DNA from: Agromyces kandeliae
Lineage (GTDB): Bacteria; Actinomycetota; Actinomycetes; Actinomycetales; Microbacteriaceae
Length of the DNA stretch: 64,000 nt
Direction: 5' to 3'
Assembly: GCF_009674665.1 (NCBI RefSeq)
Contig: NZ_WKJD01000012.1
Location: forward strand, 310,001-374,000
The notes under the pieces were generated by a model. The model did not search any database. It was not told the DNA's origin and saw nothing but the letters and a program-made list of their open reading frames with translations. Position 1 is the first letter of the stretch. Each line of letters opens with the position of its first letter. Both the position numbers and the translations under genes were made by a program. Shown here in pieces: positions 1 to 64,000 of this stretch.

Positions 1-692
1 GGTGCGAAGGGGAAGCGGTCGGCGATGAGCAGTTGGTCGATCACCTCGAGACATCCGCCCCACGTCCTTCCAGTCACCACACCGGTGCCGCCGGCCCAGG
101 TCCATGGTTCGGTGCGCTCGCGCACACCGAACTCGGACAGCGATCGCGGTTCGGTCCAGGGCGCGCCGAAGTCCTCGGACTCGCCGGGCTCGACGACGTC
201 GATCACCCCGCCGTCCAGCAACGCGGCGCGCAGCGACCGGGCGTGCACGTCGTCGACCCGCGGGCCGGAGCCGAGGTGGACCTGCGTGCTGCCGCCGTAG
301 AAGCTCGCGACCCCGTTCGTCCACAGCCAGTGATGGAGGTTCGTGTTGTCGCTGTAGCCGACGAACGGCTTCGGGTCGTGACGGACCGCGGCGGGTTCGA
401 GGTGAGGAATCACGAGGATCTGATCATCGCCACCGATCGTGGCCAGGATGGCCCGGATCGACGGATCGGAGAACGCCGACATCAGGTCCGCTGCCCGGTC
501 GGACGGACTGGCGTCCGGCCTGCGCGTCGTCGGGTACTCCACCGGCACGAGTCCGGTCAGGTCCACGAGCCTCCGCATCGCCTGCTCGTGGATCGCCGGG
601 AAGTGCGCTGGCGCGGCCCAGGCGGGGGAGAGCACGGCGACGCGATCGCCTGCTCGTGCCTTGGGCGGCTGGGTCAGGTGGTGCGCACGCAT
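1..692 (-). CDS. S66 family peptidase (LD-carboxypeptidase/MccF-like), C-terminus beyond the window edge
   Basis: Reading leftward from an ATG at 692, the frame stays open to the window edge (230 residues visible). It contains GYSDNTNLH around residues 112-120, with the Ser114 context typical of the S66 nucleophile, an AILATIGGDD segment near 81-90 and a FYGG-type segment after it. S66 enzymes cleave L,D-peptide bonds in muropeptides or detoxify microcin C-like aminoacyl nucleotides (MccF group). The catalytic Glu/His region expected nearer the C-terminus is outside the window. An in-frame ATG at 728 would add 12 residues; neither start has a strong ribosome site. It follows rsmG in the same direction, where many actinobacteria have parA. 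Family assignment is firm; substrate is not determinable. Confidence 0.8.
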   Translation of the reverse strand, partial: MRAHHLTQPPKARAGDRVAVLSPAWAAPAHFPAIHEQAMRRLVDLTGLVPVEYPTTRRPDASPSDRAADLMSAFSDPSIRAILATIGGDDQILVIPHLEPAAVRHDPKPFVGYSDNTNLHHWLWTNGVASFYGGSTQVHLGSGPRVDDVHARSLRAALLDGGVIDVVEPGESEDFGAPWTEPRSLSEFGVRERTEPWTWAGGTGVVTGRTWGGCLEVIDQLLIADRFPFA

Positions 693-800
693 ATCGCGAT
701 CATCTCGCACTCCGCGACGAGGAGACATACGGGGCTGAGACGGATCGGAGCCGCAGCGGGAACTTCTTCGACCCACTGCGCCCGACGCACCGGACTGCCG

Positions 801-1457
801 TCAGTCCGACGGAACGCGCGCCCGGAACACCCGGGTCACGTCGTCGACGACACCCTCGCCGAGGACGACCACCTCGACGTCGCTCAACCGATACTTGCGG
901 ATCGCCTTCTCCGCTGCGCCGATCTCACCGTCCACTCCGCTGCCCTTCATGAGGACGAGCTCACCCCCGGGTCGAAGCAGGGGAGCCGTGATCGGGATCA
1001 GCGTCCGGAGCGCACTGACGGCGCGGGCCGTGACCTGGTCGAGTCGACCCTTGAGCTTGACGTCCTCGGCTCGAGCCCGCACCACGTCGACGTTGTCGAG
1101 TCCGAGCTCGGCGACCTGACGATCGAGCCAGGCCACCCGACGTTCCATCGGCTCGATGAGGGTCAGGTGCACGTCGGGGCGGGCGATCGCCAGCACTAGT
1201 CCCGGGAGACCGGCGCCGGACCCCACGTCCCCGACACGACCCGGACGAAGGAGGGGAGCGACCAGGCCCGAGTTGACCACATGACGCGTCCAGAGCCGCG
1301 GCAGCTCGAGTGGGCCGATCAGTCCGAGCTCCTCGCCGTGCTCGCCCAAGCTCTCGGTGAAGGCGCGCGCGACATCGAGGCGGTCACCGAACACCACTGC
1401 CGCGGACGAGGGCTCGGCTTCGAGGCCGGGCTGTCGGTCGGGGGACTGGTCAGTCAT
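801..1457 (-). CDS. rsmG: 16S rRNA (guanine-527-N7)-methyltransferase RsmG
   Basis: This 218-residue cytosolic enzyme should methylate N7 of G527 in 16S rRNA using S-adenosylmethionine. The SAM-binding loop DVGSGAGLPG is at residues 77-86, followed by IEPMERR near 101-107, as in RsmG/GidB. Length is normal for the family. It is part of the leftward run rpmH-rnpA-yidD-yidC-khpB-rsmG, the standard actinobacterial order. The ATG at 1457 is overlapped by the parS site at 1457-1472, so the partition-protein binding site covers the translation start and the upstream spacer. RsmG loss is known to give low-level streptomycin resistance in several bacteria; nothing here suggests loss of function. Confidence 0.93.
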   Translation of the reverse strand: MTDQSPDRQPGLEAEPSSAAVVFGDRLDVARAFTESLGEHGEELGLIGPLELPRLWTRHVVNSGLVAPLLRPGRVGDVGSGAGLPGLVLAIARPDVHLTLIEPMERRVAWLDRQVAELGLDNVDVVRARAEDVKLKGRLDQVTARAVSALRTLIPITAPLLRPGGELVLMKGSGVDGEIGAAEKAIRKYRLSDVEVVVLGEGVVDDVTRVFRARVPSD

Positions 1458-1472
1458 GTTTCACGTGAAACG
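1457..1472. other. parS: parS centromere-like site (ParB binding)
   Basis: The sequence TGTTTCACGTGAAACG has a perfect 14-bp palindrome GTTTCACGTGAAAC (1458-1471). It matches the widely conserved parS consensus TGTTTCACGTGAAACA at 15 of 16 positions. Location about 3 kb from dnaA, on the rsmG start, fits an origin-proximal partition site. parA and parB are not in the window and probably lie to the left of it. Confidence 0.93.
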
Positions 1473-1483
1473 GACGTCGGCGG

Positions 1484-1981
1484 TCAGCCGACTCGCGTGA
1501 TGACGGTGTGACGCTCCGCACCCTCGCCACGGGACTCTGAGTGAAGGCCCCGCTCCGCGACGAGGTCGTGCACGAGCTTCCGCTCGTACGACGACATCGG
1601 CGGGAGCGCCGCCTCGGACGCACCGGCCTCGAGCCGCTCCGCCGCGCGGGCGACCAGTCGACCGAGTTCGTCGCGGCGCGCATCGCGCGATCCGCCGACA
1701 TCGAGGATGAGCCGCGAGAACGCACCGGTCTTGGTCTGCACCGCCAGCCGGGTCAGCTCCTGGAGCGCGGTCACCGTCTCGGGCCGGGAGAGCACCGCGA
1801 GGTCGGCCGGCTCGGAGGCGTGCACGGAGACATAGGCGCGACCGTTGCGCGCGTCGATGTCGATGTCGCCGTCGAGGTCGCAGATGTCGAGGAGTTCCTC
1901 GATGTAGTCGGCGGCGATATCGCCCTCCTCCTCGAGTTGCTCGAGGGATCGGGTCGCGGCGTCGTGCTGGACGTCCGTCAT
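1484..1981 (-). CDS. khpB: Jag/KhpB family RNA-binding protein (KH-R3H)
   Basis: This 165-residue protein begins at the ATG at 1981, 5 bp after the yidC stop codon, so the two are probably translationally coupled. The first third is acidic (EELLDICDLDGDIDID). A KH-like middle follows, and the C-terminal region MSSYERKLVHDLV plus HTVITRVG matches the R3H single-strand nucleic-acid-binding domain. The Jag_N domain of Bacillus Jag is absent, as is usual in actinobacteria. In firmicutes KhpB pairs with KhpA and affects cell division and elongation; the partner khpA is not in the window. Confidence 0.88.
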   Translation of the reverse strand: MTDVQHDAATRSLEQLEEEGDIAADYIEELLDICDLDGDIDIDARNGRAYVSVHASEPADLAVLSRPETVTALQELTRLAVQTKTGAFSRLILDVGGSRDARRDELGRLVARAAERLEAGASEAALPPMSSYERKLVHDLVAERGLHSESRGEGAERHTVITRVG

Positions 1982-1986
1982 CGAGG

Positions 1987-2964
1987 TCACTTCCTGTTCT
2001 GCTTCTTCGCGCGGTTCTTGCCCATGGGCTGCTGGCGCTGCGTCGTGGTCGGCTTCTGCGGCTCTGCCTCGTCGGCGTCCGACTTGGTCTCGACGACGAG
2101 CTTGCCCTTGCGGGCGAGGCGTGCCTCGCGGGCCTTCGCCGCGTCGCTGCCGGGCGTGGGCATGTTGCGGATGACGATGAACTGCTGTCCCATCGTCCAG
2201 AAGTTCGAGACGAGCCAGTAGAACATGACGCCGAGCGGGAACGCCACGCCCGAGAACGCGAAGACCAGCGGGAGCAGGTAGAGGAGGATCCGCTGCTGGC
2301 GGAACATCGGGCTCGCCTTGGTCTCGGGCGACATGTTCTTCGAGACGATCTGGAGCTGCGTGATGAACTGCGAGGCGGTCATCAGGATGATCATGGTGAC
2401 GGCCACGAACATGGTCGAGGCGCTGAACGGGTCGCCCGCCATCATCGCGTTCCACTCGCCGATGAAGGTCGAGTTCAGCGGAGCGCCGAGGAAGGTCGCG
2501 TTCGAGAAGGACTCGGCGAGCGTCGGGGTCAGAACGCCGACGCCTCCGCGATCCGCGTGGATCGACGCGTCGTTCAGAACGGAGAACAGGCCGAAGAAGA
2601 TCGGCATCTGGAGCAGGAGCGGCAGGCACGACGAGAGCGGGTTCGTGCCCGTGCGCTTGTAGAGCTCCATGGTCTCGCGCGACATCGCCTCGCGAGAGAA
2701 CTGGTCCTTCTTGCCCTTGTACTTGTCCTGGATCTTCTTCAACTGAGGTGCGACCTCGAGCATCCGCCGCTGGCTCTTGATCTGCCGGACGAAGATCGGG
2801 ATGAGGGCCGCGCGCACCACGACGACGAGGCCGACGATCGCGAGGACCCAGGTGATGCCCGCGTTGGGGTCCATCCCGAGGAACGTCCAGAGCGAGTGGA
2901 ACGCGACGAGGATCAGCTCGATGGCCCATTTGATGGGCCAGAGCAGAGTGCCGAAGATGTCCAT
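1987..2964 (-). CDS. yidC: Membrane protein insertase YidC
   Basis: This 325-residue integral membrane protein inserts and folds inner-membrane proteins with or without SecYEG. The N-terminus (MDIFGTLLWPIKWAIELILV) forms the first membrane helix. A hydrophilic coil with QLKKIQDKYKGKKDQ follows and is the cytoplasmic hairpin of YidC. Conserved NPLSSCLPLLLQMPIFFGLF and SNFWTMGQQ segments come later. The C-terminal tail is basic (MGKNRAKKQNRK), which commonly aids ribosome binding. Length fits the Gram-positive type without a large periplasmic domain. It sits between yidD and khpB in the usual order. Confidence 0.95.
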   Translation of the reverse strand: MDIFGTLLWPIKWAIELILVAFHSLWTFLGMDPNAGITWVLAIVGLVVVVRAALIPIFVRQIKSQRRMLEVAPQLKKIQDKYKGKKDQFSREAMSRETMELYKRTGTNPLSSCLPLLLQMPIFFGLFSVLNDASIHADRGGVGVLTPTLAESFSNATFLGAPLNSTFIGEWNAMMAGDPFSASTMFVAVTMIILMTASQFITQLQIVSKNMSPETKASPMFRQQRILLYLLPLVFAFSGVAFPLGVMFYWLVSNFWTMGQQFIVIRNMPTPGSDAAKAREARLARKGKLVVETKSDADEAEPQKPTTTQRQQPMGKNRAKKQNRK

Positions 2965-2973
2965 GGGGGTGGG

Positions 2974-3468
2974 TCAGTCCTTCCGGGACGTGATGGGGGA
3001 GCGTTCGGGTGCGGCGCTGCGCGACGAGGCGGATGCCACGGTGTGGGCGTTCGGGGTGTGGTCGTGGTGTCCGGCGTGCGGATCCGGTGATGCGGCCGGC
3101 GCAGACGCGCCGATGCGCCGGCGTCCGCTGCGGTCCGCGTGGCGACCTCTCGGGCCAGGGGAACCGGCCCAGTCGGCCGGGATCACGATTCCGACTCGCG
3201 TGACGTGGAATCGGCGGACCCGAGGCAGGGGCACGTCATCGATGCCGCCGGCCGACCAGGGGTTGCACCGGACGATGCGCCAGGCGGTGAGCACCGACCC
3301 GAGGACCAGGCCGCGGTGCTGCACCGCGCCGAGGCCGTAGGCCGAGCAGGAGGGGTAGTACCGGCAGACATCGCCGTAGAGCGGTGAGATCACTGCCCGG
3401 TAGGCGCGGATGAGCAGCACGCCCGCATTGCGGGGCAGGAGCCAGACGAACCAGGCGAGGTTCTTCAC
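2974..3468 (-). CDS. yidD: Membrane protein insertion efficiency factor YidD with long C-terminal tail
   Basis: The GTG at 3468 lies one base beyond the rnpA stop (3470-3472), giving 164 residues. Residues about 10-75 carry the YidD signature: LLIRAYRAVISPLYGDVCRY, PSCSAYG and RIVRCNPWSAGG, including the conserved cysteines. YidD is thought to help YidC-dependent membrane insertion. Most YidD proteins have 70-110 residues; here about 70 extra C-terminal residues are low-complexity, Arg-, Ser- and His-rich (HAGHHDHTPNAH) and look disordered. The open frame extends upstream into rnpA, but that part does not resemble YidD, so the GTG was chosen. Confidence 0.88.
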   Translation of the reverse strand: MKNLAWFVWLLPRNAGVLLIRAYRAVISPLYGDVCRYYPSCSAYGLGAVQHRGLVLGSVLTAWRIVRCNPWSAGGIDDVPLPRVRRFHVTRVGIVIPADWAGSPGPRGRHADRSGRRRIGASAPAASPDPHAGHHDHTPNAHTVASASSRSAAPERSPITSRKD

Positions 3469-3469
3469 G

Positions 3470-3895
3470 TCAGAGGTCTTCCGCTGAGGCGACGGTCGGC
3501 GCCGAGCCCACCGTCGACGAGGATGTCGCCACGCGGGGAGCCGCTTCGACCGGGCGCCGCCGAGCGCCGCGTGATGCCAGCGCGGCACCGAGCTCGTCCC
3601 GGAGTTCGGCGTAATCGGCGTCGGAGGAGGCCGGGAGCGCACGTACGACGACGTCGACGGCGGTCGCCCCGCCGTCGACGAACTCGCGGCCGGCCGCCTT
3701 CAGCCGCCGACGAACGAGGTTCCGGCGGACGGCGGTGCCGACCTTCTTGGACACGATGAAGCCGAAGCGCGCGTCGGAGCCCGCCTCCCGCGAGCGGATG
3801 TAGCTCACGGTGTGGGCACCGGCGACCTTCGCACCACGGCGCACGATGAACCGGTAGTCATCGGCGCTCGTGATGCGGTTGGCTTTGGCGAGCAC
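3470..3895 (-). CDS. rnpA: Ribonuclease P protein component
   Basis: This 141-residue basic protein is the cofactor of the RNase P RNA in 5' maturation of tRNAs. It shows the family pattern: MLAKANRITSADDYRFIVRRG at the start, RFGFIVSKKVG in the middle, and the arginine-rich RNR-type motif AVRRNLVRRRLK. The C-terminal 30 residues after ASRGARRRP are Ala/Ser/Val-rich and probably unstructured. It follows rpmH with an 8-base gap and precedes yidD, as in nearly all bacteria. Confidence 0.95.
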   Translation of the reverse strand: MLAKANRITSADDYRFIVRRGAKVAGAHTVSYIRSREAGSDARFGFIVSKKVGTAVRRNLVRRRLKAAGREFVDGGATAVDVVVRALPASSDADYAELRDELGAALASRGARRRPVEAAPRVATSSSTVGSAPTVASAEDL

Positions 3896-3903
3896 CGAGG
3901 AAC

Positions 3904-4041
3904 TTACGCGGAGAGCTCGGTGCGACCCTTGGAGCGGCGGGCCGAGAGGATCGCGCGGCCGGCACGCGTGCGCATGCGAGCGCGGAAGCCGTGCTTCTTG
4001 GCGCGACGACGGTTGTTGGGCTGGAACGTACGCTTGCTCAT
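3904..4041 (-). CDS. rpmH: 50S ribosomal protein L34
   Basis: The 45-residue product begins [20 protein letters not shown] and ends with GRTELSA, the near-invariant L34 sequence. It is extremely basic, as expected for a structural protein of the large ribosomal subunit. It is the first gene of the leftward rpmH-rnpA-yidD-yidC-khpB-rsmG run and is divergent from dnaA. Confidence 0.97.
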
Positions 4042-4453
4042 CTTCTTCTCCGGCTGGGAAATTCCGCGCACGGACGCGTCACAGGTGCGCCGGCGGGGAG
4101 AACTCGGTGCCCGAAAGGGCTGCGGTCAACTGATTAAAACTACGGCTTGCGGATGCCGCGGTCAAACCGAGCGCACAGCTGAACCGACATTCTGCACCGA
4201 TCCACAGGTTCACCGGGGGACCGACACGCCGGGAGTGTCCGGGATCCCCCAGCGGGCATTTGTCGCAGCAGGCCCGATTCGCTAGCGTGTGACACCAGTT
4301 ATCCCCAGCCTGTACGGCGGAATCCCGCGGTTCTCGCAAGTCTGCTCACAGGTGGTGGAGAACGTTGTGAACAGACGCCTTCGGGCCGCTCCACCGAATC
4401 GCTCGGGGGAGCGACGAGCGGCCGCCGAACGGTGCGACAGATTGCGGGGAGCG
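4042..4453. promoter_or_regulatory. rpmH-dnaA divergent intergenic region with DnaA-box variants
   Basis: This 412-bp spacer separates divergent rpmH and dnaA and encodes nothing I can support. It holds TTATCCCCA (4299-4307, one mismatch to the DnaA box TTATCCACA) and CGATCCACA (4198-4206). An AT-richer patch, CTGATTAAAACTAC, lies near 4130-4143. The box just downstream of the putative dnaA promoter would suit DnaA autoregulation, which is an inference. Confidence 0.55.
4260..4288 (+). promoter_or_regulatory. Candidate sigma-70-type promoter of dnaA
   Basis: TTGTCG (4260-4265) is followed after 17 bp by TAGCGT (4283-4288), close to the actinobacterial housekeeping pattern TTGAC-N17-TAnnnT. 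Predicted transcription start is near 4295, giving an untranslated leader of about 160 bases that includes the DnaA-box variant at 4299-4307. Confidence 0.4.
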
Positions 4454-5938
4454 ATGACGGAACAGCCCATCAGCGAGACGTGGGCGACGGTCCTCGAACG
4501 ACTCTCCGACGACGCGGCGATCACTCCGATGCTGCAGGGCTTCCTGAACCTGGTCGAGCCGAAGGGCATCGCGGCGGGCACGTTCTACCTCGAGGTTCCG
4601 AACGACTTCACCGCGAGCATGCTGAACCAGCGCATGCGGGTCTCGCTCCTCTCGGCGATGAGCGCGATCGAGGCCCCGTCGCCGGTCACCTCCTTCTACG
4701 TCGTCGTGAACCCCGAACTCGAGGAGCTTCGCCCAGCCGAACCCGCCGCGAACGGACCGATGGGGGGCCCGGCATCCGTCGGCACCGGACCCGGGATGGG
4801 CGGCGCGGGCATGGCCGCCCAGGCGATGGGGCTCGACGAACCCCAGGTGGGCCCGCAGCCCATCTTCGACAGCGGCAGCGGCAGCATCGACCGACCTCGC
4901 GACGCGCGGCTGAATCCGAAGTACTCGTTCGACAGCTTCGTCATCGGCCAGTCCAACCGGTTCGCGCACGCCGCGGCCGTGGCCGTGGCCGAGGCGCCGG
5001 CGAAGGCGTACAACCCGCTGTTCATCTACGGCGACTCGGGCCTGGGCAAGACGCACCTCCTGCACGCCATCGGCCACTACGCGATGAGCCTGTATCCCGG
5101 CATCCGCGTTCGCTACGTGAGTTCCGAGGAGTTCACGAACGACTTCATCAACTCGATCGCGAACAATCGCGGCTCGCTCTTCCAGCAGCGCTACCGCAAC
5201 ATCGACATCCTGCTGATCGACGACATCCAGTTCCTCCAGGGCAAGGCGGAGACGCAAGAGGCGTTCTTCCACACCTTCAACACGCTGCACGACCACAACA
5301 AGCAGGTCGTGATCACGAGCGACGTGCCGCCGAAGCACCTGACCGGCTTCGAGGACCGCATGCGCAGCCGATTCGAGTGGGGCCTCATCACCGACGTCCA
5401 GGCGCCGGACCTCGAGACCCGCATCGCGATCCTCCGCAAGAAGGCGCAGAACGAGCACCTCCAGGTGCCCGACGACATCCTCGAGTACATGGCGTCGAAG
5501 GTGTCGAGCAACATCCGCGAGCTCGAGGGCACGCTCATCCGGGTGACCGCCTTCGCGAGCCTGAACCGCACGCCGGTCGACATGCCGCTCGTGCAGACGG
5601 TCCTGAAGGACCTGATCACGGATGACACGGACAACGTCGTCGCGCCGGTCGACATCATCACGGCGACCGCGGACTACTTCAAGCTCACGGTCGACGACCT
5701 CTACGGGTCGAGCCGATCGCAGGCGGTCGCGACCGCGCGTCAGATCGCGATGTACCTGTGCCGTGAGCTGACCAGCCTCAGCCTGCCGAAGATCGGCCAG
5801 CTCTTCGGCAATCGCGACCACACGACCGTCATGTACGCCAACAAGAAGATCTCGGAGCTCATGAAGGAGCGCCGTTCGATCTACAACCAGGTGACCGAAC
5901 TCACCGCCCGCATCAAGCAGACCGCCCGCTACCGCTGA
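4454..5938 (+). CDS. dnaA: Chromosomal replication initiator protein DnaA
   Basis: This 494-residue AAA+ ATPase binds DnaA boxes and unwinds the origin. Domain I spans about residues 1-90 (MTEQPISETWATVLERLS). A Gly/Pro/Met-rich linker (domain II) runs to about 150. Domain III has Walker A GDSGLGKT (193-200) and Walker B LLIDD (253-257). Domain IV carries the box-recognition motif DHTTVMYANKKI near the C-terminus. The ATG at 4454 was chosen because GGGGAG precedes it and because upstream in-frame starts add 55 residues unlike DnaA. The short domain II is unusually rich in Met-Gly-Gly. It is followed by the candidate oriC and dnaN. Confidence 0.96.
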   Translation: MTEQPISETWATVLERLSDDAAITPMLQGFLNLVEPKGIAAGTFYLEVPNDFTASMLNQRMRVSLLSAMSAIEAPSPVTSFYVVVNPELEELRPAEPAANGPMGGPASVGTGPGMGGAGMAAQAMGLDEPQVGPQPIFDSGSGSIDRPRDARLNPKYSFDSFVIGQSNRFAHAAAVAVAEAPAKAYNPLFIYGDSGLGKTHLLHAIGHYAMSLYPGIRVRYVSSEEFTNDFINSIANNRGSLFQQRYRNIDILLIDDIQFLQGKAETQEAFFHTFNTLHDHNKQVVITSDVPPKHLTGFEDRMRSRFEWGLITDVQAPDLETRIAILRKKAQNEHLQVPDDILEYMASKVSSNIRELEGTLIRVTAFASLNRTPVDMPLVQTVLKDLITDDTDNVVAPVDIITATADYFKLTVDDLYGSSRSQAVATARQIAMYLCRELTSLSLPKIGQLFGNRDHTTVMYANKKISELMKERRSIYNQVTELTARIKQTARYR

Positions 5939-6393
5939 GTCGCGACGACGGATGCCGCGCTCGCGCGGTCCCTCGGCGCGCCCTCGACACGGTGCTCGGG
6001 TGCCGGTCATCGCGATTCCGCACAGGTGTGGAAAATCTGTGGATTGTTAACGAGCAACCGCGCCACGACTGTTGAGACGCCGACCGGGCCTGTGCACAAC
6101 TCCGAACACCGGTCGTCGACGACGGATGCCGCTCACGTCGGTTTCCACACACCGTGCACAGAGCCGGGGGCCTCGCATCGGCGCCATCACGCGGATCTCC
6201 GAACGCCATCCACAGTTTCCACACCGGTTAACACCGTTAAGAGATACCTGGATTAACACACGGCGTTCGGCAACCTGGGATCGGGCGGGTCGGACGAGCC
6301 CCGGCCGCGCATCGGGGCAGGGGAAATCCCCGCCCCGGAAACAGGCGTCCGGATAGCATGGGAGCCATCCAGCACCTCCACGACGGGAGAACC
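5939..6393. other. oriC: dnaA-dnaN spacer, canonical oriC position
   Basis: The 455-bp spacer has many DnaA-box-like nonamers, all imperfect: TTTTCCACA (reverse, 6027-6035), CAATCCACA (reverse, 6038-6046), TTGTGCACA (reverse, 6091-6099), GTTTCCACA (6141-6149 and 6215-6223) and CCATCCACA (6206-6214). An AT-richer stretch with GGTTAACACCGTTAAG and GGATTAACAC (about 6226-6259) could be the unwinding element. This is the usual actinobacterial oriC site. No perfect TTATCCACA or TTGTCCACA was found here, unlike the cluster at 19052-19182. Confidence 0.65.
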
Positions 6394-7545
6394 GTGAAGT
6401 TCCAGGTCAATCGCGACGTCTTCAGTGAGGCCGTGTCGTTCGCCGTCAAGCTGCTGCCGCAGCGCACGACCCTTCCGATCCTCTCCGGCGTGCTGATCCA
6501 GGCGGAGGGCGACGGACTCGTCCTCTCGTCCTTTGACTACGAGGTCTCCTCGAGGACCGAGATCCAGGCCGACGTCGACGAGCCGGGCACCGTGCTCGTG
6601 TCCGGCCGGCTCCTCGCCGAGATCGCGGGCCGCCTCCCGAACGCGCCCGTGCGCGTGTCGACCGAGGAATCGCGGATCTCCGTGACGTGCGGGTCCGCGA
6701 GCTTCACGCTGCTGTCGATGCCCGTCGAGGAGTACCCGTCGATTCCCGAGATCGGCGAGCAGACCGGCGTCGTGCCCGCCGAGGAGTTCGCATCGGCCGT
6801 CGCGCAGGTCGCGGTCGCGGCATCCCGCGACGACGTCACCCCCGTCATCACCGGCGTGCAGCTCGAGGTTCGCGAGACGAACCTGAGTCTGGTCGCCACC
6901 GACCGCTACCGGGTCGCGATCCGCGAGATCGACTGGGACGGCGGCGGCGTGGCCGGCGACACCGAGGCGACGACGGCCCTGGTCCCCGCGCGCACGCTGC
7001 AGGAGGTCGGCAAGACGTTCGGCCACTCGGGCACCATCTCGGTCGCGATCACGAGTCGCGACGACCGCGAGCTCATCGCGTTCTCGGCCGATCGGAAGAC
7101 GGTCACCAGCCTGCTCATCAAGGGCAACTTCCCGCCCGTGCGCCGGCTGTTCCCCGAGACGGTCGACAACTACGCGGTGATGAACACCGCCGAGCTCATC
7201 GAGGCGACCCGTCGCGTGGCGCTGGTGCTCGAGCGCGAGGCCGCGCTCCGCTACTCGTTCACGGCAGACGGACTCACGCTCGAGGCCATCGGCAGCGAGC
7301 AGGCCCAGGCGTCCGAGTCCATCGATGCGATCCTCACCGGCGACGACACGGTCGTCTCCCTGAAGCCGCAGTTCCTCCTCGACGGCCTGCAGGCCGTGCC
7401 CAGCGAGTTCGTGCGCATCTCCTTCACCAAGACCGAGAACCCCAACAAGCCGGGGCCCGTGCTCATCACGAGCCAGACGTCGCGCGAACAGGCGGGCGCC
7501 GACAGCTACCGCTACCTGCTGCAGCCGAACCTGCTGCTGCGATAG
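6394..7545 (+). CDS. dnaN: DNA polymerase III subunit beta (sliding clamp)
   Basis: This 383-residue protein forms the dimeric ring that tethers polymerase to DNA. It starts VKFQVNRDVFSEAVSFAVKL and contains RTTLPILSGVLI, characteristic of the first clamp domain, followed by two further clamp domains; VRRLFPE lies in the second half. It ends in LLQPNLLLR, a typical clamp C-terminus (usually PMRL or similar). The GTG at 6394 was chosen because GGGAGA lies 4 bp upstream and because family members start at this point; an ATG at 6358 would add 12 unlikely residues. It is followed closely by recF. Confidence 0.95.
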   Translation: MKFQVNRDVFSEAVSFAVKLLPQRTTLPILSGVLIQAEGDGLVLSSFDYEVSSRTEIQADVDEPGTVLVSGRLLAEIAGRLPNAPVRVSTEESRISVTCGSASFTLLSMPVEEYPSIPEIGEQTGVVPAEEFASAVAQVAVAASRDDVTPVITGVQLEVRETNLSLVATDRYRVAIREIDWDGGGVAGDTEATTALVPARTLQEVGKTFGHSGTISVAITSRDDRELIAFSADRKTVTSLLIKGNFPPVRRLFPETVDNYAVMNTAELIEATRRVALVLEREAALRYSFTADGLTLEAIGSEQAQASESIDAILTGDDTVVSLKPQFLLDGLQAVPSEFVRISFTKTENPNKPGPVLITSQTSREQAGADSYRYLLQPNLLLR

Positions 7546-7614
7546 CCCGGCACCCCGCGCCGCGATGTCGGCGCGGGCGGGTACCGTGGGGGTTCGCAGG
7601 AAGGGAGCCGCACC

Positions 7615-8856
7615 GTGCACGTCGCGAGGCTCTCGCTCACCGATTTCCGCAACTACCGATCGGCCGAGTTGTCGTTCGAGCGGGGCGCGACGGTCATCGT
7701 GGGCCGCAACGGCCAGGGCAAGACCAACCTCGTCGAGGCGATCGGCTACCTCGCGACGCTCGGCTCGCATCGCGTCTCGAGCGACCAGGCGCTGATCCGG
7801 TCCGGCGCGGACGCCGCGATCATCCGCGCGCTGCTCTCGGCGGAAGGTCGCGAGGTCCTGCTCGAATTGCAGCTCAACCGGCAGGGAGCGAACCGAGCGC
7901 AGGTCAACCGGGGAGCGGCCAAGCCTCGCGACCTGCCCCGATATGCGCACACGGTGCTCTTCGCGCCGGAGGACCTCGCGATCGTGCGGGGCGAGCCGTC
8001 GGTTCGCCGTCGGATGCTCGACGGGCTGCTCGTCCAGCGCATCCCGCGCCTCGCCGGCGTCATGGCCGACTACGACCGCGTGCTCAAGCAGCGCAACTCG
8101 CTCCTGAAGAGCGCCCGCGCGCGTGGTCTCGCCGCGTCGCAGCTGACGACCCTCGACATCTGGGATGAACGGCTCGTCGAGCTCGGTGCCGAACTCGTCG
8201 ATCGCCGCGCGGAGCTCGTGGCCGAGCTCCGCGAACCCCTCGCGGCCGCGTACCGCTCGATCGTCGACGACGACCACCGTCCGGAACTGCAGTCGGTCCT
8301 CTCGATCGATGGAGCCGACCCCGACGACGAGCCGACGGATGCCGCGTCCGCGACCGGAGGGGACGTCTCCGACCCCGAGACATCCGGCCGGGCGCCGACG
8401 ACCGAACGCTTCGCGTCCGCGCTCCGGTCACTCCGTCGCCGGGAGCTCGAGCGGGGCGTCACCCTTGCCGGCCCGCACCGCGACGACGTGCGGCTGCTGC
8501 TGAACGACCTGCCCGCGAAGGGCTACGCCAGCCACGGCGAGTCATGGTCGTTCGCGCTCGCGCTTCGGCTCGCGTCGGCCGAGCTGCTCCGCCGCGACTC
8601 GACGACCGGCGACCCCGTGCTCCTGCTCGACGACGTGTTCGCCGAACTCGACCGCATGCGGAGGGAGCGGCTCGCCGCCGCGGTCGGCGACTTCGAGCAG
8701 GTGCTCATCACCGCGGCCGTCCTCGAAGACGTGCCGGAGCCGCTCGCGGGCCGCGTCATCCGGATCGCGGCCGGCGCGGTCGTCGACGAGCTCGCACCGC
8801 TCCGCGACGCCGAGTCGTCCGAGGCGCACATGCCGTCGGAGGCATCCGGTGTCTGA
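7615..8856 (+). CDS. recF: DNA replication and repair protein RecF
   Basis: This 413-residue SMC-like ATPase helps load RecA at single-strand gaps with RecO and RecR. Walker A GRNGQGKT is at residues 30-37. The signature and Walker B region (LLLDDVFAELD) lies near the C-terminus. A low-complexity insertion rich in Asp, Ala and Thr (about residues 230-265) precedes the last third. It begins with GTG at 7615 behind AGGAAGGGAG. The stop codon overlaps the start of the next gene, so translation is probably coupled. Confidence 0.95.
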   Translation: MHVARLSLTDFRNYRSAELSFERGATVIVGRNGQGKTNLVEAIGYLATLGSHRVSSDQALIRSGADAAIIRALLSAEGREVLLELQLNRQGANRAQVNRGAAKPRDLPRYAHTVLFAPEDLAIVRGEPSVRRRMLDGLLVQRIPRLAGVMADYDRVLKQRNSLLKSARARGLAASQLTTLDIWDERLVELGAELVDRRAELVAELREPLAAAYRSIVDDDHRPELQSVLSIDGADPDDEPTDAASATGGDVSDPETSGRAPTTERFASALRSLRRRELERGVTLAGPHRDDVRLLLNDLPAKGYASHGESWSFALALRLASAELLRRDSTTGDPVLLLDDVFAELDRMRRERLAAAVGDFEQVLITAAVLEDVPEPLAGRVIRIAAGAVVDELAPLRDAESSEAHMPSEASGV

Positions 8857-9328
8857 GGCCGCACGCACGTACCAGCACTTCCGCGAGATCTTCGGCGGCG
8901 AGCCGAGGGGCCGACCCGGGCGCGCACGTGTGCGCACGCGCGAGGTGGAGGGGAGCGAGCCGTTCACCCCGGGCCGCGACCCGAAGCCGCTCGGTGCCGC
9001 GATCGACGCACTCACGGCCCAGCTCGGGTGGACCGGCGCACTCTCGCAGCAGGAACTGCTGTCCGCGTGGCCCGAGATCGCCGGAGAGGACATCGCCCGG
9101 CACTCCGAGCCCATCGCGATCGAGGGCGGCGTGCTCCAGGTCCGATGCGAGTCCACGGCGTGGGCGACGCAGCTCCGGATGATGCGCGAGGAGCTCATCC
9201 GGGCGATCCTCGAACGCCATCCCCGCGCGGGCGTCGACACCATCCGTTTCCAAGGCCCGGATGCCCCCACCTGGAAAAGGGGTCCCAGATCGGTTCCAGG
9301 GCGCGGTCCGCGCGACACCTACGGCTGA
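8849..9328 (+). CDS. dciA: DciA-type (DUF721) replicative helicase loader
   Basis: This 159-residue protein overlaps recF by 8 bases and starts with GTG. Residues about 50-140 contain the DUF721 domain, including LLSAWPEIAGEDIARHSEPI and LQVRCESTAWATQLRMM. Family members (DciA) interact with the replicative helicase DnaB and replace DnaC/DnaI in most bacteria. The N-terminal 45 residues and the C-terminal tail (KRGPRSVPGRGPRDTYG) are basic and probably flexible. Position between recF and gyrB is standard in actinobacteria. Confidence 0.88.
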   Translation: MSEAARTYQHFREIFGGEPRGRPGRARVRTREVEGSEPFTPGRDPKPLGAAIDALTAQLGWTGALSQQELLSAWPEIAGEDIARHSEPIAIEGGVLQVRCESTAWATQLRMMREELIRAILERHPRAGVDTIRFQGPDAPTWKRGPRSVPGRGPRDTYG

Positions 9329-14062
<4,734 letters not shown>

Positions 14063-14066
<4 letters not shown>

Positions 14067-14476
14067 GCGTCATGAGCAGTGTCGCCGAGAAACTTGCCGG
14101 CAAGTCCAACCGGAAGCCCCCGGCCAAGCAGGTGCGCCTGCGCCTGGTGTACATCGACTTCTGGTCGGCGGTGAAGCTGTCCTTCCTCGTGGCGGTGTGC
14201 CTCTCCGTGGTGAACATCGTCGCGACGTTCCTCGTCTTCACGATCGTCCAGTCGACCGGACTGTTCGAGAACCTGAACAGCCTGGTCCAGGACGTGGCCG
14301 GCGCGGGCACCGACCTGCGCTCGATCCTGTCGGTCGGGAACGTCATGGGCTTCGCCGTCGTGGCATCGCTCCTGAACCTCGTCGTGACGACCGCGCTCGG
14401 CGCCGTCGTGGCCGTGCTGTACAACCTCAGCGTCAAGATCACGGGCGGCATCCTCGTCGGATTCACCAACAACTGA
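14063..14476 (+). CDS. DUF3566 membrane protein downstream of gyrA
   Basis: This 137-residue protein overlaps the gyrA stop by 4 bases. A basic cytoplasmic N-terminus (about 30 residues, [13 protein letters not shown]) is followed by [13 protein letters not shown] and two membrane helices, one near residues 40-65 and one near 95-125, separated by a periplasmic loop ([15 protein letters not shown]). This is the DUF3566 family, found just after gyrA in most actinobacteria. Its role is unknown; coupling to gyrase expression is an inference from gene order. Confidence 0.88.
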
Positions 14477-14494
14477 CGCCGTCCTCGGCTCGAT

Positions 14495-14523
14495 TTCACG
14501 ATCCCGAACCCTTCGGGTAGTCT
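14495..14523 (+). promoter_or_regulatory. Candidate tRNA-Ile promoter
   Basis: TTCACG (14495-14500), 17 bp and TAGTCT (14518-14523) precede the tRNA by 18 bp. The same -10 hexamer TAGTCT lies ahead of tRNA-Leu (32819-32824). A small hairpin (14503-14517) falls in the spacer. Confidence 0.45.
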
Positions 14524-14541
14524 TTCCTTCGGCCGAAATTC

Positions 14542-14615
14542 GGGGATATAGCTCAGGCGGTTAGAGCGCTTCGCTGATAACGAAGAGGTCCGAGGTTCAA
14601 GTCCTCGTATCCCCA
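14542..14615 (+). tRNA. tRNA-Ile (GAT anticodon)
   Basis: A 74-base cloverleaf: acceptor GGGGATA paired with TATCCCC, D-arm AGCTCAGGCGGTTAGAGC, anticodon arm CTTCG-CTGATAA-CGAAG, and T-arm with GGTTCAAGTCC. Discriminator base A; no CCA is encoded. Ile-Ala tRNA pairs next to gyrA are common in actinobacteria. Confidence 0.97.
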
Positions 14616-14657
14616 CTCCGATAACTCCACACCCGGATGCCCCAGGGCATCCGCCAC

Positions 14658-14730
14658 GGGGCCTTAGCTCAGTTGGTAGAGCGCCTGCTTTGCAAGCAGG
14701 ATGTCAGGAGTTCGAATCTCCTAGGCTCCA
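14658..14730 (+). tRNA. tRNA-Ala (TGC anticodon)
   Basis: A 73-base cloverleaf: acceptor GGGGCCT with AGGCTCC (one G-T pair), D-arm TAGCTCAGTTGGTAGAGC, anticodon arm CCTGC-TTTGCAA-GCAGG, and T-arm GGAGTTCGAATCTCC. Discriminator A. It lies 42 bp after tRNA-Ile and is probably co-transcribed with it. Confidence 0.97.
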
Positions 14731-14779
14731 CAGTCCCATCGCCTCACGCCGCGCCGGCTCCCTGCACCAGACTGGGGGA

Positions 14780-15571
14780 GTGGCAGCCCGTCCAGATCAT
14801 CGGATCGACGAGATCGCATCGCGCCTCCGGGGCTCCGGCAGCGTCTTCGCCGAGGACGAGGCGGCGATCCTCGTCGCGGCGGCCGCGGATGACGCCGAGC
14901 TCGAGCAGCTCGTGCGCCGCCGAACCGCAGGCGAGCCGATCGAGCCGCTCGTCGGGTGGGTTCGCTTCGGATCGATCCGACTGGCCGTCGGCCCCGGCGT
15001 CTTCGTCCCGCGGCAGCGGAGCCTTCGCCTCGCGCGACTCGCGGTGCGGCGCGTCCGTGCGGCGCGTGCACCGGTGATGCTCGAGGCCTACTGCGGCGTG
15101 GCGCCGATCGCCGCCGCGGTCGCGGCATCCGCACCCGCTGCCGAGGTGCACGCGGCCGATCTCGACCCGGCCGCCCTGGCGTTCGCCCGGGCGAACCTGC
15201 CGGAGCCCGCTCACGTCCACCTCGCCGATGCGCTCGACGGGCTTCCACCGCGGCTTCGAGGGAGGCTGACGACGATCGCGGCGGTGCCGCCGTACGTGCC
15301 CGAGGCGGAACTCGCCCTCATGCCGCGCGAGGCGCGTGACCACGAGCCGGCTACTGCGCTCGTGGGCGGCGGTGCCGACGGGCTCGGCCACGTGCGTCGG
15401 CTGGTCCGCGACGCCCGCCCGTGGCTGGCGACGGGTGGGCACCTGCTCCTCGAACTGCACGCCGCGCAGCTGCCGGTGGCGGCGGGCGAGGGACGCGCCG
15501 TCGGCTGGCTGACGAGGCTGCACCCGCCGACCGCATCGCGGACGGGAGTGCTCGAGCTCATCGCCGGGTAA
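14780..15571 (+). CDS. PrmC/HemK-related putative protein N5-glutamine methyltransferase
   Basis: This 263-residue Rossmann-type methyltransferase resembles the actinobacterial PrmC-related family of unknown substrate. The N-terminal helical region (ASRLRGSGSVFAEDEAAILV) is followed by RRRTAGEPIEPLVGWVRFG and VGPGVFVPRQR, both typical of PrmC. The SAM fold follows (LEAYCGVAPIAAAVA). The catalytic NPPY motif of true glutamine N5-methyltransferases reads VPPY here (AAVPPYVPEAE), so Asn is replaced by Val. The GTG start at 14780 directly abuts GGGGGA; another start within a few codons is possible. It follows the tRNA pair and precedes a NUDIX gene. Confidence 0.8.
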   Translation: MAARPDHRIDEIASRLRGSGSVFAEDEAAILVAAAADDAELEQLVRRRTAGEPIEPLVGWVRFGSIRLAVGPGVFVPRQRSLRLARLAVRRVRAARAPVMLEAYCGVAPIAAAVAASAPAAEVHAADLDPAALAFARANLPEPAHVHLADALDGLPPRLRGRLTTIAAVPPYVPEAELALMPREARDHEPATALVGGGADGLGHVRRLVRDARPWLATGGHLLLELHAAQLPVAAGEGRAVGWLTRLHPPTASRTGVLELIAG

Positions 15572-15583
15572 TACAGTGGCGGG

Positions 15584-16027
15584 ATGGACATCCGCATCGC
15601 CGCGTACGGGGTCATCATCCGGGACGGCGAGATCCTGCTCTCCCACTGGAACGAGCACGGCCGGTCCGCGTGGACGCTGCCGGGCGGCGGGATCGAGGGC
15701 GCCGAGCATCCGCTGGAGGCGGCCACCCGCGAGATCCGCGAGGAGACCGGCTACGACGCCGAGATCGACCGGCTGCTCGGCATCGACACCATGGTCGTGC
15801 CGGCGGCGAAGCGCCACCACGGTTCGGCGCCGTTGTACGCGATGCGGATCGTGTACCGCGCGCACGTCGTGGGCGGACGATTGGCGAACGAGATCGGGGG
15901 ATCGAGCGACGAGGCGCGTTGGTTCCCGTTGGGTGAGGTCGCCTCGCTCACCAGGGTGAGCCTGCTCGACATCGCGCTGCGCATGAACGCGGAGGAGCCG
16001 GCGGACGGCGCGCCGTCGCGGGCCTGA
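15584..16027 (+). CDS. NUDIX hydrolase
   Basis: This 147-residue protein has the NUDIX box GIEGAEHPLEAATREIREE around residues 36-54, matching GX5EX7REUXEEXGU with the metal-binding Glu residues intact. Family members hydrolyse nucleoside diphosphates linked to another moiety; the substrate here cannot be told. The fold begins IRIAAYGVIIRDGEILLSHW, and APLYAMRIVYRAHVVGG lies on the later strands. It starts 12 bp after the preceding methyltransferase stop, so it is probably co-transcribed. It ends before a bidirectional hairpin terminator. Confidence 0.9.
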   Translation: MDIRIAAYGVIIRDGEILLSHWNEHGRSAWTLPGGGIEGAEHPLEAATREIREETGYDAEIDRLLGIDTMVVPAAKRHHGSAPLYAMRIVYRAHVVGGRLANEIGGSSDEARWFPLGEVASLTRVSLLDIALRMNAEEPADGAPSRA

Positions 16028-16050
16028 GGGACGCCGGCGCCGGAGACGGG

Positions 16051-16085
16051 CGACGGTCCCGCCCGGCGAGCGGACGGGACCGTCG
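16051..16085. terminator. Hairpin terminator between convergent genes
   Basis: CGACGGTCCCG (16051-16061) pairs perfectly with CGGGACCGTCG (16075-16085) across a 13-base loop. It lies between the NUDIX gene and a leftward small gene and could serve both. There is no U-tract. Confidence 0.6.
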
Positions 16086-16115
16086 TGATCGGTCCGGATG
16101 CGGCGTTCATGGTGA

Positions 16116-16370
16116 TCAGAGCGTCCGGGCCACGAGCGCGAGGGCGCTGAAGTTCTCCTCGCGGAGTCGGTCGGCCTCGCGCTGGAGTCCGGCCGTGCGC
16201 GCGAGGACGTCGGCGCGAGCCAGCTCGTTGCGTGCACGACGGGCCTCGGCGGCGCGGCTCCAGGCGAGCAGCGCGAGACCGGCTCGGCGGGCGAGCCGCT
16301 CCTGCAGGCGGCCGCTTCCGGCCGCCACCTGTTGCGCGGTCGAACGCGGTGCGGTGAGTGTGGTGTTCAC
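16116..16370 (-). CDS. Hypothetical small alpha-helical protein
   Basis: The 84-residue product is unrecognised. After a Thr/Ala-rich start (VNTTLTAPRSTAQQ) it is Arg/Ala/Leu-rich and strongly helical (RLQERLARRAGLALLAWSRA, then AARRARNELARADVLARTAG), ending FSALALVARTL. Charged heptad-like spacing suggests an amphipathic helix or short coiled coil; there is no clear membrane span. The GTG at 16370 was preferred because AAGGAA lies 6 bp upstream; an ATG at 16385 would include that site in the coding region. It stands alone on the minus strand between two hairpins. Confidence 0.6.
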   Translation of the reverse strand: MNTTLTAPRSTAQQVAAGSGRLQERLARRAGLALLAWSRAAEARRARNELARADVLARTAGLQREADRLREENFSALALVARTL

Positions 16371-16651
16371 GGTGTGTTCCTTCATCGGATGGGACGGTGA
16401 CGCGCGCGGGTGCGACGCGCCGGGAGGTGACGGGTGCGGGCTCCCGGGACGCAGGCCGCGGCATCCGTCGCCCGGTGGCGGGCGTCGCGACGCGATGGCA
16501 CGAGTGGCGGGAGAGGCTCGGCGATCTGCACGCGTCCGGACGGGACGCGGATCCTTCGGATCGATGCCGGGGGACGGACGTCGCCCGCGATGCGGGCGTG
16601 CCTCGTCAGGCGGTGGACCTGCGGTGAGCGGTCAGCGCGGGAACGCGCGTG

Positions 16652-16723
16652 CTAGCAGGCCGCGAACGGAGCGCCGAGGAAGGCGACCGCGCGGACGGGC
16701 GACTGGATTCGCTGCATCATCAT
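16652..16723 (-). CDS. Possible 23-residue micro-ORF or leader peptide
   Basis: An open frame with three consecutive ATG codons encodes 23 residues, beginning MMMQRIQSPVRAV and ending GAPFAAC. A good ribosome site, GGAGG, lies 9 bp upstream. A GC-rich inverted repeat (GCGCG-GGAA-CGCGC) follows immediately downstream of its stop codon. It points towards the small gene at 16116-16370, about 280 bp away. It could be a leader peptide or a true microprotein; it could also be chance. Nothing known matches it. Confidence 0.3.
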   Translation of the reverse strand: MMMQRIQSPVRAVAFLGAPFAAC

Positions 16724-16877
16724 GGGGTCTCGCCTCCTCTCCTGGGCCGTGGTGGCCGACCGTGGTGGTCGAACCGAGTCACGACCATAGCGCCGTTCGC
16801 TCCTCACACGCAAGGGGATTCCGGGAATCCGTCCGAAATCATCGTGAGCACTGAGCGGGCTGGGTGGTCGCAGACGG

Positions 16878-16914
16878 CGACGGCCCCCGGTCCACGAGTG
16901 GACGGGGGCCGTCG
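16878..16914. terminator. Strong hairpin terminator
   Basis: CGACGGCCCCCG and CGGGGGCCGTCG form a perfect 12-bp outer stem, and GTCCAC/GTGGAC extends it inward around a tiny loop. It sits 13 bp beyond the stop of the leftward gene at 16928-17464. A U-tract is absent, as is common in high-GC actinobacteria. Confidence 0.7.
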
Positions 16915-16927
16915 GGAAACCGTGGGG

Positions 16928-17464
16928 TCAGATGACGGGCGACGGTGCGGCACCCGAGTCGGATGCCGTGGCCGGCTCCTCGTCGGCGACCCAGAGCTCG
17001 TCATCGGCACGGAACGTCTGCCAGACCGCGTACGCGACGCCGGCCGCCGCGATGACGCCGGCACCGATCGCGAGGTACGTGCCCACGCCCGGGCCCTGCT
17101 TGCGCTTCACCTCGGCCGCGGCACGCGGCGAGACGCGCTCGAGCGCCCGGCGGACGCGCGTGTCGTTGGCGATGTCGCCGATCGACAGCAACGAGCCGAG
17201 CGCGCTGCCGAGCGACCGCTCGACCTGGTCGCCCGCGGTCCGTGCATAGCTCCGCGCCTGGTCGAAGCCCGGCCGGACATAGCTCTGGTAGCCCGTGCGC
17301 ACCCGCGGAACGACCTCCTCCTGCGTGAGCAGGTTGATCTGGCGGCTCGCCTCCCGGGCGACCTTGCTCGCGTGATCCAGCACGTCCTGCTGGTTCCCCC
17401 ACAGATCCTCTGCACTGCTGCGCAGCCGCTTGAGTTCCTTCCGGCGCTTGCGTGACAGGCTCAT
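16928..17464 (-). CDS. Conserved hypothetical protein with single C-terminal membrane helix
   Basis: This 178-residue protein starts at ATG 17464 behind GGAGG (5-bp spacing). The N-terminus is very basic (MSLSRKRRKELKRLRSS). A long helical region follows (about residues 20-130), then a membrane helix near 135-157 (TYLAIGAGVIAAAGVAYAVW). The tail is acidic (ELWVADEEPATASDS). Similar proteins occur in Microbacteriaceae next to the cyclophilin gene, but I know of no assigned function. Divergent from the cyclophilin gene. Confidence 0.75.
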   Translation of the reverse strand: MSLSRKRRKELKRLRSSAEDLWGNQQDVLDHASKVAREASRQINLLTQEEVVPRVRTGYQSYVRPGFDQARSYARTAGDQVERSLGSALGSLLSIGDIANDTRVRRALERVSPRAAAEVKRKQGPGVGTYLAIGAGVIAAAGVAYAVWQTFRADDELWVADEEPATASDSGAAPSPVI

Positions 17465-17584
17465 CTCGACCTCCATCGTTGTGCAGCGAACTCCTCCATC
17501 CTGCCACCGAACCGGCCGGATGTGGGGCGGAAAGGGCGGGGGTTGCCAGCCTCGTGCCGAATCGTGCATGAGAGAATCGTCGGT

Positions 17585-18124
17585 ATGCCGAATCCCACCG
17601 CAGTCGCGACGATCACCACCAACCACGGCGACATCAAGGTCGACCTCTACGGGAACCACGCACCGAAGACGGTGAAGAACTTCGTCGGCCTCGCGACCGG
17701 CGAGATCGAGTGGACCCACCCGGCGACGGGCCAGACCACCACCGACCCCCTGTACGACGGCGTGGTGTTCCACCGCATCATCCCCGGCTTCATGATCCAG
17801 GGCGGCGACCCGCTCGGTCAGGGCATCGGCGGACCGGGCTACCGTTTCGACGACGAGATCCACCCCGAGCTCGACTTCACGGAGCCCTACGTCCTCGCCA
17901 TGGCCAACGCCGGCATCCAGGGTGGGAAGGGCACCAACGGGTCGCAGTTCTTCATCACGGTCGGCCCGACCACGTGGCTGCAGGGCAAGCACACGATCTT
18001 CGGCAAGGTGACGGATGCCGCGAGCCAGGCGGTCGTCGAGAAGCTCGCCTCGGTTCCGACCGACGGCCGGGACCGACCGCTCGACGACGTCGTGATCGAG
18101 AAGATCACCGTCGAGCAGGCCTGA
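17585..18124 (+). CDS. Cyclophilin-type peptidyl-prolyl cis-trans isomerase
   Basis: This 179-residue cytosolic protein has the cyclophilin fold: TNHGDIKVDLYGNHAPKTVK, VVFHRIIPGFMIQGGDP with the catalytic Arg, GTNGSQFFITVG and HTIFGKVTD. It should catalyse cis-trans isomerisation of X-Pro bonds. The ATG at 17585 fits the family start; the upstream in-frame extension has no similarity. The downstream rhomboid gene starts 11 bp after its stop, so the two are probably one transcript, the usual origin-region arrangement in Micrococcales and relatives. Confidence 0.93.
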   Translation: MPNPTAVATITTNHGDIKVDLYGNHAPKTVKNFVGLATGEIEWTHPATGQTTTDPLYDGVVFHRIIPGFMIQGGDPLGQGIGGPGYRFDDEIHPELDFTEPYVLAMANAGIQGGKGTNGSQFFITVGPTTWLQGKHTIFGKVTDAASQAVVEKLASVPTDGRDRPLDDVVIEKITVEQA

Positions 18125-18135
18125 GTCCGACCCCG

Positions 18136-18993
18136 GTGAGCGACCCGGCGCCCGAGCGCGCGAGCACCTGCTATCGGCACCCCGACCGGCAGAGCTTCGT
18201 GCTGTGCCAGCGCTGCGGTCGCACCATCTGCGGGGAGTGCCAGACCCCCGCACCGGTCGGCGTCATCTGCCCCGAATGCATGCGCGAGCAGCGCGCGTCG
18301 GCACCGCGGACGAAGCCCGCAGTGCTGACGCGCGCCCGCTCGGCCGCTGGTCGCGGCGCACCGGTGGTGACGTATTCCATCATCGGCATCACCTTCGCGG
18401 TCTACCTCCTGCAGCTCATCCCCGGGCTCGCGATCACCGACCGCCTCCTCTACGCCGGTGTCTACTCGCTGCCGTTCAACTTCGAGCCGTGGCGCATGAT
18501 CACGTCGATGCTGGTGCACTCGACGGCACTGATCTTCCACGTCGCGCTCAACATGTACACGCTCTGGATCTTCGGCCAGCTGCTCGAGAACGTGCTCGGG
18601 CGCTGGCGGTTCCTCTCGCTCTACCTCATCTCCGGCCTGGGCGGGTCGGTCGCCGTGCTCTGGCTCTCCGACCCCCGGACCGGCGTCGTCGGCGCGTCGG
18701 GTGCGATCTTCGGCCTCATGGGCGCCTTCCTCGTGATCCAACGCAGGCTCGGCGGCAACGCCACGCAACTGCTGATCCTCGTCGGCATCAACCTCGTGAT
18801 CGGGTTCGTCCCGGGCTTCAACATCGCCTGGCAGGCGCACCTGGGCGGTCTCGTCGTGGGCGCGCTCGTCGGCCTGATCTACGTCGAGACCCGCAAGCGC
18901 GACCAACGCACACTGCAGGTGGTCCTGCTCGCGGCGCTCGTCCTGGTGCTGCTGATCCTCAGCCTGAGGTACTTCTTCTTCCCGGTCTTCTGA
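18136..18993 (+). CDS. Rhomboid family intramembrane serine protease with N-terminal zinc ribbon
   Basis: This 285-residue membrane protein begins with a small Cys-rich module, residues about 12-48 (CYRHP, CQRCGRTICGEC, CPEC), that resembles a B-box/zinc ribbon. Six or more membrane helices follow. The rhomboid active-site motif GASG has Ser188, and His235 lies in WQAHLGG. HVALNMYTLW, the usual HxxxN element, is also present. It should cleave transmembrane substrates. The start is a GTG at 18136. It ends before the DnaA-box cluster. Confidence 0.92.
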   Translation: MSDPAPERASTCYRHPDRQSFVLCQRCGRTICGECQTPAPVGVICPECMREQRASAPRTKPAVLTRARSAAGRGAPVVTYSIIGITFAVYLLQLIPGLAITDRLLYAGVYSLPFNFEPWRMITSMLVHSTALIFHVALNMYTLWIFGQLLENVLGRWRFLSLYLISGLGGSVAVLWLSDPRTGVVGASGAIFGLMGAFLVIQRRLGGNATQLLILVGINLVIGFVPGFNIAWQAHLGGLVVGALVGLIYVETRKRDQRTLQVVLLAALVLVLLILSLRYFFFPVF

Positions 18994-19051
18994 GCCTGCC
19001 GCGCATCCGCGGTCGTCGACTCGGGCGGCTGCTGTGAGCGACGGCCCACGG

Positions 19052-19182
19052 TTATCCACAACGCTGTCCACAGTTGGGGAGAGTTACACCGGTGTGATTC
19101 CACACGATGTCCGGAATTCCGGGCTTTCCACCTCTCCACAGGGTGTGGACGGTGTGGAGAAACCTGTGGAAGGTGTGGATAA
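19052..19182. other. Dense DnaA-box cluster (second origin-like or DnaA-titration locus)
   Basis: Two perfect TTATCCACA boxes bound a 131-bp segment in inverted orientation (19052-19060 forward, 19174-19182 reverse). Between them lie CTGTCCACA (19064-19072), GATTCCACA (19096-19104), CTCTCCACA (19132-19140) on the forward strand, and CCGTCCACA (19144-19152), TTCTCCACA (19153-19161) and CCTTCCACA (19165-19173) on the reverse strand. Left-half boxes all point one way and right-half boxes the other. The spacer between the convergent rhomboid and crgA genes is otherwise empty. Whether it is an origin or a DnaA-regulatory site is not decided by sequence alone. Confidence 0.85.
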
Positions 19183-19201
19183 CACTGTGCAGAGATGGGG
19201 A

Positions 19202-19235
19202 AAGCGGGGCGGATGCCGCAGCATCCGCCCCGCTT
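19202..19235. terminator. Bidirectional intrinsic terminator
   Basis: AAGCGGGGCGGATGC (19202-19216) pairs perfectly with GCATCCGCCCCGCTT (19221-19235) around the loop CGCA: a 15-bp stem with A/T at its foot. It separates the rightward rhomboid gene from leftward crgA. Confidence 0.85.
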
Positions 19236-19255
19236 CGAGGTCATTCGAGCCGGCG

Positions 19256-19495
19256 TCAGCGCCAGCGAGTGGTCATGAGGAAGCCGATGAAGGCGATGCC
19301 GAATCCGACGAGGATGTTCCACGAACCGAGCGCGGCCACCGGCAGCGCACCCTGGCTCACGTAGAAGAGGATGATCCAGACCAGGCCGAGCAGCATGAAG
19401 CCGAACATGACGGGCTTGAACCAGACGGGATTCGGCGCGTCCTCGCCGCTCGGCTGCTCCGCGCGCGCGGGCTTCGAAGAATTGGTGCGTGCCAT
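19256..19495 (-). CDS. crgA: Cell division protein CrgA
   Basis: This 79-residue protein has a charged N-terminus (MARTNSSKPARAEQPSGEDA), the family motif PNPVWFKPVMFGFMLLGLVW, and two membrane helices (about 32-52 and 62-78), ending GFLMTTRWR. CrgA is an actinobacterial divisome and septation factor that interacts with FtsZ, FtsI and other division proteins. The upstream open frame is GC-driven; the ATG at 19495 matches the family start. It is convergent with the rhomboid gene and divergent from the small membrane gene at 19592. Confidence 0.93.
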   Translation of the reverse strand: MARTNSSKPARAEQPSGEDAPNPVWFKPVMFGFMLLGLVWIILFYVSQGALPVAALGSWNILVGFGIAFIGFLMTTRWR

Positions 19496-19591
19496 GCCGG
19501 AGATTCTACTGCACCCGCTTCGGGCCTCCGATCCGAGGAGCGTCGGCAGGTCCGCCCGACGAGATCGCGGCGGCCGTCGCGGAATGGGGCG

Positions 19592-19756
19592 ATGAGCGTG
19601 GACCCGGCCTTGTGGCGTATCCTGCCGGGACCGGTCTGGTTTCGCGTCATCCTCGTGCTGGCCATCCTCGCCGGCGTGATCTTCGTCCTCTCCACCCGGG
19701 TCTTCCCCTGGGTGGATGGGATCGTGAACCCAATCGACGTCACGGTGGAGCAATGA
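19592..19756 (+). CDS. Small single-span membrane protein upstream of pabA/trpG
   Basis: The 54-residue product starts MSVDPALWRILPGPVWFRVI and continues as a membrane helix (about residues 16-38, ILVLAILAGVIFVLSTRVF) and a short tail ending PIDVTVEQ. The stop overlaps the ATG of the next gene by 4 bases (ATGA), so it is probably translated together with the glutamine amidotransferase. A similar small gene between crgA and this amidotransferase is common in actinobacteria; function unknown. Confidence 0.8.
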   Translation: MSVDPALWRILPGPVWFRVILVLAILAGVIFVLSTRVFPWVDGIVNPIDVTVEQ

Positions 19757-20391
19757 CCCGGATCCTCGTCATCGACAACTACGACAGCTTCGTGTACACC
19801 CTCAACGGGTACCTGCAGGAGCTCGGCGCCGAGACCGAGGTCGTCCGCAACGACGACATCGCGGTCGACGACGTCGCCGACCGCATCGCGGAGTACGACG
19901 CGGTGCTCATCTCTCCCGGCCCGGGGAAGCCCGCCGATGCGGGCGTCTCGATCCCCGTCGTCGAGGCCGCGCTCGCCTCGGGTCAGCCGATCCTCGGGGT
20001 GTGCCTCGGCCACCAGGCGATCGCCGAGGCCTTCGGCGCCGTCGTGACCAACGCCGAGGAGCTCATGCACGGCAAGACGTCGAAGGTCGTGCACGACGAC
20101 AGCCCCTTCTACGAGGGCGTCCCGCAGCACTTCACCGCGACGCGGTACCACTCCCTCGCGGTCGTGGACGGCACCGTGCCCGACGACCTCGTCGTCACCA
20201 GCCGCACCGACGGCGGGGTCATCATGGGGCTCCGGCACGCGACCGCACCGATCCTCGGCGTGCAGTTCCACCCGGAGTCCGTGCTCACCGAGGGCGGCTA
20301 CCGGATGCTCGGCAACTGGCTGGCGATCGCAGGACTGCCTGAGGCGCGCGAGCGCGCGCAGTCGCTCAACCCGCTCGTGCGCGCGAGCTGA
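19753..20391 (+). CDS. Anthranilate/aminodeoxychorismate synthase glutamine amidotransferase component
   Basis: This 212-residue class I amidotransferase supplies ammonia from glutamine to a chorismate-using partner (TrpE or PabB). It starts ILVIDNYDSFVYTLNGYLQE, has the oxyanion loop SPGPGKP, nucleophile Cys84 in GVCLGHQAI, and the His-Glu pair in VQFHPES near residue 175. In this location the protein is usually called PabA or TrpG; the sequence does not separate the two roles, and no trpE or pabB lies near. It ends 4 bp before the convergent end of pknB. Confidence 0.93.
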   Translation: MTRILVIDNYDSFVYTLNGYLQELGAETEVVRNDDIAVDDVADRIAEYDAVLISPGPGKPADAGVSIPVVEAALASGQPILGVCLGHQAIAEAFGAVVTNAEELMHGKTSKVVHDDSPFYEGVPQHFTATRYHSLAVVDGTVPDDLVVTSRTDGGVIMGLRHATAPILGVQFHPESVLTEGGYRMLGNWLAIAGLPEARERAQSLNPLVRAS

Positions 20392-20395
20392 ACGC

Positions 20396-22090
20396 TCAAC
20401 CCGCGCAGTACACGAGCTCGACCGCCGACTTCTGCGGCACGTCACCCGGAGCGGGCGACTGCCGGATGATCGGCGACCCCGGCTGCGACGCGCAGCTGCC
20501 GTCGGGCACGGGCGTCGGCGTCAGCTGCAGGGACGACGTTCCGAGGTACGAGGACGCCGCCTGGAGCGATTGCCCGGTCAGGTCGGGCAGCGTCACGTTG
20601 CCCGACGAGATCGTGAAGTTCACGGTGCTGCCCTGATCCACCGACGACCCGCCCTCCGGGTCGGTCGAGATGACGATCCCGGCGCCCACGGTGGGGGAGT
20701 TCTGCCGCGTCTCGGATCCGGGCGCGAGTCCCGCATCGGTGATCGTGGTCTTCGCCTGGTCGAGCTGCATGTTGACGACGTCGGGAACCGAGACCGCCTC
20801 GCGACCGGTGGACACGAACACGCTGACCGGCGTCCCGGTGTCGACGATCTCGCCGGCGGCCGGTTCCGTCTCGATCACCTGCCCGGCGGGCACGGTGTCG
20901 CTCACGCGATCCATCCGGGTGGGCGGCAGGGTGAGCGCCTGCAGTTCGTTCGCCGCCTCCTCCCACGTCGATCCGCTCAGCTGGGGGACCTCGCGTGCGT
21001 TGGACGGCAGCGTATCGCTCGGCTGGAGGTTGAACGCCCAGTACATGACGGCGACGACGATGACGACGACGGCGATGATGCCGGACCAGATCCAGATCGC
21101 CGGCGGACGACGCTGCGTTCGCGTCATGGTGTCGTCCTCGGTGAGTTGGCGGAGCGCCAGTTCGGACGTGGACAACGAACCCGTGGGCGTCCCGAAGAAC
21201 AGCGCCGTCTCGTCGGTCTTCTTCGGGACGGGGATCCGACCGGATGCCGCGGCCTCGACGTCGGCGCGGAACTCGGCAGCGGTCTGGTACCGGGTCGTGC
21301 GGTCCTTCGCGAGGGCGTGCATCACCACCGCGTCGAGGGCGGGCGAGACCTTCGGGTTGATCACGCTCGGCTTGACCGGCCGCTCGCTGACGTGCTGGTA
21401 GGCCACCGCGACCGGGGTGTCGCCTCGGAACGGCGGGCGACCCGTCAGCAGCTCGAACAGGACCACGCCAGTGCTGTACAGGTCGGTGCGCGCATCGACG
21501 GTCTCGCCCTTCGCCTGCTCCGGCGAGAAGTAGGACGCGGTGCCGAGGATCGCCGTGGTCTGCGCGACGGTCGTCGCCGAGTCGGACACGGCCCGCGCGA
21601 TCCCGAAGTCCATGACCTTCACCTGGCCGCCGGTCGTGATCATGATGTTGCCCGGCTTGATGTCGCGGTGCACGACACCGGCGCGATGCGAGTACTCGAG
21701 CGCCGTCAGCACCCCGTCGATCACCCGGGCGGCGGCCGCCGGATCGAGCGGACCGTCGTGGATGATGTCCTTCAGCAGGCGGCCCTCGACGTACTCCATC
21801 ACGATGAAGGGCAGCTGCACCTCGTGGCCGGACGAGTCGAGCACGGTCTCCTCGCCGGCGTCGAAGACGCGGACGATCGTCGGGTGCGCCATCCTCGCCG
21901 CCGACTGGGCCTCCTGGCGGAACCGCATGCGGAACGCCGGATCGGTGGCGAGCTGCGGCTTGAGGAGCTTGATGGCCACCTGACGGCCGAGTCGGCTGTC
22001 GGTGCCCACGTGGACGTCGGACATGCCACCGCGCCCGATGAGCGCACCCACGCGGTACCGACCCGCGAGCATGCGATCTTCATCGTTCAC
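20396..22090 (-). CDS. pknB: Serine/threonine protein kinase PknB with PASTA domains
   Basis: This 564-residue transmembrane receptor kinase has an intracellular kinase domain (residues about 11-275): Gly-rich loop GRGGMS, Lys41 in VAIKLL, HRDIKPGN (141-148), DFG (161-163) and SPEQAKG. A linker leads to a membrane helix near 335-357 (SGIIAVVVIVVAVMYWAF). The extracellular part has about three PASTA repeats (REVPQLSGSTWEEA, VSVPDVVNMQLDQA, VTLPDLTGQSLQAA). PASTA domains sense muropeptides or lipid II and control cell-wall growth and division. The GTG at 22090 follows GGAGA. It is last in the fhaA-to-pknB operon. Confidence 0.94.
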   Translation of the reverse strand: MNDEDRMLAGRYRVGALIGRGGMSDVHVGTDSRLGRQVAIKLLKPQLATDPAFRMRFRQEAQSAARMAHPTIVRVFDAGEETVLDSSGHEVQLPFIVMEYVEGRLLKDIIHDGPLDPAAAARVIDGVLTALEYSHRAGVVHRDIKPGNIMITTGGQVKVMDFGIARAVSDSATTVAQTTAILGTASYFSPEQAKGETVDARTDLYSTGVVLFELLTGRPPFRGDTPVAVAYQHVSERPVKPSVINPKVSPALDAVVMHALAKDRTTRYQTAAEFRADVEAAASGRIPVPKKTDETALFFGTPTGSLSTSELALRQLTEDDTMTRTQRRPPAIWIWSGIIAVVVIVVAVMYWAFNLQPSDTLPSNAREVPQLSGSTWEEAANELQALTLPPTRMDRVSDTVPAGQVIETEPAAGEIVDTGTPVSVFVSTGREAVSVPDVVNMQLDQAKTTITDAGLAPGSETRQNSPTVGAGIVISTDPEGGSSVDQGSTVNFTISSGNVTLPDLTGQSLQAASSYLGTSSLQLTPTPVPDGSCASQPGSPIIRQSPAPGDVPQKSAVELVYCAG

Positions 22091-22125
22091 GGTGTCTCCG
22101 TTCGTGTAGGGCTCGTTCCGGGAGG

Positions 22126-23805
22126 CTAGGGCTGGATGGTCACGGGGGCGGCGGGAGAGAACGGCGAGTCGAGCTGGCCGCAGAAGTACCGGTACGTGAC
22201 CTCGAAGTCCTGGCTGCCGGCCTGCACGTTGACGTTCGTCGTCCCGGCACCCACCGGGCTCGGCGCGGTCGCGTCGTTCGTGACCGCCACCTCGTAGCCG
22301 CTGAGCTGCTGACCGGAGGGACAGGATGCCGCGGGCCAGCTCACCTGGACGATCCCGCCGGATGCGACGTCCGCCGGGTTCACCGTGGGCGCGTTCGCGG
22401 GCGCGGTGGGCGTCTCGGGCGTGCCCAGGTAGGTGACCGTGATGGTGGTGCCGATCTCGACGGGACCACTCGGGTTGACGTCGGAGACGGTGTTCGCCTG
22501 GTCGGGGGTCGTGGCCGGCGCGCCCTCCTGGGTGTTCACGGGGAAACCGAGGCCCTCGAGCTCCGCACGGACGTCGTCGACGCTCCGGCCGATGTAGGCG
22601 GAACGGTCGATCTGCACCGTCGTCGGGGCGGCGGTGGTGGTCTCGGGCGGCGGCGCACTCGAGGAGGTCGGCGGTGCGGACGACGACGACGGCGGACCGC
22701 TCGACGTCGACGCCGCCGGGCGGTTGCCGCTGTTCAGCGCGAGCGCGATCAGCGTGCCGATGAGCACGAGCGCGAGCAGGATGATGAGTACGATGAGCGG
22801 CCACGTCCACGGGCTGCGCTTGCGCTCGGCGGGCGGCTCCTCCTCGCCGTCGGGCACGCCTGCACCGGCGGCCAGCACGGTCGTCGCGGCGGTATTCGCA
22901 CCGGCCTGGGGCATGAGCATGGTGGCTGCCGTCATGCCGGCCGCGGCGCCGAGGATCGCCGGAACGGCCGCGGCCGCCGCCTGGACGTCGCCGCGGCGCA
23001 GGGCGGTGGCTGCTCGCGCGAGGTGCGCCGCCGTCTGCGGGCGGTCGGCGGGGTTCTTCGCGATGCACGAGTAGACGAGGTTCCGAACGGGCTCGGAGAC
23101 CGTGACGGGCAGGTCGGGCGGGGTCTCGTTGATCTGCGCCATCGCGATCGCGACCTGCGACTCGCCCGTGAACGGACGGCGACCCGCGAGGCACTCGTAG
23201 GCGACGATGCCGAGCGAGTAGATGTCGGTCGTGGGCGACGCCGGGTGTCCCGACGCCTGCTCGGGGGAGAGGTACTGCACGGTTCCCATGACCTGGCCGG
23301 TCGCGGTGAGCGGGACCTGGTCGGCGATCCGCGCGATGCCGAAGTCGGTGATCTTCACGCGGCCGTCGGGCGTGATGAGGAGGTTGCCCGGCTTGATGTC
23401 GCGGTGCACGAGGCCCGCCGCATGCGCGGCCTGCAGGGCCGCCGCGGTCTGGGCGACGATGTCGAGGACCTTGTCGGTCGAGAGCACGTGCTCGCGCTCG
23501 AGGATCGTGGAGAGCGCCTCGCCGGGCACGAGCTCCATCACGAGGTAGGCGCTGCCCTCCTCCTCGCCGTAGTCGAAGACGTTGGCGATGCCCTCGTGGT
23601 TCACGAGCGCGGCGTGACGCGCCTCGGCACGGAAGCGCTCGAGGAAGCCGGGGTCGCCGAGGTATTCGTCCTTGAGGATCTTCAGCGCCACCTGACGGCC
23701 GATGACCAGGTCGGTGGCCTGCCACACCTCGCCCATGCCGCCGATGGCGATCCGGGACTGCAGCTCGTACCGTCCACCGAAGGTGAGCCCAGCACTCGGT
23801 CTCAT
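22126..23805 (-). CDS. pknA: Serine/threonine protein kinase PknA-type with PASTA and FN3-like ectodomain
   Basis: This 559-residue kinase starts MRPSAGLTFGGRYELQSRIA. The kinase core has Lys42 in VALKIL, HRDIKPGN, DFGIA and SPEQASG. A membrane helix (PLIVLIILLALVLIGTLIAL) lies near residue 370, followed by a Ser/Pro/Thr-rich stalk, one PASTA repeat (AYIGRSVDDVRAELEGLGFP) and a terminal fibronectin III-like module containing VQVSWPAASCPSGQQLSGYE and a second Cys. Mycobacterial PknA lacks such an ectodomain. The start overlaps the pbpA stop by 4 bases. It is sixth in the leftward cell-wall operon. Confidence 0.9.
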   Translation of the reverse strand: MRPSAGLTFGGRYELQSRIAIGGMGEVWQATDLVIGRQVALKILKDEYLGDPGFLERFRAEARHAALVNHEGIANVFDYGEEEGSAYLVMELVPGEALSTILEREHVLSTDKVLDIVAQTAAALQAAHAAGLVHRDIKPGNLLITPDGRVKITDFGIARIADQVPLTATGQVMGTVQYLSPEQASGHPASPTTDIYSLGIVAYECLAGRRPFTGESQVAIAMAQINETPPDLPVTVSEPVRNLVYSCIAKNPADRPQTAAHLARAATALRRGDVQAAAAAVPAILGAAAGMTAATMLMPQAGANTAATTVLAAGAGVPDGEEEPPAERKRSPWTWPLIVLIILLALVLIGTLIALALNSGNRPAASTSSGPPSSSSAPPTSSSAPPPETTTAAPTTVQIDRSAYIGRSVDDVRAELEGLGFPVNTQEGAPATTPDQANTVSDVNPSGPVEIGTTITVTYLGTPETPTAPANAPTVNPADVASGGIVQVSWPAASCPSGQQLSGYEVAVTNDATAPSPVGAGTTNVNVQAGSQDFEVTYRYFCGQLDSPFSPAAPVTIQP

Positions 23806-25256
23806 TTGTTCAGCACCGCCTCTAGTACCTGTTTCGCCAATGGCGCGGCAATCAGATTGCCGAACCCCTCCTGACCAAGCCCTCCGCCGTCTTCCACGAG
23901 CACCGTGATCGCATACTGAGGGTCGTCGGCGGGGGCAAAACCCGTGAACCACAAGGTGTAGGGATCGTCCTCGCCGTTCTCTGCTGTACCCGTCTTACCG
24001 GCCACGCTGACGCCGTCTATTCTTGCATTACTCGCAGCACCGTTCTCGACGCCGTTGACCATCATCTCGGTCATCGTCCGGGCCGTCGACTCGCTGATCG
24101 CACGGCCGAACTGCGTGGCGTCGAACTCCTCGATCGGGCGGAAGTCGGGCGCCGTGATCGACTCGACGAGGTCGGGATCCATCACGATCCCGCCGTTCGC
24201 GATCGCGGCGGAGACCATCGCCATCTGCATCGGGGTCGCCCGGACGTCGCCCTGGCCGAAGCCGCTCAGCGCGGTCTGCGGCGCGTCGGGGTTCGCCGGG
24301 TACGTGCTCGTCTCGGTGGGGTTCGGGATCGTGAAGTTCGAGTTGAAGCCGAACTTCTCCGCCTGCGCGCGGATCGCGTCGTCGCCGAGTTCCAGCGCGA
24401 GCTCGGCGAACGGGATGTTGCACGACAGCCGCAGGGCGGTCGCGAGCGTGACCTCGGAGCCGCTGCCGCACGTGCCTCCGCTCGAGTTGCGCACGACCGA
24501 ACTCGTCTCGGGCAGCGTGAACTCGGCGGGGTTCGGGAACGTGCTGTCCGGCGTGTACTGGCCGGACTCGAGAGCTGCGGCGGTCATGACGAGCTTGAAC
24601 ACCGACCCGGGAGGGTTCATGTCGCCGCCGGTGGCACGGTTGAAGAGCGGGTCGCCCGGATCCTCCACGAGGTTCTGGTACGTCTGCTCGACCTCCTCGC
24701 CGTTGTGCACGGCGAGGCTGTTGGGATCGTAGGTGGGCTTCGTGACCATCGCGATGACGCGTCCGCTGCTCGGCTGCGTCACGATGATCGCGCCCGTGTA
24801 GTCGCCGAGCGCGTCCCACGCGGCCTGCTGGGCGACCGGGTCGATCGTCACCTCCACCGAGGCCCCCATCGGGTCCTGACCGGAGATGAGGCGGTTCAGC
24901 GAGTCGAAGAACTGCGACTCGGACGTGCCGCTGAGTTCCGCGTTCAGCGAGCCCTCGAGACCCGTCGCCTCGCCGTTCACCGGGATGAACCCAGTGACGG
25001 GCGCGTAGAGCGGGCCGTTCGCGTAGACCCGCTGGAACTTGTAGTCGTCGTCGGACGGCTCGGAGAACGCGATCGGATCGCCGCCGACGAGGATCGGCCC
25101 CCGCTCGACGGAGTAGCTCTGGTAGAGGGTCCGCGCGTTGCGCGGGTCGGCGGCGAGGTTGTCGGCCTGCACGTACTGGATCACCGTCGAGGCGACGAAG
25201 AGCGTGAGGAACATGAGGAGGGAGACGATCGTCACCCGCTTGAGTTCGCGGTTCAT
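23802..25256 (-). CDS. pbpA: Class B penicillin-binding protein (PbpA-type transpeptidase)
   Basis: This 484-residue protein has one N-terminal membrane anchor (VTIVSLLMFLTLFVASTVI). The dimerisation/pedestal region (RNARTLYQSYSVERGPILV) precedes a transpeptidase domain. The three active-site motifs are visible: SxxK as SVFK in NPPGSVFKLV, SCN in RLSCNIPFAE and KTG in VAGKTGTAEN. It should cross-link peptidoglycan together with the adjacent RodA-type glycosyltransferase. It overlaps both neighbours by 4 bases (ATGA on each side), showing tight translational coupling. Confidence 0.95.
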   Translation of the reverse strand: MNRELKRVTIVSLLMFLTLFVASTVIQYVQADNLAADPRNARTLYQSYSVERGPILVGGDPIAFSEPSDDDYKFQRVYANGPLYAPVTGFIPVNGEATGLEGSLNAELSGTSESQFFDSLNRLISGQDPMGASVEVTIDPVAQQAAWDALGDYTGAIIVTQPSSGRVIAMVTKPTYDPNSLAVHNGEEVEQTYQNLVEDPGDPLFNRATGGDMNPPGSVFKLVMTAAALESGQYTPDSTFPNPAEFTLPETSSVVRNSSGGTCGSGSEVTLATALRLSCNIPFAELALELGDDAIRAQAEKFGFNSNFTIPNPTETSTYPANPDAPQTALSGFGQGDVRATPMQMAMVSAAIANGGIVMDPDLVESITAPDFRPIEEFDATQFGRAISESTARTMTEMMVNGVENGAASNARIDGVSVAGKTGTAENGEDDPYTLWFTGFAPADDPQYAITVLVEDGGGLGQEGFGNLIAAPLAKQVLEAVLNK

Positions 25257-26653
25257 CCGTCGATCACCAGCCTCGGGTGGTTCCGGACCGTGTCGGAGAG
25301 CCGCAGCAGCAGCGCGACGATGATCCAGTTCGCGACGAGCGAGGAACCACCGGCCGCGAGGAAGGGCGTCGTGAGCCCGGTGAGGGGGATGACCCGGGTG
25401 ACGCCGCCGACGACGATGAAGACCTGGAGGGCCACGACGAACGAGAGGCCGACGCCGAGGAGCTTGCCGAAGTCGTCCTGTCCGGCGAAGCCGATGCGGA
25501 AGCCCCTGGCGACGAAGAGGACGTAGAGGGCGAGGATGGCGAAGAGGCCGGCGAGGCCGAGTTCCTCGCCGAGGCTCGCGATGATGTAGTCGGACTGGGG
25601 CACCGGCGTGAGGTCGGGGCGGCCCTGACCCAGGCCCGTCCCGATGAGACCGCCGTTCGCGAGGCCGAACAGGCCCTGGACGAGCTGGAACGAGCCGCCC
25701 TGCGCGTCGTACACGGCGGGGTCGAATGCGTTGAGCCAGTTCTGGAAGCGTCCGTTGACGTAGTCGAGCGTCTGGCTGGCGATGATGGCGCCGGCGAGGA
25801 ACAGGCTGAGGCCGAGGACGACCCACGAGAGCCGGCTGGTGGCGACGTAGAGCATGACGAGGAACAGGCCGAAGTACAGCAGGGCGGTGCCGAGGTCGCG
25901 CTGGAAGACGATGACCGCCATCGACAGCGCCCACACCACGAGCAGCGGCCCGAGGTCGCGTCCGCGCGGGAATCGCATGCCGAGGAAGGTGCGACCCACC
26001 ATCGACAGCGAGTCTCGGTTGCGGACCAGGTAGCCCGCGAAGAACACGGCGAGGGCGATCTTCGCGATCTCACCGGGCTGGAACGTGACGAGGTCGCCGA
26101 TGCCGACCCAGACGCGGGCCCCTCCGCGGGTCTGTCCGAGACCGGGTACCAGCGGCAGCAGCAGGAGGACGATCGCGATGAGTCCGGAGAGGTAGGTGTA
26201 GCGGAACAGCGTGCGGTGGTTCCGGATCAGCAGGATCGTCGCGAGCGCGGCGACGATCGCGATGACGCTCCAGACGATTTGCCGGACCGCTGCGCTGTCC
26301 CACCCAGCGTCGCCGTAGGCGATGTCGATGCGGTAGATCATCGCGATGCCCAGCCCGTTCAGCACCGTCGCCACGGGGAGGAGGAACGGGTCGGCGTCGC
26401 GTGCGACGAAGCGCATGGCGATGTGCAGCCCGAACACGAGTGCGGACAGGCCCGCGCCGAGCAGGACGAGCTGCGTGTCGATCCTCCCGAGCGCGCCGAG
26501 CTGGACGAGCACGATGGCACCCGCGTTGATCACGCAGGCGACGATGAGCAGCCCGAGTTCGAGGTTCCGCAGCTTCTGGGGCATGCGGATGCGACGCACG
26601 CTCCCCGTCGCGGGGGCGCGCTCGGCTGCGCGGGCCGCGGAACGGTCAGTCAA
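25253..26653 (-). CDS. rodA: FtsW/RodA/SpoVE family peptidoglycan polymerase
   Basis: This 466-residue SEDS protein has about ten to twelve membrane helices. Conserved features include GLGQTRGGARVWVGIGDLVT, PGEIAKIALAVFFAGYL, FQRDLGTALLYFGLF and the late GEELGLAGLF and LTGLTTPFLAAGGSS segments. The catalytic Asp of SEDS polymerases fits the large extracellular loop. It partners the class B PBP encoded next. An 8-base overlap with pstP and a 4-base overlap with pbpA place it inside the operon. The product could be called RodA or FtsW; genomic context favours RodA. Confidence 0.94.
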   Translation of the reverse strand: MTDRSAARAAERAPATGSVRRIRMPQKLRNLELGLLIVACVINAGAIVLVQLGALGRIDTQLVLLGAGLSALVFGLHIAMRFVARDADPFLLPVATVLNGLGIAMIYRIDIAYGDAGWDSAAVRQIVWSVIAIVAALATILLIRNHRTLFRYTYLSGLIAIVLLLLPLVPGLGQTRGGARVWVGIGDLVTFQPGEIAKIALAVFFAGYLVRNRDSLSMVGRTFLGMRFPRGRDLGPLLVVWALSMAVIVFQRDLGTALLYFGLFLVMLYVATSRLSWVVLGLSLFLAGAIIASQTLDYVNGRFQNWLNAFDPAVYDAQGGSFQLVQGLFGLANGGLIGTGLGQGRPDLTPVPQSDYIIASLGEELGLAGLFAILALYVLFVARGFRIGFAGQDDFGKLLGVGLSFVVALQVFIVVGGVTRVIPLTGLTTPFLAAGGSSLVANWIIVALLLRLSDTVRNHPRLVIDG

Positions 26654-27878
26654 CGGACTCCTCCAATCGGTCCACGATGCGCATGGCCTCCTCGAGCGTC
26701 CCAGCGGTGATCGTCTGCTCGACGCGCTGCTGGTCGTACGCCTTCAGGTCGGCGATGTCGACGGGCGTCTCGGAGTGGAGGCGATGGAGCGAGATCGGGC
26801 CGAGGTCCTGCTGGATGCCCTGGTAGATCGCGACGCGGCCGTTGTACTCGCCGACGTAGTACCTGGTCTGGGTCCACTGGTACCCGAGGGCGGTCACGGT
26901 GACGATCGCGCCGACGAGCAATGCGATCCACACGCCCCACATGATGCGCCGCCGGCGGCGTCGGCGCTCGTCCTCCTCGATGAGCTCGTCGAAGAACTCC
27001 TCCGAGTCGGGCTCGAAGTGCGTCTCCTGCACGGGGTGCGGGCGGAAGGGCGTGAGGCGGATGCCGGGTCGACGCGCCGGCTCGGGAGCGGTGCCGAACG
27101 CGAGCGGAGCGGCGGCCGAGCCGACGATCAGCGGGGGCGTGTCGGGCGCGGGCGGGTCGCCGATGTCGACGACGACCACCGTCACGTTGTCGGGGGCGCC
27201 GCCGTCGAGCGAGGCCTTGACGAGTCGGTCCGCGACCTGCTTCGCACCGGCGTCCGCCGCGAGCATCTCGTGGATGTCGTCGAACGAGACGACGCCCGAG
27301 AGTCCGTCCGAGCACAGCATCCACCGGTCGCCCGGGTGGGTGTCGATGACCATCGTGTCGATCTCGGGGGATGCCTCGACATCGCCCAGGACGCGCATGA
27401 GCACCGACCGCCGGGGGTGGACCATGGCCTCCTCGGCCGTGATGCGCCCGGCGTCGACGAGTCGCTGGACGAACGTGTGGTCGGTCGACACCTGGCTGAG
27501 TTCGCCTGAGCGGAAGAGGTAGACGCGCGAATCGCCGATGTGCGCGATGACGACGCGGTCCTGCTGGACGAGCATCGCACTCGTCGTGGTGCCCATGCCG
27601 GTGAGCTCGGAGTGCTCGGCGACCGTCTCCTCGAGGTTCCGGTTCGCCGAGAGGAGGGCCGACTCGAGGGCCGCGGCGGCGTCCGCCGACGAGTCGTAGT
27701 CGGCGTCGGCGTCGGCGATGCGACGGGTCGCGATCGCGCTCGCGACGTCACCGCCCGCGTGCCCGCCCATGCCGTCGGCGACGAGGAAGAGCCGGCGTCC
27801 GGCGTAGCCGGAGTCCTGGTTGCTCGCGCGGACCCGACCGACGTGCGAGACCGCCGCGCTCGCCTTGACGCTGGCCAT
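26646..27878 (-). CDS. pstP: PP2C-type serine/threonine protein phosphatase PstP
   Basis: This 410-residue protein reverses PknA/PknB phosphorylation. The PP2C domain (residues about 1-240) has SNQDSGYAGRRLFLVADGMG, GGHAGGDVAS, VIAHIGDSRVYLFR, LCSDGLS and DNVTVVVVD, containing the metal-binding Asp residues. A linker and a membrane helix (WIALLVGAIVTVTALGY) near residue 320 follow, with an extracellular tail of about 80 residues. The start ATG is 27878, three bases after fhaB's stop at 27882. It is third in the operon. Confidence 0.95.
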   Translation of the reverse strand: MASVKASAAVSHVGRVRASNQDSGYAGRRLFLVADGMGGHAGGDVASAIATRRIADADADYDSSADAAAALESALLSANRNLEETVAEHSELTGMGTTTSAMLVQQDRVVIAHIGDSRVYLFRSGELSQVSTDHTFVQRLVDAGRITAEEAMVHPRRSVLMRVLGDVEASPEIDTMVIDTHPGDRWMLCSDGLSGVVSFDDIHEMLAADAGAKQVADRLVKASLDGGAPDNVTVVVVDIGDPPAPDTPPLIVGSAAAPLAFGTAPEPARRPGIRLTPFRPHPVQETHFEPDSEEFFDELIEEDERRRRRRRIMWGVWIALLVGAIVTVTALGYQWTQTRYYVGEYNGRVAIYQGIQQDLGPISLHRLHSETPVDIADLKAYDQQRVEQTITAGTLEEAMRIVDRLEESVD

Positions 27879-27881
27879 CGG

Positions 27882-28415
27882 CTACCGCCGCAGCTCGAAT
27901 GTCGTGGCTCCGACCTTGACGGTGGCTCCCAGCGGGATGGGCGTGGGCACGGTGACTCGGGAGCCGTTGAGGAACGTGCCGTTGGTGGAGTCGAGGTCCT
28001 GGATCATCCAGCGGCCGTTCCACAGCATCAGGCGGGCGTGGTGCGTCGAGGTGTAGTCGTCGCGGATGATGATCGCGGAGTCGCTCGAGCGGCCGATCGT
28101 GATCTCGTCGCGGCCGAGCGGGAACTCGGCGCCCGACTTCGCCCCGGACGTGATGACGAGGCGCGAGGCGTTCTCGGAGGTGGCGTCGCCCCCGCCGCCC
28201 GTGGGCGCCGGGGCCGGCTTCGAGACCGCGGCGGTCGGAGCGGTCGCGCTGGCCGACGGGGCGGCGCCTGCGGAGGCGGCCGCGGCATCCGGCTGCAGCT
28301 TCCGGACGCGCTGGCCGAACAGGTCGCTGCGCAGCGCGTAGACGATGGCGAACACGAACACCCACAGCAGCAGCAGGAAGCCGAGCTGCAGGACGAGCAG
28401 CGTGAGTTCACTCAT
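27882..28415 (-). CDS. fhaB: FHA-domain protein FhaB (FipA-type)
   Basis: This 177-residue protein has an N-terminal membrane helix (LTLLVLQLGFLLLLWVFVFA), a basic stretch (RSDLFGQRVRKL), an Ala/Pro linker and a C-terminal FHA domain (about 85-177). The phosphothreonine-binding residues are in ITIGRSSDSAI, STHHARL and DSTNGTFLNG. FHA domains read threonine phosphorylation made by the operon's kinases; the mycobacterial orthologue (FipA) works at the division site. Its ATG at 28415 overlaps the fhaA stop by 4 bases. Confidence 0.93.
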   Translation of the reverse strand: MSELTLLVLQLGFLLLLWVFVFAIVYALRSDLFGQRVRKLQPDAAAASAGAAPSASATAPTAAVSKPAPAPTGGGGDATSENASRLVITSGAKSGAEFPLGRDEITIGRSSDSAIIIRDDYTSTHHARLMLWNGRWMIQDLDSTNGTFLNGSRVTVPTPIPLGATVKVGATTFELRR

Positions 28416-29158
28416 CGATCGGGCCCCCAGAATCCGCCGTCGTCGCGGCGCGGGGCAGCCGGATCGACGCGGGAGGCCGCGGTGTCGGTCGGGTCGGCTT
28501 GGGCGAGCACCCGGAACACGATACGCGAGCGACCGATCGTGATGACCGAGTCGGGCTCGAGCACCGACTCCTTGACCGCGCGGCCGTCGAGCTGCGTGCC
28601 GTTCGTGGAGCCGAGGTCGCGCACGCGGGCGCGCTGGCCGTCCCACTGCACCTCGGCGTGGCGGCGCGATGCGCCCGAGTCGTCGAGCGTCAGGTCGGCC
28701 TCGCTGCCGCGGCCGATGACCGTGCGGCCCTTGAGGATCGGATGCCGCCGGCCGTCGACGTCGAGCACGGGGGTCCAGGCCACGCGGCCCTTCACGTTCT
28801 GCGACTCGACCTGCACCATGCCCTCCGACAGGCCCGGGTCGGCGTGGAGCACGATCGCGATCCCCCCGGCGAACTGGAAGCGCTGGTTCGCAGCGTGCTT
28901 CTGCACCAGGTCGGTGAGCTCGTCGATGAGTGCCGGGCCGAGCGAGTCCATGCGCTGGTGGTCGGCGGGAGACATCCGCACGATGAAGCGGTTCGGCACG
29001 AGGACCCGGTCGCGGGAGACGACGGCCGCCTTCGTGTCGATCTCGCGCTTCAGTGCCGCCGTGATCTCCACGGGCTGCAGCCCCGAGCGGAAGGTCTTGG
29101 CGAACGCGCCGTTGACCGCGCGCTCGAGACCCTTCTCGAAGTTGTCCAGTAGGCCCAC
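28412..29158 (-). CDS. fhaA: DUF3662 and FHA domain-containing protein FhaA
   Basis: This 248-residue cytosolic protein starts with GTG at 29158 behind GGGAGA. The N-terminal DUF3662 domain (residues about 1-115) begins MGLLDNFEKGLERAVNGAF. The C-terminal FHA domain has TVIGRGSEADL, SRRHAEV and STNGTQLDG. In mycobacteria FhaA regulates peptidoglycan precursor steps and interacts with MviN and PknB. It is the first gene of the seven-gene operon fhaA-fhaB-pstP-rodA-pbpA-pknA-pknB, nearly all joined by 4-8 base overlaps. Confidence 0.93.
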   Translation of the reverse strand: MGLLDNFEKGLERAVNGAFAKTFRSGLQPVEITAALKREIDTKAAVVSRDRVLVPNRFIVRMSPADHQRMDSLGPALIDELTDLVQKHAANQRFQFAGGIAIVLHADPGLSEGMVQVESQNVKGRVAWTPVLDVDGRRHPILKGRTVIGRGSEADLTLDDSGASRRHAEVQWDGQRARVRDLGSTNGTQLDGRAVKESVLEPDSVITIGRSRIVFRVLAQADPTDTAASRVDPAAPRRDDGGFWGPDR

Positions 29159-29257
29159 AGGTCTCCCGTCCGGTGCGTTTTCGACTCACATGCTAACCGC
29201 AGGCCGTGCCAATGCGCCGGGGCCCGGCGCGAACGATGCGGTTCCGAGAGCTTCGAC

Positions 29258-31780
29258 TCAGTCGAAGGCCGCGGCCTGTTCCTCCTCGTCCATGTCGAGC
29301 GACAGCGTCGGGATCGACGCCGTGAGCAGCGTGCCGTCGGCACGCCGTGCACCGCGGACGTTCTGCATCGTCGGGGCACCGACGCGCCGCGCGCCGTGGC
29401 CGTCGAGGCGCACCGTCACGGGCGTGTCGGCGGTCACGACGACCTCCTCTCCGCGGACCTCGAGCAGCAGCGAGGCGTTCGGCCCGCCCGTCTCGAGCTG
29501 GAACCGGATGGCCTCCTCGGTCAGGTCGACCCTCACCCGCGCCCCGCGGATGGTGAGCCGGAACGAGAGCCGCTCCCAGCCGTCGGGGAGCCGCGGGTCG
29601 AACGTGAACCGGCCGTTGTGGTCGCGGAAGCCGCCGAAACCGGACACCAGTCCCGCCCAGACGCCGCCCGTGGAGGCGACGTGCACGCCGTCGGCCGCGT
29701 TGTGGTGCAGGTCGGCGAGGTCGACGAACAGCGCCGAGCGGAAGTAGCGCAGCGCCAGCTCGTGGTAGCCGACCTCGGACGCGATGATCGACTGGACCAC
29801 CGCCGACAGCGTCGAGTCGCCCGTGGTGAGCGGGTCGTAGTACTCGAAGTCGGCCAGCTTCTCCTCGGTCGTGAAGCGGTCGCCCTGGAGGTAGAGGGCG
29901 AGCACGACGTCGGCCTGCTTCAGCACCTGGAAGCGGTAGATGACGAGCGGGTGGTAGTGCAGCAGCAGGGGGAGCCGGTTGTCGGGCGTGTGCTCGAGGT
30001 CCCACAGCTCCTTCTCGAGGAATGCCGCGTCCTGTGGATGCACTCCGAGCATCTCGTCGAACGGGATGTGCATGTACGCCGCGGCGCGGCGCCAGCCGGC
30101 GACCTCGGCGGGCGTCACGCCGAGCCGCTCGACGAGGCGCTTGTGCGCGTGCGGGTCGAGCACCTGGAGGTTGTCGACCGCCCCGGCCGCGGCAGCGAGG
30201 TTCGCGCGCGCCATGACGTTCGTGTAGAGGTTGTCGTTCACGACGGTCGTGTACTCGTCGGGGCCGGTGACCCCGTGGATGTGGAAGACGTCGTCGGTGT
30301 TCGTGCGCCAGAAGCCGAGGTCCTCCCACATGCGGGCCGTCTCGACGAGGATGTCGATCGCGCCGCGCGCGAGGAAGTCCTCGTCGCCCGTCGCGGCCAC
30401 GTACTGGCAGAGCGCATACGAGATGTCGGCGTCGATGTGGTACTGCGCGGTGCCGGCCGCGTAGTACGCGCTCGACTCCTGGCCGTTGATGGTGCGCCAC
30501 GGGAACAGGGCCCCGTGCTGGTTCATCTCGAGCGCGCGGGCGCGGGCGGGCTCGAGCATCCGCTGCCGGAAGCGCAGCACGTTCCGCGCCACGATGGGCG
30601 CGGTGTAGCTGAGGAACGGCATGACGTAGATCTCGGAGTCCCAGAAGTAGTGGCCGCCGTAGCCGGAGCCCGACACGCCCTTCGCGGCGACGCCGCCGCC
30701 GTCGGTGCGCGCCGTGGCCTGGACGAGCTGGAACAGGTTCCATCGCGTCGCCTGCTGGAGTTCGGGCTGCCCGGCGATCTCGACGTCGGAGCGGGCCCAG
30801 AAGTCCTCGAGCCAGGAGCGCTGCTGCGCGAACAGCTCGGCCACGCCGATCTCGACTCCCCGGTCGAGCGTGCGCTCGGAGCGGTCGACGAGTTCGCGCG
30901 CCGGGACCTTCCTGGCCGTGTGGTAGCTGACGAGCTTCGTGATGCGGATCGGCACGCCCTGCCGCGCGCGGACGCGGTAGATGTGCTTGGCCAGGTCGTC
31001 GCCGATCGAGCTGCTCTCGCTGAACTCGTTGTCGGTCGTGATCGAGTGCTGCGCGCCGACCGCGATGGCCATCTTCGAGTTCGTCGTCTGGTAGCCGAGG
31101 ACGTAGCGGCCGTCCTCCGACTTCTTCTGCACGCGCGGCTGCAGCACGCGCTCGGTGAAGGTCTCGGCCTTGCGCGGGTCGAACGCGCCGGGCGCCTCCG
31201 TCACGCCGCCCCGGTACTCGTCGCGTCCGTCCTGGCGGTTCAGGATCTGGCTGGAGATCGTCACCGCCGCGTCGGCGTCGAGGAGCTCGACCTCGTAGTC
31301 GATGACGCCGAGGTGGCGGTCGGTGAAGCTCACCATCCGGCGGCTCGTGATGAGCACGCGCTTGCCCGACGGCGTGCGCCACTCGATCCGGCGGCTCAGG
31401 ACGCCGAGTCGGAAGTCGAGCCGGCGCTCGTACCCCATGATCTCGGCCTCGGTGAGGACGAGCGGCTCGTCGTCCACGTAGAGGCGGAGGACCTTGGCAT
31501 CCGGCGCGTTCACGATCGTCTGCCCGACGCGCGCGAACCCGAACGCCTCCTCGGCGTGCCGGATCGGCCACGTCTCGTGGAAGCCGTTGATGAACGTGCC
31601 GTGCACGTGGCCGTCCCGGCCCTCCTCGACGTTGCCGCGGAGGCCCAGGTAGCCGTTGCCGACTGCGAAGAGGGTCTCGGTGCGACCCATGTCGTCGACG
31701 CCGAACTCGGTCTCGACGAGCGCCCACTCGTCGACCGGGAAGATCGTGCGGTTCAGCGGATCGGTGTCGGCGAACCTCAT
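29258..31780 (-). CDS. Glycoside hydrolase family 65 phosphorylase (maltose/trehalose/kojibiose type)
   Basis: This 840-residue enzyme belongs to GH65, which reversibly phosphorolyses alpha-glucosides to beta-glucose-1-phosphate and a sugar. The N-terminal beta-sandwich begins with DEWALVETEFGV. The (alpha/alpha)6 catalytic domain has GYGGHYFWDSEIYVMPFLSY, and the general-acid Glu509 lies in TGPDEYTTVVNDN. VHVASTGGVWAGLVSGFGG near 690 is also typical. The ATG overlaps the stop of the upstream phosphoglucomutase by 4 bases and follows a strong AGGAGGA site. The partner enzyme converts its product to glucose-6-phosphate. Exact disaccharide specificity cannot be read. Confidence 0.93.
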   Translation of the reverse strand: MRFADTDPLNRTIFPVDEWALVETEFGVDDMGRTETLFAVGNGYLGLRGNVEEGRDGHVHGTFINGFHETWPIRHAEEAFGFARVGQTIVNAPDAKVLRLYVDDEPLVLTEAEIMGYERRLDFRLGVLSRRIEWRTPSGKRVLITSRRMVSFTDRHLGVIDYEVELLDADAAVTISSQILNRQDGRDEYRGGVTEAPGAFDPRKAETFTERVLQPRVQKKSEDGRYVLGYQTTNSKMAIAVGAQHSITTDNEFSESSSIGDDLAKHIYRVRARQGVPIRITKLVSYHTARKVPARELVDRSERTLDRGVEIGVAELFAQQRSWLEDFWARSDVEIAGQPELQQATRWNLFQLVQATARTDGGGVAAKGVSGSGYGGHYFWDSEIYVMPFLSYTAPIVARNVLRFRQRMLEPARARALEMNQHGALFPWRTINGQESSAYYAAGTAQYHIDADISYALCQYVAATGDEDFLARGAIDILVETARMWEDLGFWRTNTDDVFHIHGVTGPDEYTTVVNDNLYTNVMARANLAAAAGAVDNLQVLDPHAHKRLVERLGVTPAEVAGWRRAAAYMHIPFDEMLGVHPQDAAFLEKELWDLEHTPDNRLPLLLHYHPLVIYRFQVLKQADVVLALYLQGDRFTTEEKLADFEYYDPLTTGDSTLSAVVQSIIASEVGYHELALRYFRSALFVDLADLHHNAADGVHVASTGGVWAGLVSGFGGFRDHNGRFTFDPRLPDGWERLSFRLTIRGARVRVDLTEEAIRFQLETGGPNASLLLEVRGEEVVVTADTPVTVRLDGHGARRVGAPTMQNVRGARRADGTLLTASIPTLSLDMDEEEQAAAFD

Positions 31781-32637
31781 GCGCGGTCCTCCTGTTCTGG
31801 TGCGGCTGGTGCTGCGGCAGTCGGGGTCTGCGGGTCGGCTGCGTCGTTGAGGATGGCGGATGTCTCGCCCGCGCGGTCGAGGGCCGGGATGAGCTCGTCG
31901 AGCTCGTCGACGATCACGTCGGCCCCGAGCTCGGTGAGCGCCTCGCGTCCGACCCCGCGGTCGACGCCGACGACGAGCGCGAACGGACCGCTCGCGCCGG
32001 CCTTGACGCCGGATTCCGCGTCTTCGATCACGGCGCACTCCTCGGGCGCGAGGCCCAGGAGCTCGGCGGCGCGCTCGAACATGTCGGGCGCCGGCTTGCC
32101 GACGATGCCCTCGCGGGCTGCGACCGCGCCGTCGACCACGACCTCGAAGCGCTCGGCGAGTCCCGCCGCATCGAGCACCGCGGGCGCGTTCTTGGAGCTC
32201 GACACGACCGCGACGTCGCCGCCGGCGCGCTCGATCGCGTCGAGCAGCGCGACGCTCGCCGGATACGGCTCGACGCCCTCCTCGGCGAGGGTCGCGTTGA
32301 AGGCCTCGTTCTTCCGATTGCCGAGCCCGTGCACGGTCTCCTCGGTCGGCGCGTCCGACACCTCGCCCTCGGGCAGGCGGATGCCGCGGCTCTCCAGCAG
32401 CGACCGGACGCCGTCGTAGCGCGGCTTGCCGTCGATGTAGGCGAAGTAGTCGGCGTCGCGGTACGGCTCGGCCCCGTGCTGCTCGAGGAACGGCGCGAAC
32501 AGGCGCGCCCACGCGTGCATGTGCACGACCGCGGTCGGCGTCAGCACCCCGTCGAGGTCGAACAACCAGCCGCGGATGCCGCCGAGGTCGACGTCGTGGG
32601 GATCGACGGGCGCGTGCGCGTCGCGGGGGTGGGTCAC
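31777..32637 (-). CDS. pgmB: HAD-superfamily beta-phosphoglucomutase
   Basis: This 286-residue protein converts beta-glucose-1-phosphate to glucose-6-phosphate. The nucleophile motif FDLDGVLTPT lies at about 26-35, the second motif VVSSSKNAPAVL in the middle, and KPAPDMFERAAELLG and VIEDAESGVKAG complete the HAD core. TPTAVVHMHAW and the helical cap are like beta-phosphoglucomutases. A Pro/Ala-rich tail of about 30 residues follows the domain. The GTG at 32637 has AAGGA 7 bp upstream. It forms a two-gene operon with GH65, a common maltose/trehalose phosphorolysis pair. Confidence 0.9.
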   Translation of the reverse strand: MTHPRDAHAPVDPHDVDLGGIRGWLFDLDGVLTPTAVVHMHAWARLFAPFLEQHGAEPYRDADYFAYIDGKPRYDGVRSLLESRGIRLPEGEVSDAPTEETVHGLGNRKNEAFNATLAEEGVEPYPASVALLDAIERAGGDVAVVSSSKNAPAVLDAAGLAERFEVVVDGAVAAREGIVGKPAPDMFERAAELLGLAPEECAVIEDAESGVKAGASGPFALVVGVDRGVGREALTELGADVIVDELDELIPALDRAGETSAILNDAADPQTPTAAAPAAPEQEDRA

Positions 32638-32859
32638 GGGCGATCCTTTCGATCGGGGGCGGGTCGGGCGCCGGTGCCGTGGTGCAAGGCTAAGCCCGCA
32701 GTCGTCGGCGGCGCGAGATGCGGTCCCACTTCCGAGCGGATGCCAAGGGACTCCGGTGGCCGCTCGAGCCCCGTCGCTCGCGGCATCCGGACGATTCGGG
32801 CGCGTCGAGGACCTGTGTTAGTCTCGGTTGGCTGGTTCGCACCTCGTGCGAAGCGGTAT

Positions 32860-32946
32860 GCGCAAGTGGCGGAATAGGCAGACGCGCACGGTTCAGGTCC
32901 GTGTGCCCGTGAGGGCGTGGGGGTTCAACTCCCCCCTTGCGCACCA
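32860..32946 (+). tRNA. tRNA-Leu (CAG anticodon)
   Basis: A class II tRNA with encoded CCA: acceptor GCGCAAG pairs with CTTGCGC, anticodon arm CACGG-TTCAGGT-CCGTG, a long variable arm (GCCCGTGAGGGC) and T-arm GGGGGTTCAACTCCCCC. A candidate -10 TAGTCT (32819-32824) lies upstream. Confidence 0.97.
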
Positions 32947-32952
32947 CCGAGG

Positions 32953-32986
32953 AACGGCTCGATCCATATGGGATCGGGCCGTTTTC
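32953..32986 (+). terminator. Intrinsic terminator of tRNA-Leu
   Basis: ACGGCTCGATCC and GGATCGGGCCGT form a 12-bp stem (one T-G pair) with loop ATATG, followed by TTTT. It begins 7 bp after the tRNA CCA end. It is the most classical intrinsic terminator in the window. Confidence 0.88.
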
Positions 32987-33040
32987 GCGTTCCCGTCGCG
33001 ACCGGGTGGCACGCCGTCTCGGGCGAGCACCGTCCGCCGG

Positions 33041-33580
33041 CTAGCCCGCCCGCTGCTCGTGGATTCCCGTGCTGAAGCTCGACCCGTTGAGCTCGAGGTA
33101 CGCATGCCGCTCAGTGATCGAGATGGTCATCGCGTTCCGGCGCTCCAGCACCCCCGCGACATCGTCGACGAATCCCGGATCGAAGCTGACCAGCGGGATC
33201 TCCTCGGCGCGATGGATCCGCTTCCCCGCCCATGCCGCGGCGACCTTCGATGGATCGCGGTGCGTGTACACCGCTGCGCGGTCGGCGAGCTTGGCCCCGC
33301 GGTGGAGCCGTTCGGCGTCCGGCGCGCCGACCTCGATCCACGCGACCATGCGCCCGGTGTCGTCGCGCACGAGCACCGCGGGCTCGTCGGTGGCGGCGAT
33401 CCCCTCGCTGAACGCGATGCCCGGCTCGTACTCGAGGCAGTAGGCGAGCAGGCGGGTCACCATGAACGCGTCCGTCTCGGAGGGGTGCCGTGCCACGCGG
33501 AGGGTCAGGCTCTCGTAGCGGCCGCGGTCGACATCCGCCAGCTGCACATCGAACGTGTGGATCGTCGCACCGAGGGCCAT
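33041..33580 (-). CDS. YaeQ family protein
   Basis: This 179-residue protein matches the YaeQ family in length and sequence: ATIHTFDVQLADVDRGRYESL at the start, ARHPSETDAFMVTRLLAYCL, and GAPDAERLHRGAKLADRAAVYTH. The fold is a divergent PD-(D/E)XK nuclease-like structure; E. coli YaeQ was once linked to suppression of RfaH defects, and a firm function is lacking. The ATG at 33580 is divergent from the PAP2 gene, 60 bp away. Confidence 0.88.
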   Translation of the reverse strand: MALGATIHTFDVQLADVDRGRYESLTLRVARHPSETDAFMVTRLLAYCLEYEPGIAFSEGIAATDEPAVLVRDDTGRMVAWIEVGAPDAERLHRGAKLADRAAVYTHRDPSKVAAAWAGKRIHRAEEIPLVSFDPGFVDDVAGVLERRNAMTISITERHAYLELNGSSFSTGIHEQRAG

Positions 33581-33640
33581 GGTCCCCGAGCCTACGGGCG
33601 CGGCAGGGGAATCCTTCCGCCGCGCGATTATGCTGCGGGC

Positions 33641-34312
33641 ATGCGCCCGTTCCTCCGCTCGTTCGTGCTGCCGGCGCTCGGAGCGATCGCGGTCCTCGCG
33701 GCGGCCGGTCGGGCAGTGCGGCGCATCGGTGGCGTCGACCCCGTCGAGGACCGGGCGGTGCGCGCACTCCAGGCGAGGTCCGGCCACCGGCCGGACGACG
33801 CCGACCCCGAGGCGCGGGTCGAGCCGCCGGGGCCCCGTGAGCCGCTCGATCGGGTCACGCGCCCACTCTCGTGGTACTCGGGGGTGCCGCAGACGATCGC
33901 GAACGGCGCGATCTGGTGCGGCGTGACCTGGCTGCTCACGCGCGATCGGCGCTCCGCCGTCGCCCCCGGCGCCGCGCTCGCGCTCGAGACCGCCTGCTTC
34001 GTGGCATCCGCCGCCCTCGTCGGGAGGCCGCGACCCCGGGCCGTGTGGCGCCCCGAGCAGCCGCACGCCACGTCGTCGTTCCCATCCGGACACACCGCGG
34101 CATCCGTCGCGCTGCACACCACGCTCGCCGACCTGCTCGACCGGTACGGAGTCCGGGGCGCCCGCGTCCTCGGACCCCTGCTCCGGTACGGGATCCCCGG
34201 TGCCGTCGCGTTCTCGCGCGTGCACCGCGGGCAGCACCACATCACCGACACGGTCGCGGGCGCCGTGCTCGGGCGGTGGAGCGCAGGAGTCGTGCGGCGG
34301 GCGCTGCTCTGA
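33641..34312 (+). CDS. PAP2-family membrane phosphatase
   Basis: This 223-residue integral membrane protein carries type 2 phosphatidic-acid-phosphatase motifs: VGRPRPRAVWRP (motif 1 region), PSGHTAASVALH (motif 2) and SRVHRGQHHITDTVAG (motif 3). An uncleaved N-terminal helix (LRSFVLPALGAIAVLAAAG) starts the protein. The leading Lys of the classical KX6RP motif is not evident. Substrates in this family include phosphatidate, undecaprenyl pyrophosphate and decaprenyl-phosphoryl sugars; no particular one can be assigned. It begins with ATG 33641 and stands alone between divergent YaeQ and the lipoprotein gene. Confidence 0.88.
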   Translation: MRPFLRSFVLPALGAIAVLAAAGRAVRRIGGVDPVEDRAVRALQARSGHRPDDADPEARVEPPGPREPLDRVTRPLSWYSGVPQTIANGAIWCGVTWLLTRDRRSAVAPGAALALETACFVASAALVGRPRPRAVWRPEQPHATSSFPSGHTAASVALHTTLADLLDRYGVRGARVLGPLLRYGIPGAVAFSRVHRGQHHITDTVAGAVLGRWSAGVVRRALL

Positions 34313-34378
34313 CGTCTCGGCCGGCGCGAGCGTCCCGACCGTGATGCGATCGATATTCGCGCGACCTACCCTGTTCAC

Positions 34379-36250
34379 ATGGCACCCGTTCCGCGGCGCA
34401 CGGCCGCTCGACCCGCGATCACGTCGACGACTCGCCGGGGGGTTCGCGGCGGGCTCGCGGTGGCCGTCGTCGCCGCGATGACGGTGACCCTGAGCGCGTG
34501 CACCTTCGGCCAGGACGACGTCGACCGCGGCCCGATCGACGGCGGCGACTTCGCCGACGACGGCTGCACGAGCCTCGTCGTCGCGACCTCGTCGGAGAAG
34601 GTGAACATGCTCGACGCCCTGGCCGCGGCGTTCAAGGAATCGCCGGAGCACGCGGCGCTCGACGAGTGCGCGACGGTGCGGCCGGTCAACGTGTCGTCGG
34701 GCGACGCGACCCGGTTCCTCACCGCGGGCGGCGACTGGCCCGAGGAGGACACGCGTCGTTGGCCGACCCTGTGGTCGCCCGCGTCCACGGTCTGGACCGA
34801 GCGGGTCGCGGCCGCGTCATCCGCCTCGCTCGTCGGCGACCCGGTGTCGTTCACCCACACGCCGATCATCTTCGCGATGCCCGAGACGATGGCGAAGGCA
34901 CTCGGCTGGCCGGACGCCGAGATCGGCATCTCGGACTTCGAGCGACTGTGCTCCGACCCCGCCGGCTGGAGCAGCGCGGGCAAGCCGATCTGGGGTTCGT
35001 TCAAGATCTCGAAGACCAACCCGAACACGTCGACCACGGGCCTCTCGGCGATCCTGATGCAGTCGTACGAGGCGACCGGCAAGACGGCCGACCTCACCGC
35101 GGGCGACGTCGCGGCCGCCGAGGAGTTCTCGCGGGTGTTCGAGGAGTGCGTCATCCACTACGGCGACACCACCGGCAAGGTGCTGACGACGCTCTACGAC
35201 GAGACGCAGAACGGCGCCGGCGGTTCCGGCTACGTCTCGGCCGTGGCGCTCGAGGAGACCTCGATGCTCAACTACAACCAGGGCAACCCGGACTCGCACA
35301 CCGTCCAACCCGGGGAGACGCTGACGCCGCCGAAGGAGAAGCTCGTCGCGATCTACCCGTCGGGCGGGTCGATGTGGTCGGACAACCCCATCACCGTGCT
35401 CGGCGCCGACTGGGTGACCGAGGTGCAGCGCACGGCGGGGGAGGCGTTCGTCGACTTCCTCGACACCGAGCCGGCCCAGCGCATCCTGCCGGAGTACGGA
35501 TTCCGTCCGCTCGACGAGTCGGTGCCGCTCGGCGACCTGTTCACCGAGCAGTACGGCGTCGATCCCGCGGGGCCCGCGATCACGCTGCCGCGTCCGGCCG
35601 TCGACGTCGTGTCGGCGGCGCTCGACCAGTGGACGCAGATCCGCAAGCCGTCGTCCGTGCTCGAGCTGATCGACGTCTCAGGATCTATGGACGACGGGAT
35701 CGGGGACGGCCGGTCGAAGCTCGACGGCGCGATCGACGGCGCCCAGACGACGCTGGGCCACTTCCGCTCGACCGACGAGGTCGGCATGTGGGCGTTCACC
35801 ACCGGCGTGGACTCCACGGCGGGCGAGAACCTGATCGTGCTGCGGGACGTCTCGGCGCTCGGGTCCGATCGCGAGACCTTGAGCGCGTCGATCGACGACC
35901 TGCGCTACGCGAATCGCGAGGGCACGCCGCTGTACGACGCGATCGCCGTCGCCTACGACGAGATGACAGCGCGCGCCGAGCCGGGTCGCATCAACGCGAT
36001 CGTCGTGCTCTCGGACGGACAGGACACCGACTCGTCGATCTCGATCGACTCGCTGATCGCGAAGATCGGCGGATCCTCGCGGGAGGGCGGCGACGCGGCC
36101 CCGGTGCGGATCTTCCCGATCGCGTACGGCGAGGGCGCGGACACGGGCTCGCTGCAGCGGATCGCCGAGGCGACCGGCGGCCAGTGGTTCGACGCCTCGG
36201 ATGCCGCGAAGATCGACCTCGTGTTCGCCTCGGTCATCAACAACTTCTAG
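34379..36250 (+). CDS. Lipoprotein with solute-binding and von Willebrand A domains
   Basis: This 623-residue exported protein has a signal peptide ending LSAC with the lipidated Cys41. Residues about 60-400 resemble an extracellular solute-binding fold (VVATSSEKVNMLDALAAAFK, LWSPASTVWTERVA). A VWA domain follows from about 425 to 620 with a MIDAS DVSGSMDD near residue 431-438, YANREGTPLYDAI and VVLSDGQDTDSSIS. VWA domains bind metal and mediate protein contacts. The ORF is followed after 9 bp by a membrane protein that is probably its partner. The paired family is widespread in actinobacteria but has no established function. Confidence 0.85.
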   Translation: MAPVPRRTAARPAITSTTRRGVRGGLAVAVVAAMTVTLSACTFGQDDVDRGPIDGGDFADDGCTSLVVATSSEKVNMLDALAAAFKESPEHAALDECATVRPVNVSSGDATRFLTAGGDWPEEDTRRWPTLWSPASTVWTERVAAASSASLVGDPVSFTHTPIIFAMPETMAKALGWPDAEIGISDFERLCSDPAGWSSAGKPIWGSFKISKTNPNTSTTGLSAILMQSYEATGKTADLTAGDVAAAEEFSRVFEECVIHYGDTTGKVLTTLYDETQNGAGGSGYVSAVALEETSMLNYNQGNPDSHTVQPGETLTPPKEKLVAIYPSGGSMWSDNPITVLGADWVTEVQRTAGEAFVDFLDTEPAQRILPEYGFRPLDESVPLGDLFTEQYGVDPAGPAITLPRPAVDVVSAALDQWTQIRKPSSVLELIDVSGSMDDGIGDGRSKLDGAIDGAQTTLGHFRSTDEVGMWAFTTGVDSTAGENLIVLRDVSALGSDRETLSASIDDLRYANREGTPLYDAIAVAYDEMTARAEPGRINAIVVLSDGQDTDSSISIDSLIAKIGGSSREGGDAAPVRIFPIAYGEGADTGSLQRIAEATGGQWFDASDAAKIDLVFASVINNF

Positions 36251-36259
36251 GGGCGGCCG

Positions 36260-37315
36260 ATGGATGCCCGGTTCTTCGCCGCCGCCGACGGATACGTCGA
36301 CGACGCATCCGACGCGCTGCAGACGTCGCCGGTCTACGTCTCGACCGAGGTGGGCGGTGCGTCGGCCCTTCGGGACGCGCTGCTGGCGCAGGTCGGGGAC
36401 GACTCGATCGGGGTCGCGGTGTTCTCCGACAACGCCGCGCTCGAGGCACCCGGGCCCGAGATCCTGACCCGCCTCGCCGAGACGACGGAGTACGACACGA
36501 TCATCGTCGCGGTCGGCGACGACCTGTCGGCGGGTTCGTACGTGCTCGACGAGGGCGAGGCGATGCAGATCGCCAACCAGGCGGAGTCCGGGGCCGACAG
36601 CCTCGAGGTCGCGCTCGCCGAGACCGTTCAGGGCGTGCAGGCCGCTGCCGAGCCCGCCCCCCTGGTCGGCGGCGGAGACGGCGGCGGTGGGATCGTCCTG
36701 GGGCTCGTGCTCGGCGCGGCCGTACTCGTCGCGGGTGCCGGAGCGGCGATCGGGGCGATCCGTGCACGCCGGCGCCGCGCCCGCGGTGCCGGCGACGGGC
36801 GGCTCCCCGATCCGATCCGACGGCATGTGGCGACCCTGCGGTCGCTCGCCGCCGAGTACGCGCAGGTCGGTGCGCGCGGCAACGCCGGCGCGGCGCAGAC
36901 CGCGAACGACGTCGCGAGGATCGCCGTCAACGTCGAGGAGCTGTTCGCGAGGCTCGACCGCGCGGGCGGCGGCCAGCGCGGGATCGCCGCCATCGAGTAC
37001 GACGACAAGCTCCGCAAGCTCACCGCTGCGCTCGACCGCGACTACCTGCTCGACATCCTCACCCACCCGCACCTCTGGGACGACCCCGACGAGCGCGTGC
37101 GGGAGGTGCGCGACGCGGTCGTCGCCGTCTCGGACGAGCTCGTGCAGAACATCAAGCAGGTCAACGCCCGGCGCGGGCTGCACTTCCAGGTGTCGCTCGA
37201 CGGCCTCATCGGCGGGCGCAAGGAGTTGCGGGAGTGGGAGCGCGCATTCGAGCGTGCGGCGGGCGAGCGCGCGGCTGGCGACGGCGAGGGTCCCCCGCCG
37301 GGGGCGTCCCGCTGA
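36260..37315 (+). CDS. Hypothetical single-span membrane protein, partner of the VWA lipoprotein
   Basis: This 351-residue protein lacks a cleavable signal peptide. The N-terminal part (about 1-125) looks like a small alpha/beta domain (VYVSTEVGG, DSIGVAVFSDN, YDTIIVAVGDDLSAG), reminiscent of actinobacterial TPM/Rv1476-like membrane proteins, but this is tentative. A glycine stretch and a membrane helix (IVLGLVLGAAVLVAGAGAAIG, about 145-168) lead into a basic, then helical C-terminal region with YDDKLRKLTAALDRDYLLDI. It probably forms an operon with the preceding lipoprotein (9-bp gap). Function unknown. Confidence 0.75.
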   Translation: MDARFFAAADGYVDDASDALQTSPVYVSTEVGGASALRDALLAQVGDDSIGVAVFSDNAALEAPGPEILTRLAETTEYDTIIVAVGDDLSAGSYVLDEGEAMQIANQAESGADSLEVALAETVQGVQAAAEPAPLVGGGDGGGGIVLGLVLGAAVLVAGAGAAIGAIRARRRRARGAGDGRLPDPIRRHVATLRSLAAEYAQVGARGNAGAAQTANDVARIAVNVEELFARLDRAGGGQRGIAAIEYDDKLRKLTAALDRDYLLDILTHPHLWDDPDERVREVRDAVVAVSDELVQNIKQVNARRGLHFQVSLDGLIGGRKELREWERAFERAAGERAAGDGEGPPPGASR

Positions 37316-37431
37316 GGCGCCCGCAGGCACGGGTGGCCGGACGGCGTCGGCGGTCATCGACCGGGCCGCAGGTCATGTAGGCTCGACCAGCCGGGCGCGA
37401 GCGCGGCACCGGAGCGGCGGAGCCGCCCCAT

Positions 37432-37504
37432 GCGGATGTAGCGCAGTTGGTAGCGCGTCACCTTGCCAAGGTGAAGGTCGCGGGTTCGAACCCCGTCATC
37501 CGCT
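37432..37504 (+). tRNA. tRNA-Gly (GCC anticodon)
   Basis: A 73-base cloverleaf: acceptor GCGGATG with CATCCGC, D-arm TAGCGCAGTTGGTAGCGC, anticodon arm TCACC-TTGCCAA-GGTGA, and T-arm CGGGTTCGAACCCCG. Discriminator T, and CCA is encoded at 37505-37507. A TAGGCT -10-like hexamer lies at 37378-37383. Confidence 0.97.
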
Positions 37505-37620
37505 CCACGTCGATGCCCCGCCCGATCGTCGTCGTTCGCGACGCCGCGGAGCCCGTTCGTCGATCGCGCCGTCTAGTCTGGGGCGGGTCGACACGCCCGC
37601 GAACTGGGAACGAGGTGCGC

Positions 37621-38256
37621 ATGGGACGGATCAGCCGGATGATCGGCGTCGGCCTGCTCGCCGGGGCGAGCCTCGGGCTGGCCGCCTGCTCGGAATCCCC
37701 GGCGCCTCCGACGGCGAGCGACCCCGCGACATCCGCCGCCGACATGGCCGAGGCCGCCGCGTACTGCGAGCAGGAGGGCGGCGAGGTGCAGCAGCGCCAG
37801 CCGGCCTGGCGGACGAACCTGGATGAGGACGACTGGGTGCCCCTCGGCGACCCGATCGCGGTCTGCCGCTTCCAGACGCTCGAGGACGAGGCCGACTCGA
37901 GGATCTACGTCGACCTCGTCACGATCTCCTCGGACGAGCCCACGCTCGCCGCGCTCGCCTACCTGTCGCGGACCGGGATCCCCGACGATCCGCCCGGCAA
38001 CCCCGCCTCCGCGCTCTGCTCCTCCCTCGGCGGGACCACGAGCTTCGGCCCGAGCGCCGGCGGCGGGGGACTCACGGCGGCGGACGACCCCGACGATCCC
38101 GTCGTGGCGCCGTGCACGTTCGCCGACGGGTCGTTCATCGACGAGTGGGGCATCGCGTACTACGCCGAGGGGACCGTGCGCGGCATCGACCTCTCCAGCG
38201 TGTTCCGCTTCGACGGGTCGACGCTGCCGGAGGTGTTCCGAACCCCGTCGCGCTAG
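37621..38256 (+). CDS. Hypothetical secreted lipoprotein
   Basis: The 211-residue product has a type II signal peptide, MGRISRMIGVGLLAGASLGL, followed by lipobox LAAC. The mature region is unrecognised: AAAYCEQEGGEVQQRQPAW, then an acidic central part and a late EWGIAYYAEGTVRGIDLSSV. Four Cys residues in the mature part could pair. The start at ATG 37621 is supported by the signal peptide; an in-frame extension upstream overlaps tRNA-Gly and is not coding. A TAGTCT -10-like hexamer sits at 37574-37579. The gene is convergent with a YbaK-like gene, overlapping it by 4 bases. Confidence 0.75.
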   Translation: MGRISRMIGVGLLAGASLGLAACSESPAPPTASDPATSAADMAEAAAYCEQEGGEVQQRQPAWRTNLDEDDWVPLGDPIAVCRFQTLEDEADSRIYVDLVTISSDEPTLAALAYLSRTGIPDDPPGNPASALCSSLGGTTSFGPSAGGGGLTAADDPDDPVVAPCTFADGSFIDEWGIAYYAEGTVRGIDLSSVFRFDGSTLPEVFRTPSR

Positions 38257-38597
38257 GCCTGCGCCAGCGACAGCACTTCCGCACGCGGGAGGCCGGCGAG
38301 GAACGGACCGGGCACGAGCAGCTTCGACCCGCGTATGCCGCTGCCGACGATCAGGCGCTCGTGCGTCGCGACCGTCTCGTCGACGAGGATCGACCAGTCG
38401 GCGGGCAGGCCGATCGGCGTGATCCCGCCGTACTCCTGCTCGCAGAACGCCGCCGTGTCGGCCAGGCCCGGATCGATGTCGGCGACGAGCACGTCGGCGG
38501 CCGCGGCATCCGTCGCCTGCAGGGTCGCCAGCGTCGGCGGGGCGAGCAGGTCGGGCGCGTCGAGGGCGGGTCCGAATTCGAGCGTGCCGAAGCGCAT
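38253..38597 (-). pseudogene. Internally deleted YbaK/EbsC-type aminoacyl-tRNA deacylase
   Basis: The 114-residue frame has both ends of a YbaK/aminoacyl-tRNA deacylase: MRFGTLEFGPALDAPDLL and ADTAAFCE at the start, then YGGITPIGLPADWSILVD and VGSGIRGSKLLVPG at the end. Relatives in this group are about 160-180 residues. The central 55-65 residues, which normally carry the conserved catalytic Lys and the RKASF-type segment, are missing between ADTAAFCE and QEYGG. The frame is intact, so it could be expressed, but it should not deacylate tRNA. I class it as a probable degenerate gene. Confidence 0.65.
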
Positions 38598-38715
38598 GGT
38601 GCTCAGGCTACGACGGATGCCGGGCCGAACGACCCTGTGCCACGGGACGCGATGCGGTTGGCTGGGAGCACGTGCCGGCTCGTGGAAGTCGGATGTCGAT
38701 GGGGAGGTGGCGTCG

Positions 38716-39003
38716 ATGATGTGGGACTACGGCTTCGGCGGATGGTGGATGTGGCTCCCGGGCCTGCTCTTCGGCGCGCTCGTCATCGGCGGGATCGTCG
38801 TCCTCATCGTGCTGCTGGTGCGGGCCGCCGGGTCGGGCGGGAGCGCGTCGGCCGGCGGTGCCGGCGTCGCCGCCGGGTCGCACCCGGATCGGGCGAAGCA
38901 GATCCTCGAGGAGCGGCTCGCCCGCGGCGAGATCACGCCGAACGAGTTCCGTGACGTGATGGCGACCCTCGACGAGGCACGCGGCGGAGGTCATCAGGGG
39001 TAG
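38716..39003 (+). CDS. Small SHOCT-domain membrane protein
   Basis: The 95-residue product starts MMWDYGFGGWWMWLPGLLFG, has one membrane helix (about 14-38), a Gly/Ser/Ala linker and a C-terminal SHOCT motif (KQILEERLARGEITPNEFRD). SHOCT domains are short oligomerisation elements found at protein C-termini; the cellular role is unknown. GGGGAGG precedes the ATG by about 9 bp; a GTG three codons earlier is possible. Confidence 0.82.
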   Translation: MMWDYGFGGWWMWLPGLLFGALVIGGIVVLIVLLVRAAGSGGSASAGGAGVAAGSHPDRAKQILEERLARGEITPNEFRDVMATLDEARGGGHQG

Positions 39004-39077
39004 CACGCGGCCTGCGCCGTTGCGACGGATCGACCTACCATCGATGCACCGGCCGGATCGGACGGAGGCGACGGCAG

Positions 39078-39740
39078 ATGGTGGACGATCCGCGACGCGA
39101 CGCGTGGCACTACCGCCTCGAGCGCTGGGAGCGCGAGGCGGCGCGTGCGCGAGGCGAGACCGCCGACGAGGCGGCCTCCGGTGCCGAACCGGCGGATGCC
39201 CCGGGGCCGGCGGAGTCCGTCGAGCCGAAGTCGGAGCGTCCCGCCGACCGGTCGACGGCCGGGTCCCTCGCCGCGGAGCGTGCGGCCTACGTCGAGGTCG
39301 TGATCCAGCAGGCGATCCGGCGCGGCGAGTTCGACGACCTGCCCGGGGCGGGCAAGCCCCTCGAAGGGCTGGGTCGCCACGACCCCGACTGGTGGATCCG
39401 CCGCAAGATCGAGACCGAGCGACTGACCGGGCTCGGGCCGCCCGCGCTCACGCTCCGCGTCGAGTCGGCCGAGTTGCACGACCGCGTCGACCGCATGCAT
39501 CGCGAGCAGGACGTGCGCGACGCGCTCGCGGAGTTCAACGCACGCGTGGTCGAGGCGCGTCGCCAGTTGCTCGGCGGCCCGCCGGTCGTCACGCCGACGC
39601 GCGACGTGGACGCCGAGGTCGAGGCGTGGCGCGCCCGCCGCGAGCAGCGGCATCGGCTGGCCGCCCGGGAGGCGGAGCGGCGGCGGGTCGAGGAGGACGC
39701 CGAACGGCGGGCGCGCCGGCGCTGGTGGCGGCGCGGCTGA
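39078..39740 (+). CDS. DUF1992 (DnaJ homologue subfamily C member 28-like) protein
   Basis: This 220-residue protein has the DUF1992 signature in its middle (about 70-120): VIQQAIRRGEFDDLPGAGKP, LEGLGRHDPDWWIRRKI. The flanks are charged: an acidic/Ala-Pro N-terminal linker and a strongly basic helical C-terminus (REQRHRLAAREAERRRVEED). No J-domain is present, as is usual in bacterial members. Function is not established. Confidence 0.85.
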   Translation: MVDDPRRDAWHYRLERWEREAARARGETADEAASGAEPADAPGPAESVEPKSERPADRSTAGSLAAERAAYVEVVIQQAIRRGEFDDLPGAGKPLEGLGRHDPDWWIRRKIETERLTGLGPPALTLRVESAELHDRVDRMHREQDVRDALAEFNARVVEARRQLLGGPPVVTPTRDVDAEVEAWRARREQRHRLAAREAERRRVEEDAERRARRRWWRRG

Positions 39741-39782
39741 AGCGCAGCCGGGAGCCGGGCGGCCCCGAGGCTGCTGCCGCGC

Positions 39783-40172
39783 TCAGTCGAGGGCGTCGAG
39801 TCGGAGGGTCACCCCGCGGACGTCCTCGCCGAGCACGGTCGCCGTGACGTGCGCTGCGTGGTGCGGGCCGTACTTCCGCGTGTACTCGGCGTCGAGCGCC
39901 TGGTGCAGGGCGGTGTCATCGGCCGGCACCGGGACGAAGGCGACGTCGCGGATCACCCCGGCCGACTTGATGCGACCGACTCCGGCCTCCTTGGCGCGTT
40001 TGTACCATCCGTTCTCCGGCCCGTAGGCGGAGCGGATGAAGAGCTCGTCGCCGACGCGGGCGATCCACACGGTCGTGAACGGGCGAAGCGATCCGTCGTC
40101 GCGCACCGAGGCGACCTCGAGTTGGTCGGCGGCGCCCACGCGGTCGAGTTGGTCGTCGGTCCAGTCGTTCAT
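39783..40172 (-). CDS. DUF2255 family protein
   Basis: This 129-residue protein resembles DUF2255/flavin-reductase-like split-barrel proteins: TTVWIARVGDELFIRSAYGP and NGWYKRAKEAGVGRIKSAGV. The first motif is the part most like pyridoxamine-phosphate-oxidase-type barrels. Function is unknown. It starts at ATG 40172 behind AGAGGACC. The SRAP gene lies upstream on the same strand 37 bp away, so they may share a transcript. Confidence 0.8.
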   Translation of the reverse strand: MNDWTDDQLDRVGAADQLEVASVRDDGSLRPFTTVWIARVGDELFIRSAYGPENGWYKRAKEAGVGRIKSAGVIRDVAFVPVPADDTALHQALDAEYTRKYGPHHAAHVTATVLGEDVRGVTLRLDALD

Positions 40173-40209
40173 GTTCGGTCCTCTCTCTTACGGGAGCGGG
40201 CGGCTGAGC

Positions 40210-40932
40210 TCACCGCAGCGTCGGCTCGCCGCCGAGCGGCTCGATGAGCGTCGGGTCCTGCGGGTCGATGCGGCGGTGGTTGTTCACGCGGGGGTCGACC
40301 TCGTGCTCGGAGATCGTCGGCGCGACGCGATCGGACTGCGCGATGAGGAAGTCGACCATCGCCGACGCGTCGGCGGGGGAGAGCTTCTCGGGATCGAGGT
40401 AGCGGTCGATCGCATCGAGCGGGAGGTACACGGGCATCCGGTCGTGCACCTCGCCGGAGGCGTCGCGCGCCTCACGCGTGATGATCGACGTCGACACCTC
40501 CCAGGTGCCGTCGTCGAGCCTGCGCGCGGTCGAGATGCCCGCTGCGGCGAGCAGTTCGCCCGGGCCGTGCAGGTAGTGCGCGCGCTTCTTCCCGGGCTCG
40601 CCCGTCCACTCGAAGTAGCCGCGCATCGGCACGATGCACCGCCCCGAGGCGAACGCGCCCTTCCAGAGCCCGTTCGTCGCAACGGTCTCGAGGCGGCTGT
40701 TGAACTGCGGCCGCTTCGACTCCTTCATGAAGGCGGGGTGGAAGTCCCACCGGGCGGGCTCCAGCCGCCGGACGAACTCGCCCGTGTCGGAGCGGGCGCG
40801 CTCGCGCACGATGGGCACCGTGTCGGTCGGCGCGAGGCTGTACGACGGTCGCCAGTCGGTGAAGTCGTTCTCGGCGTCGAAGACCGCGGTGAGGTCGTCG
40901 GCCTGCTGCGACACCACGAAGCGTCCGCACAT
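40210..40932 (-). CDS. SOS response-associated peptidase (SRAP, YedK/HMCES)
   Basis: This 240-residue protein begins MCGRF, exposing Cys2, which forms a thiazolidine link to abasic sites in single-stranded DNA. Other active-site motifs are present: APTDTVPIVR, RWDFHPAF, FNSRLETVATNGLWKGAF, RCIVPMRGYFEWTG and HDRMPVYL. It should protect abasic ssDNA and remove its own cross-link. No LexA box was identified upstream. Confidence 0.94.
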   Translation of the reverse strand: MCGRFVVSQQADDLTAVFDAENDFTDWRPSYSLAPTDTVPIVRERARSDTGEFVRRLEPARWDFHPAFMKESKRPQFNSRLETVATNGLWKGAFASGRCIVPMRGYFEWTGEPGKKRAHYLHGPGELLAAAGISTARRLDDGTWEVSTSIITREARDASGEVHDRMPVYLPLDAIDRYLDPEKLSPADASAMVDFLIAQSDRVAPTISEHEVDPRVNNHRRIDPQDPTLIEPLGGEPTLR

Positions 40933-41095
40933 GTGGATCCCTCCCGATCCGGATGGATCGAGCCTACGTGGGCCCGACGACGGCGTGAACCCGGCTCCGG
41001 TTCGGATCGGGCCGATCGGCCCCCGAAAACGAATCCTGTTCTAAATGCGTTCGCATCGGTAGCGTGAGAGCAGAGATCGGCCCGTCCGGGCCGGC

Positions 41096-41119
41096 GAGCC
41101 GCACGACGACGTGCGGCTC
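41096..41119 (+). promoter_or_regulatory. Hairpin in the 5' leader of the LVIVD gene
   Basis: GAGCCGCAC (41096-41104) and GTGCGGCTC (41111-41119) form a perfect 9-bp stem with loop GACGAC. It sits 68 bp upstream of the start codon. It could be a regulatory RNA structure or a DNA-binding palindrome; no protein is assigned. Confidence 0.4.
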
Positions 41120-41187
41120 GTCCTTCGGAGGGTGCCGTTCATGCATGTGAAGCACGATTCGTGAAGCGAAGAGAGAGGGCACCACCG

Positions 41188-42960
41188 ATGAGATCCTCAC
41201 CCAGACCCGTGCCGTGGCGCAGACGAGCGCTCGCGGCATCCGGAGCACTGCTGCTCGGGGCGTCGCTGATGACGGCCACCGCTGCAGCAGCCGGAGACGA
41301 CCCGCGCGAGGGCCTCGGCGGGGGCCTGTACGACGCCGAGATCGCCGCGAGCGGTGTCGAGCTCCTGGAAAGCCTGCCCATCCCGGCGGGCTTCGTCATC
41401 AACTCCGACCTGGCGTTCACCGGCGACAAGGCCGTCGTCGGCAGCTTCTCCGGCTTCCAGGTCTTCGACATCTCGGATCCGGCCGCGCCGGTGCTCGAGA
41501 CGGCATTCGTGTGTCCCGGCGGACAGGGCGACGTGTCGATCCACGGCGACCTGATGTTCATGTCGGTCGAGGCGAGCAACGGCCGCATCGACTGCGGAAC
41601 GCAGGGCACCTCCGGCTCCGTGGACCCCGATCGCTTCCGCGGGGTCCGCATCTTCGACATCAGCGACCTCTCGAACCCGGTGCAGCTGCCGGGCGTGCAG
41701 ACGTGTCGCGGGTCGCACACGCACACGATCGTGACCGACCCGGATGACGCGGAGAACGTGTACATCTACAACTCGGGCACCTCCGGCGTTCGTTCGCCCC
41801 TCGAACTCGAGGGCTGCGAGAACGCGGCGCTGACCACCGACCCGGTCACCGAGGGCAACCCCACGCAGTGGCGCATCGACGTCATCCAGGTGCCGCTCGC
41901 GGCGCCCGAGACGGCGGCGATCGTCAGCCAGCCGCGCATCTTCACCGATGTCGAGACCGGCGCGTACAACGGACTGCAGAACACCCTGCCGGGCACGGAG
42001 CTGCACCCGAGCGGGAGCTTCTACGGCCCGACGCCGAACACCAACACGTGCCACGACGTGACGGCGTTCCCCGAGATCGGGCTCCTCGCGGGCGCCTGCC
42101 AGGGCAACGGCATCCTCGTCGACATCAGCGACCCGGTGAACCCGGTTCGCATCGACGCGGTCGCGGACCCGAACTTCTCGTACTGGCACTCGGCGACGTT
42201 CAGCAACGACGGCTCGAAGGTGATCTTCACCGACGAGTGGGGCGGCGGCACCGGAGCCCGATGCCTCGCCGAGCACGAGCCGTCCTGGGGTGCGAACGCG
42301 CTGTTCGACATCGTCGACGGCGAGCTCGAGTTCGCGAGCTACTACAAGCTCCCGGCCGCGCAGACGACCGCCGAGAACTGCGTCGCGCACAACGGCTCGA
42401 TCATCCCGGTCCCCGGCCGAGACGTCATGGTCCAGGCCTGGTACCAGGGCGGTGTGTCGATCTTCGACTTCACCGACACGGCGAACCCGGTCGAGATCGC
42501 GTACCTCGACCGAGGCCCGATCAACCCGAACCAGCTCGCGCTCGGCGGCTACTGGTCGACCTACTGGTACAACGGCAACGTGCTCGGCAGTGAGATCGCA
42601 CGCGGCTTCGACTCCCTGGCACTCGCGGAGACCGGCATGATGTCGGCCAACGAGATCGCCGCAGCGGGCGAGATCGAGCTCGACGTGTTCAACGCGCAGA
42701 CGCAGGCGATGCTCGTCCACGCGCCGAGCTTCGCGGTCGCCGGGTCGTACGTCGACCAGGCGGAACGGTCGGGCGACCTCGACGCCAAGCAGCTCGAACA
42801 GGTCCGCAAGCACCTGGCCGAGGCTGCCGCGCTCGAGGCCGACGGATCGAGCAGCAAGGCCGTGGCCGCGCAGCTCGACAACGCCGTCAAGAAGTCGGGC
42901 GCCTCGTCCGACTCGGCGGTCGTGCAGGCGATCCTCGCCCTGAAGGCGACCCTCAGTTGA
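41188..42960 (+). CDS. Secreted LVIVD-repeat beta-propeller-like protein
   Basis: This 590-residue exported protein has a signal peptide with an arginine cluster (PVPWRRRALAASGALLLGAS), possibly Tat, ending near TAAAAG. The body has repeated propeller-type units with the FDISDPAAPV/ILVDISDPVNPV and IFDFTDTANPVEIAYL pattern. HTHTIV, SGSFYGPTPNTNTCHDVTAF and SYWHSATFSNDG are additional His-rich conserved elements. The C-terminal 90 residues are helical and charged. ATG 41188 was chosen over an upstream GTG by signal-peptide fit. It faces a DUF305 lipoprotein gene across twin hairpins; metal handling is conceivable but unproved. Confidence 0.82.
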   Translation: MRSSPRPVPWRRRALAASGALLLGASLMTATAAAAGDDPREGLGGGLYDAEIAASGVELLESLPIPAGFVINSDLAFTGDKAVVGSFSGFQVFDISDPAAPVLETAFVCPGGQGDVSIHGDLMFMSVEASNGRIDCGTQGTSGSVDPDRFRGVRIFDISDLSNPVQLPGVQTCRGSHTHTIVTDPDDAENVYIYNSGTSGVRSPLELEGCENAALTTDPVTEGNPTQWRIDVIQVPLAAPETAAIVSQPRIFTDVETGAYNGLQNTLPGTELHPSGSFYGPTPNTNTCHDVTAFPEIGLLAGACQGNGILVDISDPVNPVRIDAVADPNFSYWHSATFSNDGSKVIFTDEWGGGTGARCLAEHEPSWGANALFDIVDGELEFASYYKLPAAQTTAENCVAHNGSIIPVPGRDVMVQAWYQGGVSIFDFTDTANPVEIAYLDRGPINPNQLALGGYWSTYWYNGNVLGSEIARGFDSLALAETGMMSANEIAAAGEIELDVFNAQTQAMLVHAPSFAVAGSYVDQAERSGDLDAKQLEQVRKHLAEAAALEADGSSSKAVAAQLDNAVKKSGASSDSAVVQAILALKATLS

Positions 42961-42965
42961 TCCCG

Positions 42966-42997
42966 GTGGAGGGGAGGCCGGACGGGCTCCCCTCCAC
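42966..42997. terminator. First of two tandem hairpins between convergent genes
   Basis: GTGGAGGGGAG (42966-42976) pairs perfectly with CTCCCCTCCAC (42987-42997) over a 10-base loop, 6 bp after the LVIVD stop codon. Confidence 0.75.
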
Positions 42998-43002
42998 CGC
43001 AA

Positions 43003-43038
43003 CGATGCCCGGCGGTCTCGAGGGACCGCCGGGCATCG
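43003..43038. terminator. Second tandem hairpin terminator
   Basis: CGATGCCCGGCGGTC and GACCGCCGGGCATCG form a near-complete 15-bp stem around a small loop. It can work for both convergent genes. Confidence 0.78.
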
Positions 43039-43075
43039 TCGTGCGTCGTGGGCGGCAACGCCGGGCCGTGGTGCG

Positions 43076-43729
43076 CTACGAGTCCAGTGCGGCGAGCATC
43101 TGCTGCATCCGGGCGATCTCGATGCCCTGGTCGCCCTCGACGTCGTTGGCGAACCGGCCCATCGAGATCTCCATCGCACCGCCGGCCGCGCGGAGGTCGG
43201 CGACCATCTCGAGCGCGCCGTTGTGGTGCTGGATCATGTACTCCAGGAACAGTCGCTCGAAGTCCTCGCCGGTCGCACCCTCGAGCTCCGCGAGCTGGTC
43301 CTCGGTGAGCATGCCGGGCATCGACCCGGCCGCATGGCTCATGTGATCGCCCTCGAGCGGCGTGCCGCGGTCACGCAGCCAGTTCGCCATCAGCTCGATC
43401 TCGTCCTCCTGGCCGACCCGCATCCGCTCGGCCAACAGCCGCAGATCGCGATCGCTCGTGCGTTCGTCGACCCACTCGGTCATCGTGATGGCCTGATCGT
43501 GGTGCACGATCATCATCTGCATGAACGCGATGTCGGCGTCCGTGTGCTCCGGCTGCTCGATGTCGGCCGCCTCCTCGGGCGACAGCGTGCGGTTCTCCTC
43601 GCCCGGCGCGCCGAGCTGGACCACCGGGCTGGTCGGCGCGGGGGTGTCGTCGCCCGGCGTGCAGGCCGTCAGGCCGAGCGCGAGCAGGAGTGCTGCCGCA
43701 ACACCGTAGGACCGAGCCGAAGCCGTCAT
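43076..43729 (-). CDS. DUF305 family lipoprotein
   Basis: This 217-residue exported protein has a signal peptide with lipobox LTAC (YGVAAALLLALGLTAC). DUF305 motifs are clear: DIAFMQMMIVHHDQAITMTE and FLEYMIQHHNGALEMV, giving paired His-His and Met residues on a four-helix, ferritin-like bundle. DUF305 proteins are often next to copper-resistance genes, and the Met/His pattern fits metal binding, but no copper transporter is adjacent. It converges on the LVIVD gene. Confidence 0.9.
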   Translation of the reverse strand: MTASARSYGVAAALLLALGLTACTPGDDTPAPTSPVVQLGAPGEENRTLSPEEAADIEQPEHTDADIAFMQMMIVHHDQAITMTEWVDERTSDRDLRLLAERMRVGQEDEIELMANWLRDRGTPLEGDHMSHAAGSMPGMLTEDQLAELEGATGEDFERLFLEYMIQHHNGALEMVADLRAAGGAMEISMGRFANDVEGDQGIEIARMQQMLAALDS

Positions 43730-43891
43730 CCGAGTACCTCATCCACGTCGAAGGGAACGTCACGCGTGCGGCAGGGGCGCCCCGCCGCGCTGCGGGTCAC
43801 GTCAGGCTAACCCGGAACTCCGGCGCACGCGACCGGCGGGTCCGAGGCCATTCGCCCGCAGTCGCTCGCACGACCGTTGTCGATTCGAGAC

Positions 43892-43919
43892 TTGACCAGA
43901 ACTGCGTTCTGTATACAAA
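43892..43919 (+). promoter_or_regulatory. Candidate promoter of the sugar ABC operon
   Basis: TTGACC (43892-43897), a 16-bp spacer and TACAAA (43914-43919) give a near-consensus promoter. Its -10 lies inside the GntR operator at 43909-43925, so regulator binding would block RNA polymerase. Confidence 0.6.
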
Positions 43920-43925
43920 ATACTG
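43909..43925. promoter_or_regulatory. Predicted GntR (FadR-type) operator, ABC operon
   Basis: CTGTATACAAAATACTG differs at two of 17 positions from the operator at 49660-49676. It sits 51 bp upstream of the solute-binding protein start and overlaps its promoter. The adjacent GntR gene at 48932-49588 is the likely binder. Confidence 0.75.
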
Positions 43926-43975
43926 AGTGCCGGGATGCTCCCGGCGATCAACGATGACGGAAGAGGTGGGGCGCC

Positions 43976-45274
43976 ATGCGCCGTGCGAACTCAATGACGA
44001 GACGTCTGCTCGCGGTCGGAGCGGCCGGCGCGATGACGGTGGGCCTCGCGGCCTGCAGCGGTGGCGGGGGAGGCGCCGACGAGGACACCGTCGTGTGGTC
44101 GACCTGGGGCACCCCAGAGGAACTCACGCGCTTCGAGGAGTTCAACGAGGAGTTCATGCAGCGGCACCCGGACATCACGGTCGAGCTGCAGCCGGTGGCC
44201 AGCTACGGCGACTACCACTCGAAGCTGCTCGCTCAGCTCACGAGCGGCACGGCACCCGACGTCTTCTACATCGGCGACGACAAGATCGGCCAGTTCGTCG
44301 ACGCCGGCGTGCTCCTCCCGCTCACGGACCTCATGGAGTCCGACGCGAGCCTGACCGACCCCGACGACTTCTTCCCCGGGCTCTTCGGCGCCGCCGAGAC
44401 CGACGGCGAGATCTACGCCGCTCCGAACGACTCCAACCCCGACGTCCTCTGGTACGACATGCAGGCCCTCGAGGCTGCGGGCATCACCGAGGACCCGGCG
44501 ACACTCGCAGAGAACGGCGAGTGGACCACCGAGAAGTACCTCGAGATGAACGACGCGCTCGCCGAGGCGGGTCTCGTCGGTTCGATGTTCTGGAACTACT
44601 GGGCCACGCACTACAGCTGGATCTCCGCGCAGGGCGGCACGGCGTACGACGAGTCCGGCACGTTCGTCGGCAACGACGATACGGCGACGGTCGACGCGGT
44701 CGAGACGCTCGGCGACTACTTCCAGGACGGCACCTTCGTCGTCGCCGACACCATGCCGGAGGGCGCCGGCGCCGACAGCGTCTTCGTGACGCACGAGGCC
44801 GGATTCTTCGCCCAGGGCCGCTACACGATCGGCACCGTCTCGAGCGCGGGCGAGCAGGACAGCTACGACATCGTGCGCTGGCCGACGCCCGACGGCCAGG
44901 CCGCGCCCACCGGCGTCGCCACGTCGTACCTCGCCATCAACGGCAAGACGGATGCCCCGGACGCCGCATTCACGTTCTGGACCGAGTTCCTCTCGGCCGA
45001 GGGACAGGTCTTCCGCCTCTCCGGCGGCGGGAACGCCGTGCCGTCCATCGCCGGCGCCGACGAGGTCGTCCTCGAGGACGGCTACCCCGCCCACGCGCAG
45101 ACCTTCCTCGACATGCGCGACATCGGGTTCGAGGACTACGCGCCCGAGGCCCGCATCCCCGGCCTCTCCACGGACATCAGCGACCTGTTCCTGAAGCTCT
45201 ACGAGGGCAAGTCCGACGCGCAGTCCACCCTCGACGAGGTCGCAGCCCTCGTCGCGGAGAAGACCGCGGAGTGA
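43976..45274 (+). CDS. ABC transporter sugar-binding lipoprotein
   Basis: This 432-residue family 1 solute-binding protein has a signal peptide and lipobox LAAC (GAMTVGLAACSGGGGG). The mature fold begins VVWSTWGTPEEL and has PDVFYIGDDKIGQF, YAAPNDSNPDVLWYD and GVATSYLAINGKTDAP. It should capture an oligosaccharide or glycoside outside the membrane and deliver it to the two permeases that follow. It is the first gene of the operon and lies directly under the GntR operator. The substrate cannot be read. Confidence 0.93.
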   Translation: MRRANSMTRRLLAVGAAGAMTVGLAACSGGGGGADEDTVVWSTWGTPEELTRFEEFNEEFMQRHPDITVELQPVASYGDYHSKLLAQLTSGTAPDVFYIGDDKIGQFVDAGVLLPLTDLMESDASLTDPDDFFPGLFGAAETDGEIYAAPNDSNPDVLWYDMQALEAAGITEDPATLAENGEWTTEKYLEMNDALAEAGLVGSMFWNYWATHYSWISAQGGTAYDESGTFVGNDDTATVDAVETLGDYFQDGTFVVADTMPEGAGADSVFVTHEAGFFAQGRYTIGTVSSAGEQDSYDIVRWPTPDGQAAPTGVATSYLAINGKTDAPDAAFTFWTEFLSAEGQVFRLSGGGNAVPSIAGADEVVLEDGYPAHAQTFLDMRDIGFEDYAPEARIPGLSTDISDLFLKLYEGKSDAQSTLDEVAALVAEKTAE

Positions 45275-45282
45275 GCTCACCC

Positions 45283-46293
45283 ATGGTGATCACCTCGGGC
45301 GGCGCGACCGGGACCCCGGTCGCGCCACCCGCGCCCTCGGCGGAACGCGGGGCTCCGCTGGGAGCTCCGCCCCGCCGTGCTGCGCCCCTCGGTCCCCGCC
45401 GCGAGGCCGCCTGGCGACGTCGCGACCGCCGATGGGGCTACGTCTTCGTCGGGCCGCAGCTGATCGGCATGGCGGTGTTCGTGCTGCTGCCGTTCGTGGC
45501 GAGCCTGGTGCTCGCGTTCGCGTCGTGGGACGGCCTCACCGAGCTCGAGTGGGTCGGCTTCGCCAACTTCACCGCGCAGCTGCAGGACGAGCTGCTGCTG
45601 CGCTCGATCGTGAACACCCTGCTCATCGCGCTCATCACGGTGCCGGTCGGGCTCGGCCTCGCGGTCGTCGTCGCCGTCGCGCTCGAGAAGCTGCGCACCC
45701 GCACGCTCTACCTGATCCTGTTCTTCGCGCCGGTCGTGACGAGCACCGTCGCCGTCGCCATGATCTGGCAGCAGCTGTTCCGCGCCGACGGCGTGCTGAG
45801 CGGCGCGATCGCGAACGTCGTCGGCATCGACCCTCCGGACTGGCTCGGCGACCCCCGCCTCGCGCTCATCGCCGTGTGCATCGTCTCGATCTGGTCGTCG
45901 CTCGGCCTCAACGTGATCATCTTCCTGGCCGGCCTGCAGAACATCTCGCCGTCGGTCATCGAGGCGGCGCGCATCGACGGCGCGGGCGCGTGGCGGCTCT
46001 TCCGCAGCATCCGCCTGCCGCTGCTCTCGCCGATCGTGTTCTTCTCCTCGATCGTCGCCTTCATCTCGTCGCTGCAGACGTTCGACACCGTATTCGTGCT
46101 CACCGCGAACGCCGGCCCGGACAACGCGACGCGGACGATCGTCTACCACATCTACGACCTGGGCTTCGGGCGGTTCGAGTTCGGACCCTCCAGCGCCGCC
46201 TCCGTGATCCTGCTGCTGCTGACGCTCGTCATCACCGCGATCCAGTTCGGCGCGCAGAAGAAGTTCGTGCACTACGAGGACGCCGACGCATGA
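45283..46293 (+). CDS. ABC sugar transporter permease (MalF/UgpA type)
   Basis: This 336-residue membrane protein has a long basic/proline-rich cytoplasmic N-terminus, six membrane helices and the EAA loop EAARIDGAGAWRLFRSIRLP that contacts an ATPase. GYVFVGPQLIGMAVFVLLPF is the first helix. The ATG at 45283 follows GGAG by about 10 bp; a GTG at 45271 would overlap the upstream stop by 4 bases and add four residues. The next permease overlaps its stop by 4 bases. Confidence 0.92.
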   Translation: MVITSGGATGTPVAPPAPSAERGAPLGAPPRRAAPLGPRREAAWRRRDRRWGYVFVGPQLIGMAVFVLLPFVASLVLAFASWDGLTELEWVGFANFTAQLQDELLLRSIVNTLLIALITVPVGLGLAVVVAVALEKLRTRTLYLILFFAPVVTSTVAVAMIWQQLFRADGVLSGAIANVVGIDPPDWLGDPRLALIAVCIVSIWSSLGLNVIIFLAGLQNISPSVIEAARIDGAGAWRLFRSIRLPLLSPIVFFSSIVAFISSLQTFDTVFVLTANAGPDNATRTIVYHIYDLGFGRFEFGPSSAASVILLLLTLVITAIQFGAQKKFVHYEDADA

Positions 46294-47201
46294 CCGCCGC
46301 AGACATCGAGACGACGCTCGTCGGCCGCCCCGACCTGGAGCGCCCGCGTCGCGGGCCCGCCGCCGGTCGCAGCAGGCGCGCAGTCGGCCGGGTCGCCATC
46401 CACGTCGCCCTCGTCGTCGCGGGCCTCGCGATGGTGTTCCCGTTCCTGTGGATGCTGCTGACCTCGTTCAAGACGCTGCCGCAGCTGCTGCAGGACCCCC
46501 TGAGCTTCTGGCCCGACCCGTGGACGATCGACAAGTACGTCGACGCGTGGAACGCCGTGCCCTTCGGCCAGGCCTACCTGAACAGCATCTACATCTGCGT
46601 GCTGGCCGTCGTCGGCACACTCGTCACCGCGGCCATGGCCGGGTACGCGTTCGCGCGCATCCGCTTCCGCGGCAGCCGGGTGCTGTTCATCCTGTTCCTC
46701 GCGACGCAGATGATCCCGAAGCAGGTCACGCTCATCCCCTTCTACCTGCTCATGGCGAAGTTCGGGTGGGTCGACTCGCACCTCTCGCTCATCGTCCCGG
46801 CGATGCTGGTGAACCCGTTCGCGGTCTTCCTCATGCGGCAGTTCGTGCTCAGCCTGCCGAAGGAGCTCGAGGAGGCGGCGCTCGTCGACGGCGCGGGTCG
46901 CTGGCGGACGTTCTGGAGCATCATCCTGCCCAACCTTAAGCCGGGCCTCGGCGCGCTCAGCATCATCGTGGCGCTCGACGTCTGGAACAGCTTCCTGTTC
47001 CCGCTCGTGCTGCTGAACTCGCCCGACCTGTTCACGGTGCCGCTCCTGCTCGCGAGCTTCAGGGGACAGTTCGGCTCGGTCGACTACGGCCTGGTGATGG
47101 CGGCGTCGGCGCTCGCCACCATCCCGATGCTGGTCGCGTTCGTCATCGGGCAGCGTCGCATCCTCAACAGCATGGCCGCGTCCGGCCTGGGCGGCCGATG
47201 A
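46290..47201 (+). CDS. ABC sugar transporter permease (MalG/UgpE type)
   Basis: This 303-residue permease partners the preceding one. It has six helices, starting near VAIHVALVVAGLAMVFPFLW, and the EAA loop EAALVDGAGRWRTFWSIILP. The N-terminal tail is basic. No ATPase gene follows; in this importer class the ATPase is often a shared MsiK/MsmK-type protein encoded elsewhere. The gene overlaps both neighbours by 4 bases. Confidence 0.93.
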   Translation: MTAADIETTLVGRPDLERPRRGPAAGRSRRAVGRVAIHVALVVAGLAMVFPFLWMLLTSFKTLPQLLQDPLSFWPDPWTIDKYVDAWNAVPFGQAYLNSIYICVLAVVGTLVTAAMAGYAFARIRFRGSRVLFILFLATQMIPKQVTLIPFYLLMAKFGWVDSHLSLIVPAMLVNPFAVFLMRQFVLSLPKELEEAALVDGAGRWRTFWSIILPNLKPGLGALSIIVALDVWNSFLFPLVLLNSPDLFTVPLLLASFRGQFGSVDYGLVMAASALATIPMLVAFVIGQRRILNSMAASGLGGR

Positions 47202-48889
47202 GCGGGGCGGATGCCGCGGTGCTCGCCGACCTCGCGGGGGAGCACCTCGACCTGGTCCGGGCGCCGTTCACGCTGCCGCGTTCGCGCCTGATGGCGTTCC
47301 GCGCGGCGGCCGGGCCGGACGGCGCGCTCCGCGTGCACACGTCCGAGTACGAGCGGGGCCTCGAGGAGTGCCGCGTGCTCGACGCGCTGCTCGTGCGCGG
47401 GTCGGACGGCGAGGTCCTGCCGGTGACGCGGGTGCGGCCGCACGAGATCGTGCTCGCCGACGGGGCCGCGGGCGTCACCTTCGCCGGCACCGATGCACTC
47501 GCCGTGGGCGTCGCGCCCGGCGTCGAGGCGAGCGTCGAGTGGGACGCGGGGCAGGGGCCGCAGTCGCTCCGGGTCGGCGGGCGGCACGCGGCATCCGTCG
47601 TCTTCGACGTGGACGCCGACCGCACGGTCGAGTTCGCACGGTCGGCCGAGTACGCGTCCTTCCGAAGCGCGACCGAGTCGACCTGGCTCGACTGGTTCGA
47701 TCGCTGCCCGGTCGTGCGCGACGACCTGCAGGCGATGGCGGCGTTCTGCTGGTGGGTGCTCGGCGCGAACATCGTCGAGCTCCCGCAGCTCGGCGACGCG
47801 CGCGCCGTCGTGCCCTCGAAGATCGGGTACGTCGGGCTCTGGCAGTGGGACGCGTACTTCATCGCCGTGGGGCTGCGGCATGGCGACCCCGCGCTCGCGC
47901 GGGAGCAGCTCGACCTCGCGCTCCGGTTCCCGACCGCCGACGGCCAGCTGCCCGACGTCGTGCACGAGCTCGGCGTGCTCGCCTCGAGCGACGACCTGCC
48001 CGCATCGGATCGCGAGACGCTTCGCCGCGCCGGCTCGGCGGTCGCCGACCCGGCCGCGCCCGTGCCGCTCACCAAGCCCCCGCTCACGGCATGGGCCCTG
48101 CGCAAGGTGCTCGAGGCCGAGCCCGCCGACGACTGGGCACGCGGGCACCTCGAGGTCGTCCGACGCTCGCAGGACTGGTGGTTCGCCCACTCCGACCTCG
48201 ACGGCGACGGGCTGCCCGAGTACGGGCACCCCTACTCGTCGGGACTCGACGACAGCCCCGTCTTCGACGGACCGCTCCCGACGACCTCGCCCGACCTCGC
48301 CGCGTTCCTCGTGCGCCAGGACCTCGAGCTCGCCGACCTGGTCGAGCGGCTCGAGGGCGACGCAGCGGCCGCGGCGCGTCACCGCGAGCGTGCCGCGCGC
48401 ACGCTCGACCTGCTGCTCGGCCTGTGGGACGACGAGCGCGGACTCTTCCGCGCGCGGGCGGCCGGCGAGCCCGTCGCGAGCGACACGATCGTCGGGCTCA
48501 TGCCGCTGCTGACCGGCGGACTGCCCGACCGGATCAGGGACCGCCTCGTCGGGGCGCTCGACGAGCCCGATCGGTTCGCGACGCCATGGGCGATCCCCAC
48601 GGTCGCCGTCGGCGACCCCGCCTTCTCGCCCGCGCGGATGTGGCGCGGACCCGTCTGGGTCAACGCGAATGCGCTCGTGGCCGAGGGCCTCGCGGCATCC
48701 GGACGCCCCGATCGCGCCCGCGACCTCGCCGAGGCGACCGTGCGGCTCGTGCAGCACGGCGGCGGCCCCCATGAGTACTTCGACCCGTTCACGGGCCAGC
48801 GCGCTCCGACCGCGACGACCGCGTTCGGCTGGTCGGCGGCGCTGTTCATCGACCTCGCGGTCGCGCTCTCGCGGGGCGACCGCGCCTGA
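47198..48889 (+). CDS. GH63-like (mannosyl/glucosylglycerate hydrolase type) glycosidase
   Basis: This 563-residue (alpha/alpha)6-barrel enzyme resembles the GH63/MGH-like glycoside hydrolases. The presumed general acid Asp218 lies in GLWQWDAYFIAVGL, and the presumed base Glu526 in GGGPHEYFDPFTG; RMWRGPVWVNANAL is another conserved element. No signal peptide is present, so it works in the cytoplasm on the imported substrate. It overlaps the upstream permease by 4 bases. Alternatives are trehalase-like or oligosaccharide glucosidase; I favour a hydrolase of alpha-glucosyl or alpha-mannosyl conjugates. It is last in the operon. Confidence 0.8.
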   Translation: MSGADAAVLADLAGEHLDLVRAPFTLPRSRLMAFRAAAGPDGALRVHTSEYERGLEECRVLDALLVRGSDGEVLPVTRVRPHEIVLADGAAGVTFAGTDALAVGVAPGVEASVEWDAGQGPQSLRVGGRHAASVVFDVDADRTVEFARSAEYASFRSATESTWLDWFDRCPVVRDDLQAMAAFCWWVLGANIVELPQLGDARAVVPSKIGYVGLWQWDAYFIAVGLRHGDPALAREQLDLALRFPTADGQLPDVVHELGVLASSDDLPASDRETLRRAGSAVADPAAPVPLTKPPLTAWALRKVLEAEPADDWARGHLEVVRRSQDWWFAHSDLDGDGLPEYGHPYSSGLDDSPVFDGPLPTTSPDLAAFLVRQDLELADLVERLEGDAAAAARHRERAARTLDLLLGLWDDERGLFRARAAGEPVASDTIVGLMPLLTGGLPDRIRDRLVGALDEPDRFATPWAIPTVAVGDPAFSPARMWRGPVWVNANALVAEGLAASGRPDRARDLAEATVRLVQHGGGPHEYFDPFTGQRAPTATTAFGWSAALFIDLAVALSRGDRA

Positions 48890-48931
48890 GGACGGAGGCC
48901 GCGCATGACGGTCCGTTCGGTTCCGGCCGGG

Positions 48932-49588
48932 TCAGGCGCTGAAGTAGGGGCTCGACGCGTTGTCGAGGATCCGGCGCATGCCGTTCATCCAGTTCGCCTT
49001 CAGGGCCACGGATGCCGCCGGCACGTCGCCGTCGGCGAGGTGGCGGGCGATCTCGGCGTGCTCCGCCGCGACGCGCTCGACCATGACGTCGTTCGGGACG
49101 AGCAGCGACTCGTACCGGTGGAACGCGCCCCTGGTGCTCTCGATGACGTCGAGCAGCCGGCGGTTGGGGCAGGCGGAGAGCATGATCGCGTGCCACTCGT
49201 CGTCCTTCGTGACGACGAGCGCGTGCTCGACGACCTCCTGGTGGAACTCGGCCGAGATCCGGGTGAGCCGGCGACCGATCTCCCGGAGCTCGTCGCGCGG
49301 GCTCAGCTCGAGCGCGAGCGACTCGAGGGCGGCCATGACGGGCGCGAGCTCCTCGAACTCCGTCGCGGAGAGGGGCACGAACCTGAAGCCCTTCCCGTTC
49401 TCGCTGGTGATCTGCCCCTCGCTCTCGAGGGCGATCAGCGCTTCGCGGAGCGGCGTGCGGCTCACGCCGAGCTCCGCGGCGAGCTGGACCTCGTTGATGC
49501 CCTCGCCCGGGCTCACGAGCCCGGAGCGCATCCGGGCGAGCAGTTCCTCGCGGACTTGGGAACGCAGGTTCTTGCGCTCGATCGCCAT
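48932..49588 (-). CDS. GntR family transcriptional regulator, FadR subfamily
   Basis: This 218-residue protein has the winged-helix DNA-binding domain in residues about 1-70 (GEGINEVQLAAELGVSRTPL, REALIALESEGQI) and an FCD ligand-binding domain with metal-site residues (EFHQEVVEHALV, DDEWHAIML, EHAEIARHLADGD). It is divergent from the GH42 operon and between that operon and the ABC operon. Identical-looking 17-bp sites upstream of both make it their likely regulator, probably a repressor released by a sugar-derived acid, as FCD ligands are often carboxylates. Confidence 0.9.
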   Translation of the reverse strand: MAIERKNLRSQVREELLARMRSGLVSPGEGINEVQLAAELGVSRTPLREALIALESEGQITSENGKGFRFVPLSATEFEELAPVMAALESLALELSPRDELREIGRRLTRISAEFHQEVVEHALVVTKDDEWHAIMLSACPNRRLLDVIESTRGAFHRYESLLVPNDVMVERVAAEHAEIARHLADGDVPAASVALKANWMNGMRRILDNASSPYFSA

Positions 49589-49659
49589 CCATCCTCCAGC
49601 CGGTCGGCCGACGCCGTAAGCCTAGGGCTTGACCCCGTTCGACTTGCGGCTTAGCGTGT

Positions 49660-49676
49660 CTGTATACAGAATACAG
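49660..49676. promoter_or_regulatory. Predicted GntR (FadR-type) operator, GH42 operon
   Basis: CTGTATACAGAATACAG is an imperfect palindrome (outer CTGTAT/ATACAG halves) 45 bp upstream of the GH42 start and 72 bp upstream of the divergent gntR start. TTGCGG (49644-49649) could be a -35 element. It matches the ABC-operon site at 15 of 17 positions. Confidence 0.75.
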
Positions 49677-49720
49677 TGCGCAGGCAGACCTGTACAGAGC
49701 CCCGACGGAGAGGACACGAC

Positions 49721-51790
49721 GTGACGGACGCGACCCGGAGGCACCTCCGCCTCGACGCGCTCGCCTACGGCGGCGACTACAACCCCGATCAGTGGCCGGA
49801 GGCGGTCTGGCACGACGACGTGCGCCTCATGCGCGAGGCCGGCGTCAACCTCGTCAGCCTCCCCGTGTTCTCGTGGCCGCAGCTCGAGGTCTCGCCCGGC
49901 GCGTACGACTGGGCCTGGCTCGACCGGGTCATCGAGGTCCTCTGGGCCGGAGGCATCCGCATCGATCTCGCGACGGCCACCGCGACGCCGCCCGCCTGGC
50001 TCGTGCGCCGGCACCCCGAGATGCTCCCGTGGGACGCCGACGGCCGCCGTCTCGAGTTCGGATCCCGCCAGGCGTACTGCCCGAGCTCGCCCGTGTGGCG
50101 CGAGCACGTCGCCCGCATGGCGCGCGCCATGGCCGAGCGCTACGGCGAGCACCCGGCGGTCGTGCTCTGGCACGTCTCGAACGAGTACGGCGACCACGTG
50201 GCACGCTGCTGGTGCCCCGAGTCGGCCGCGCACTTCCGCCGCTGGCTCGAGGGGCGCTACGGCGACCTCGACGGGCTCAACGAGGCCTGGGGCGTGAACG
50301 TCTGGGGCCAGCGCTACACCGCGTGGGACGAGGTCGAGCCGCCCCGCCGAGCGACCGGCCCGGTCAACCCCACGCAGCTGCTCGACTTCGAGCGCTTCTC
50401 CTCCGACGCCCTGCTCGAGCTGTTCCGCATCGAGGTCGACGTGCTCCGCGAGGTCACGCCCGACCTGCCGGTGACCACGAACTTCATGAGCCTGTTCCGC
50501 GAGCTCGACTACTGGCGCTTCGCCGAGGTCGAGGACCTCGTCACCGACGACGCCTACCCCGACCCGGCCGACCCGCGCGCCCACGTGCCCGCCGCGCTCA
50601 ACTACGGCCTCATGCGCTCCCTGAAGGGCGGGCAGCCGTGGCTGCTGCTCGAGCAGGCCGCCAGCGCGGTGAGCTGGCGCGACGTCAACGTGCCGAAGGC
50701 GCCCGGGCGCATGCGCATCGACAGCCTCCAGGCGATCGCGCACGGTTCCGACGGGGCGATGTTCTTCCAGTGGCGCCAGGCCCGGTACGGCCAGGAGAAG
50801 TTCCACTCCGCGATGCTCGGCCATCGGGGCGAGCACTCGCGCACGTTCCGCGAGACGGCAGCCCTCGGCCGCGAGCTCCGGCGGCTCGCGCCCGTGAAGG
50901 ACACGCGCGTCCGCAGCCGGGTCGCGCTCGTCGTCGACTGGGACGCCTGGTGGGGTTCGACCGCGACCGAGTCGATGCCCTCGCAGTGCCTCGACTGGCT
51001 CGCGCAGGCGCGGGCCTGGCACGCGGCGCTGCACGCACTCGGGCACGCGGTGGACACGGTGCGCGCCACCGGCCCGTTCGACGCGTACGACCTCGTGGTC
51101 GTCCCGAACCTCTACGTCGCGGATGCCGCGCAGGCGGCCGCGCTCGCCGGGTTCGCCGCCGACGGCGGCACCGTGGTCGTCGGCCCGTTCTCCGGCGTGG
51201 TCGACGCGACCGAGAAGGTCCACCCCGGCGGCGCACCCGGCCCCCTGCGACACCTCCTCGGCATCGAGGTCGACGAACCGTGGCCCGTGCCCGACGGGGC
51301 GCACGAGCGGGTCGAGCTCGACGGGCGGGCCTACGACGCACCCGTGTGGACGGAGTGGATCGAGCCGGGCGCCGAGGCATCCGTCGTCGCGCGCTTCGCC
51401 TCGGGCGCGCTCGCCGGTCGCGCCGCCGTCACGCGACGCGGGCATGGCGACGGCAGCGCCTGGTACGTCGGCACCGCGCTCGCCGAGGACGGCCTCCTCG
51501 CCGTCATGCGCCTCGCGCTCGCCGATGCCGGGCTCCCGGCCCGCGAGCGGATCGTCCCCGACGTCGAGGCCGTCACCCGCTCGAGCGCCGACGTCGACTA
51601 CACGTTCGTGCTGAACCACGGCGCCGCCGTCGCGGTCGTCGACGTTCCGGCGGGCGCCGAGGACCTGCTCGGCGACCCCGGAACGCGCACGGGTCCGCGC
51701 CTCGTCGTCCCCGCCCTCGGCGTCGCCGTGCTCGCGACGCCGCGGGCCGACGAGCCGCCCTTCATCACCCTGTCCGAGACCACCGAGTGA
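49721..51790 (+). CDS. Glycoside hydrolase family 42 beta-galactosidase
   Basis: This 689-residue cytoplasmic enzyme starts at GTG 49721 behind GGAGAGGA. The GH42 TIM barrel opens with LAYGGDYNPDQWP. Acid/base Glu155 is in WHVSNEYGDH, and nucleophile Glu311 is in WLLLEQAASAVSW; the 156-residue spacing fits GH42. The middle trimerisation domain (RVALVVDWDAWWGSTA) and a C-terminal beta domain follow. The Cys pair in CWCPES may belong to the structural metal site. It should release galactose from beta-galactosides, and it leads the operon containing gcvPA-gcvPB. Confidence 0.94.
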   Translation: MTDATRRHLRLDALAYGGDYNPDQWPEAVWHDDVRLMREAGVNLVSLPVFSWPQLEVSPGAYDWAWLDRVIEVLWAGGIRIDLATATATPPAWLVRRHPEMLPWDADGRRLEFGSRQAYCPSSPVWREHVARMARAMAERYGEHPAVVLWHVSNEYGDHVARCWCPESAAHFRRWLEGRYGDLDGLNEAWGVNVWGQRYTAWDEVEPPRRATGPVNPTQLLDFERFSSDALLELFRIEVDVLREVTPDLPVTTNFMSLFRELDYWRFAEVEDLVTDDAYPDPADPRAHVPAALNYGLMRSLKGGQPWLLLEQAASAVSWRDVNVPKAPGRMRIDSLQAIAHGSDGAMFFQWRQARYGQEKFHSAMLGHRGEHSRTFRETAALGRELRRLAPVKDTRVRSRVALVVDWDAWWGSTATESMPSQCLDWLAQARAWHAALHALGHAVDTVRATGPFDAYDLVVVPNLYVADAAQAAALAGFAADGGTVVVGPFSGVVDATEKVHPGGAPGPLRHLLGIEVDEPWPVPDGAHERVELDGRAYDAPVWTEWIEPGAEASVVARFASGALAGRAAVTRRGHGDGSAWYVGTALAEDGLLAVMRLALADAGLPARERIVPDVEAVTRSSADVDYTFVLNHGAAVAVVDVPAGAEDLLGDPGTRTGPRLVVPALGVAVLATPRADEPPFITLSETTE

Positions 51791-51800
51791 GGCACCACCC

Positions 51801-53228
51801 ATGACCGACCCCCACGTGCATCCGTACATCCCCAACACCGCGCCGGAGGTGCGGGCCGAGATGCTCGCCGCCGTCGGCGCGGCGTCCGTCGACGAGTTCT
51901 ACGCCGACGTGCCCGACGGCCTGCGCCTCGGCCGCGCCCTCGACCTGCCCGAGCCGTTCGCCGCCGAGCAGGACCTCGAGCGGCACGTCTCCGGCCTCCT
52001 CGCGCGGAACGTGCCGACCACCGAGCGCCTGAGCTTCCTCGGCCAGGGCACCTACCAGCACGCGGTCCCGGCCGTCGTCGACGAGGTGATCGGGCGCAGC
52101 GAGTTCCTCACCGCCTACGCGGGCGAACCGTACGAGGACCACGGCCGCTTCCAGGCGCTGTTCCAGTACCAGTCGCTCATGGGCGAGCTGCTCTCGATGG
52201 ACGTCGTGAACGTGCCGACGTACGACGGCTTCCAGGCGACGGGGACCGCGCTCGCGATGGCGGGGCGGATGACCGGGCGCCGGCGCGTGCTCGTCGCGAG
52301 CGACGTGCTGCCCGCCAAGCTCTCCAAGGTCCGCGACTACGTGCGCGTGCACCTCGACCTCGAGCCGGTCGTCCCGGTCGACGGCACGGCGGATGTCGCG
52401 GCCGTGACCGAGCGGCTGGGTGACGACGTCGCCGCGGTCTGGGTCGAGACGCCGAGCCGGACCGGTGCGATCGAGCACCGGCTGCAGGCCCTCGCCGACG
52501 CGGCGCACGCCGCGGGAGCCGTCCTCGTCGTCGGCACCGACCCCGTCGGGTACGGCGTGCTCACGCCGCCGGCCGAGCAGGGCGCCGACATCGTCTGCGG
52601 CGACATCCAGTCGCTCGGCCTGCACCAGTGGTACGGGGGCGCGCACGCCGGATTCATCGCCGTGCACGACGACCCGCGCTTCGTCATGGAGATGCCCTCG
52701 CGGCTCTTCGGCCTCGCCACGACCGACGTGCCCGGCGAGGTCGGCTTCGGCGACGTCGCGTACGACCGCACCTCGTTCGCGCACCGCGAGGAGGGCAAGG
52801 AGTGGGTCGGCACCGCAGCCGCGCTCTGGGGCATCGCCGCCGGCGTGCACCTCGCGCTCATGGGCCCGCAGGGCATGCGCGACCTCGGCGAGGTGCTCCT
52901 CGCCCGGACCGCGTACGCGCAGCGCGCGCTCGCCGCCATCCCCGGCATCCGCCTCACCGACGGCGCCGCGCACCTGCGCGAGTTCGCGATCGACGTCGCC
53001 GGCGCCGGGCTCACCGCGAACGGCATCGTCGACGCCCTCCGGGCCGAGGGCATCGAGCCCGGCGTGCCCGCGGGCGAGCACGAGCTCGTCGTGTGCGTCA
53101 CCGAGATGACCTCGCAGCGCGACATCGACCGACTCGCCGCCGCCATCACCGGACTCGTCGCGGCCTCGGCCGCCGAGTCCGCCGACACCCTCGACACCGT
53201 CGCCATCCCCGAGGAGCACCGCGCATGA
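51801..53228 (+). CDS. gcvPA: Glycine dehydrogenase (aminomethyl-transferring) subunit 1
   Basis: This 475-residue protein is the non-catalytic-lysine half of a two-subunit glycine decarboxylase (P-protein): it starts MTDPHVHPYIPNTAPEVRAE, with FLGQGTYQHAVPAVVDEVIG, PYEDHGRFQALFQYQSLMGE and MDVVNVPTYDG, all family signatures. It sits 10 bp after GH42 and overlaps gcvPB by 4 bases. Actinobacteria usually have a single-chain GcvP, and neither gcvT nor gcvH is nearby. It may belong to a special pathway rather than to the housekeeping glycine cleavage system. Confidence 0.92.
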   Translation: MTDPHVHPYIPNTAPEVRAEMLAAVGAASVDEFYADVPDGLRLGRALDLPEPFAAEQDLERHVSGLLARNVPTTERLSFLGQGTYQHAVPAVVDEVIGRSEFLTAYAGEPYEDHGRFQALFQYQSLMGELLSMDVVNVPTYDGFQATGTALAMAGRMTGRRRVLVASDVLPAKLSKVRDYVRVHLDLEPVVPVDGTADVAAVTERLGDDVAAVWVETPSRTGAIEHRLQALADAAHAAGAVLVVGTDPVGYGVLTPPAEQGADIVCGDIQSLGLHQWYGGAHAGFIAVHDDPRFVMEMPSRLFGLATTDVPGEVGFGDVAYDRTSFAHREEGKEWVGTAAALWGIAAGVHLALMGPQGMRDLGEVLLARTAYAQRALAAIPGIRLTDGAAHLREFAIDVAGAGLTANGIVDALRAEGIEPGVPAGEHELVVCVTEMTSQRDIDRLAAAITGLVAASAAESADTLDTVAIPEEHRA

Positions 53229-54799
53229 GCCTGCCCATCGCCCCCAAGCCCGCCATCCGCCGCTTCCACCAGGCCCGCTGGGACGAGCCGGTGATCTTCG
53301 AACTGTCGACGCCGGGGGAGCGCGGCGTCCTCGTCACGCCGATCGAGCCCGGCGTCCGGGACGCCGTCGGCGACGTCGTCGCCGACCTGCCCGAGGGACT
53401 CGCGCGACGCACGCCGCCGGCACTGCCCGAGATGGGGCAGATGCGCGTGCTGAAGCACTACCTGCGCCTCTCGCAGGAGAACCTGGGCGCCGACCTCAAC
53501 GTCGACGTCGGCCAGGGCACGTGCACCATGAAGTACGCCCCGAAGGTCAACGAGCGCATCATCACGACGCCGAAGCTGGCCGCGATGCATCCGCTGCAGG
53601 ACCCCGCCGACGCGCAGGGCGCGCTCGAGATCATCTGGCGCACCGAGCGGATGATGGCCGAGATCTCCGGCATGGACGAGGTCTCGCTGCACACGCAGGG
53701 CGGCTCGGCCGCGATCTGGGCGAACATCGCCATGATCCGCGCCTTCCACGAGGCCAACGGCGAGGGCGAGCAGCGCCGCGAGGTCGTCACGACGATCTTC
53801 AGCCACCCGTCGAACGCCGCCGCCGCGAAGGCCGCCGGCTACGACGTGATCACGCTGCACCCCGACGCCGACGGCTACCCCGACCTCGCCGCGCTGAAGC
53901 GCGTGCTCTCGTCGCGCACCGCGGCGATCATGGTCACCAACCCGGAGGACACCGGCATCTACAACCCGGCGATCCGCGAGTGGGTGGATGCCGCGCACGG
54001 CGTCGGCGCCCTGGCCTCGTACGACCAGGCGAACGCCAACGGCATCCTCGGCATCACGCGGGCGCGCGACGCGGGCTTCGACGTCTGCCACTTCAACGTG
54101 CACAAGACGTTCGGCACGCCGCACGGCTCGGGCGGGCCCGGGACGGGCGCGAACGCCGTCAGCGCCGCGCTCGCGCCGTTCCTGCCCGGCCCCCGGGTCG
54201 TGCGGGAGGGCGACCGGTACTCCGTCCGGGAGGCCGGGCCGCTGTCGATCGGCGCCATCGGGCCGTTCCACGGCGTCGTGCCGAACATCGTGCGTGCCTA
54301 CGCGTGGATCATGGCGCTCGGTGCCGACGGCCTGCGCGCGGTCGCCGAGACCGCGGTGCTGAACAACAACTACCTGATGAAGCGGATCCTCGAGATCCCC
54401 GGCGCCTCCGCGCCCTACGCCACCGGCCGGCGCCGGATCGAGCAGGTGCGGTACTCCTGGCAGGAGCTGTTCGAGCAGACCGGCGTGGGCTCCGAGGAGA
54501 TCGGCGTGCGGGCGAGCGACTTCGGCATGCACTACTGGACGAGCCACCACCCGTACGTCGTGCCGCAGCCCTTCACGCTCGAGCCGACCGAGTCCTACTC
54601 GAAGGCCGAACTCGACGAGTACGCCGACGTGCTCGCCGAGATCGCGCGCGAGGCGCGCGAGACGCCCGAGGTCGTGCGCACGGCGCCGCACAACCAGACC
54701 GTGCACCACACGCACCACGACGACCTCGACGACCCCGACCGGTGGGCGATCACGTGGCGCGCCTACCGCCGGAAGTACCCGGACGCCGTCGGGGCCTGA
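53225..54799 (+). CDS. gcvPB: Glycine dehydrogenase (aminomethyl-transferring) subunit 2
   Basis: This 524-residue subunit bears the PLP site: Lys294 in FNVHKTFGTPHGSGGPG. MGQMRVLKHYLRLSQENLG, MKYAPKVNERI, HPLQDPADAQG and YSWQELFEQTGVG-type sequences match GcvPB. With GcvPA it should decarboxylate glycine and pass the aminomethyl group to a lipoyl carrier. A His-rich patch (TVHHTHHDD) near the C-terminus is unusual. It starts inside the gcvPA stop codon and is followed immediately by the kinase-family gene. Confidence 0.92.
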   Translation: MSLPIAPKPAIRRFHQARWDEPVIFELSTPGERGVLVTPIEPGVRDAVGDVVADLPEGLARRTPPALPEMGQMRVLKHYLRLSQENLGADLNVDVGQGTCTMKYAPKVNERIITTPKLAAMHPLQDPADAQGALEIIWRTERMMAEISGMDEVSLHTQGGSAAIWANIAMIRAFHEANGEGEQRREVVTTIFSHPSNAAAAKAAGYDVITLHPDADGYPDLAALKRVLSSRTAAIMVTNPEDTGIYNPAIREWVDAAHGVGALASYDQANANGILGITRARDAGFDVCHFNVHKTFGTPHGSGGPGTGANAVSAALAPFLPGPRVVREGDRYSVREAGPLSIGAIGPFHGVVPNIVRAYAWIMALGADGLRAVAETAVLNNNYLMKRILEIPGASAPYATGRRRIEQVRYSWQELFEQTGVGSEEIGVRASDFGMHYWTSHHPYVVPQPFTLEPTESYSKAELDEYADVLAEIAREARETPEVVRTAPHNQTVHHTHHDDLDDPDRWAITWRAYRRKYPDAVGA

Positions 54800-54800
54800 C

Positions 54801-55937
54801 GTGATCGGCCTCATCGTGAACCCCGTCGCGGGGATCGGCGGCCCGGCGGGGCTCGCCGGCAGCGACGGCGCGGACGTGCAGCGTCGGGCCGCGGAGCGCG
54901 GCGCGCGCTCGCGCGCCGCCGAGCGGGCCGAGCGGGCCCTCGCCGTCGTCGCCGCCGGCAGGCCCGACGAGCACGTGGTGACCGCGGCCGGTCCGATGGG
55001 GGAGGACGCAGTGCGATCGGCCGGGCTCCGGCCCATCGTCGTGTGGCATCCGCGCGACCCGAGTTCGTCGTCCGACACCACGGATGCGGCGCGGGCGCTC
55101 GCGGATGTCGGCGTCGAGCTCGTGCTGTTCGCCGGCGGCGACGGCACCGCCCGGGACGTCGCGGCCGGACTCCCCGAGGCGGCCGTCGCGCTCGGCATCC
55201 CCGCGGGCGTCAAGATGTACTCGCCGGTCTTCGCGGTCGGTCCAGGTGCTGCCGGCGCGCTCGCCGCGGCCTGGCTGGACGAGCGCGGCCTGCCGACGGC
55301 CGAACGGGAGGTGCTCGACGTCGACGAGGAGCAGTTGCGCCGTGCTCGCGTCGAACCGCGACTCCACGGCACGCTCCGCGTGCCCTATCGGGCCGGTCGC
55401 ACCCAGGCGCGCAAGGCGGCGACGCCGTCCGACGAGCAGGCCGCGGTCCGGACCGCGGCCAGGGGCGCGGCGTCGCGACTGCGGCCCGGCGTCCGCTACC
55501 TGCTCGGACCCGGCGGCACCATGGCCGAGGTCGCGCGCGAACTCGGCGTCGAGAAGACGCCGTTGGGCGTCGACGTCGTGCTCGACGGCAGGGTCGTCGT
55601 CGCCGGCGCCTCCGAGCGCGAACTGCTCGACGAGGTCGCGAACGGGCCGGCGCAGGCCGTGGTCTCCATCATCGGCGGGCAGGGGTTCCTCCTCGGCCGA
55701 GGCAACCAACAGCTCTCGGCGCGCGTCGTCGAGGCGATCGGCGACGACCCCGTGATGGTCGTCGCCCCCGAGCAGAAGCTCATCGACCTCGGGGGGCGTC
55801 CGCTCCTCGTCGACACCGGAGACGCGGCGGTCGACGCGCGGCTCACCGGGTTCGCGAGCGTCGTCACCGGACCGACGACCACGAGCATCTATCCGGTCCA
55901 TGCACCAGAGAACGAAGGAGCAGTCCATGCGACTTGA
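54801..55937 (+). CDS. ATP-NAD kinase family protein (AcoX-like)
   Basis: This 378-residue protein has the NAD/diacylglycerol kinase fold: IGLIVNPVAGIGGP at the start and ELVLFAGGDGTARDVAAGL (the GGDGT motif) near residues 110-128, then LGIPAGVKMYSPVFAV. LLGPGGTMAEVARELGVEKT lies later. This matches the AcoX-type ATP-NAD kinase family, first seen in acetoin clusters, whose biochemical role is uncertain. It starts with GTG one base after the gcvPB stop and overlaps the following SDR by 11 bases. NADP supply for the SDR is a possible role. Confidence 0.87.
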   Translation: MIGLIVNPVAGIGGPAGLAGSDGADVQRRAAERGARSRAAERAERALAVVAAGRPDEHVVTAAGPMGEDAVRSAGLRPIVVWHPRDPSSSSDTTDAARALADVGVELVLFAGGDGTARDVAAGLPEAAVALGIPAGVKMYSPVFAVGPGAAGALAAAWLDERGLPTAEREVLDVDEEQLRRARVEPRLHGTLRVPYRAGRTQARKAATPSDEQAAVRTAARGAASRLRPGVRYLLGPGGTMAEVARELGVEKTPLGVDVVLDGRVVVAGASERELLDEVANGPAQAVVSIIGGQGFLLGRGNQQLSARVVEAIGDDPVMVVAPEQKLIDLGGRPLLVDTGDAAVDARLTGFASVVTGPTTTSIYPVHAPENEGAVHAT

Positions 55938-56685
55938 GCACAAGCAGGCCATCGTCACCGGAGGAGCGGGCGGCATCGGCCGTGCGACCGCGAAGGCCCT
56001 CGCAGCCGAGGGCGCCGCGGTCGCGGTCGTCGACCTGAACGGCGAGGCAGCCGAGGCGGTGGCCGCGGAGATCCGCGACGCGGGGTTCACTGCGATCGCC
56101 GTGCAGGCCGACGTCTCGAGCGAGGCGGACATCGAGCGGGTGGTCGAGACGACCGCGGCCGCGTTCGGCGGCGTGAACGTCGTCTTCAACAACGCGGGCA
56201 TCATCCGTCGAACCACCGCGATCGAGACCTCCGTGGAGGAGTGGGATCGCGTCTTCGGCGTGAACGTCCGCTCGATCTTCCTCATGGCCAAGCACGTCGT
56301 GCCGGTCATGGCCGCCGCCGGCGGCGGCTCGATCGTCAACACCGGGTCTGGCTGGGGGCTGAAGGGCGGTGGGCAGGCGATCTCGTACTGCGCCTCGAAG
56401 GGGGCGGTCGTCAACATGACGCGCGCGCTCGCCATCGACCACGGTCCGCAGGGCATCCGCGTGAACTCGGTCAACCCGGGCGACGTGAACACCGGCATGC
56501 TCCGGGACGAGGCGAGCCAACTCGGCCAGGACGCCGACGCGTTCCTCGCCGAGGCGGCCGACCGGCCGCTGCGCCGCATGGGCGAGCCGCGCGAGATCGC
56601 CTCGGCCGTGGTGTGGCTCGCCAGCGACGAGTCGAGCTACGTCACCGGGTCCGCGCTCGTCGTCGACGGCGGCGGGATCGCGTAG
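55927..56685 (+). CDS. Short-chain dehydrogenase/reductase
   Basis: This 252-residue classical SDR has TGGAGGIG (cofactor loop), NNAGII, the catalytic Ser (TGSGWGL region) and YCASK, with Tyr and Lys intact. Asp after the second strand (VVDLNG) favours NAD over NADP. It begins at ATG 55927 with a perfect AAGGAG site 6 bp upstream, inside the end of the previous gene. It is last in the GH42-gcvPA-gcvPB-kinase-SDR run. Sugar or polyol oxidation is a reasonable guess. Confidence 0.9.
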   Translation: MRLEHKQAIVTGGAGGIGRATAKALAAEGAAVAVVDLNGEAAEAVAAEIRDAGFTAIAVQADVSSEADIERVVETTAAAFGGVNVVFNNAGIIRRTTAIETSVEEWDRVFGVNVRSIFLMAKHVVPVMAAAGGGSIVNTGSGWGLKGGGQAISYCASKGAVVNMTRALAIDHGPQGIRVNSVNPGDVNTGMLRDEASQLGQDADAFLAEAADRPLRRMGEPREIASAVVWLASDESSYVTGSALVVDGGGIA

Positions 56686-56743
56686 CCGTCGACGGGCTTC
56701 GACGGGTGCTCGGGGGCTACGCGCCCCGGGCGCCCGCGGACGC

Positions 56744-56914
56744 TCAGCGCCCCCCGAAGTCCTCCTCGTCGTCCTCGGGGTCGGCGACCTCCTCCATCAC
56801 GAACTCGACGTCGTCCTCGCCGACGCCCTCCGCCTCGAGCTCCTCCTCGTATTCGACCTCGGCCTCCTGGCCCCGGCTGAACGGGCCCTCGAGCGGATCG
56901 ACGAAGCTGGTCAT
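56744..56914 (-). CDS. Small acidic protein
   Basis: A 56-residue frame starting MTSFVDPLEGPFSRGQEAEV and rich in Glu/Asp (about 40%) to its end. An AGGGGG site precedes the ATG by 6 bases. Small acidic proteins like this are common in Microbacteriaceae; function unknown. The low probability of such composition in non-coding GC-rich DNA supports it being real. Confidence 0.65.
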   Translation of the reverse strand: MTSFVDPLEGPFSRGQEAEVEYEEELEAEGVGEDDVEFVMEEVADPEDDEEDFGGR

Positions 56915-57018
56915 GGCATCCCCCTTCGGCTGGCCCTCCCGGTGGTCGGGTGGCCGCGTGCCCTCAGGCTAGACCCGGGACCCTGTGCTGCGGAACGGGG
57001 TCGCAGGAACCTCGCACG

Positions 57019-58029
57019 TCACCGGCGCGGGAGTGCGAGGATCCGCTCGAACGCGGCATCCGTCACCCGGTCGACGACCTGCAGTCCGGGGTGCGCGTCG
57101 TGGAACTCGACGATGCGCCGAGCGCCCTCGTCGAACGTGATCGTCGTGCGGAACTCGGGCACGAGCGCCTTCACCTTCGCGTTGTCGAAGACCATCGAGT
57201 GCGCCTTGTCCCCGAGGAGACCGGGCCCCCAGTCGGGGTGCAGGGCGGCGATGGTGTCGGACGCCACGTGCACGAGCTCGGCGTCGGGTGCACCCGACGC
57301 ATCGGCGAGCCAGCGGTAGATCTGGTTCCACGTCGGCGCGTGGTCGCCCGTGATGTGGAACGCGTCGCCGACGGCCATCGGGTTGCCGAGGAGCCCGACG
57401 AACGCGACCGCGAAGTCGTCGTGGTGGGTGATCGTCCAGAGGCTCGTGCCGTCGCCGTGGACGACCACGGGTCGCCCGGCGCGCATGCGCGCGAGGTCGG
57501 TCCAGTGCCCGAGCGTGGGGATCAGCGTCGCGTCGTACGTGTGCGATGGGCGCACGATCGTCGCGGGGACGCCGCGTTGGCGCACGGCGTCGACGAGCAA
57601 CTGCTCGCACGCGATCTTGTCGCGCGAGTACTGCCATTCGGGATTCACGAGCGGCGTGGACTCGGTGACCGGCAGGCGGCTCGGCGGCGTCTGGTAGGCC
57701 GACGCCGAGCTGATGAAGACGTACTGGCCGATCCGCCCCTCGAAGAGGTCGAGGTCGGCCTGCACGTGCTCGGGCGTGAAGGCGAGGAACTCGCAGACGA
57801 CGTCGAACTCGAGCGGGTCGGCCGTGCCGCGGCCCAGCGCCGCGCGCACGGTGTCGGGGCGACGGATGTCTCCGACGACCTGCCGCACGTCGGCCGGGAG
57901 CGGCCGCAGGCTCGACGAGCCGCCCCGGTTCAGCACGGTCACGTCGTGGCCCACCTCGACCGCGCGTCTCACGCAGGCGGAACTGATGACGCCGCTGCCG
58001 CCGATGAACAGGATCCGCTTCGCGCTCAT
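57019..58029 (-). CDS. NAD-dependent epimerase/dehydratase family protein
   Basis: This 336-residue extended SDR starts with the Rossmann motif ILFIGGSGVISSACVRRA. ISSASAYQTP and YSRDK supply the Ser and Tyr-Lys of the active site. TITHHDDFAVAFVGLLGN and AFHITGDHAPTWNQIY resemble isoflavone reductase-like and CSP41-like epimerases. The substrate is unknown. It lies downstream of the SDR at 58145-59227 but behind a strong hairpin, so it may be separately expressed. Confidence 0.87.
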   Translation of the reverse strand: MSAKRILFIGGSGVISSACVRRAVEVGHDVTVLNRGGSSSLRPLPADVRQVVGDIRRPDTVRAALGRGTADPLEFDVVCEFLAFTPEHVQADLDLFEGRIGQYVFISSASAYQTPPSRLPVTESTPLVNPEWQYSRDKIACEQLLVDAVRQRGVPATIVRPSHTYDATLIPTLGHWTDLARMRAGRPVVVHGDGTSLWTITHHDDFAVAFVGLLGNPMAVGDAFHITGDHAPTWNQIYRWLADASGAPDAELVHVASDTIAALHPDWGPGLLGDKAHSMVFDNAKVKALVPEFRTTITFDEGARRIVEFHDAHPGLQVVDRVTDAAFERILALPRR

Positions 58030-58072
58030 GGCCCCATGGTGTCACCGCACCTCGGGGTCGCGCACGACGGGT

Positions 58073-58112
58073 GCGGCGCCGGAGCGGGGGTGTCGCCCCG
58101 CTCCGGCGCCGC
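58073..58112. terminator. Very strong hairpin terminator downstream of the SDR gene
   Basis: A perfect 17-bp stem (58073-58089 with 58096-58112) surrounds the loop GTGTCG. Stem arms read GCGGCGCCGGAGCGGGG and its complement. It separates the SDR at 58145-59227 from the epimerase gene. Confidence 0.82.
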
Positions 58113-58144
58113 GGTCCGGGTCGCGGCGCTCGGCCGCTGCCGGG

Positions 58145-59227
58145 TCAGGCAGCCGACCAGCCGCCGTCCGACGCCAGCACGACGCCGTTGATGTTCACGC
58201 CGTCGTCGGAGAGCAGGAAGGTGATCGACGCGGCGAGGGCCTCGGCCTCGGCGGCATCCGGAAGCACCGCCATGGCCTGGCGCACGCGCTGCGCGCCGAG
58301 CGGCGATGCGAACGTCGCCTCGATGTTCGTGATGGTGGGGCCGGGTGCGACGGCGTTCACGCGGAGGCCGCTCGGGCCGTACATGAACGCGGTCGACTTG
58401 GTGAGGCCGACCACGGCGTGCTTCGAGGCGGTGTAGGCGACGCCCGCCGCGGAGCCGCGGAGGGCCGCCTCGGACGCGGTGTTGACGATCGAGCCGTAGC
58501 CCTGTGCGAGCATGCCGGGCACGACGGCGCGCATGAGCTTCATGGTGCCGTCGACGTTCACGCGCATGACGCGCTCCCACACGGCGTCGGTGAGCTCGCC
58601 GATCGGGGTCATGTCGTCCATGATTCCGGCGATGTTGGCGAGGCCGTCGATGCGGTCGCCTGCGGCGGCGAGGATCTCGGCGATCTTCGCGTCGTCGGTG
58701 ATGTCGGCGACGAGCGTCACGACGTCGGCGCCGTCGTGCTCGGCCGCGAACTCGTCCAGGCGCTCCTGCGAGACGTCGATGGCGACGACCTTGCCGCCCT
58801 CGCGCACGATGCGCGAGGCGGTGGCCCGGCCGATGCCCGAACCGGCGCCGGTGACGATGACGGTCTTGCCGGTGAAGCGGCCCTGGTCGATGCGCTCGAC
58901 CCACTCGGGGCGCTCGACGGCGTCGTCTGCGGCGTCTCCGGGCTCCGCAGTGTCGGTCGCCTCGGTCGCGGGGGCGGATGCCGCGGGCGCGCCGGCCGGG
59001 ACGTCGCCCGCAGCGGCGCGCGCGACGAGCTGGTCGACCATCTCCTGCGAGAAGGACCCCTTGCTGAGCTTGATGAGGCGCTTGAGCGCGAGGCGGTGCA
59101 CCGGACGGAGGACGTCGGGGTCCTGCCCGGCCTGCGAGAGGAGGTCGCGGATGATGGGGCCGCCGACGGGGTCCTCGAGCCAGGTCTTGATCGAGGAGTC
59201 GCCGGTGAGGGGCTTGCTGGGGCTCAT
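58145..59227 (-). CDS. SDR oxidoreductase with N-terminal helical extension
   Basis: This 360-residue protein has a C-terminal SDR domain (about 110-360) with TGAGSGIGRA, NIAGIMDD, Ser in NTASEAA and YTASK. The first 75 residues (PLTGDSSIKTWLEDPVGGPI, IRDLLSQAGQD, then FSQEMVDQLVAR) form a separate helical module that resembles small segments attached to some actinobacterial glycoside hydrolases; this is tentative. An Ala/Thr-rich linker joins the parts. The ATG at 59227 has GAAGGA upstream. It is divergent from a TetR gene and shares its operator. Confidence 0.85.
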   Translation of the reverse strand: MSPSKPLTGDSSIKTWLEDPVGGPIIRDLLSQAGQDPDVLRPVHRLALKRLIKLSKGSFSQEMVDQLVARAAAGDVPAGAPAASAPATEATDTAEPGDAADDAVERPEWVERIDQGRFTGKTVIVTGAGSGIGRATASRIVREGGKVVAIDVSQERLDEFAAEHDGADVVTLVADITDDAKIAEILAAAGDRIDGLANIAGIMDDMTPIGELTDAVWERVMRVNVDGTMKLMRAVVPGMLAQGYGSIVNTASEAALRGSAAGVAYTASKHAVVGLTKSTAFMYGPSGLRVNAVAPGPTITNIEATFASPLGAQRVRQAMAVLPDAAEAEALAASITFLLSDDGVNINGVVLASDGGWSAA

Positions 59228-59270
59228 GAGGGGTTCCTTCTGTTTCTCTCGGTCCGTGTCCGCGGAGGAC

Positions 59271-59290
59271 ACCGGACAGCTCTGTCCGGT
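59271..59290. promoter_or_regulatory. TetR-type operator palindrome
   Basis: ACCGGACAGCTCTGTCCGGT consists of 9-bp perfect inverted half-sites (ACCGGACAG/CTGTCCGGT) around CT. It lies between the divergent SDR and TetR genes, 15 bp before the TetR start, and is a likely binding site for that regulator. Confidence 0.85.
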
Positions 59291-59305
59291 AGTAATCTAG
59301 CACCC

Positions 59306-59893
59306 ATGTCCGAGAGTCCACAGGGAGAAGGTCCCAGGCCGCGCAAGCCGAACCTCGGCCCGAGCGCGGGGCCCGCCAACCGTCGCGCCCTGCTCGCCGC
59401 CGCGCGCGAGATCTTCGCCGCCGACGGCCTCTCCGCACCCTTCAGCGCGATCGCCAAGCGCGCCGGCGTCGGGCAGGGCAGCCTCTACCGGCACTTCCCC
59501 GACCGCCTCTCGCTCGCGGTCGCCGTCTACGAGGAGAACCTCGACGAGCTCGAGGCCGCGGTCGCCCCGCCCGACGCCGGACTCGACGCACTCCTCCAGG
59601 GCGTGATCGCGCAGGCCATCGTGTCGACGGCGCTGATCGACCTCATCACCGCCCACCCGCACGACCCGCGCGTCGAGCGGCTCGGGGGCCGCGTCCGCGA
59701 CATCGCGGTCGCCGCCGTCGAGCACGAGCGGGCTGCAGGCAGGTTCGGCGAGCACGTCGACGTCGAGGACGTGCTCCTCGCGATCTCGATGCTCGCCGGC
59801 CTCGTCGCACGGACCGAGCCGGCCGAGCGCGCCGCAACCGCCGACCGGGCGTGGGAGCTGCTGCACGCGGCGTTCGTGCCGCGCACGGCCTAG
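59306..59893 (+). CDS. TetR family transcriptional regulator
   Basis: This 195-residue repressor has an N-terminal helix-turn-helix (about 28-75): RRALLAAAREIFAADGLSAP, then FSAIAKRAGVGQGSLYRHFP. The C-terminal domain (about 85-190) should bind a small molecule. The basic N-terminus is typical. It is divergent from the SDR at 58145-59227 and its probable operator lies between them, so it should regulate that SDR and itself. It converges on and overlaps the LigD-Pol gene by 4 bases. Confidence 0.92.
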   Translation: MSESPQGEGPRPRKPNLGPSAGPANRRALLAAAREIFAADGLSAPFSAIAKRAGVGQGSLYRHFPDRLSLAVAVYEENLDELEAAVAPPDAGLDALLQGVIAQAIVSTALIDLITAHPHDPRVERLGGRVRDIAVAAVEHERAAGRFGEHVDVEDVLLAISMLAGLVARTEPAERAATADRAWELLHAAFVPRTA

Positions 59894-61200
59894 GCGCCGG
59901 CTCCCTCCGACGCGGCGTCGCCTGCGGGACCGACCCGCCCGCCTCGATCGGGCCCGTCGGAGCCGCCCGGCCACCGCCCGGCCCACGGGTCGTAGTCGGC
60001 GAGCAGCGGGCCCTGCTCGGGACGCTGCGCCTCGGGCACGTGCTGGAGGTTCACCCGCACGCGATACCAGAGCGAGCTCGACCCGCGCATGCCGTCGACG
60101 AGCACGTCGGCGGGCGCGAGGTGCGCCACGACGACGGGATTCGCCGCCTTCCAGCGTTCGAGCGCATCGAGCGCCTCGGGCTTCGTCTCGGTGCGGGCGA
60201 CCTCGATGAGCGGCATCGTCGAGACCCGGCGGCCCGATCCGTCGCCGCGCGATGCGCCACGCGGGGCCTTCTCCGCGGGGCCGAGCTCCTCCGCCAGGCG
60301 GAGCAGCCCCTCGAGCGACCCGACCGCGTCGTCGATCCCATCGTGCGGGTCGCCGCGCTCGCCGAAGCGCTGGAGCACCGTCGAGACCGTGAACTCCTCT
60401 GGTCGCCTCGAGCGCACCTCGTCCCAGTCGAGCGGCGTCGAGACCCGAGCGTCGGGCAGCGGGCGAACCGAGTAGGCGGATGCCACGGTGCGGTCCTTCG
60501 CGTTCTGGTTGAAGTCGACGAACACGCTCTCGCCGCGCTCCTCCTTCCACCACCGGGCCGACGCGAGCCCGGGCGCCCGCCGTTCGACCTCGCGCGCGAG
60601 CGCCTCGGCGGCGAGCCGCACCTCGCGGAAGTCCCAGCGGGGCTCGATGCGCACGAGCAGGTGGATCCCGCGCGAGCCGGACGTCTTCGGCCAGCCGACG
60701 AGCCCGTGGTCTTCGAGCACGTCGCGCGCGACCATCGCGACGTCGACGATCTGCGACCAGTCGACGCCGGGCATCGGGTCGAGGTCCACGCGGAGCTCGT
60801 CGGGGTGGTCGAGGTCCTCGGCCCGCACGGGGTGCGGGTTGAGGTCGAGGCATCCGAGGTTCACGACCCAGGCCAGGCCGGCGGCATCCCGCACGACGGC
60901 CTCCTCGGCCGAGGTGCCGCGCGCGTACTGCAGCGTGGCGGTGTCGATGAAGCCGGGGTGGTTCTCCGGCACGCGCTTCTGGAAGAACGGCTCGGCGTCG
61001 ATGCCCTTCACGAACCGCTTGAGCACCATCGGCCGGCCGCCGGCGCCGCGGAGCGCGCCGTCCGCCACGGCGAGGTAGTACTCCACGAGGTCGAGCTTGG
61101 TCAGGCCGGGCTCGGGGAAGACGACCCGGCCGGGATGGCTGACGCGGACCTCGTGGCCCCCGACCTCGAGGACCACGGCGTCGTCGCTGCGCGCAGGCAT
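59890..61200 (-). CDS. Stand-alone LigD polymerase-domain protein (NHEJ primase-polymerase)
   Basis: This 436-residue protein matches the archaeo-eukaryotic primase-like polymerase domain of LigD: HPGRVVFPEPGLTKLDLVEY, VLKRFVKGIDAEPFFQKR, NLGCLDLNPHPVRAED, the metal-binding DLDP in ELRVDLDPMPG and TSGSRGIHLLVRI. Ligase and 3'-phosphoesterase domains are absent. A C-terminal extension of about 130 residues (RVSTMPLIEVARTETKPEAL) follows. No ku or ligD lies nearby. The enzyme probably adds nucleotides during non-homologous end joining. Confidence 0.9.
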   Translation of the reverse strand: MPARSDDAVVLEVGGHEVRVSHPGRVVFPEPGLTKLDLVEYYLAVADGALRGAGGRPMVLKRFVKGIDAEPFFQKRVPENHPGFIDTATLQYARGTSAEEAVVRDAAGLAWVVNLGCLDLNPHPVRAEDLDHPDELRVDLDPMPGVDWSQIVDVAMVARDVLEDHGLVGWPKTSGSRGIHLLVRIEPRWDFREVRLAAEALAREVERRAPGLASARWWKEERGESVFVDFNQNAKDRTVASAYSVRPLPDARVSTPLDWDEVRSRRPEEFTVSTVLQRFGERGDPHDGIDDAVGSLEGLLRLAEELGPAEKAPRGASRGDGSGRRVSTMPLIEVARTETKPEALDALERWKAANPVVVAHLAPADVLVDGMRGSSSLWYRVRVNLQHVPEAQRPEQGPLLADYDPWAGRWPGGSDGPDRGGRVGPAGDAASEGAGA

Positions 61201-61209
61201 GACACCACG

Positions 61210-62217
61210 CTAGGGGGTGACGGCCGTCGGGGCGCCCTCCGGTCCGCCGGAGTCCGCGCCCGAGTCGCCGGCCCGGGGCGGGTCCACCCGGTCGCCCGGT
61301 TCGTCGTCGTCACGTGCCGAGGCGGTGTCGTCGTCGCGCACCGGGGCGCGTCGCAGCTGCAGGAGGATCGCGGCGGCGAGGCAGGATGCCCCGACGAGCG
61401 CGAGCAGCGAGCCGACCGACGAGACGTCGCCGTCGACGGCCGCGAACGCGTCGGCGAGGTTCAGCCCGATCGCGAACCCGGCCCACCAGAGGAAGAACGT
61501 CGTCGCGTGGATGAGGAGCAGCCCGACCGTGACCACGTCGTGCGTCGTCACGAGCCCGCGCCGCGAACCCTGGATCGCGACGATCGACCCCGCCACGGTC
61601 GCGAGCGTGGCGCCGAGTGCCCAGACGAACGGCCCGCCGTCGATCACCCCGTACTGCTCGACCAGGATCCCGTAGATCTGCGCGAGCGAGAGTTCGGGCA
61701 CGGCCGCCATCGGATTCCAGACGAGGAGGTGCAACGTGCCGAGCGCGATCACCGCGAGCTCGGCGGCCGCGAGGACCGCGACCGCGATCGCCACGCGATC
61801 GGTGCGGCTCGGATCGCCCCGGCGCTCGGACAGGCCGAGCGCGATGATCGCGTAGCCGCCCACGGCGGCCGCGAGGGCGAGCAGGATCAGGAACGGCGAG
61901 TCGCCGACGCCGGTGAACTGCACCGCGATGGGAGCTGCGACGGCCGCGACGACGGCGGTCCACCGCCGCCATGCCCGCGGCTCGCCGGCGGTGATGAGCA
62001 GCAGCAGGCCGAGCGGGAGCGCGCCCCACACCGCGACGACCTCGATCACGTCGGACAGCGTGCCGACGATGGTGCGCTGGGCCGCCGAGGCGAACCCCGG
62101 CACGGCGAGGTCGACCGACACGCTCGTCGCCGCCATCACGACCGCGACCGCGAGGAACGATGCACCGGCGCGGGCGCGCCGTCCGGCGAACACTCCGTTC
62201 CGCGGCATCCGGGTCAT
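61210..62217 (-). CDS. Polytopic membrane protein of unknown function
   Basis: This 335-residue protein has about eight predicted membrane helices (ASFLAVAVVMAATSVSVDLA, VVAVWGALPLGLLLLITAGE, FLILLALAAAVGGYAIIALGL, VTVGLLLIHATTFFLWWAGF among them). The C-terminal 55 residues are hydrophilic and Asp/Pro-rich. I do not recognise the family. The ATG at 62217 has GAGG 6 bp upstream. The next gene to the left (LigD-Pol) begins 9 bp after its stop, so they may be co-transcribed. Confidence 0.7.
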   Translation of the reverse strand: MTRMPRNGVFAGRRARAGASFLAVAVVMAATSVSVDLAVPGFASAAQRTIVGTLSDVIEVVAVWGALPLGLLLLITAGEPRAWRRWTAVVAAVAAPIAVQFTGVGDSPFLILLALAAAVGGYAIIALGLSERRGDPSRTDRVAIAVAVLAAAELAVIALGTLHLLVWNPMAAVPELSLAQIYGILVEQYGVIDGGPFVWALGATLATVAGSIVAIQGSRRGLVTTHDVVTVGLLLIHATTFFLWWAGFAIGLNLADAFAAVDGDVSSVGSLLALVGASCLAAAILLQLRRAPVRDDDTASARDDDEPGDRVDPPRAGDSGADSGGPEGAPTAVTP

Positions 62218-62303
62218 GACGACCTCATCTCGTGTCCGGCAGCAGGTGCTCCCGTCCCCACCATGGCACGGATCACGGGGCGGCGGAAGCGCCGCGGACG
62301 CGC

Positions 62304-62777
62304 TCAGGTCGAGCGTGCGGTGCCGGCCTCCGGGGCGTGGTCGCGATGCACGCTCGCGTGCGCCCACGGGTGCAGGATGTCGAGTTGCACCATGGTCGCC
62401 GCGAGCTCGACGAGCCCCAGGCCGAAGTACACCGCCTGCAGCGGACTGAACGGGATGAACACCATCTGCACGAAGACCCAGACGACCATCCCGAAGCCGG
62501 CGACGGCGCACGCGATCATGGCCCAGCGCATGCGCCGCGAGAGCATCACGAACGCGACGACGTGCGTGCCGCCGACCACGATCGCGAGCACCAGCCCGGG
62601 GACGAGGAACGACGAGAACGGCGAGCCCTCGAGGTACTCCGGCGGGATGGCGATCACGGTGCCGCCGAAGTCGATCACCCCGCCGAGCACCAACGCCGCG
62701 CCGCCGAACACGCTCGTGATGCCCACGAAGATCTGGATCGTGAGCAGCACGCGGCGCGCGATGCCCTGCGTCGTCAT
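62304..62777 (-). CDS. Four-helix membrane protein of unknown function
   Basis: The 157-residue product has four hydrophobic segments (IQIFVGITSVFGGAALVLGG, FLVPGLVLAIVVGGTHVVAF, WAMIACAVAGFGMVVWVFVQ, AVYFGLGLVELAATMV) and a hydrophilic end with several His (HPWAHASVHRDH). PPEYLEGSPFSSFLVPG between helices 1 and 2 is characteristic of similar actinobacterial hypothetical proteins. Function unknown. ATG 62777 has GGGGGTGG upstream. Confidence 0.72.
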   Translation of the reverse strand: MTTQGIARRVLLTIQIFVGITSVFGGAALVLGGVIDFGGTVIAIPPEYLEGSPFSSFLVPGLVLAIVVGGTHVVAFVMLSRRMRWAMIACAVAGFGMVVWVFVQMVFIPFSPLQAVYFGLGLVELAATMVQLDILHPWAHASVHRDHAPEAGTARST

Positions 62778-62880
62778 CGTCGCCACCCCCTTCGACGTGG
62801 GCAGGATCGGCACCAGCCTGCCCGTCCCCCGGCCCGCACGACGGGGCCGAAGGTCATGCGGATGCCTCGGGCCCCCGCCG

Positions 62881-63999
62881 TCAATAGCCCGCCGCAGCGG
62901 GCGGGACCGACCTGGGCGGGGGGTCGGGCGCACCGTCGTCGCCCGGATCGGTCGCACGTGCGAGCGCCTGCTCCAGGTCGCGCGCGAGGTCGTCGACGTG
63001 CTCGAGTCCGACCGAGAGGCGGATGAGGCCCTCCGGGATGGTCTGCGCCTCGGCCGGCCAGCGCCGACGGCGTTCGAGCTGCGACTCGACGCCGCCGAGG
63101 CTCGTCGAGTGCACCCACACCCGGGTCGACGTGGCGACGCGCTCGGCGGCATCCGCGCCGCCCCCGATCACGATCGAGACGATCGTGCCGAAGCCGGGGT
63201 AGCGGACCTCCTCGAGCGCGGGGTGGTCCGCGAAGCGGGCGGCGAGCTCGCGCGCATTCGCCTGCGCGCGTTCGAGTCGCACGGGCAGGGTGCGCAGGCC
63301 GCGCAGCGCGAGGAACGCGTCCAGCGGGCCGGGGATCGCGCCGCCGAGGCTCCGGCGGGTCGCGATGCGGTCGCGCAGGTCGTCGTCGCGCGCGATCACC
63401 GCGCCCATGACGACGTCGCTGTGGCCCGAGATCGACTTCGTCGCCGAGTGGACGACGAGGTCGGCGCCCGACTCGAGCGGGCGCTGCAGCAGGGGCGTCG
63501 CGAACGTGTTGTCGACCGCGAACAGCGCGCCGGCCTCGCGTGCGGCCCGACCGATCGCGTCGAGGTCGGCCACCTCGAGCGCGGGGTTGGTCGGCGACTC
63601 GACCCAGACGAGGTCCGCGCCCCTCGCGGCATCCGCCACCGCCTCGGCGTCGCGGACGTCGACGAAGCGCACCGAGACGTCGCGGGTCAGGGCGAGGTCG
63701 TCGAGCAGCCCGATCGTGCCCGTGTACGAGTGCCGCGGGGCGACCACGACACCGCCGGTCGGGACGAGCGCGAGGACCGCCGAGATCGCGCCCATGCCCG
63801 ACGCGAACGCCACGCATCCACCGCCCTCGAGGGCGCCGAGCGCCTCCTCGAACGCGGTCCAGGACGGGTTGCCGTAGCGGCCGTAGGCGGTCGGTCCGCC
63901 CTCGTGGAACGTCGACGCGAGGTGCACGGGGGTGCTCATCGGGCCGTCCGGCTCGCGGGACGGCCGACCGGCGTGCACCGCGACGGTCTCCGGGTGCAT
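62881..63999 (-). CDS. Cystathionine gamma-synthase/lyase family PLP enzyme
   Basis: This 372-residue Cys/Met metabolism enzyme has PLP Lys188 in SATKSISGHSD, the aspartate region AVDNTFATPLLQ, YGRYGNPSWTAFEEAL near the N-terminus, and EGLIRLSVGLEH near the end. Family members perform gamma-synthase, gamma-lyase or O-acetylhomoserine sulphhydrylase reactions in methionine and cysteine metabolism; gamma-synthase/lyase is most likely. The ATG at 63999 lies one base from the window edge, so an upstream start cannot be excluded. A Pro-rich tail ends the protein. Confidence 0.9.
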   Translation of the reverse strand: MHPETVAVHAGRPSREPDGPMSTPVHLASTFHEGGPTAYGRYGNPSWTAFEEALGALEGGGCVAFASGMGAISAVLALVPTGGVVVAPRHSYTGTIGLLDDLALTRDVSVRFVDVRDAEAVADAARGADLVWVESPTNPALEVADLDAIGRAAREAGALFAVDNTFATPLLQRPLESGADLVVHSATKSISGHSDVVMGAVIARDDDLRDRIATRRSLGGAIPGPLDAFLALRGLRTLPVRLERAQANARELAARFADHPALEEVRYPGFGTIVSIVIGGGADAAERVATSTRVWVHSTSLGGVESQLERRRRWPAEAQTIPEGLIRLSVGLEHVDDLARDLEQALARATDPGDDGAPDPPPRSVPPAAAGY

Positions 64000-64000
64000 C

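What the first reader, a model, noticed from the sequence alone, without database searches (positions are those of the whole stretch)
19052..19182. Dense, symmetrical DnaA-box cluster 13 kb from dnaA
Two perfect TTATCCACA boxes in inverted orientation flank about six near-matches in 131 bp between the convergent rhomboid and crgA genes. All boxes in the left half face one way and all in the right half the other, a mirror layout. The dnaA-dnaN spacer has no perfect box. The locus could be the functional oriC, a second initiator-assembly site, or a DnaA-titration site comparable to datA or DARS. Box density is seen directly; function is inference.
Basis: partly seen in the sequence, partly recalled or inferred. 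Interest (0 to 1): 0.8.

Follow-up and report, generated by a model that had tools for sequence, protein, structure and literature searches.

The report
DnaA and McdR site beside crgA
A short stretch of DNA near the replication origin carries sites for the protein that starts DNA replication, overlapped by a site that fits a cell-division regulator; the arrangement recurs beside the same gene in many actinobacteria and may help tie DNA copying to cell division.

Summary
The cluster is real: two perfect TTATCCACA boxes and eight TCCACA cores in 131 bp, four facing each way; 200 simulated windows never exceeded three cores. The mirror is lineage-specific. The conserved part is the left end, 19052-19099: three DnaA boxes in nearly fixed geometry, the third overlapped by 2 bp by a palindrome. 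A sequence model of this unit matched 143 of 158 class genomes; of 111 genomes with best match and crgA both placed, 93 lay within 2.5 kb 3' of crgA, median 58 bp (held-out genomes 59 of 76). In other classes 19 of 20 chosen genomes had a match 0-374 bp from crgA. DnaA binding at this place is published for mycobacteria (PMC7738170), where no counterpart elsewhere was seen. The palindrome fits the published operator of the mycobacterial cell-cycle regulator McdR (11 of 12 bases); a McdR homologue was found in 54 of 54 genomes searched. Best reading: a conserved DnaA-control element with a McdR operator, linking initiation to division. That McdR binds here, and that the site promotes rather than titrates DnaA, are inferences. 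It is probably not oriC.

The parts
19052..19060 (+). DnaA box 1, perfect TTATCCACA, outer box of the conserved triad
19064..19072 (+). DnaA box 2, CTGTCCACA, middle box, in tandem with box 1 at 12 bp
19075..19083 (-). DnaA box 3, CTCTCCCCA, head-to-head with box 2 at 11 bp
   Evidence: aligned with the conserved box of other loci
19082..19099 (.). palindrome AGTTACACCGGTGTGATT, 11 of 12 specified bases of the published McdR motif AATnACAnnnnTGTnATT, overlapping box 3 by 2 bp
   Evidence: motif from PMC9040748
19132..19140 (+). accessory box CTCTCCACA (lineage-specific half)
19144..19152 (-). accessory box CCGTCCACA
19153..19161 (-). accessory box TTCTCCACA
19165..19173 (-). accessory weak box CCTTCCACA (TCCACA core)
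19174..19182 (-). second perfect TTATCCACA; with box 1 forms the mirror seen in 13 of 77 Microbacteriaceae loci
19202..19235 (.). perfect inverted repeat (15-bp arms), terminator-like, between the convergent genes; not part of the conserved unit
19256..19495 (-). crgA, cell-division protein; the unit lies 3' of it
18136..18993 (+). rhomboid-family gene, convergent with crgA
4289..5938 (+). dnaA (reference point; the dnaA-dnaN spacer is the expected oriC)

Best explanation
Window 19052-19099 is a conserved actinobacterial DnaA-control element outside oriC. DnaA assembles on three boxes: a head-to-head pair (boxes 3 and 2) plus box 1 in tandem with box 2. A MerR-family cell-division regulator, McdR, binds the palindrome that overlaps box 3 by 2 bp and so gates or helps the DnaA complex. 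Most likely the element promotes DnaA function, in the manner of DARS (nucleotide exchange or assembly), and so ties initiation to the division programme that McdR also sets through whiB2. The boxes at 19132-19182 are a lineage-specific extension. Shown here: architecture, conservation, linkage to crgA, fit of the palindrome to the McdR motif, a McdR homologue in the genome. Shown in print for mycobacteria: DnaA binds the corresponding spacer; mutants of that site have longer cells, like dnaA mutants; McdR binds its motif at whiB2, and its overexpression raises ori-proximal copy number. Inferred: that McdR binds this site, and the sign and chemistry of the effect (about 0.4 for DARS-like; about 0.9 that it is a selected DnaA-binding control site).
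For: Box density. Perfect box 3' of crgA in 71 of 77 Microbacteriaceae loci (6 of 683 other windows) and 40 of 60 class loci (1 of 116). Whole-genome model: 143 of 158 class genomes; 93 of 111 placed best matches within 2.5 kb 3' of crgA, 59 of 76 without training genomes; 19 of 20 chosen genomes of other classes. McdR motif with at least 10 of 12 bases 3' of crgA: 77 of 77 Microbacteriaceae loci (up to 1500 bp; 450-bp controls 1 of 457) and 35 of 60 class loci (450 bp; controls 0 of 116). Of 112 loci with the motif 109 have an adjoining box core, 100 of them overlapping by 1-2 bp. Same palindrome upstream of a whiB gene in the own genome (12 of 12 bases) and of whiB-type genes in six families. 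McdR homologue in 54 of 54 chosen genomes. DnaA pull-down, EMSA and ChIP-seq, and mutant phenotype: PMC7738170. McdR: PMC9040748. DARS topology.
Against: No binding was tested here. In mycobacteria the dnaA mutants, and per the discussion both mutant classes, had unchanged initiation rate (PMC7738170), which does not fit a strong promoter of initiation. The McdR paper's main text mentions neither crgA nor DnaA, and names three of its five in vitro peaks. In eight f19 loci (probably Streptomyces) the palindrome is absent (best 7-8 of 12) although a McdR homologue is present in all five f19 genomes searched. 25 of 60 class loci have under 10 of 12 motif bases. 18 of 111 best matches lie elsewhere, and 15 of 158 genomes had no match, 9 of them f19 and 5 f17. 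Head-to-head offset differs from DARS (11 against 14).
Confidence: 0.55

Rival explanations
1. A DnaA sink or inactivator (datA or DnaA-box-cluster type): after initiation the near-origin cluster doubles early and lowers free or ATP-bound DnaA; the palindrome only tunes occupancy.
For: Two perfect boxes and many weak ones; placed 9-131 kb from dnaA, median 23 kb, in 32 genomes; S. coelicolor and B. subtilis clusters are cited as repressing untimely initiation (PMC5742627 passage).
Against: The essential datA boxes all face one way (PMC5742627); here a head-to-head pair is conserved. Mycobacterial site mutants resembled dnaA mutants, described as like weakened dnaA alleles, which is not what loss of a sink predicts (PMC7738170). 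Rigid spacing with an overlapping operator is more than a sink needs.
Confidence: 0.25
2. A transcription-control site: DnaA and/or McdR regulate crgA or the rhomboid gene, or an undescribed transcript.
For: Constant neighbour crgA; McdR is a transcription regulator (PMC9040748).
Against: Here the unit lies between two gene 3' ends. In f23 genome G064 it lies by the rhomboid gene while crgA is far away. Expression of Rv0010c and Rv0011c was unaltered in dnaA mutants (PMC7738170). Rfam gave only one sub-threshold match in the spacer, over the terminator hairpin and crgA end.
Confidence: 0.1
3. The site is the functional oriC or a second origin.
For: Perfect boxes here and none in dnaA-dnaN.
Against: Lowest 30-bp GC 47% here against 37% in dnaA-dnaN; separate from oriC in mycobacteria (PMC7738170). 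Cumulative GC skew of the window does not decide (minimum at 13.5 kb).
Confidence: 0.03
4. The palindrome is bound by a regulator other than McdR, for instance a HigA2-like protein, which binds the M. tuberculosis palindrome in vitro.
For: HigA2 bound an oligonucleotide at Rv0010c, and its authors note that this is the DnaA interaction site (PMC11205783 passages).
Against: The motif agrees with the published McdR motif including spacer length, recurs at whiB-type genes, and a McdR homologue was in every one of 54 genomes searched; HigA2 was not searched for here.
Confidence: 0.12

Closest known systems
Rv0010c-Rv0011c (crgA) intergenic DnaA-binding site of mycobacteria (Hicks et al. 2020, PMC7738170; abstract, sections 7, 9, 12 and passages read)
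   Same: Same place relative to crgA; DnaA-box cluster with an inverted pair; unnamed f7 genomes, probably Mycobacteriaceae, have the same unit (L128, L132).
   Different: The paper describes no third-box geometry, no McdR-type operator in the parts read, and says the site has no obvious correspondence in other species; the window adds a second half with a mirrored perfect box.
DARS1 and DARS2 of E. coli
   Same: Three boxes, one opposite to the other two; tandem offset 12 bp (DARS1; PMC5742627 section 20).
   Different: Head-to-head offset 11 instead of 14; a McdR-type operator instead of IHF/Fis sites; nucleotide exchange untested.
datA of E. coli
   Same: DnaA-box cluster outside oriC.
   Different: Essential datA boxes share one direction (PMC5742627); here a head-to-head pair is conserved.
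McdR operator at whiB2 (PMC9040748; abstract, sections 6, 7 and passages read)
   Same: Same 18-bp motif with the same spacer length.
   Different: Here it overlaps a DnaA box between convergent gene ends, not a promoter.
DnaA-box clusters H69, H24 and D78 of S. coelicolor (Smulczyk-Krawczyszyn 2006; not read, recalled, and cited in PMC5742627)
   Same: Box clusters near oriC; H69 may be the crgA site and H24 the dnaB site, by recalled cosmid names only.
   Different: Identity of the places not tested; the f19 loci lack the palindrome.

Membership tests
crgA-linked DnaA site (mycobacterial Rv0010c-Rv0011c type) | lies in the spacer 3' of crgA | tested here: met
crgA-linked DnaA site (mycobacterial Rv0010c-Rv0011c type) | DnaA-box cluster with an inverted pair | tested here: met
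   boxes 2 and 3
crgA-linked DnaA site (mycobacterial Rv0010c-Rv0011c type) | bound by DnaA | not testable with these tools
   published for two mycobacteria only (PMC7738170)
DARS | three boxes, one opposite to the other two | tested here: met
   rule from PMC5742627 section 20
DARS | same box spacing as DARS1 and DARS2 | tested here: not met
   offsets 11 and 12 here; 14 and 12 in DARS1; 14 for the first pair of DARS2, read by eye
DARS | promotes ADP release from DnaA | not testable with these tools
   needs purified proteins
datA | essential boxes in one direction | tested here: not met
   conserved boxes 2 and 3 are opposed
datA | IHF-binding site and DnaA-ATP hydrolysis | not testable with these tools
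   no assay
oriC | AT-rich unwinding stretch | tested here: not met
   lowest 30-bp GC 47% here, 37% in dnaA-dnaN
oriC | supports autonomous replication | not testable with these tools
   no assay
McdR operator | motif AATnACAnnnnTGTnATT | tested here: met
   11 of 12 bases, spacer length kept
McdR operator | McdR homologue in the genome | tested here: met
   L212 1408-1962, after an odhI/garA-type gene and ftsR; that it is the Rv1830 orthologue rests on recalled gene order and the motif
McdR operator | lies at the promoter of a target gene | tested here: not met
   between two gene 3' ends

The most novel reading that the evidence does not exclude
A replication-division checkpoint element conserved across the Actinomycetota: McdR, by binding the operator that overlaps one box of a DARS-like DnaA triad, switches DnaA activation. 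This would explain why McdR overexpression raises ori-proximal copy number and why mutations of the mycobacterial site mimic dnaA mutations, and would be a DnaA-activating site gated by a division transcription factor.
Probability: 0.35. Interest if true: 0.9.

Novelty: new variant of a known kind. Interest (0 to 1): 0.77.

Why it matters
A site that was reported in mycobacteria as having no obvious counterpart elsewhere proves to be a near-rigid element beside crgA in many families of the class and in other classes of the phylum. Its overlap with a McdR-type operator joins two separate published findings, DnaA at the crgA site and McdR with origin copy number, into one testable model of how actinobacteria may tie initiation to division.

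Tried and rejected
RNA element: Rfam gave one sub-threshold match, over the terminator hairpin and the end of crgA (30.6 bits, gathering score 52.5). BldM: published site TCACcCgnncGgGTGA has its TNAC arms 8 apart, here 6 (PMC4125116 passages), and its distribution follows bldN (PMC4255298 passages). BldD (site recalled, arms 5 apart) and WhiA (GACAC; PMC4850268 passage) do not fit the arms. MtrA binds direct repeats (PMC6265350 passages; 7-bp half-site in PMC13189361 passages). FtsR has another motif (PMC6683498 passages); my note equated McdR with FtsR and was corrected.

Literature. 'DnaA boxes' + crgA: 0 papers. 'DnaA-reactivating sequence' + Actinobacteria: 0. Searches did not turn up the S. 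coelicolor cluster paper. Rv0010c + DnaA: 6 papers, of which I read sections of PMC7738170 and passages of PMC11205783. Passages only were also seen of PMC4285127, PMC13270200 and PMC4245941; of PMC5742627 passages and section 20. Supplements could not be read.

Limits. whiB2 is a name by similarity: Pfam gives WhiB, NCBIfam nothing. I chose the 60 class loci from the matches; L118 is cut by a contig end, and weak crgA matches such as L159 and L160 may be false. One search uses the 117 genomes whose best match was in the capped list; 41 of 158 were not placed and 6 of the 117 had no listed crgA place. Named training rows may be the same species as some G genomes. The 20 genomes were picked from the stronger matches (G272, G226, G223 and G209, with partial matches, were passed over), so they show location, not frequency; in G270, G271 and G280 the match by crgA was not the best one, so 16 of 20 best matches lie by crgA. 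In one search the Microbacteriaceae stretches were up to 1500 bp against 450-bp controls; the class test used equal lengths. Box geometry was counted by regular expressions; L098, L099 and L112 had the motif but no adjoining box core by that rule. In one search the palindrome matched in 16 of 22 genomes and its reversed control in 7 of 22, so some single palindromes are chance. Of the 30 loci fetched around other palindromes (29 places, a choice of mine), 12 had a whiB-type gene, 2 sepX/glpR, 1 the rhomboid gene and 15 none of the genes looked for. In one search, 32 of the 34 genomes were used (G088 and G178 left out, contig length unknown), some with the crgA or palindrome place instead of a model match. 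In one search the rhomboid was given in a wrong frame; one search repeats it.

Full report
Observation. The spacer between the convergent rhomboid gene (18136-18993) and crgA (19256-19495, minus strand) holds two perfect TTATCCACA boxes and eight TCCACA cores in 131 bp, the four left ones facing + and the four right ones -. In 200 first-order Markov simulations of 64 kb no 131-bp window had more than three cores. The genome has five perfect boxes in 3.78 Mb, two of them here. A second cluster, with a TTATCCACA and a TTGTCCACA, lies between rplI and dnaB on the other side of dnaA.

What is conserved. Of 77 Microbacteriaceae loci with enough sequence, 71 have a perfect TTRTCCACA within 450 bp 3' of crgA, against 6 of 683 other 450-bp windows of the same loci; the mirror layout appears in 13 of 77. 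Of 60 loci that I chose from the whole class, 40 have a perfect box there, against 1 of 116 neighbouring windows. Aligning the loci showed a unit of about 50 bp: a palindrome, a DnaA box pointing away from it, a middle box, and a last box pointing back. The gap between the outer boxes is 14 bp in 36 of 47 aligned rows and 13-17 in all 47; the middle box points to the palindrome in 35 rows, away in 10, and was read both ways in 2. In either orientation the three boxes form a head-to-head pair plus one box in tandem. With a weight matrix the window unit scores 41.7, and the best place outside the cluster 2.4.

Whole-genome test. A sequence-only model of the unit matched 143 of 158 class genomes at E up to 0.01; of the 15 without a match 9 belong to f19, 5 to f17 and 1 to f27. 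The capped list gave the best match of 117 genomes; 6 of these had no listed crgA place, and of the other 111, 93 lie within 2.5 kb 3' of crgA (median 58 bp) and 18 elsewhere. Without the 35 training genomes, 34 of them near, this is 59 of 76. Among the 18 are eight small f23 genomes; in one of them, G064, the unit lies next to the rhomboid gene, 10.5 kb from dnaA, with crgA far away. In four loci of Rathayibacter or an unclassified relative and two of Naasia the unit, or what remains of it, sits about 0.8-1.0 kb from crgA. So it is not merely dragged along by crgA. From other classes of the phylum, which gave no training rows, I picked 20 genomes with the stronger matches: all 20 have a crgA (PF06781), and in 19 a match lies 0-374 bp 3' of it, for 16 of them the best match of the genome; G281 is the exception. 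In 32 genomes the unit, or the crgA or palindrome place, is 9-131 kb from dnaA, median 23 kb.

The palindrome. ATTACACNNGTGTNATT with up to one mismatch matches in 28 of 59 class genomes, the reversed control in 2 of 59. In the own genome it hits two places: this unit and a site just upstream of a WhiB gene (PF02467). Of 30 loci fetched around other palindromes (29 places), 12 have a whiB-type gene within about 330 bp downstream, in six families, 2 have sepX/glpR (one by NCBIfam, one by similarity) about 70 bp downstream, 1 is the unit beside a rhomboid gene, and 15 have none of these. The mycobacterial regulator McdR (Rv1830) represses whiB2 by binding AATnACAnnnnTGTnATT (PMC9040748: abstract, sections 6 and 7 and passages read). 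The window palindrome has 11 of the 12 specified bases, the whiB site of the same genome 12. At least 10 of 12 bases occur 3' of crgA in 77 of 77 Microbacteriaceae loci (up to 1500 bp; 450-bp controls 1 of 457) and in 35 of 60 class loci (450 bp; controls 0 of 116). Of 112 loci with the motif 109 have an adjoining box core, and in 100 of these motif and box overlap by 1-2 bp. A McdR homologue was found in 54 of 54 genomes that I chose from class and phylum; in the own genome it follows an odhI/garA-type gene and ftsR, the order I recall for M. tuberculosis.

Known biology. Hicks et al. 2020 (PMC7738170: abstract, sections 7, 9 and 12 and passages read) found five strongly DnaA-bound regions in M. 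tuberculosis by DNA pull-down, and their homologues by ChIP-seq in M. [quoted passage not shown] Clinical strains carry recurrent mutations in an inverted pair of box-like sequences there; rebuilt site mutants had longer cells, as had dnaA mutants, which they compared with weakened dnaA alleles. Initiation rate was unchanged in the dnaA mutants, and the discussion says so for both classes. McdR overexpression represses division genes and raises ori-proximal copy number in M. smegmatis (PMC9040748 section 6); crgA and DnaA do not occur in its main text. HigA2 binds the same place of M. tuberculosis in vitro (PMC11205783 passages).

Mechanism. The triad follows the orientation rule of the DARS core, one box opposite to the other two (PMC5742627 section 20), with the same 12-bp tandem offset but a shorter head-to-head offset (11 against 14 in DARS1, and in the first pair of DARS2, read by eye). 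It breaks the one-direction rule of datA. With the hypomorph-like phenotype of mycobacterial site mutants this leans towards a site that promotes DnaA function, with McdR acting through the overlapping operator; the unchanged initiation rate speaks against a strong effect on initiation and leaves room for a division-side role or a sink (0.25). That McdR binds here, and in which direction it acts, are inferences.

Verdict. As a place of DnaA binding the site is known from mycobacteria. Its extent across class and phylum, the box geometry and the overlapping McdR-type operator were not found in the searches listed (and the papers read). I file it as a new variant of chromosomal DnaA-control elements.

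Noticed in passing
L001 4887-5242 (own genome C4, about 292.9-293.2 kb, some 17 kb upstream of the window start): Second DnaA-box cluster, in the rplI-dnaB spacer, with TTATCCACA, TTGTCCACA and several weaker boxes; matches the DnaA site upstream of dnaB in mycobacteria (PMC7738170).
   Followed up: partly
L177 2442-2459 (own genome C19): A 12 of 12 match to the McdR motif just upstream of a WhiB-family gene, so the McdR-whiB2 link known from mycobacteria may hold in Agromyces.
   Followed up: partly
L144-L151 (family f19, probably Streptomyces): Several perfect boxes 3' of crgA but no palindrome (best 7-8 of 12), although a McdR homologue is present in all five f19 genomes searched.
   Followed up: partly
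L184 2453 and L185 2512 (family f7): The palindrome lies about 70 bp upstream of sepX/glpR, fitting the published McdR target MSMEG_5468/Rv0996, which I recall as this gene.
   Followed up: partly
L187 2541-2600 (G042): A palindrome with DnaA-box-like sequences beside it at a place other than crgA: possibly a second copy of the unit.
   Followed up: no
L003 and L004 (own genome C19:329246 with C19:330220; C14:186642): The remaining perfect DnaA boxes of the genome; fetched, context not studied.
   Followed up: no
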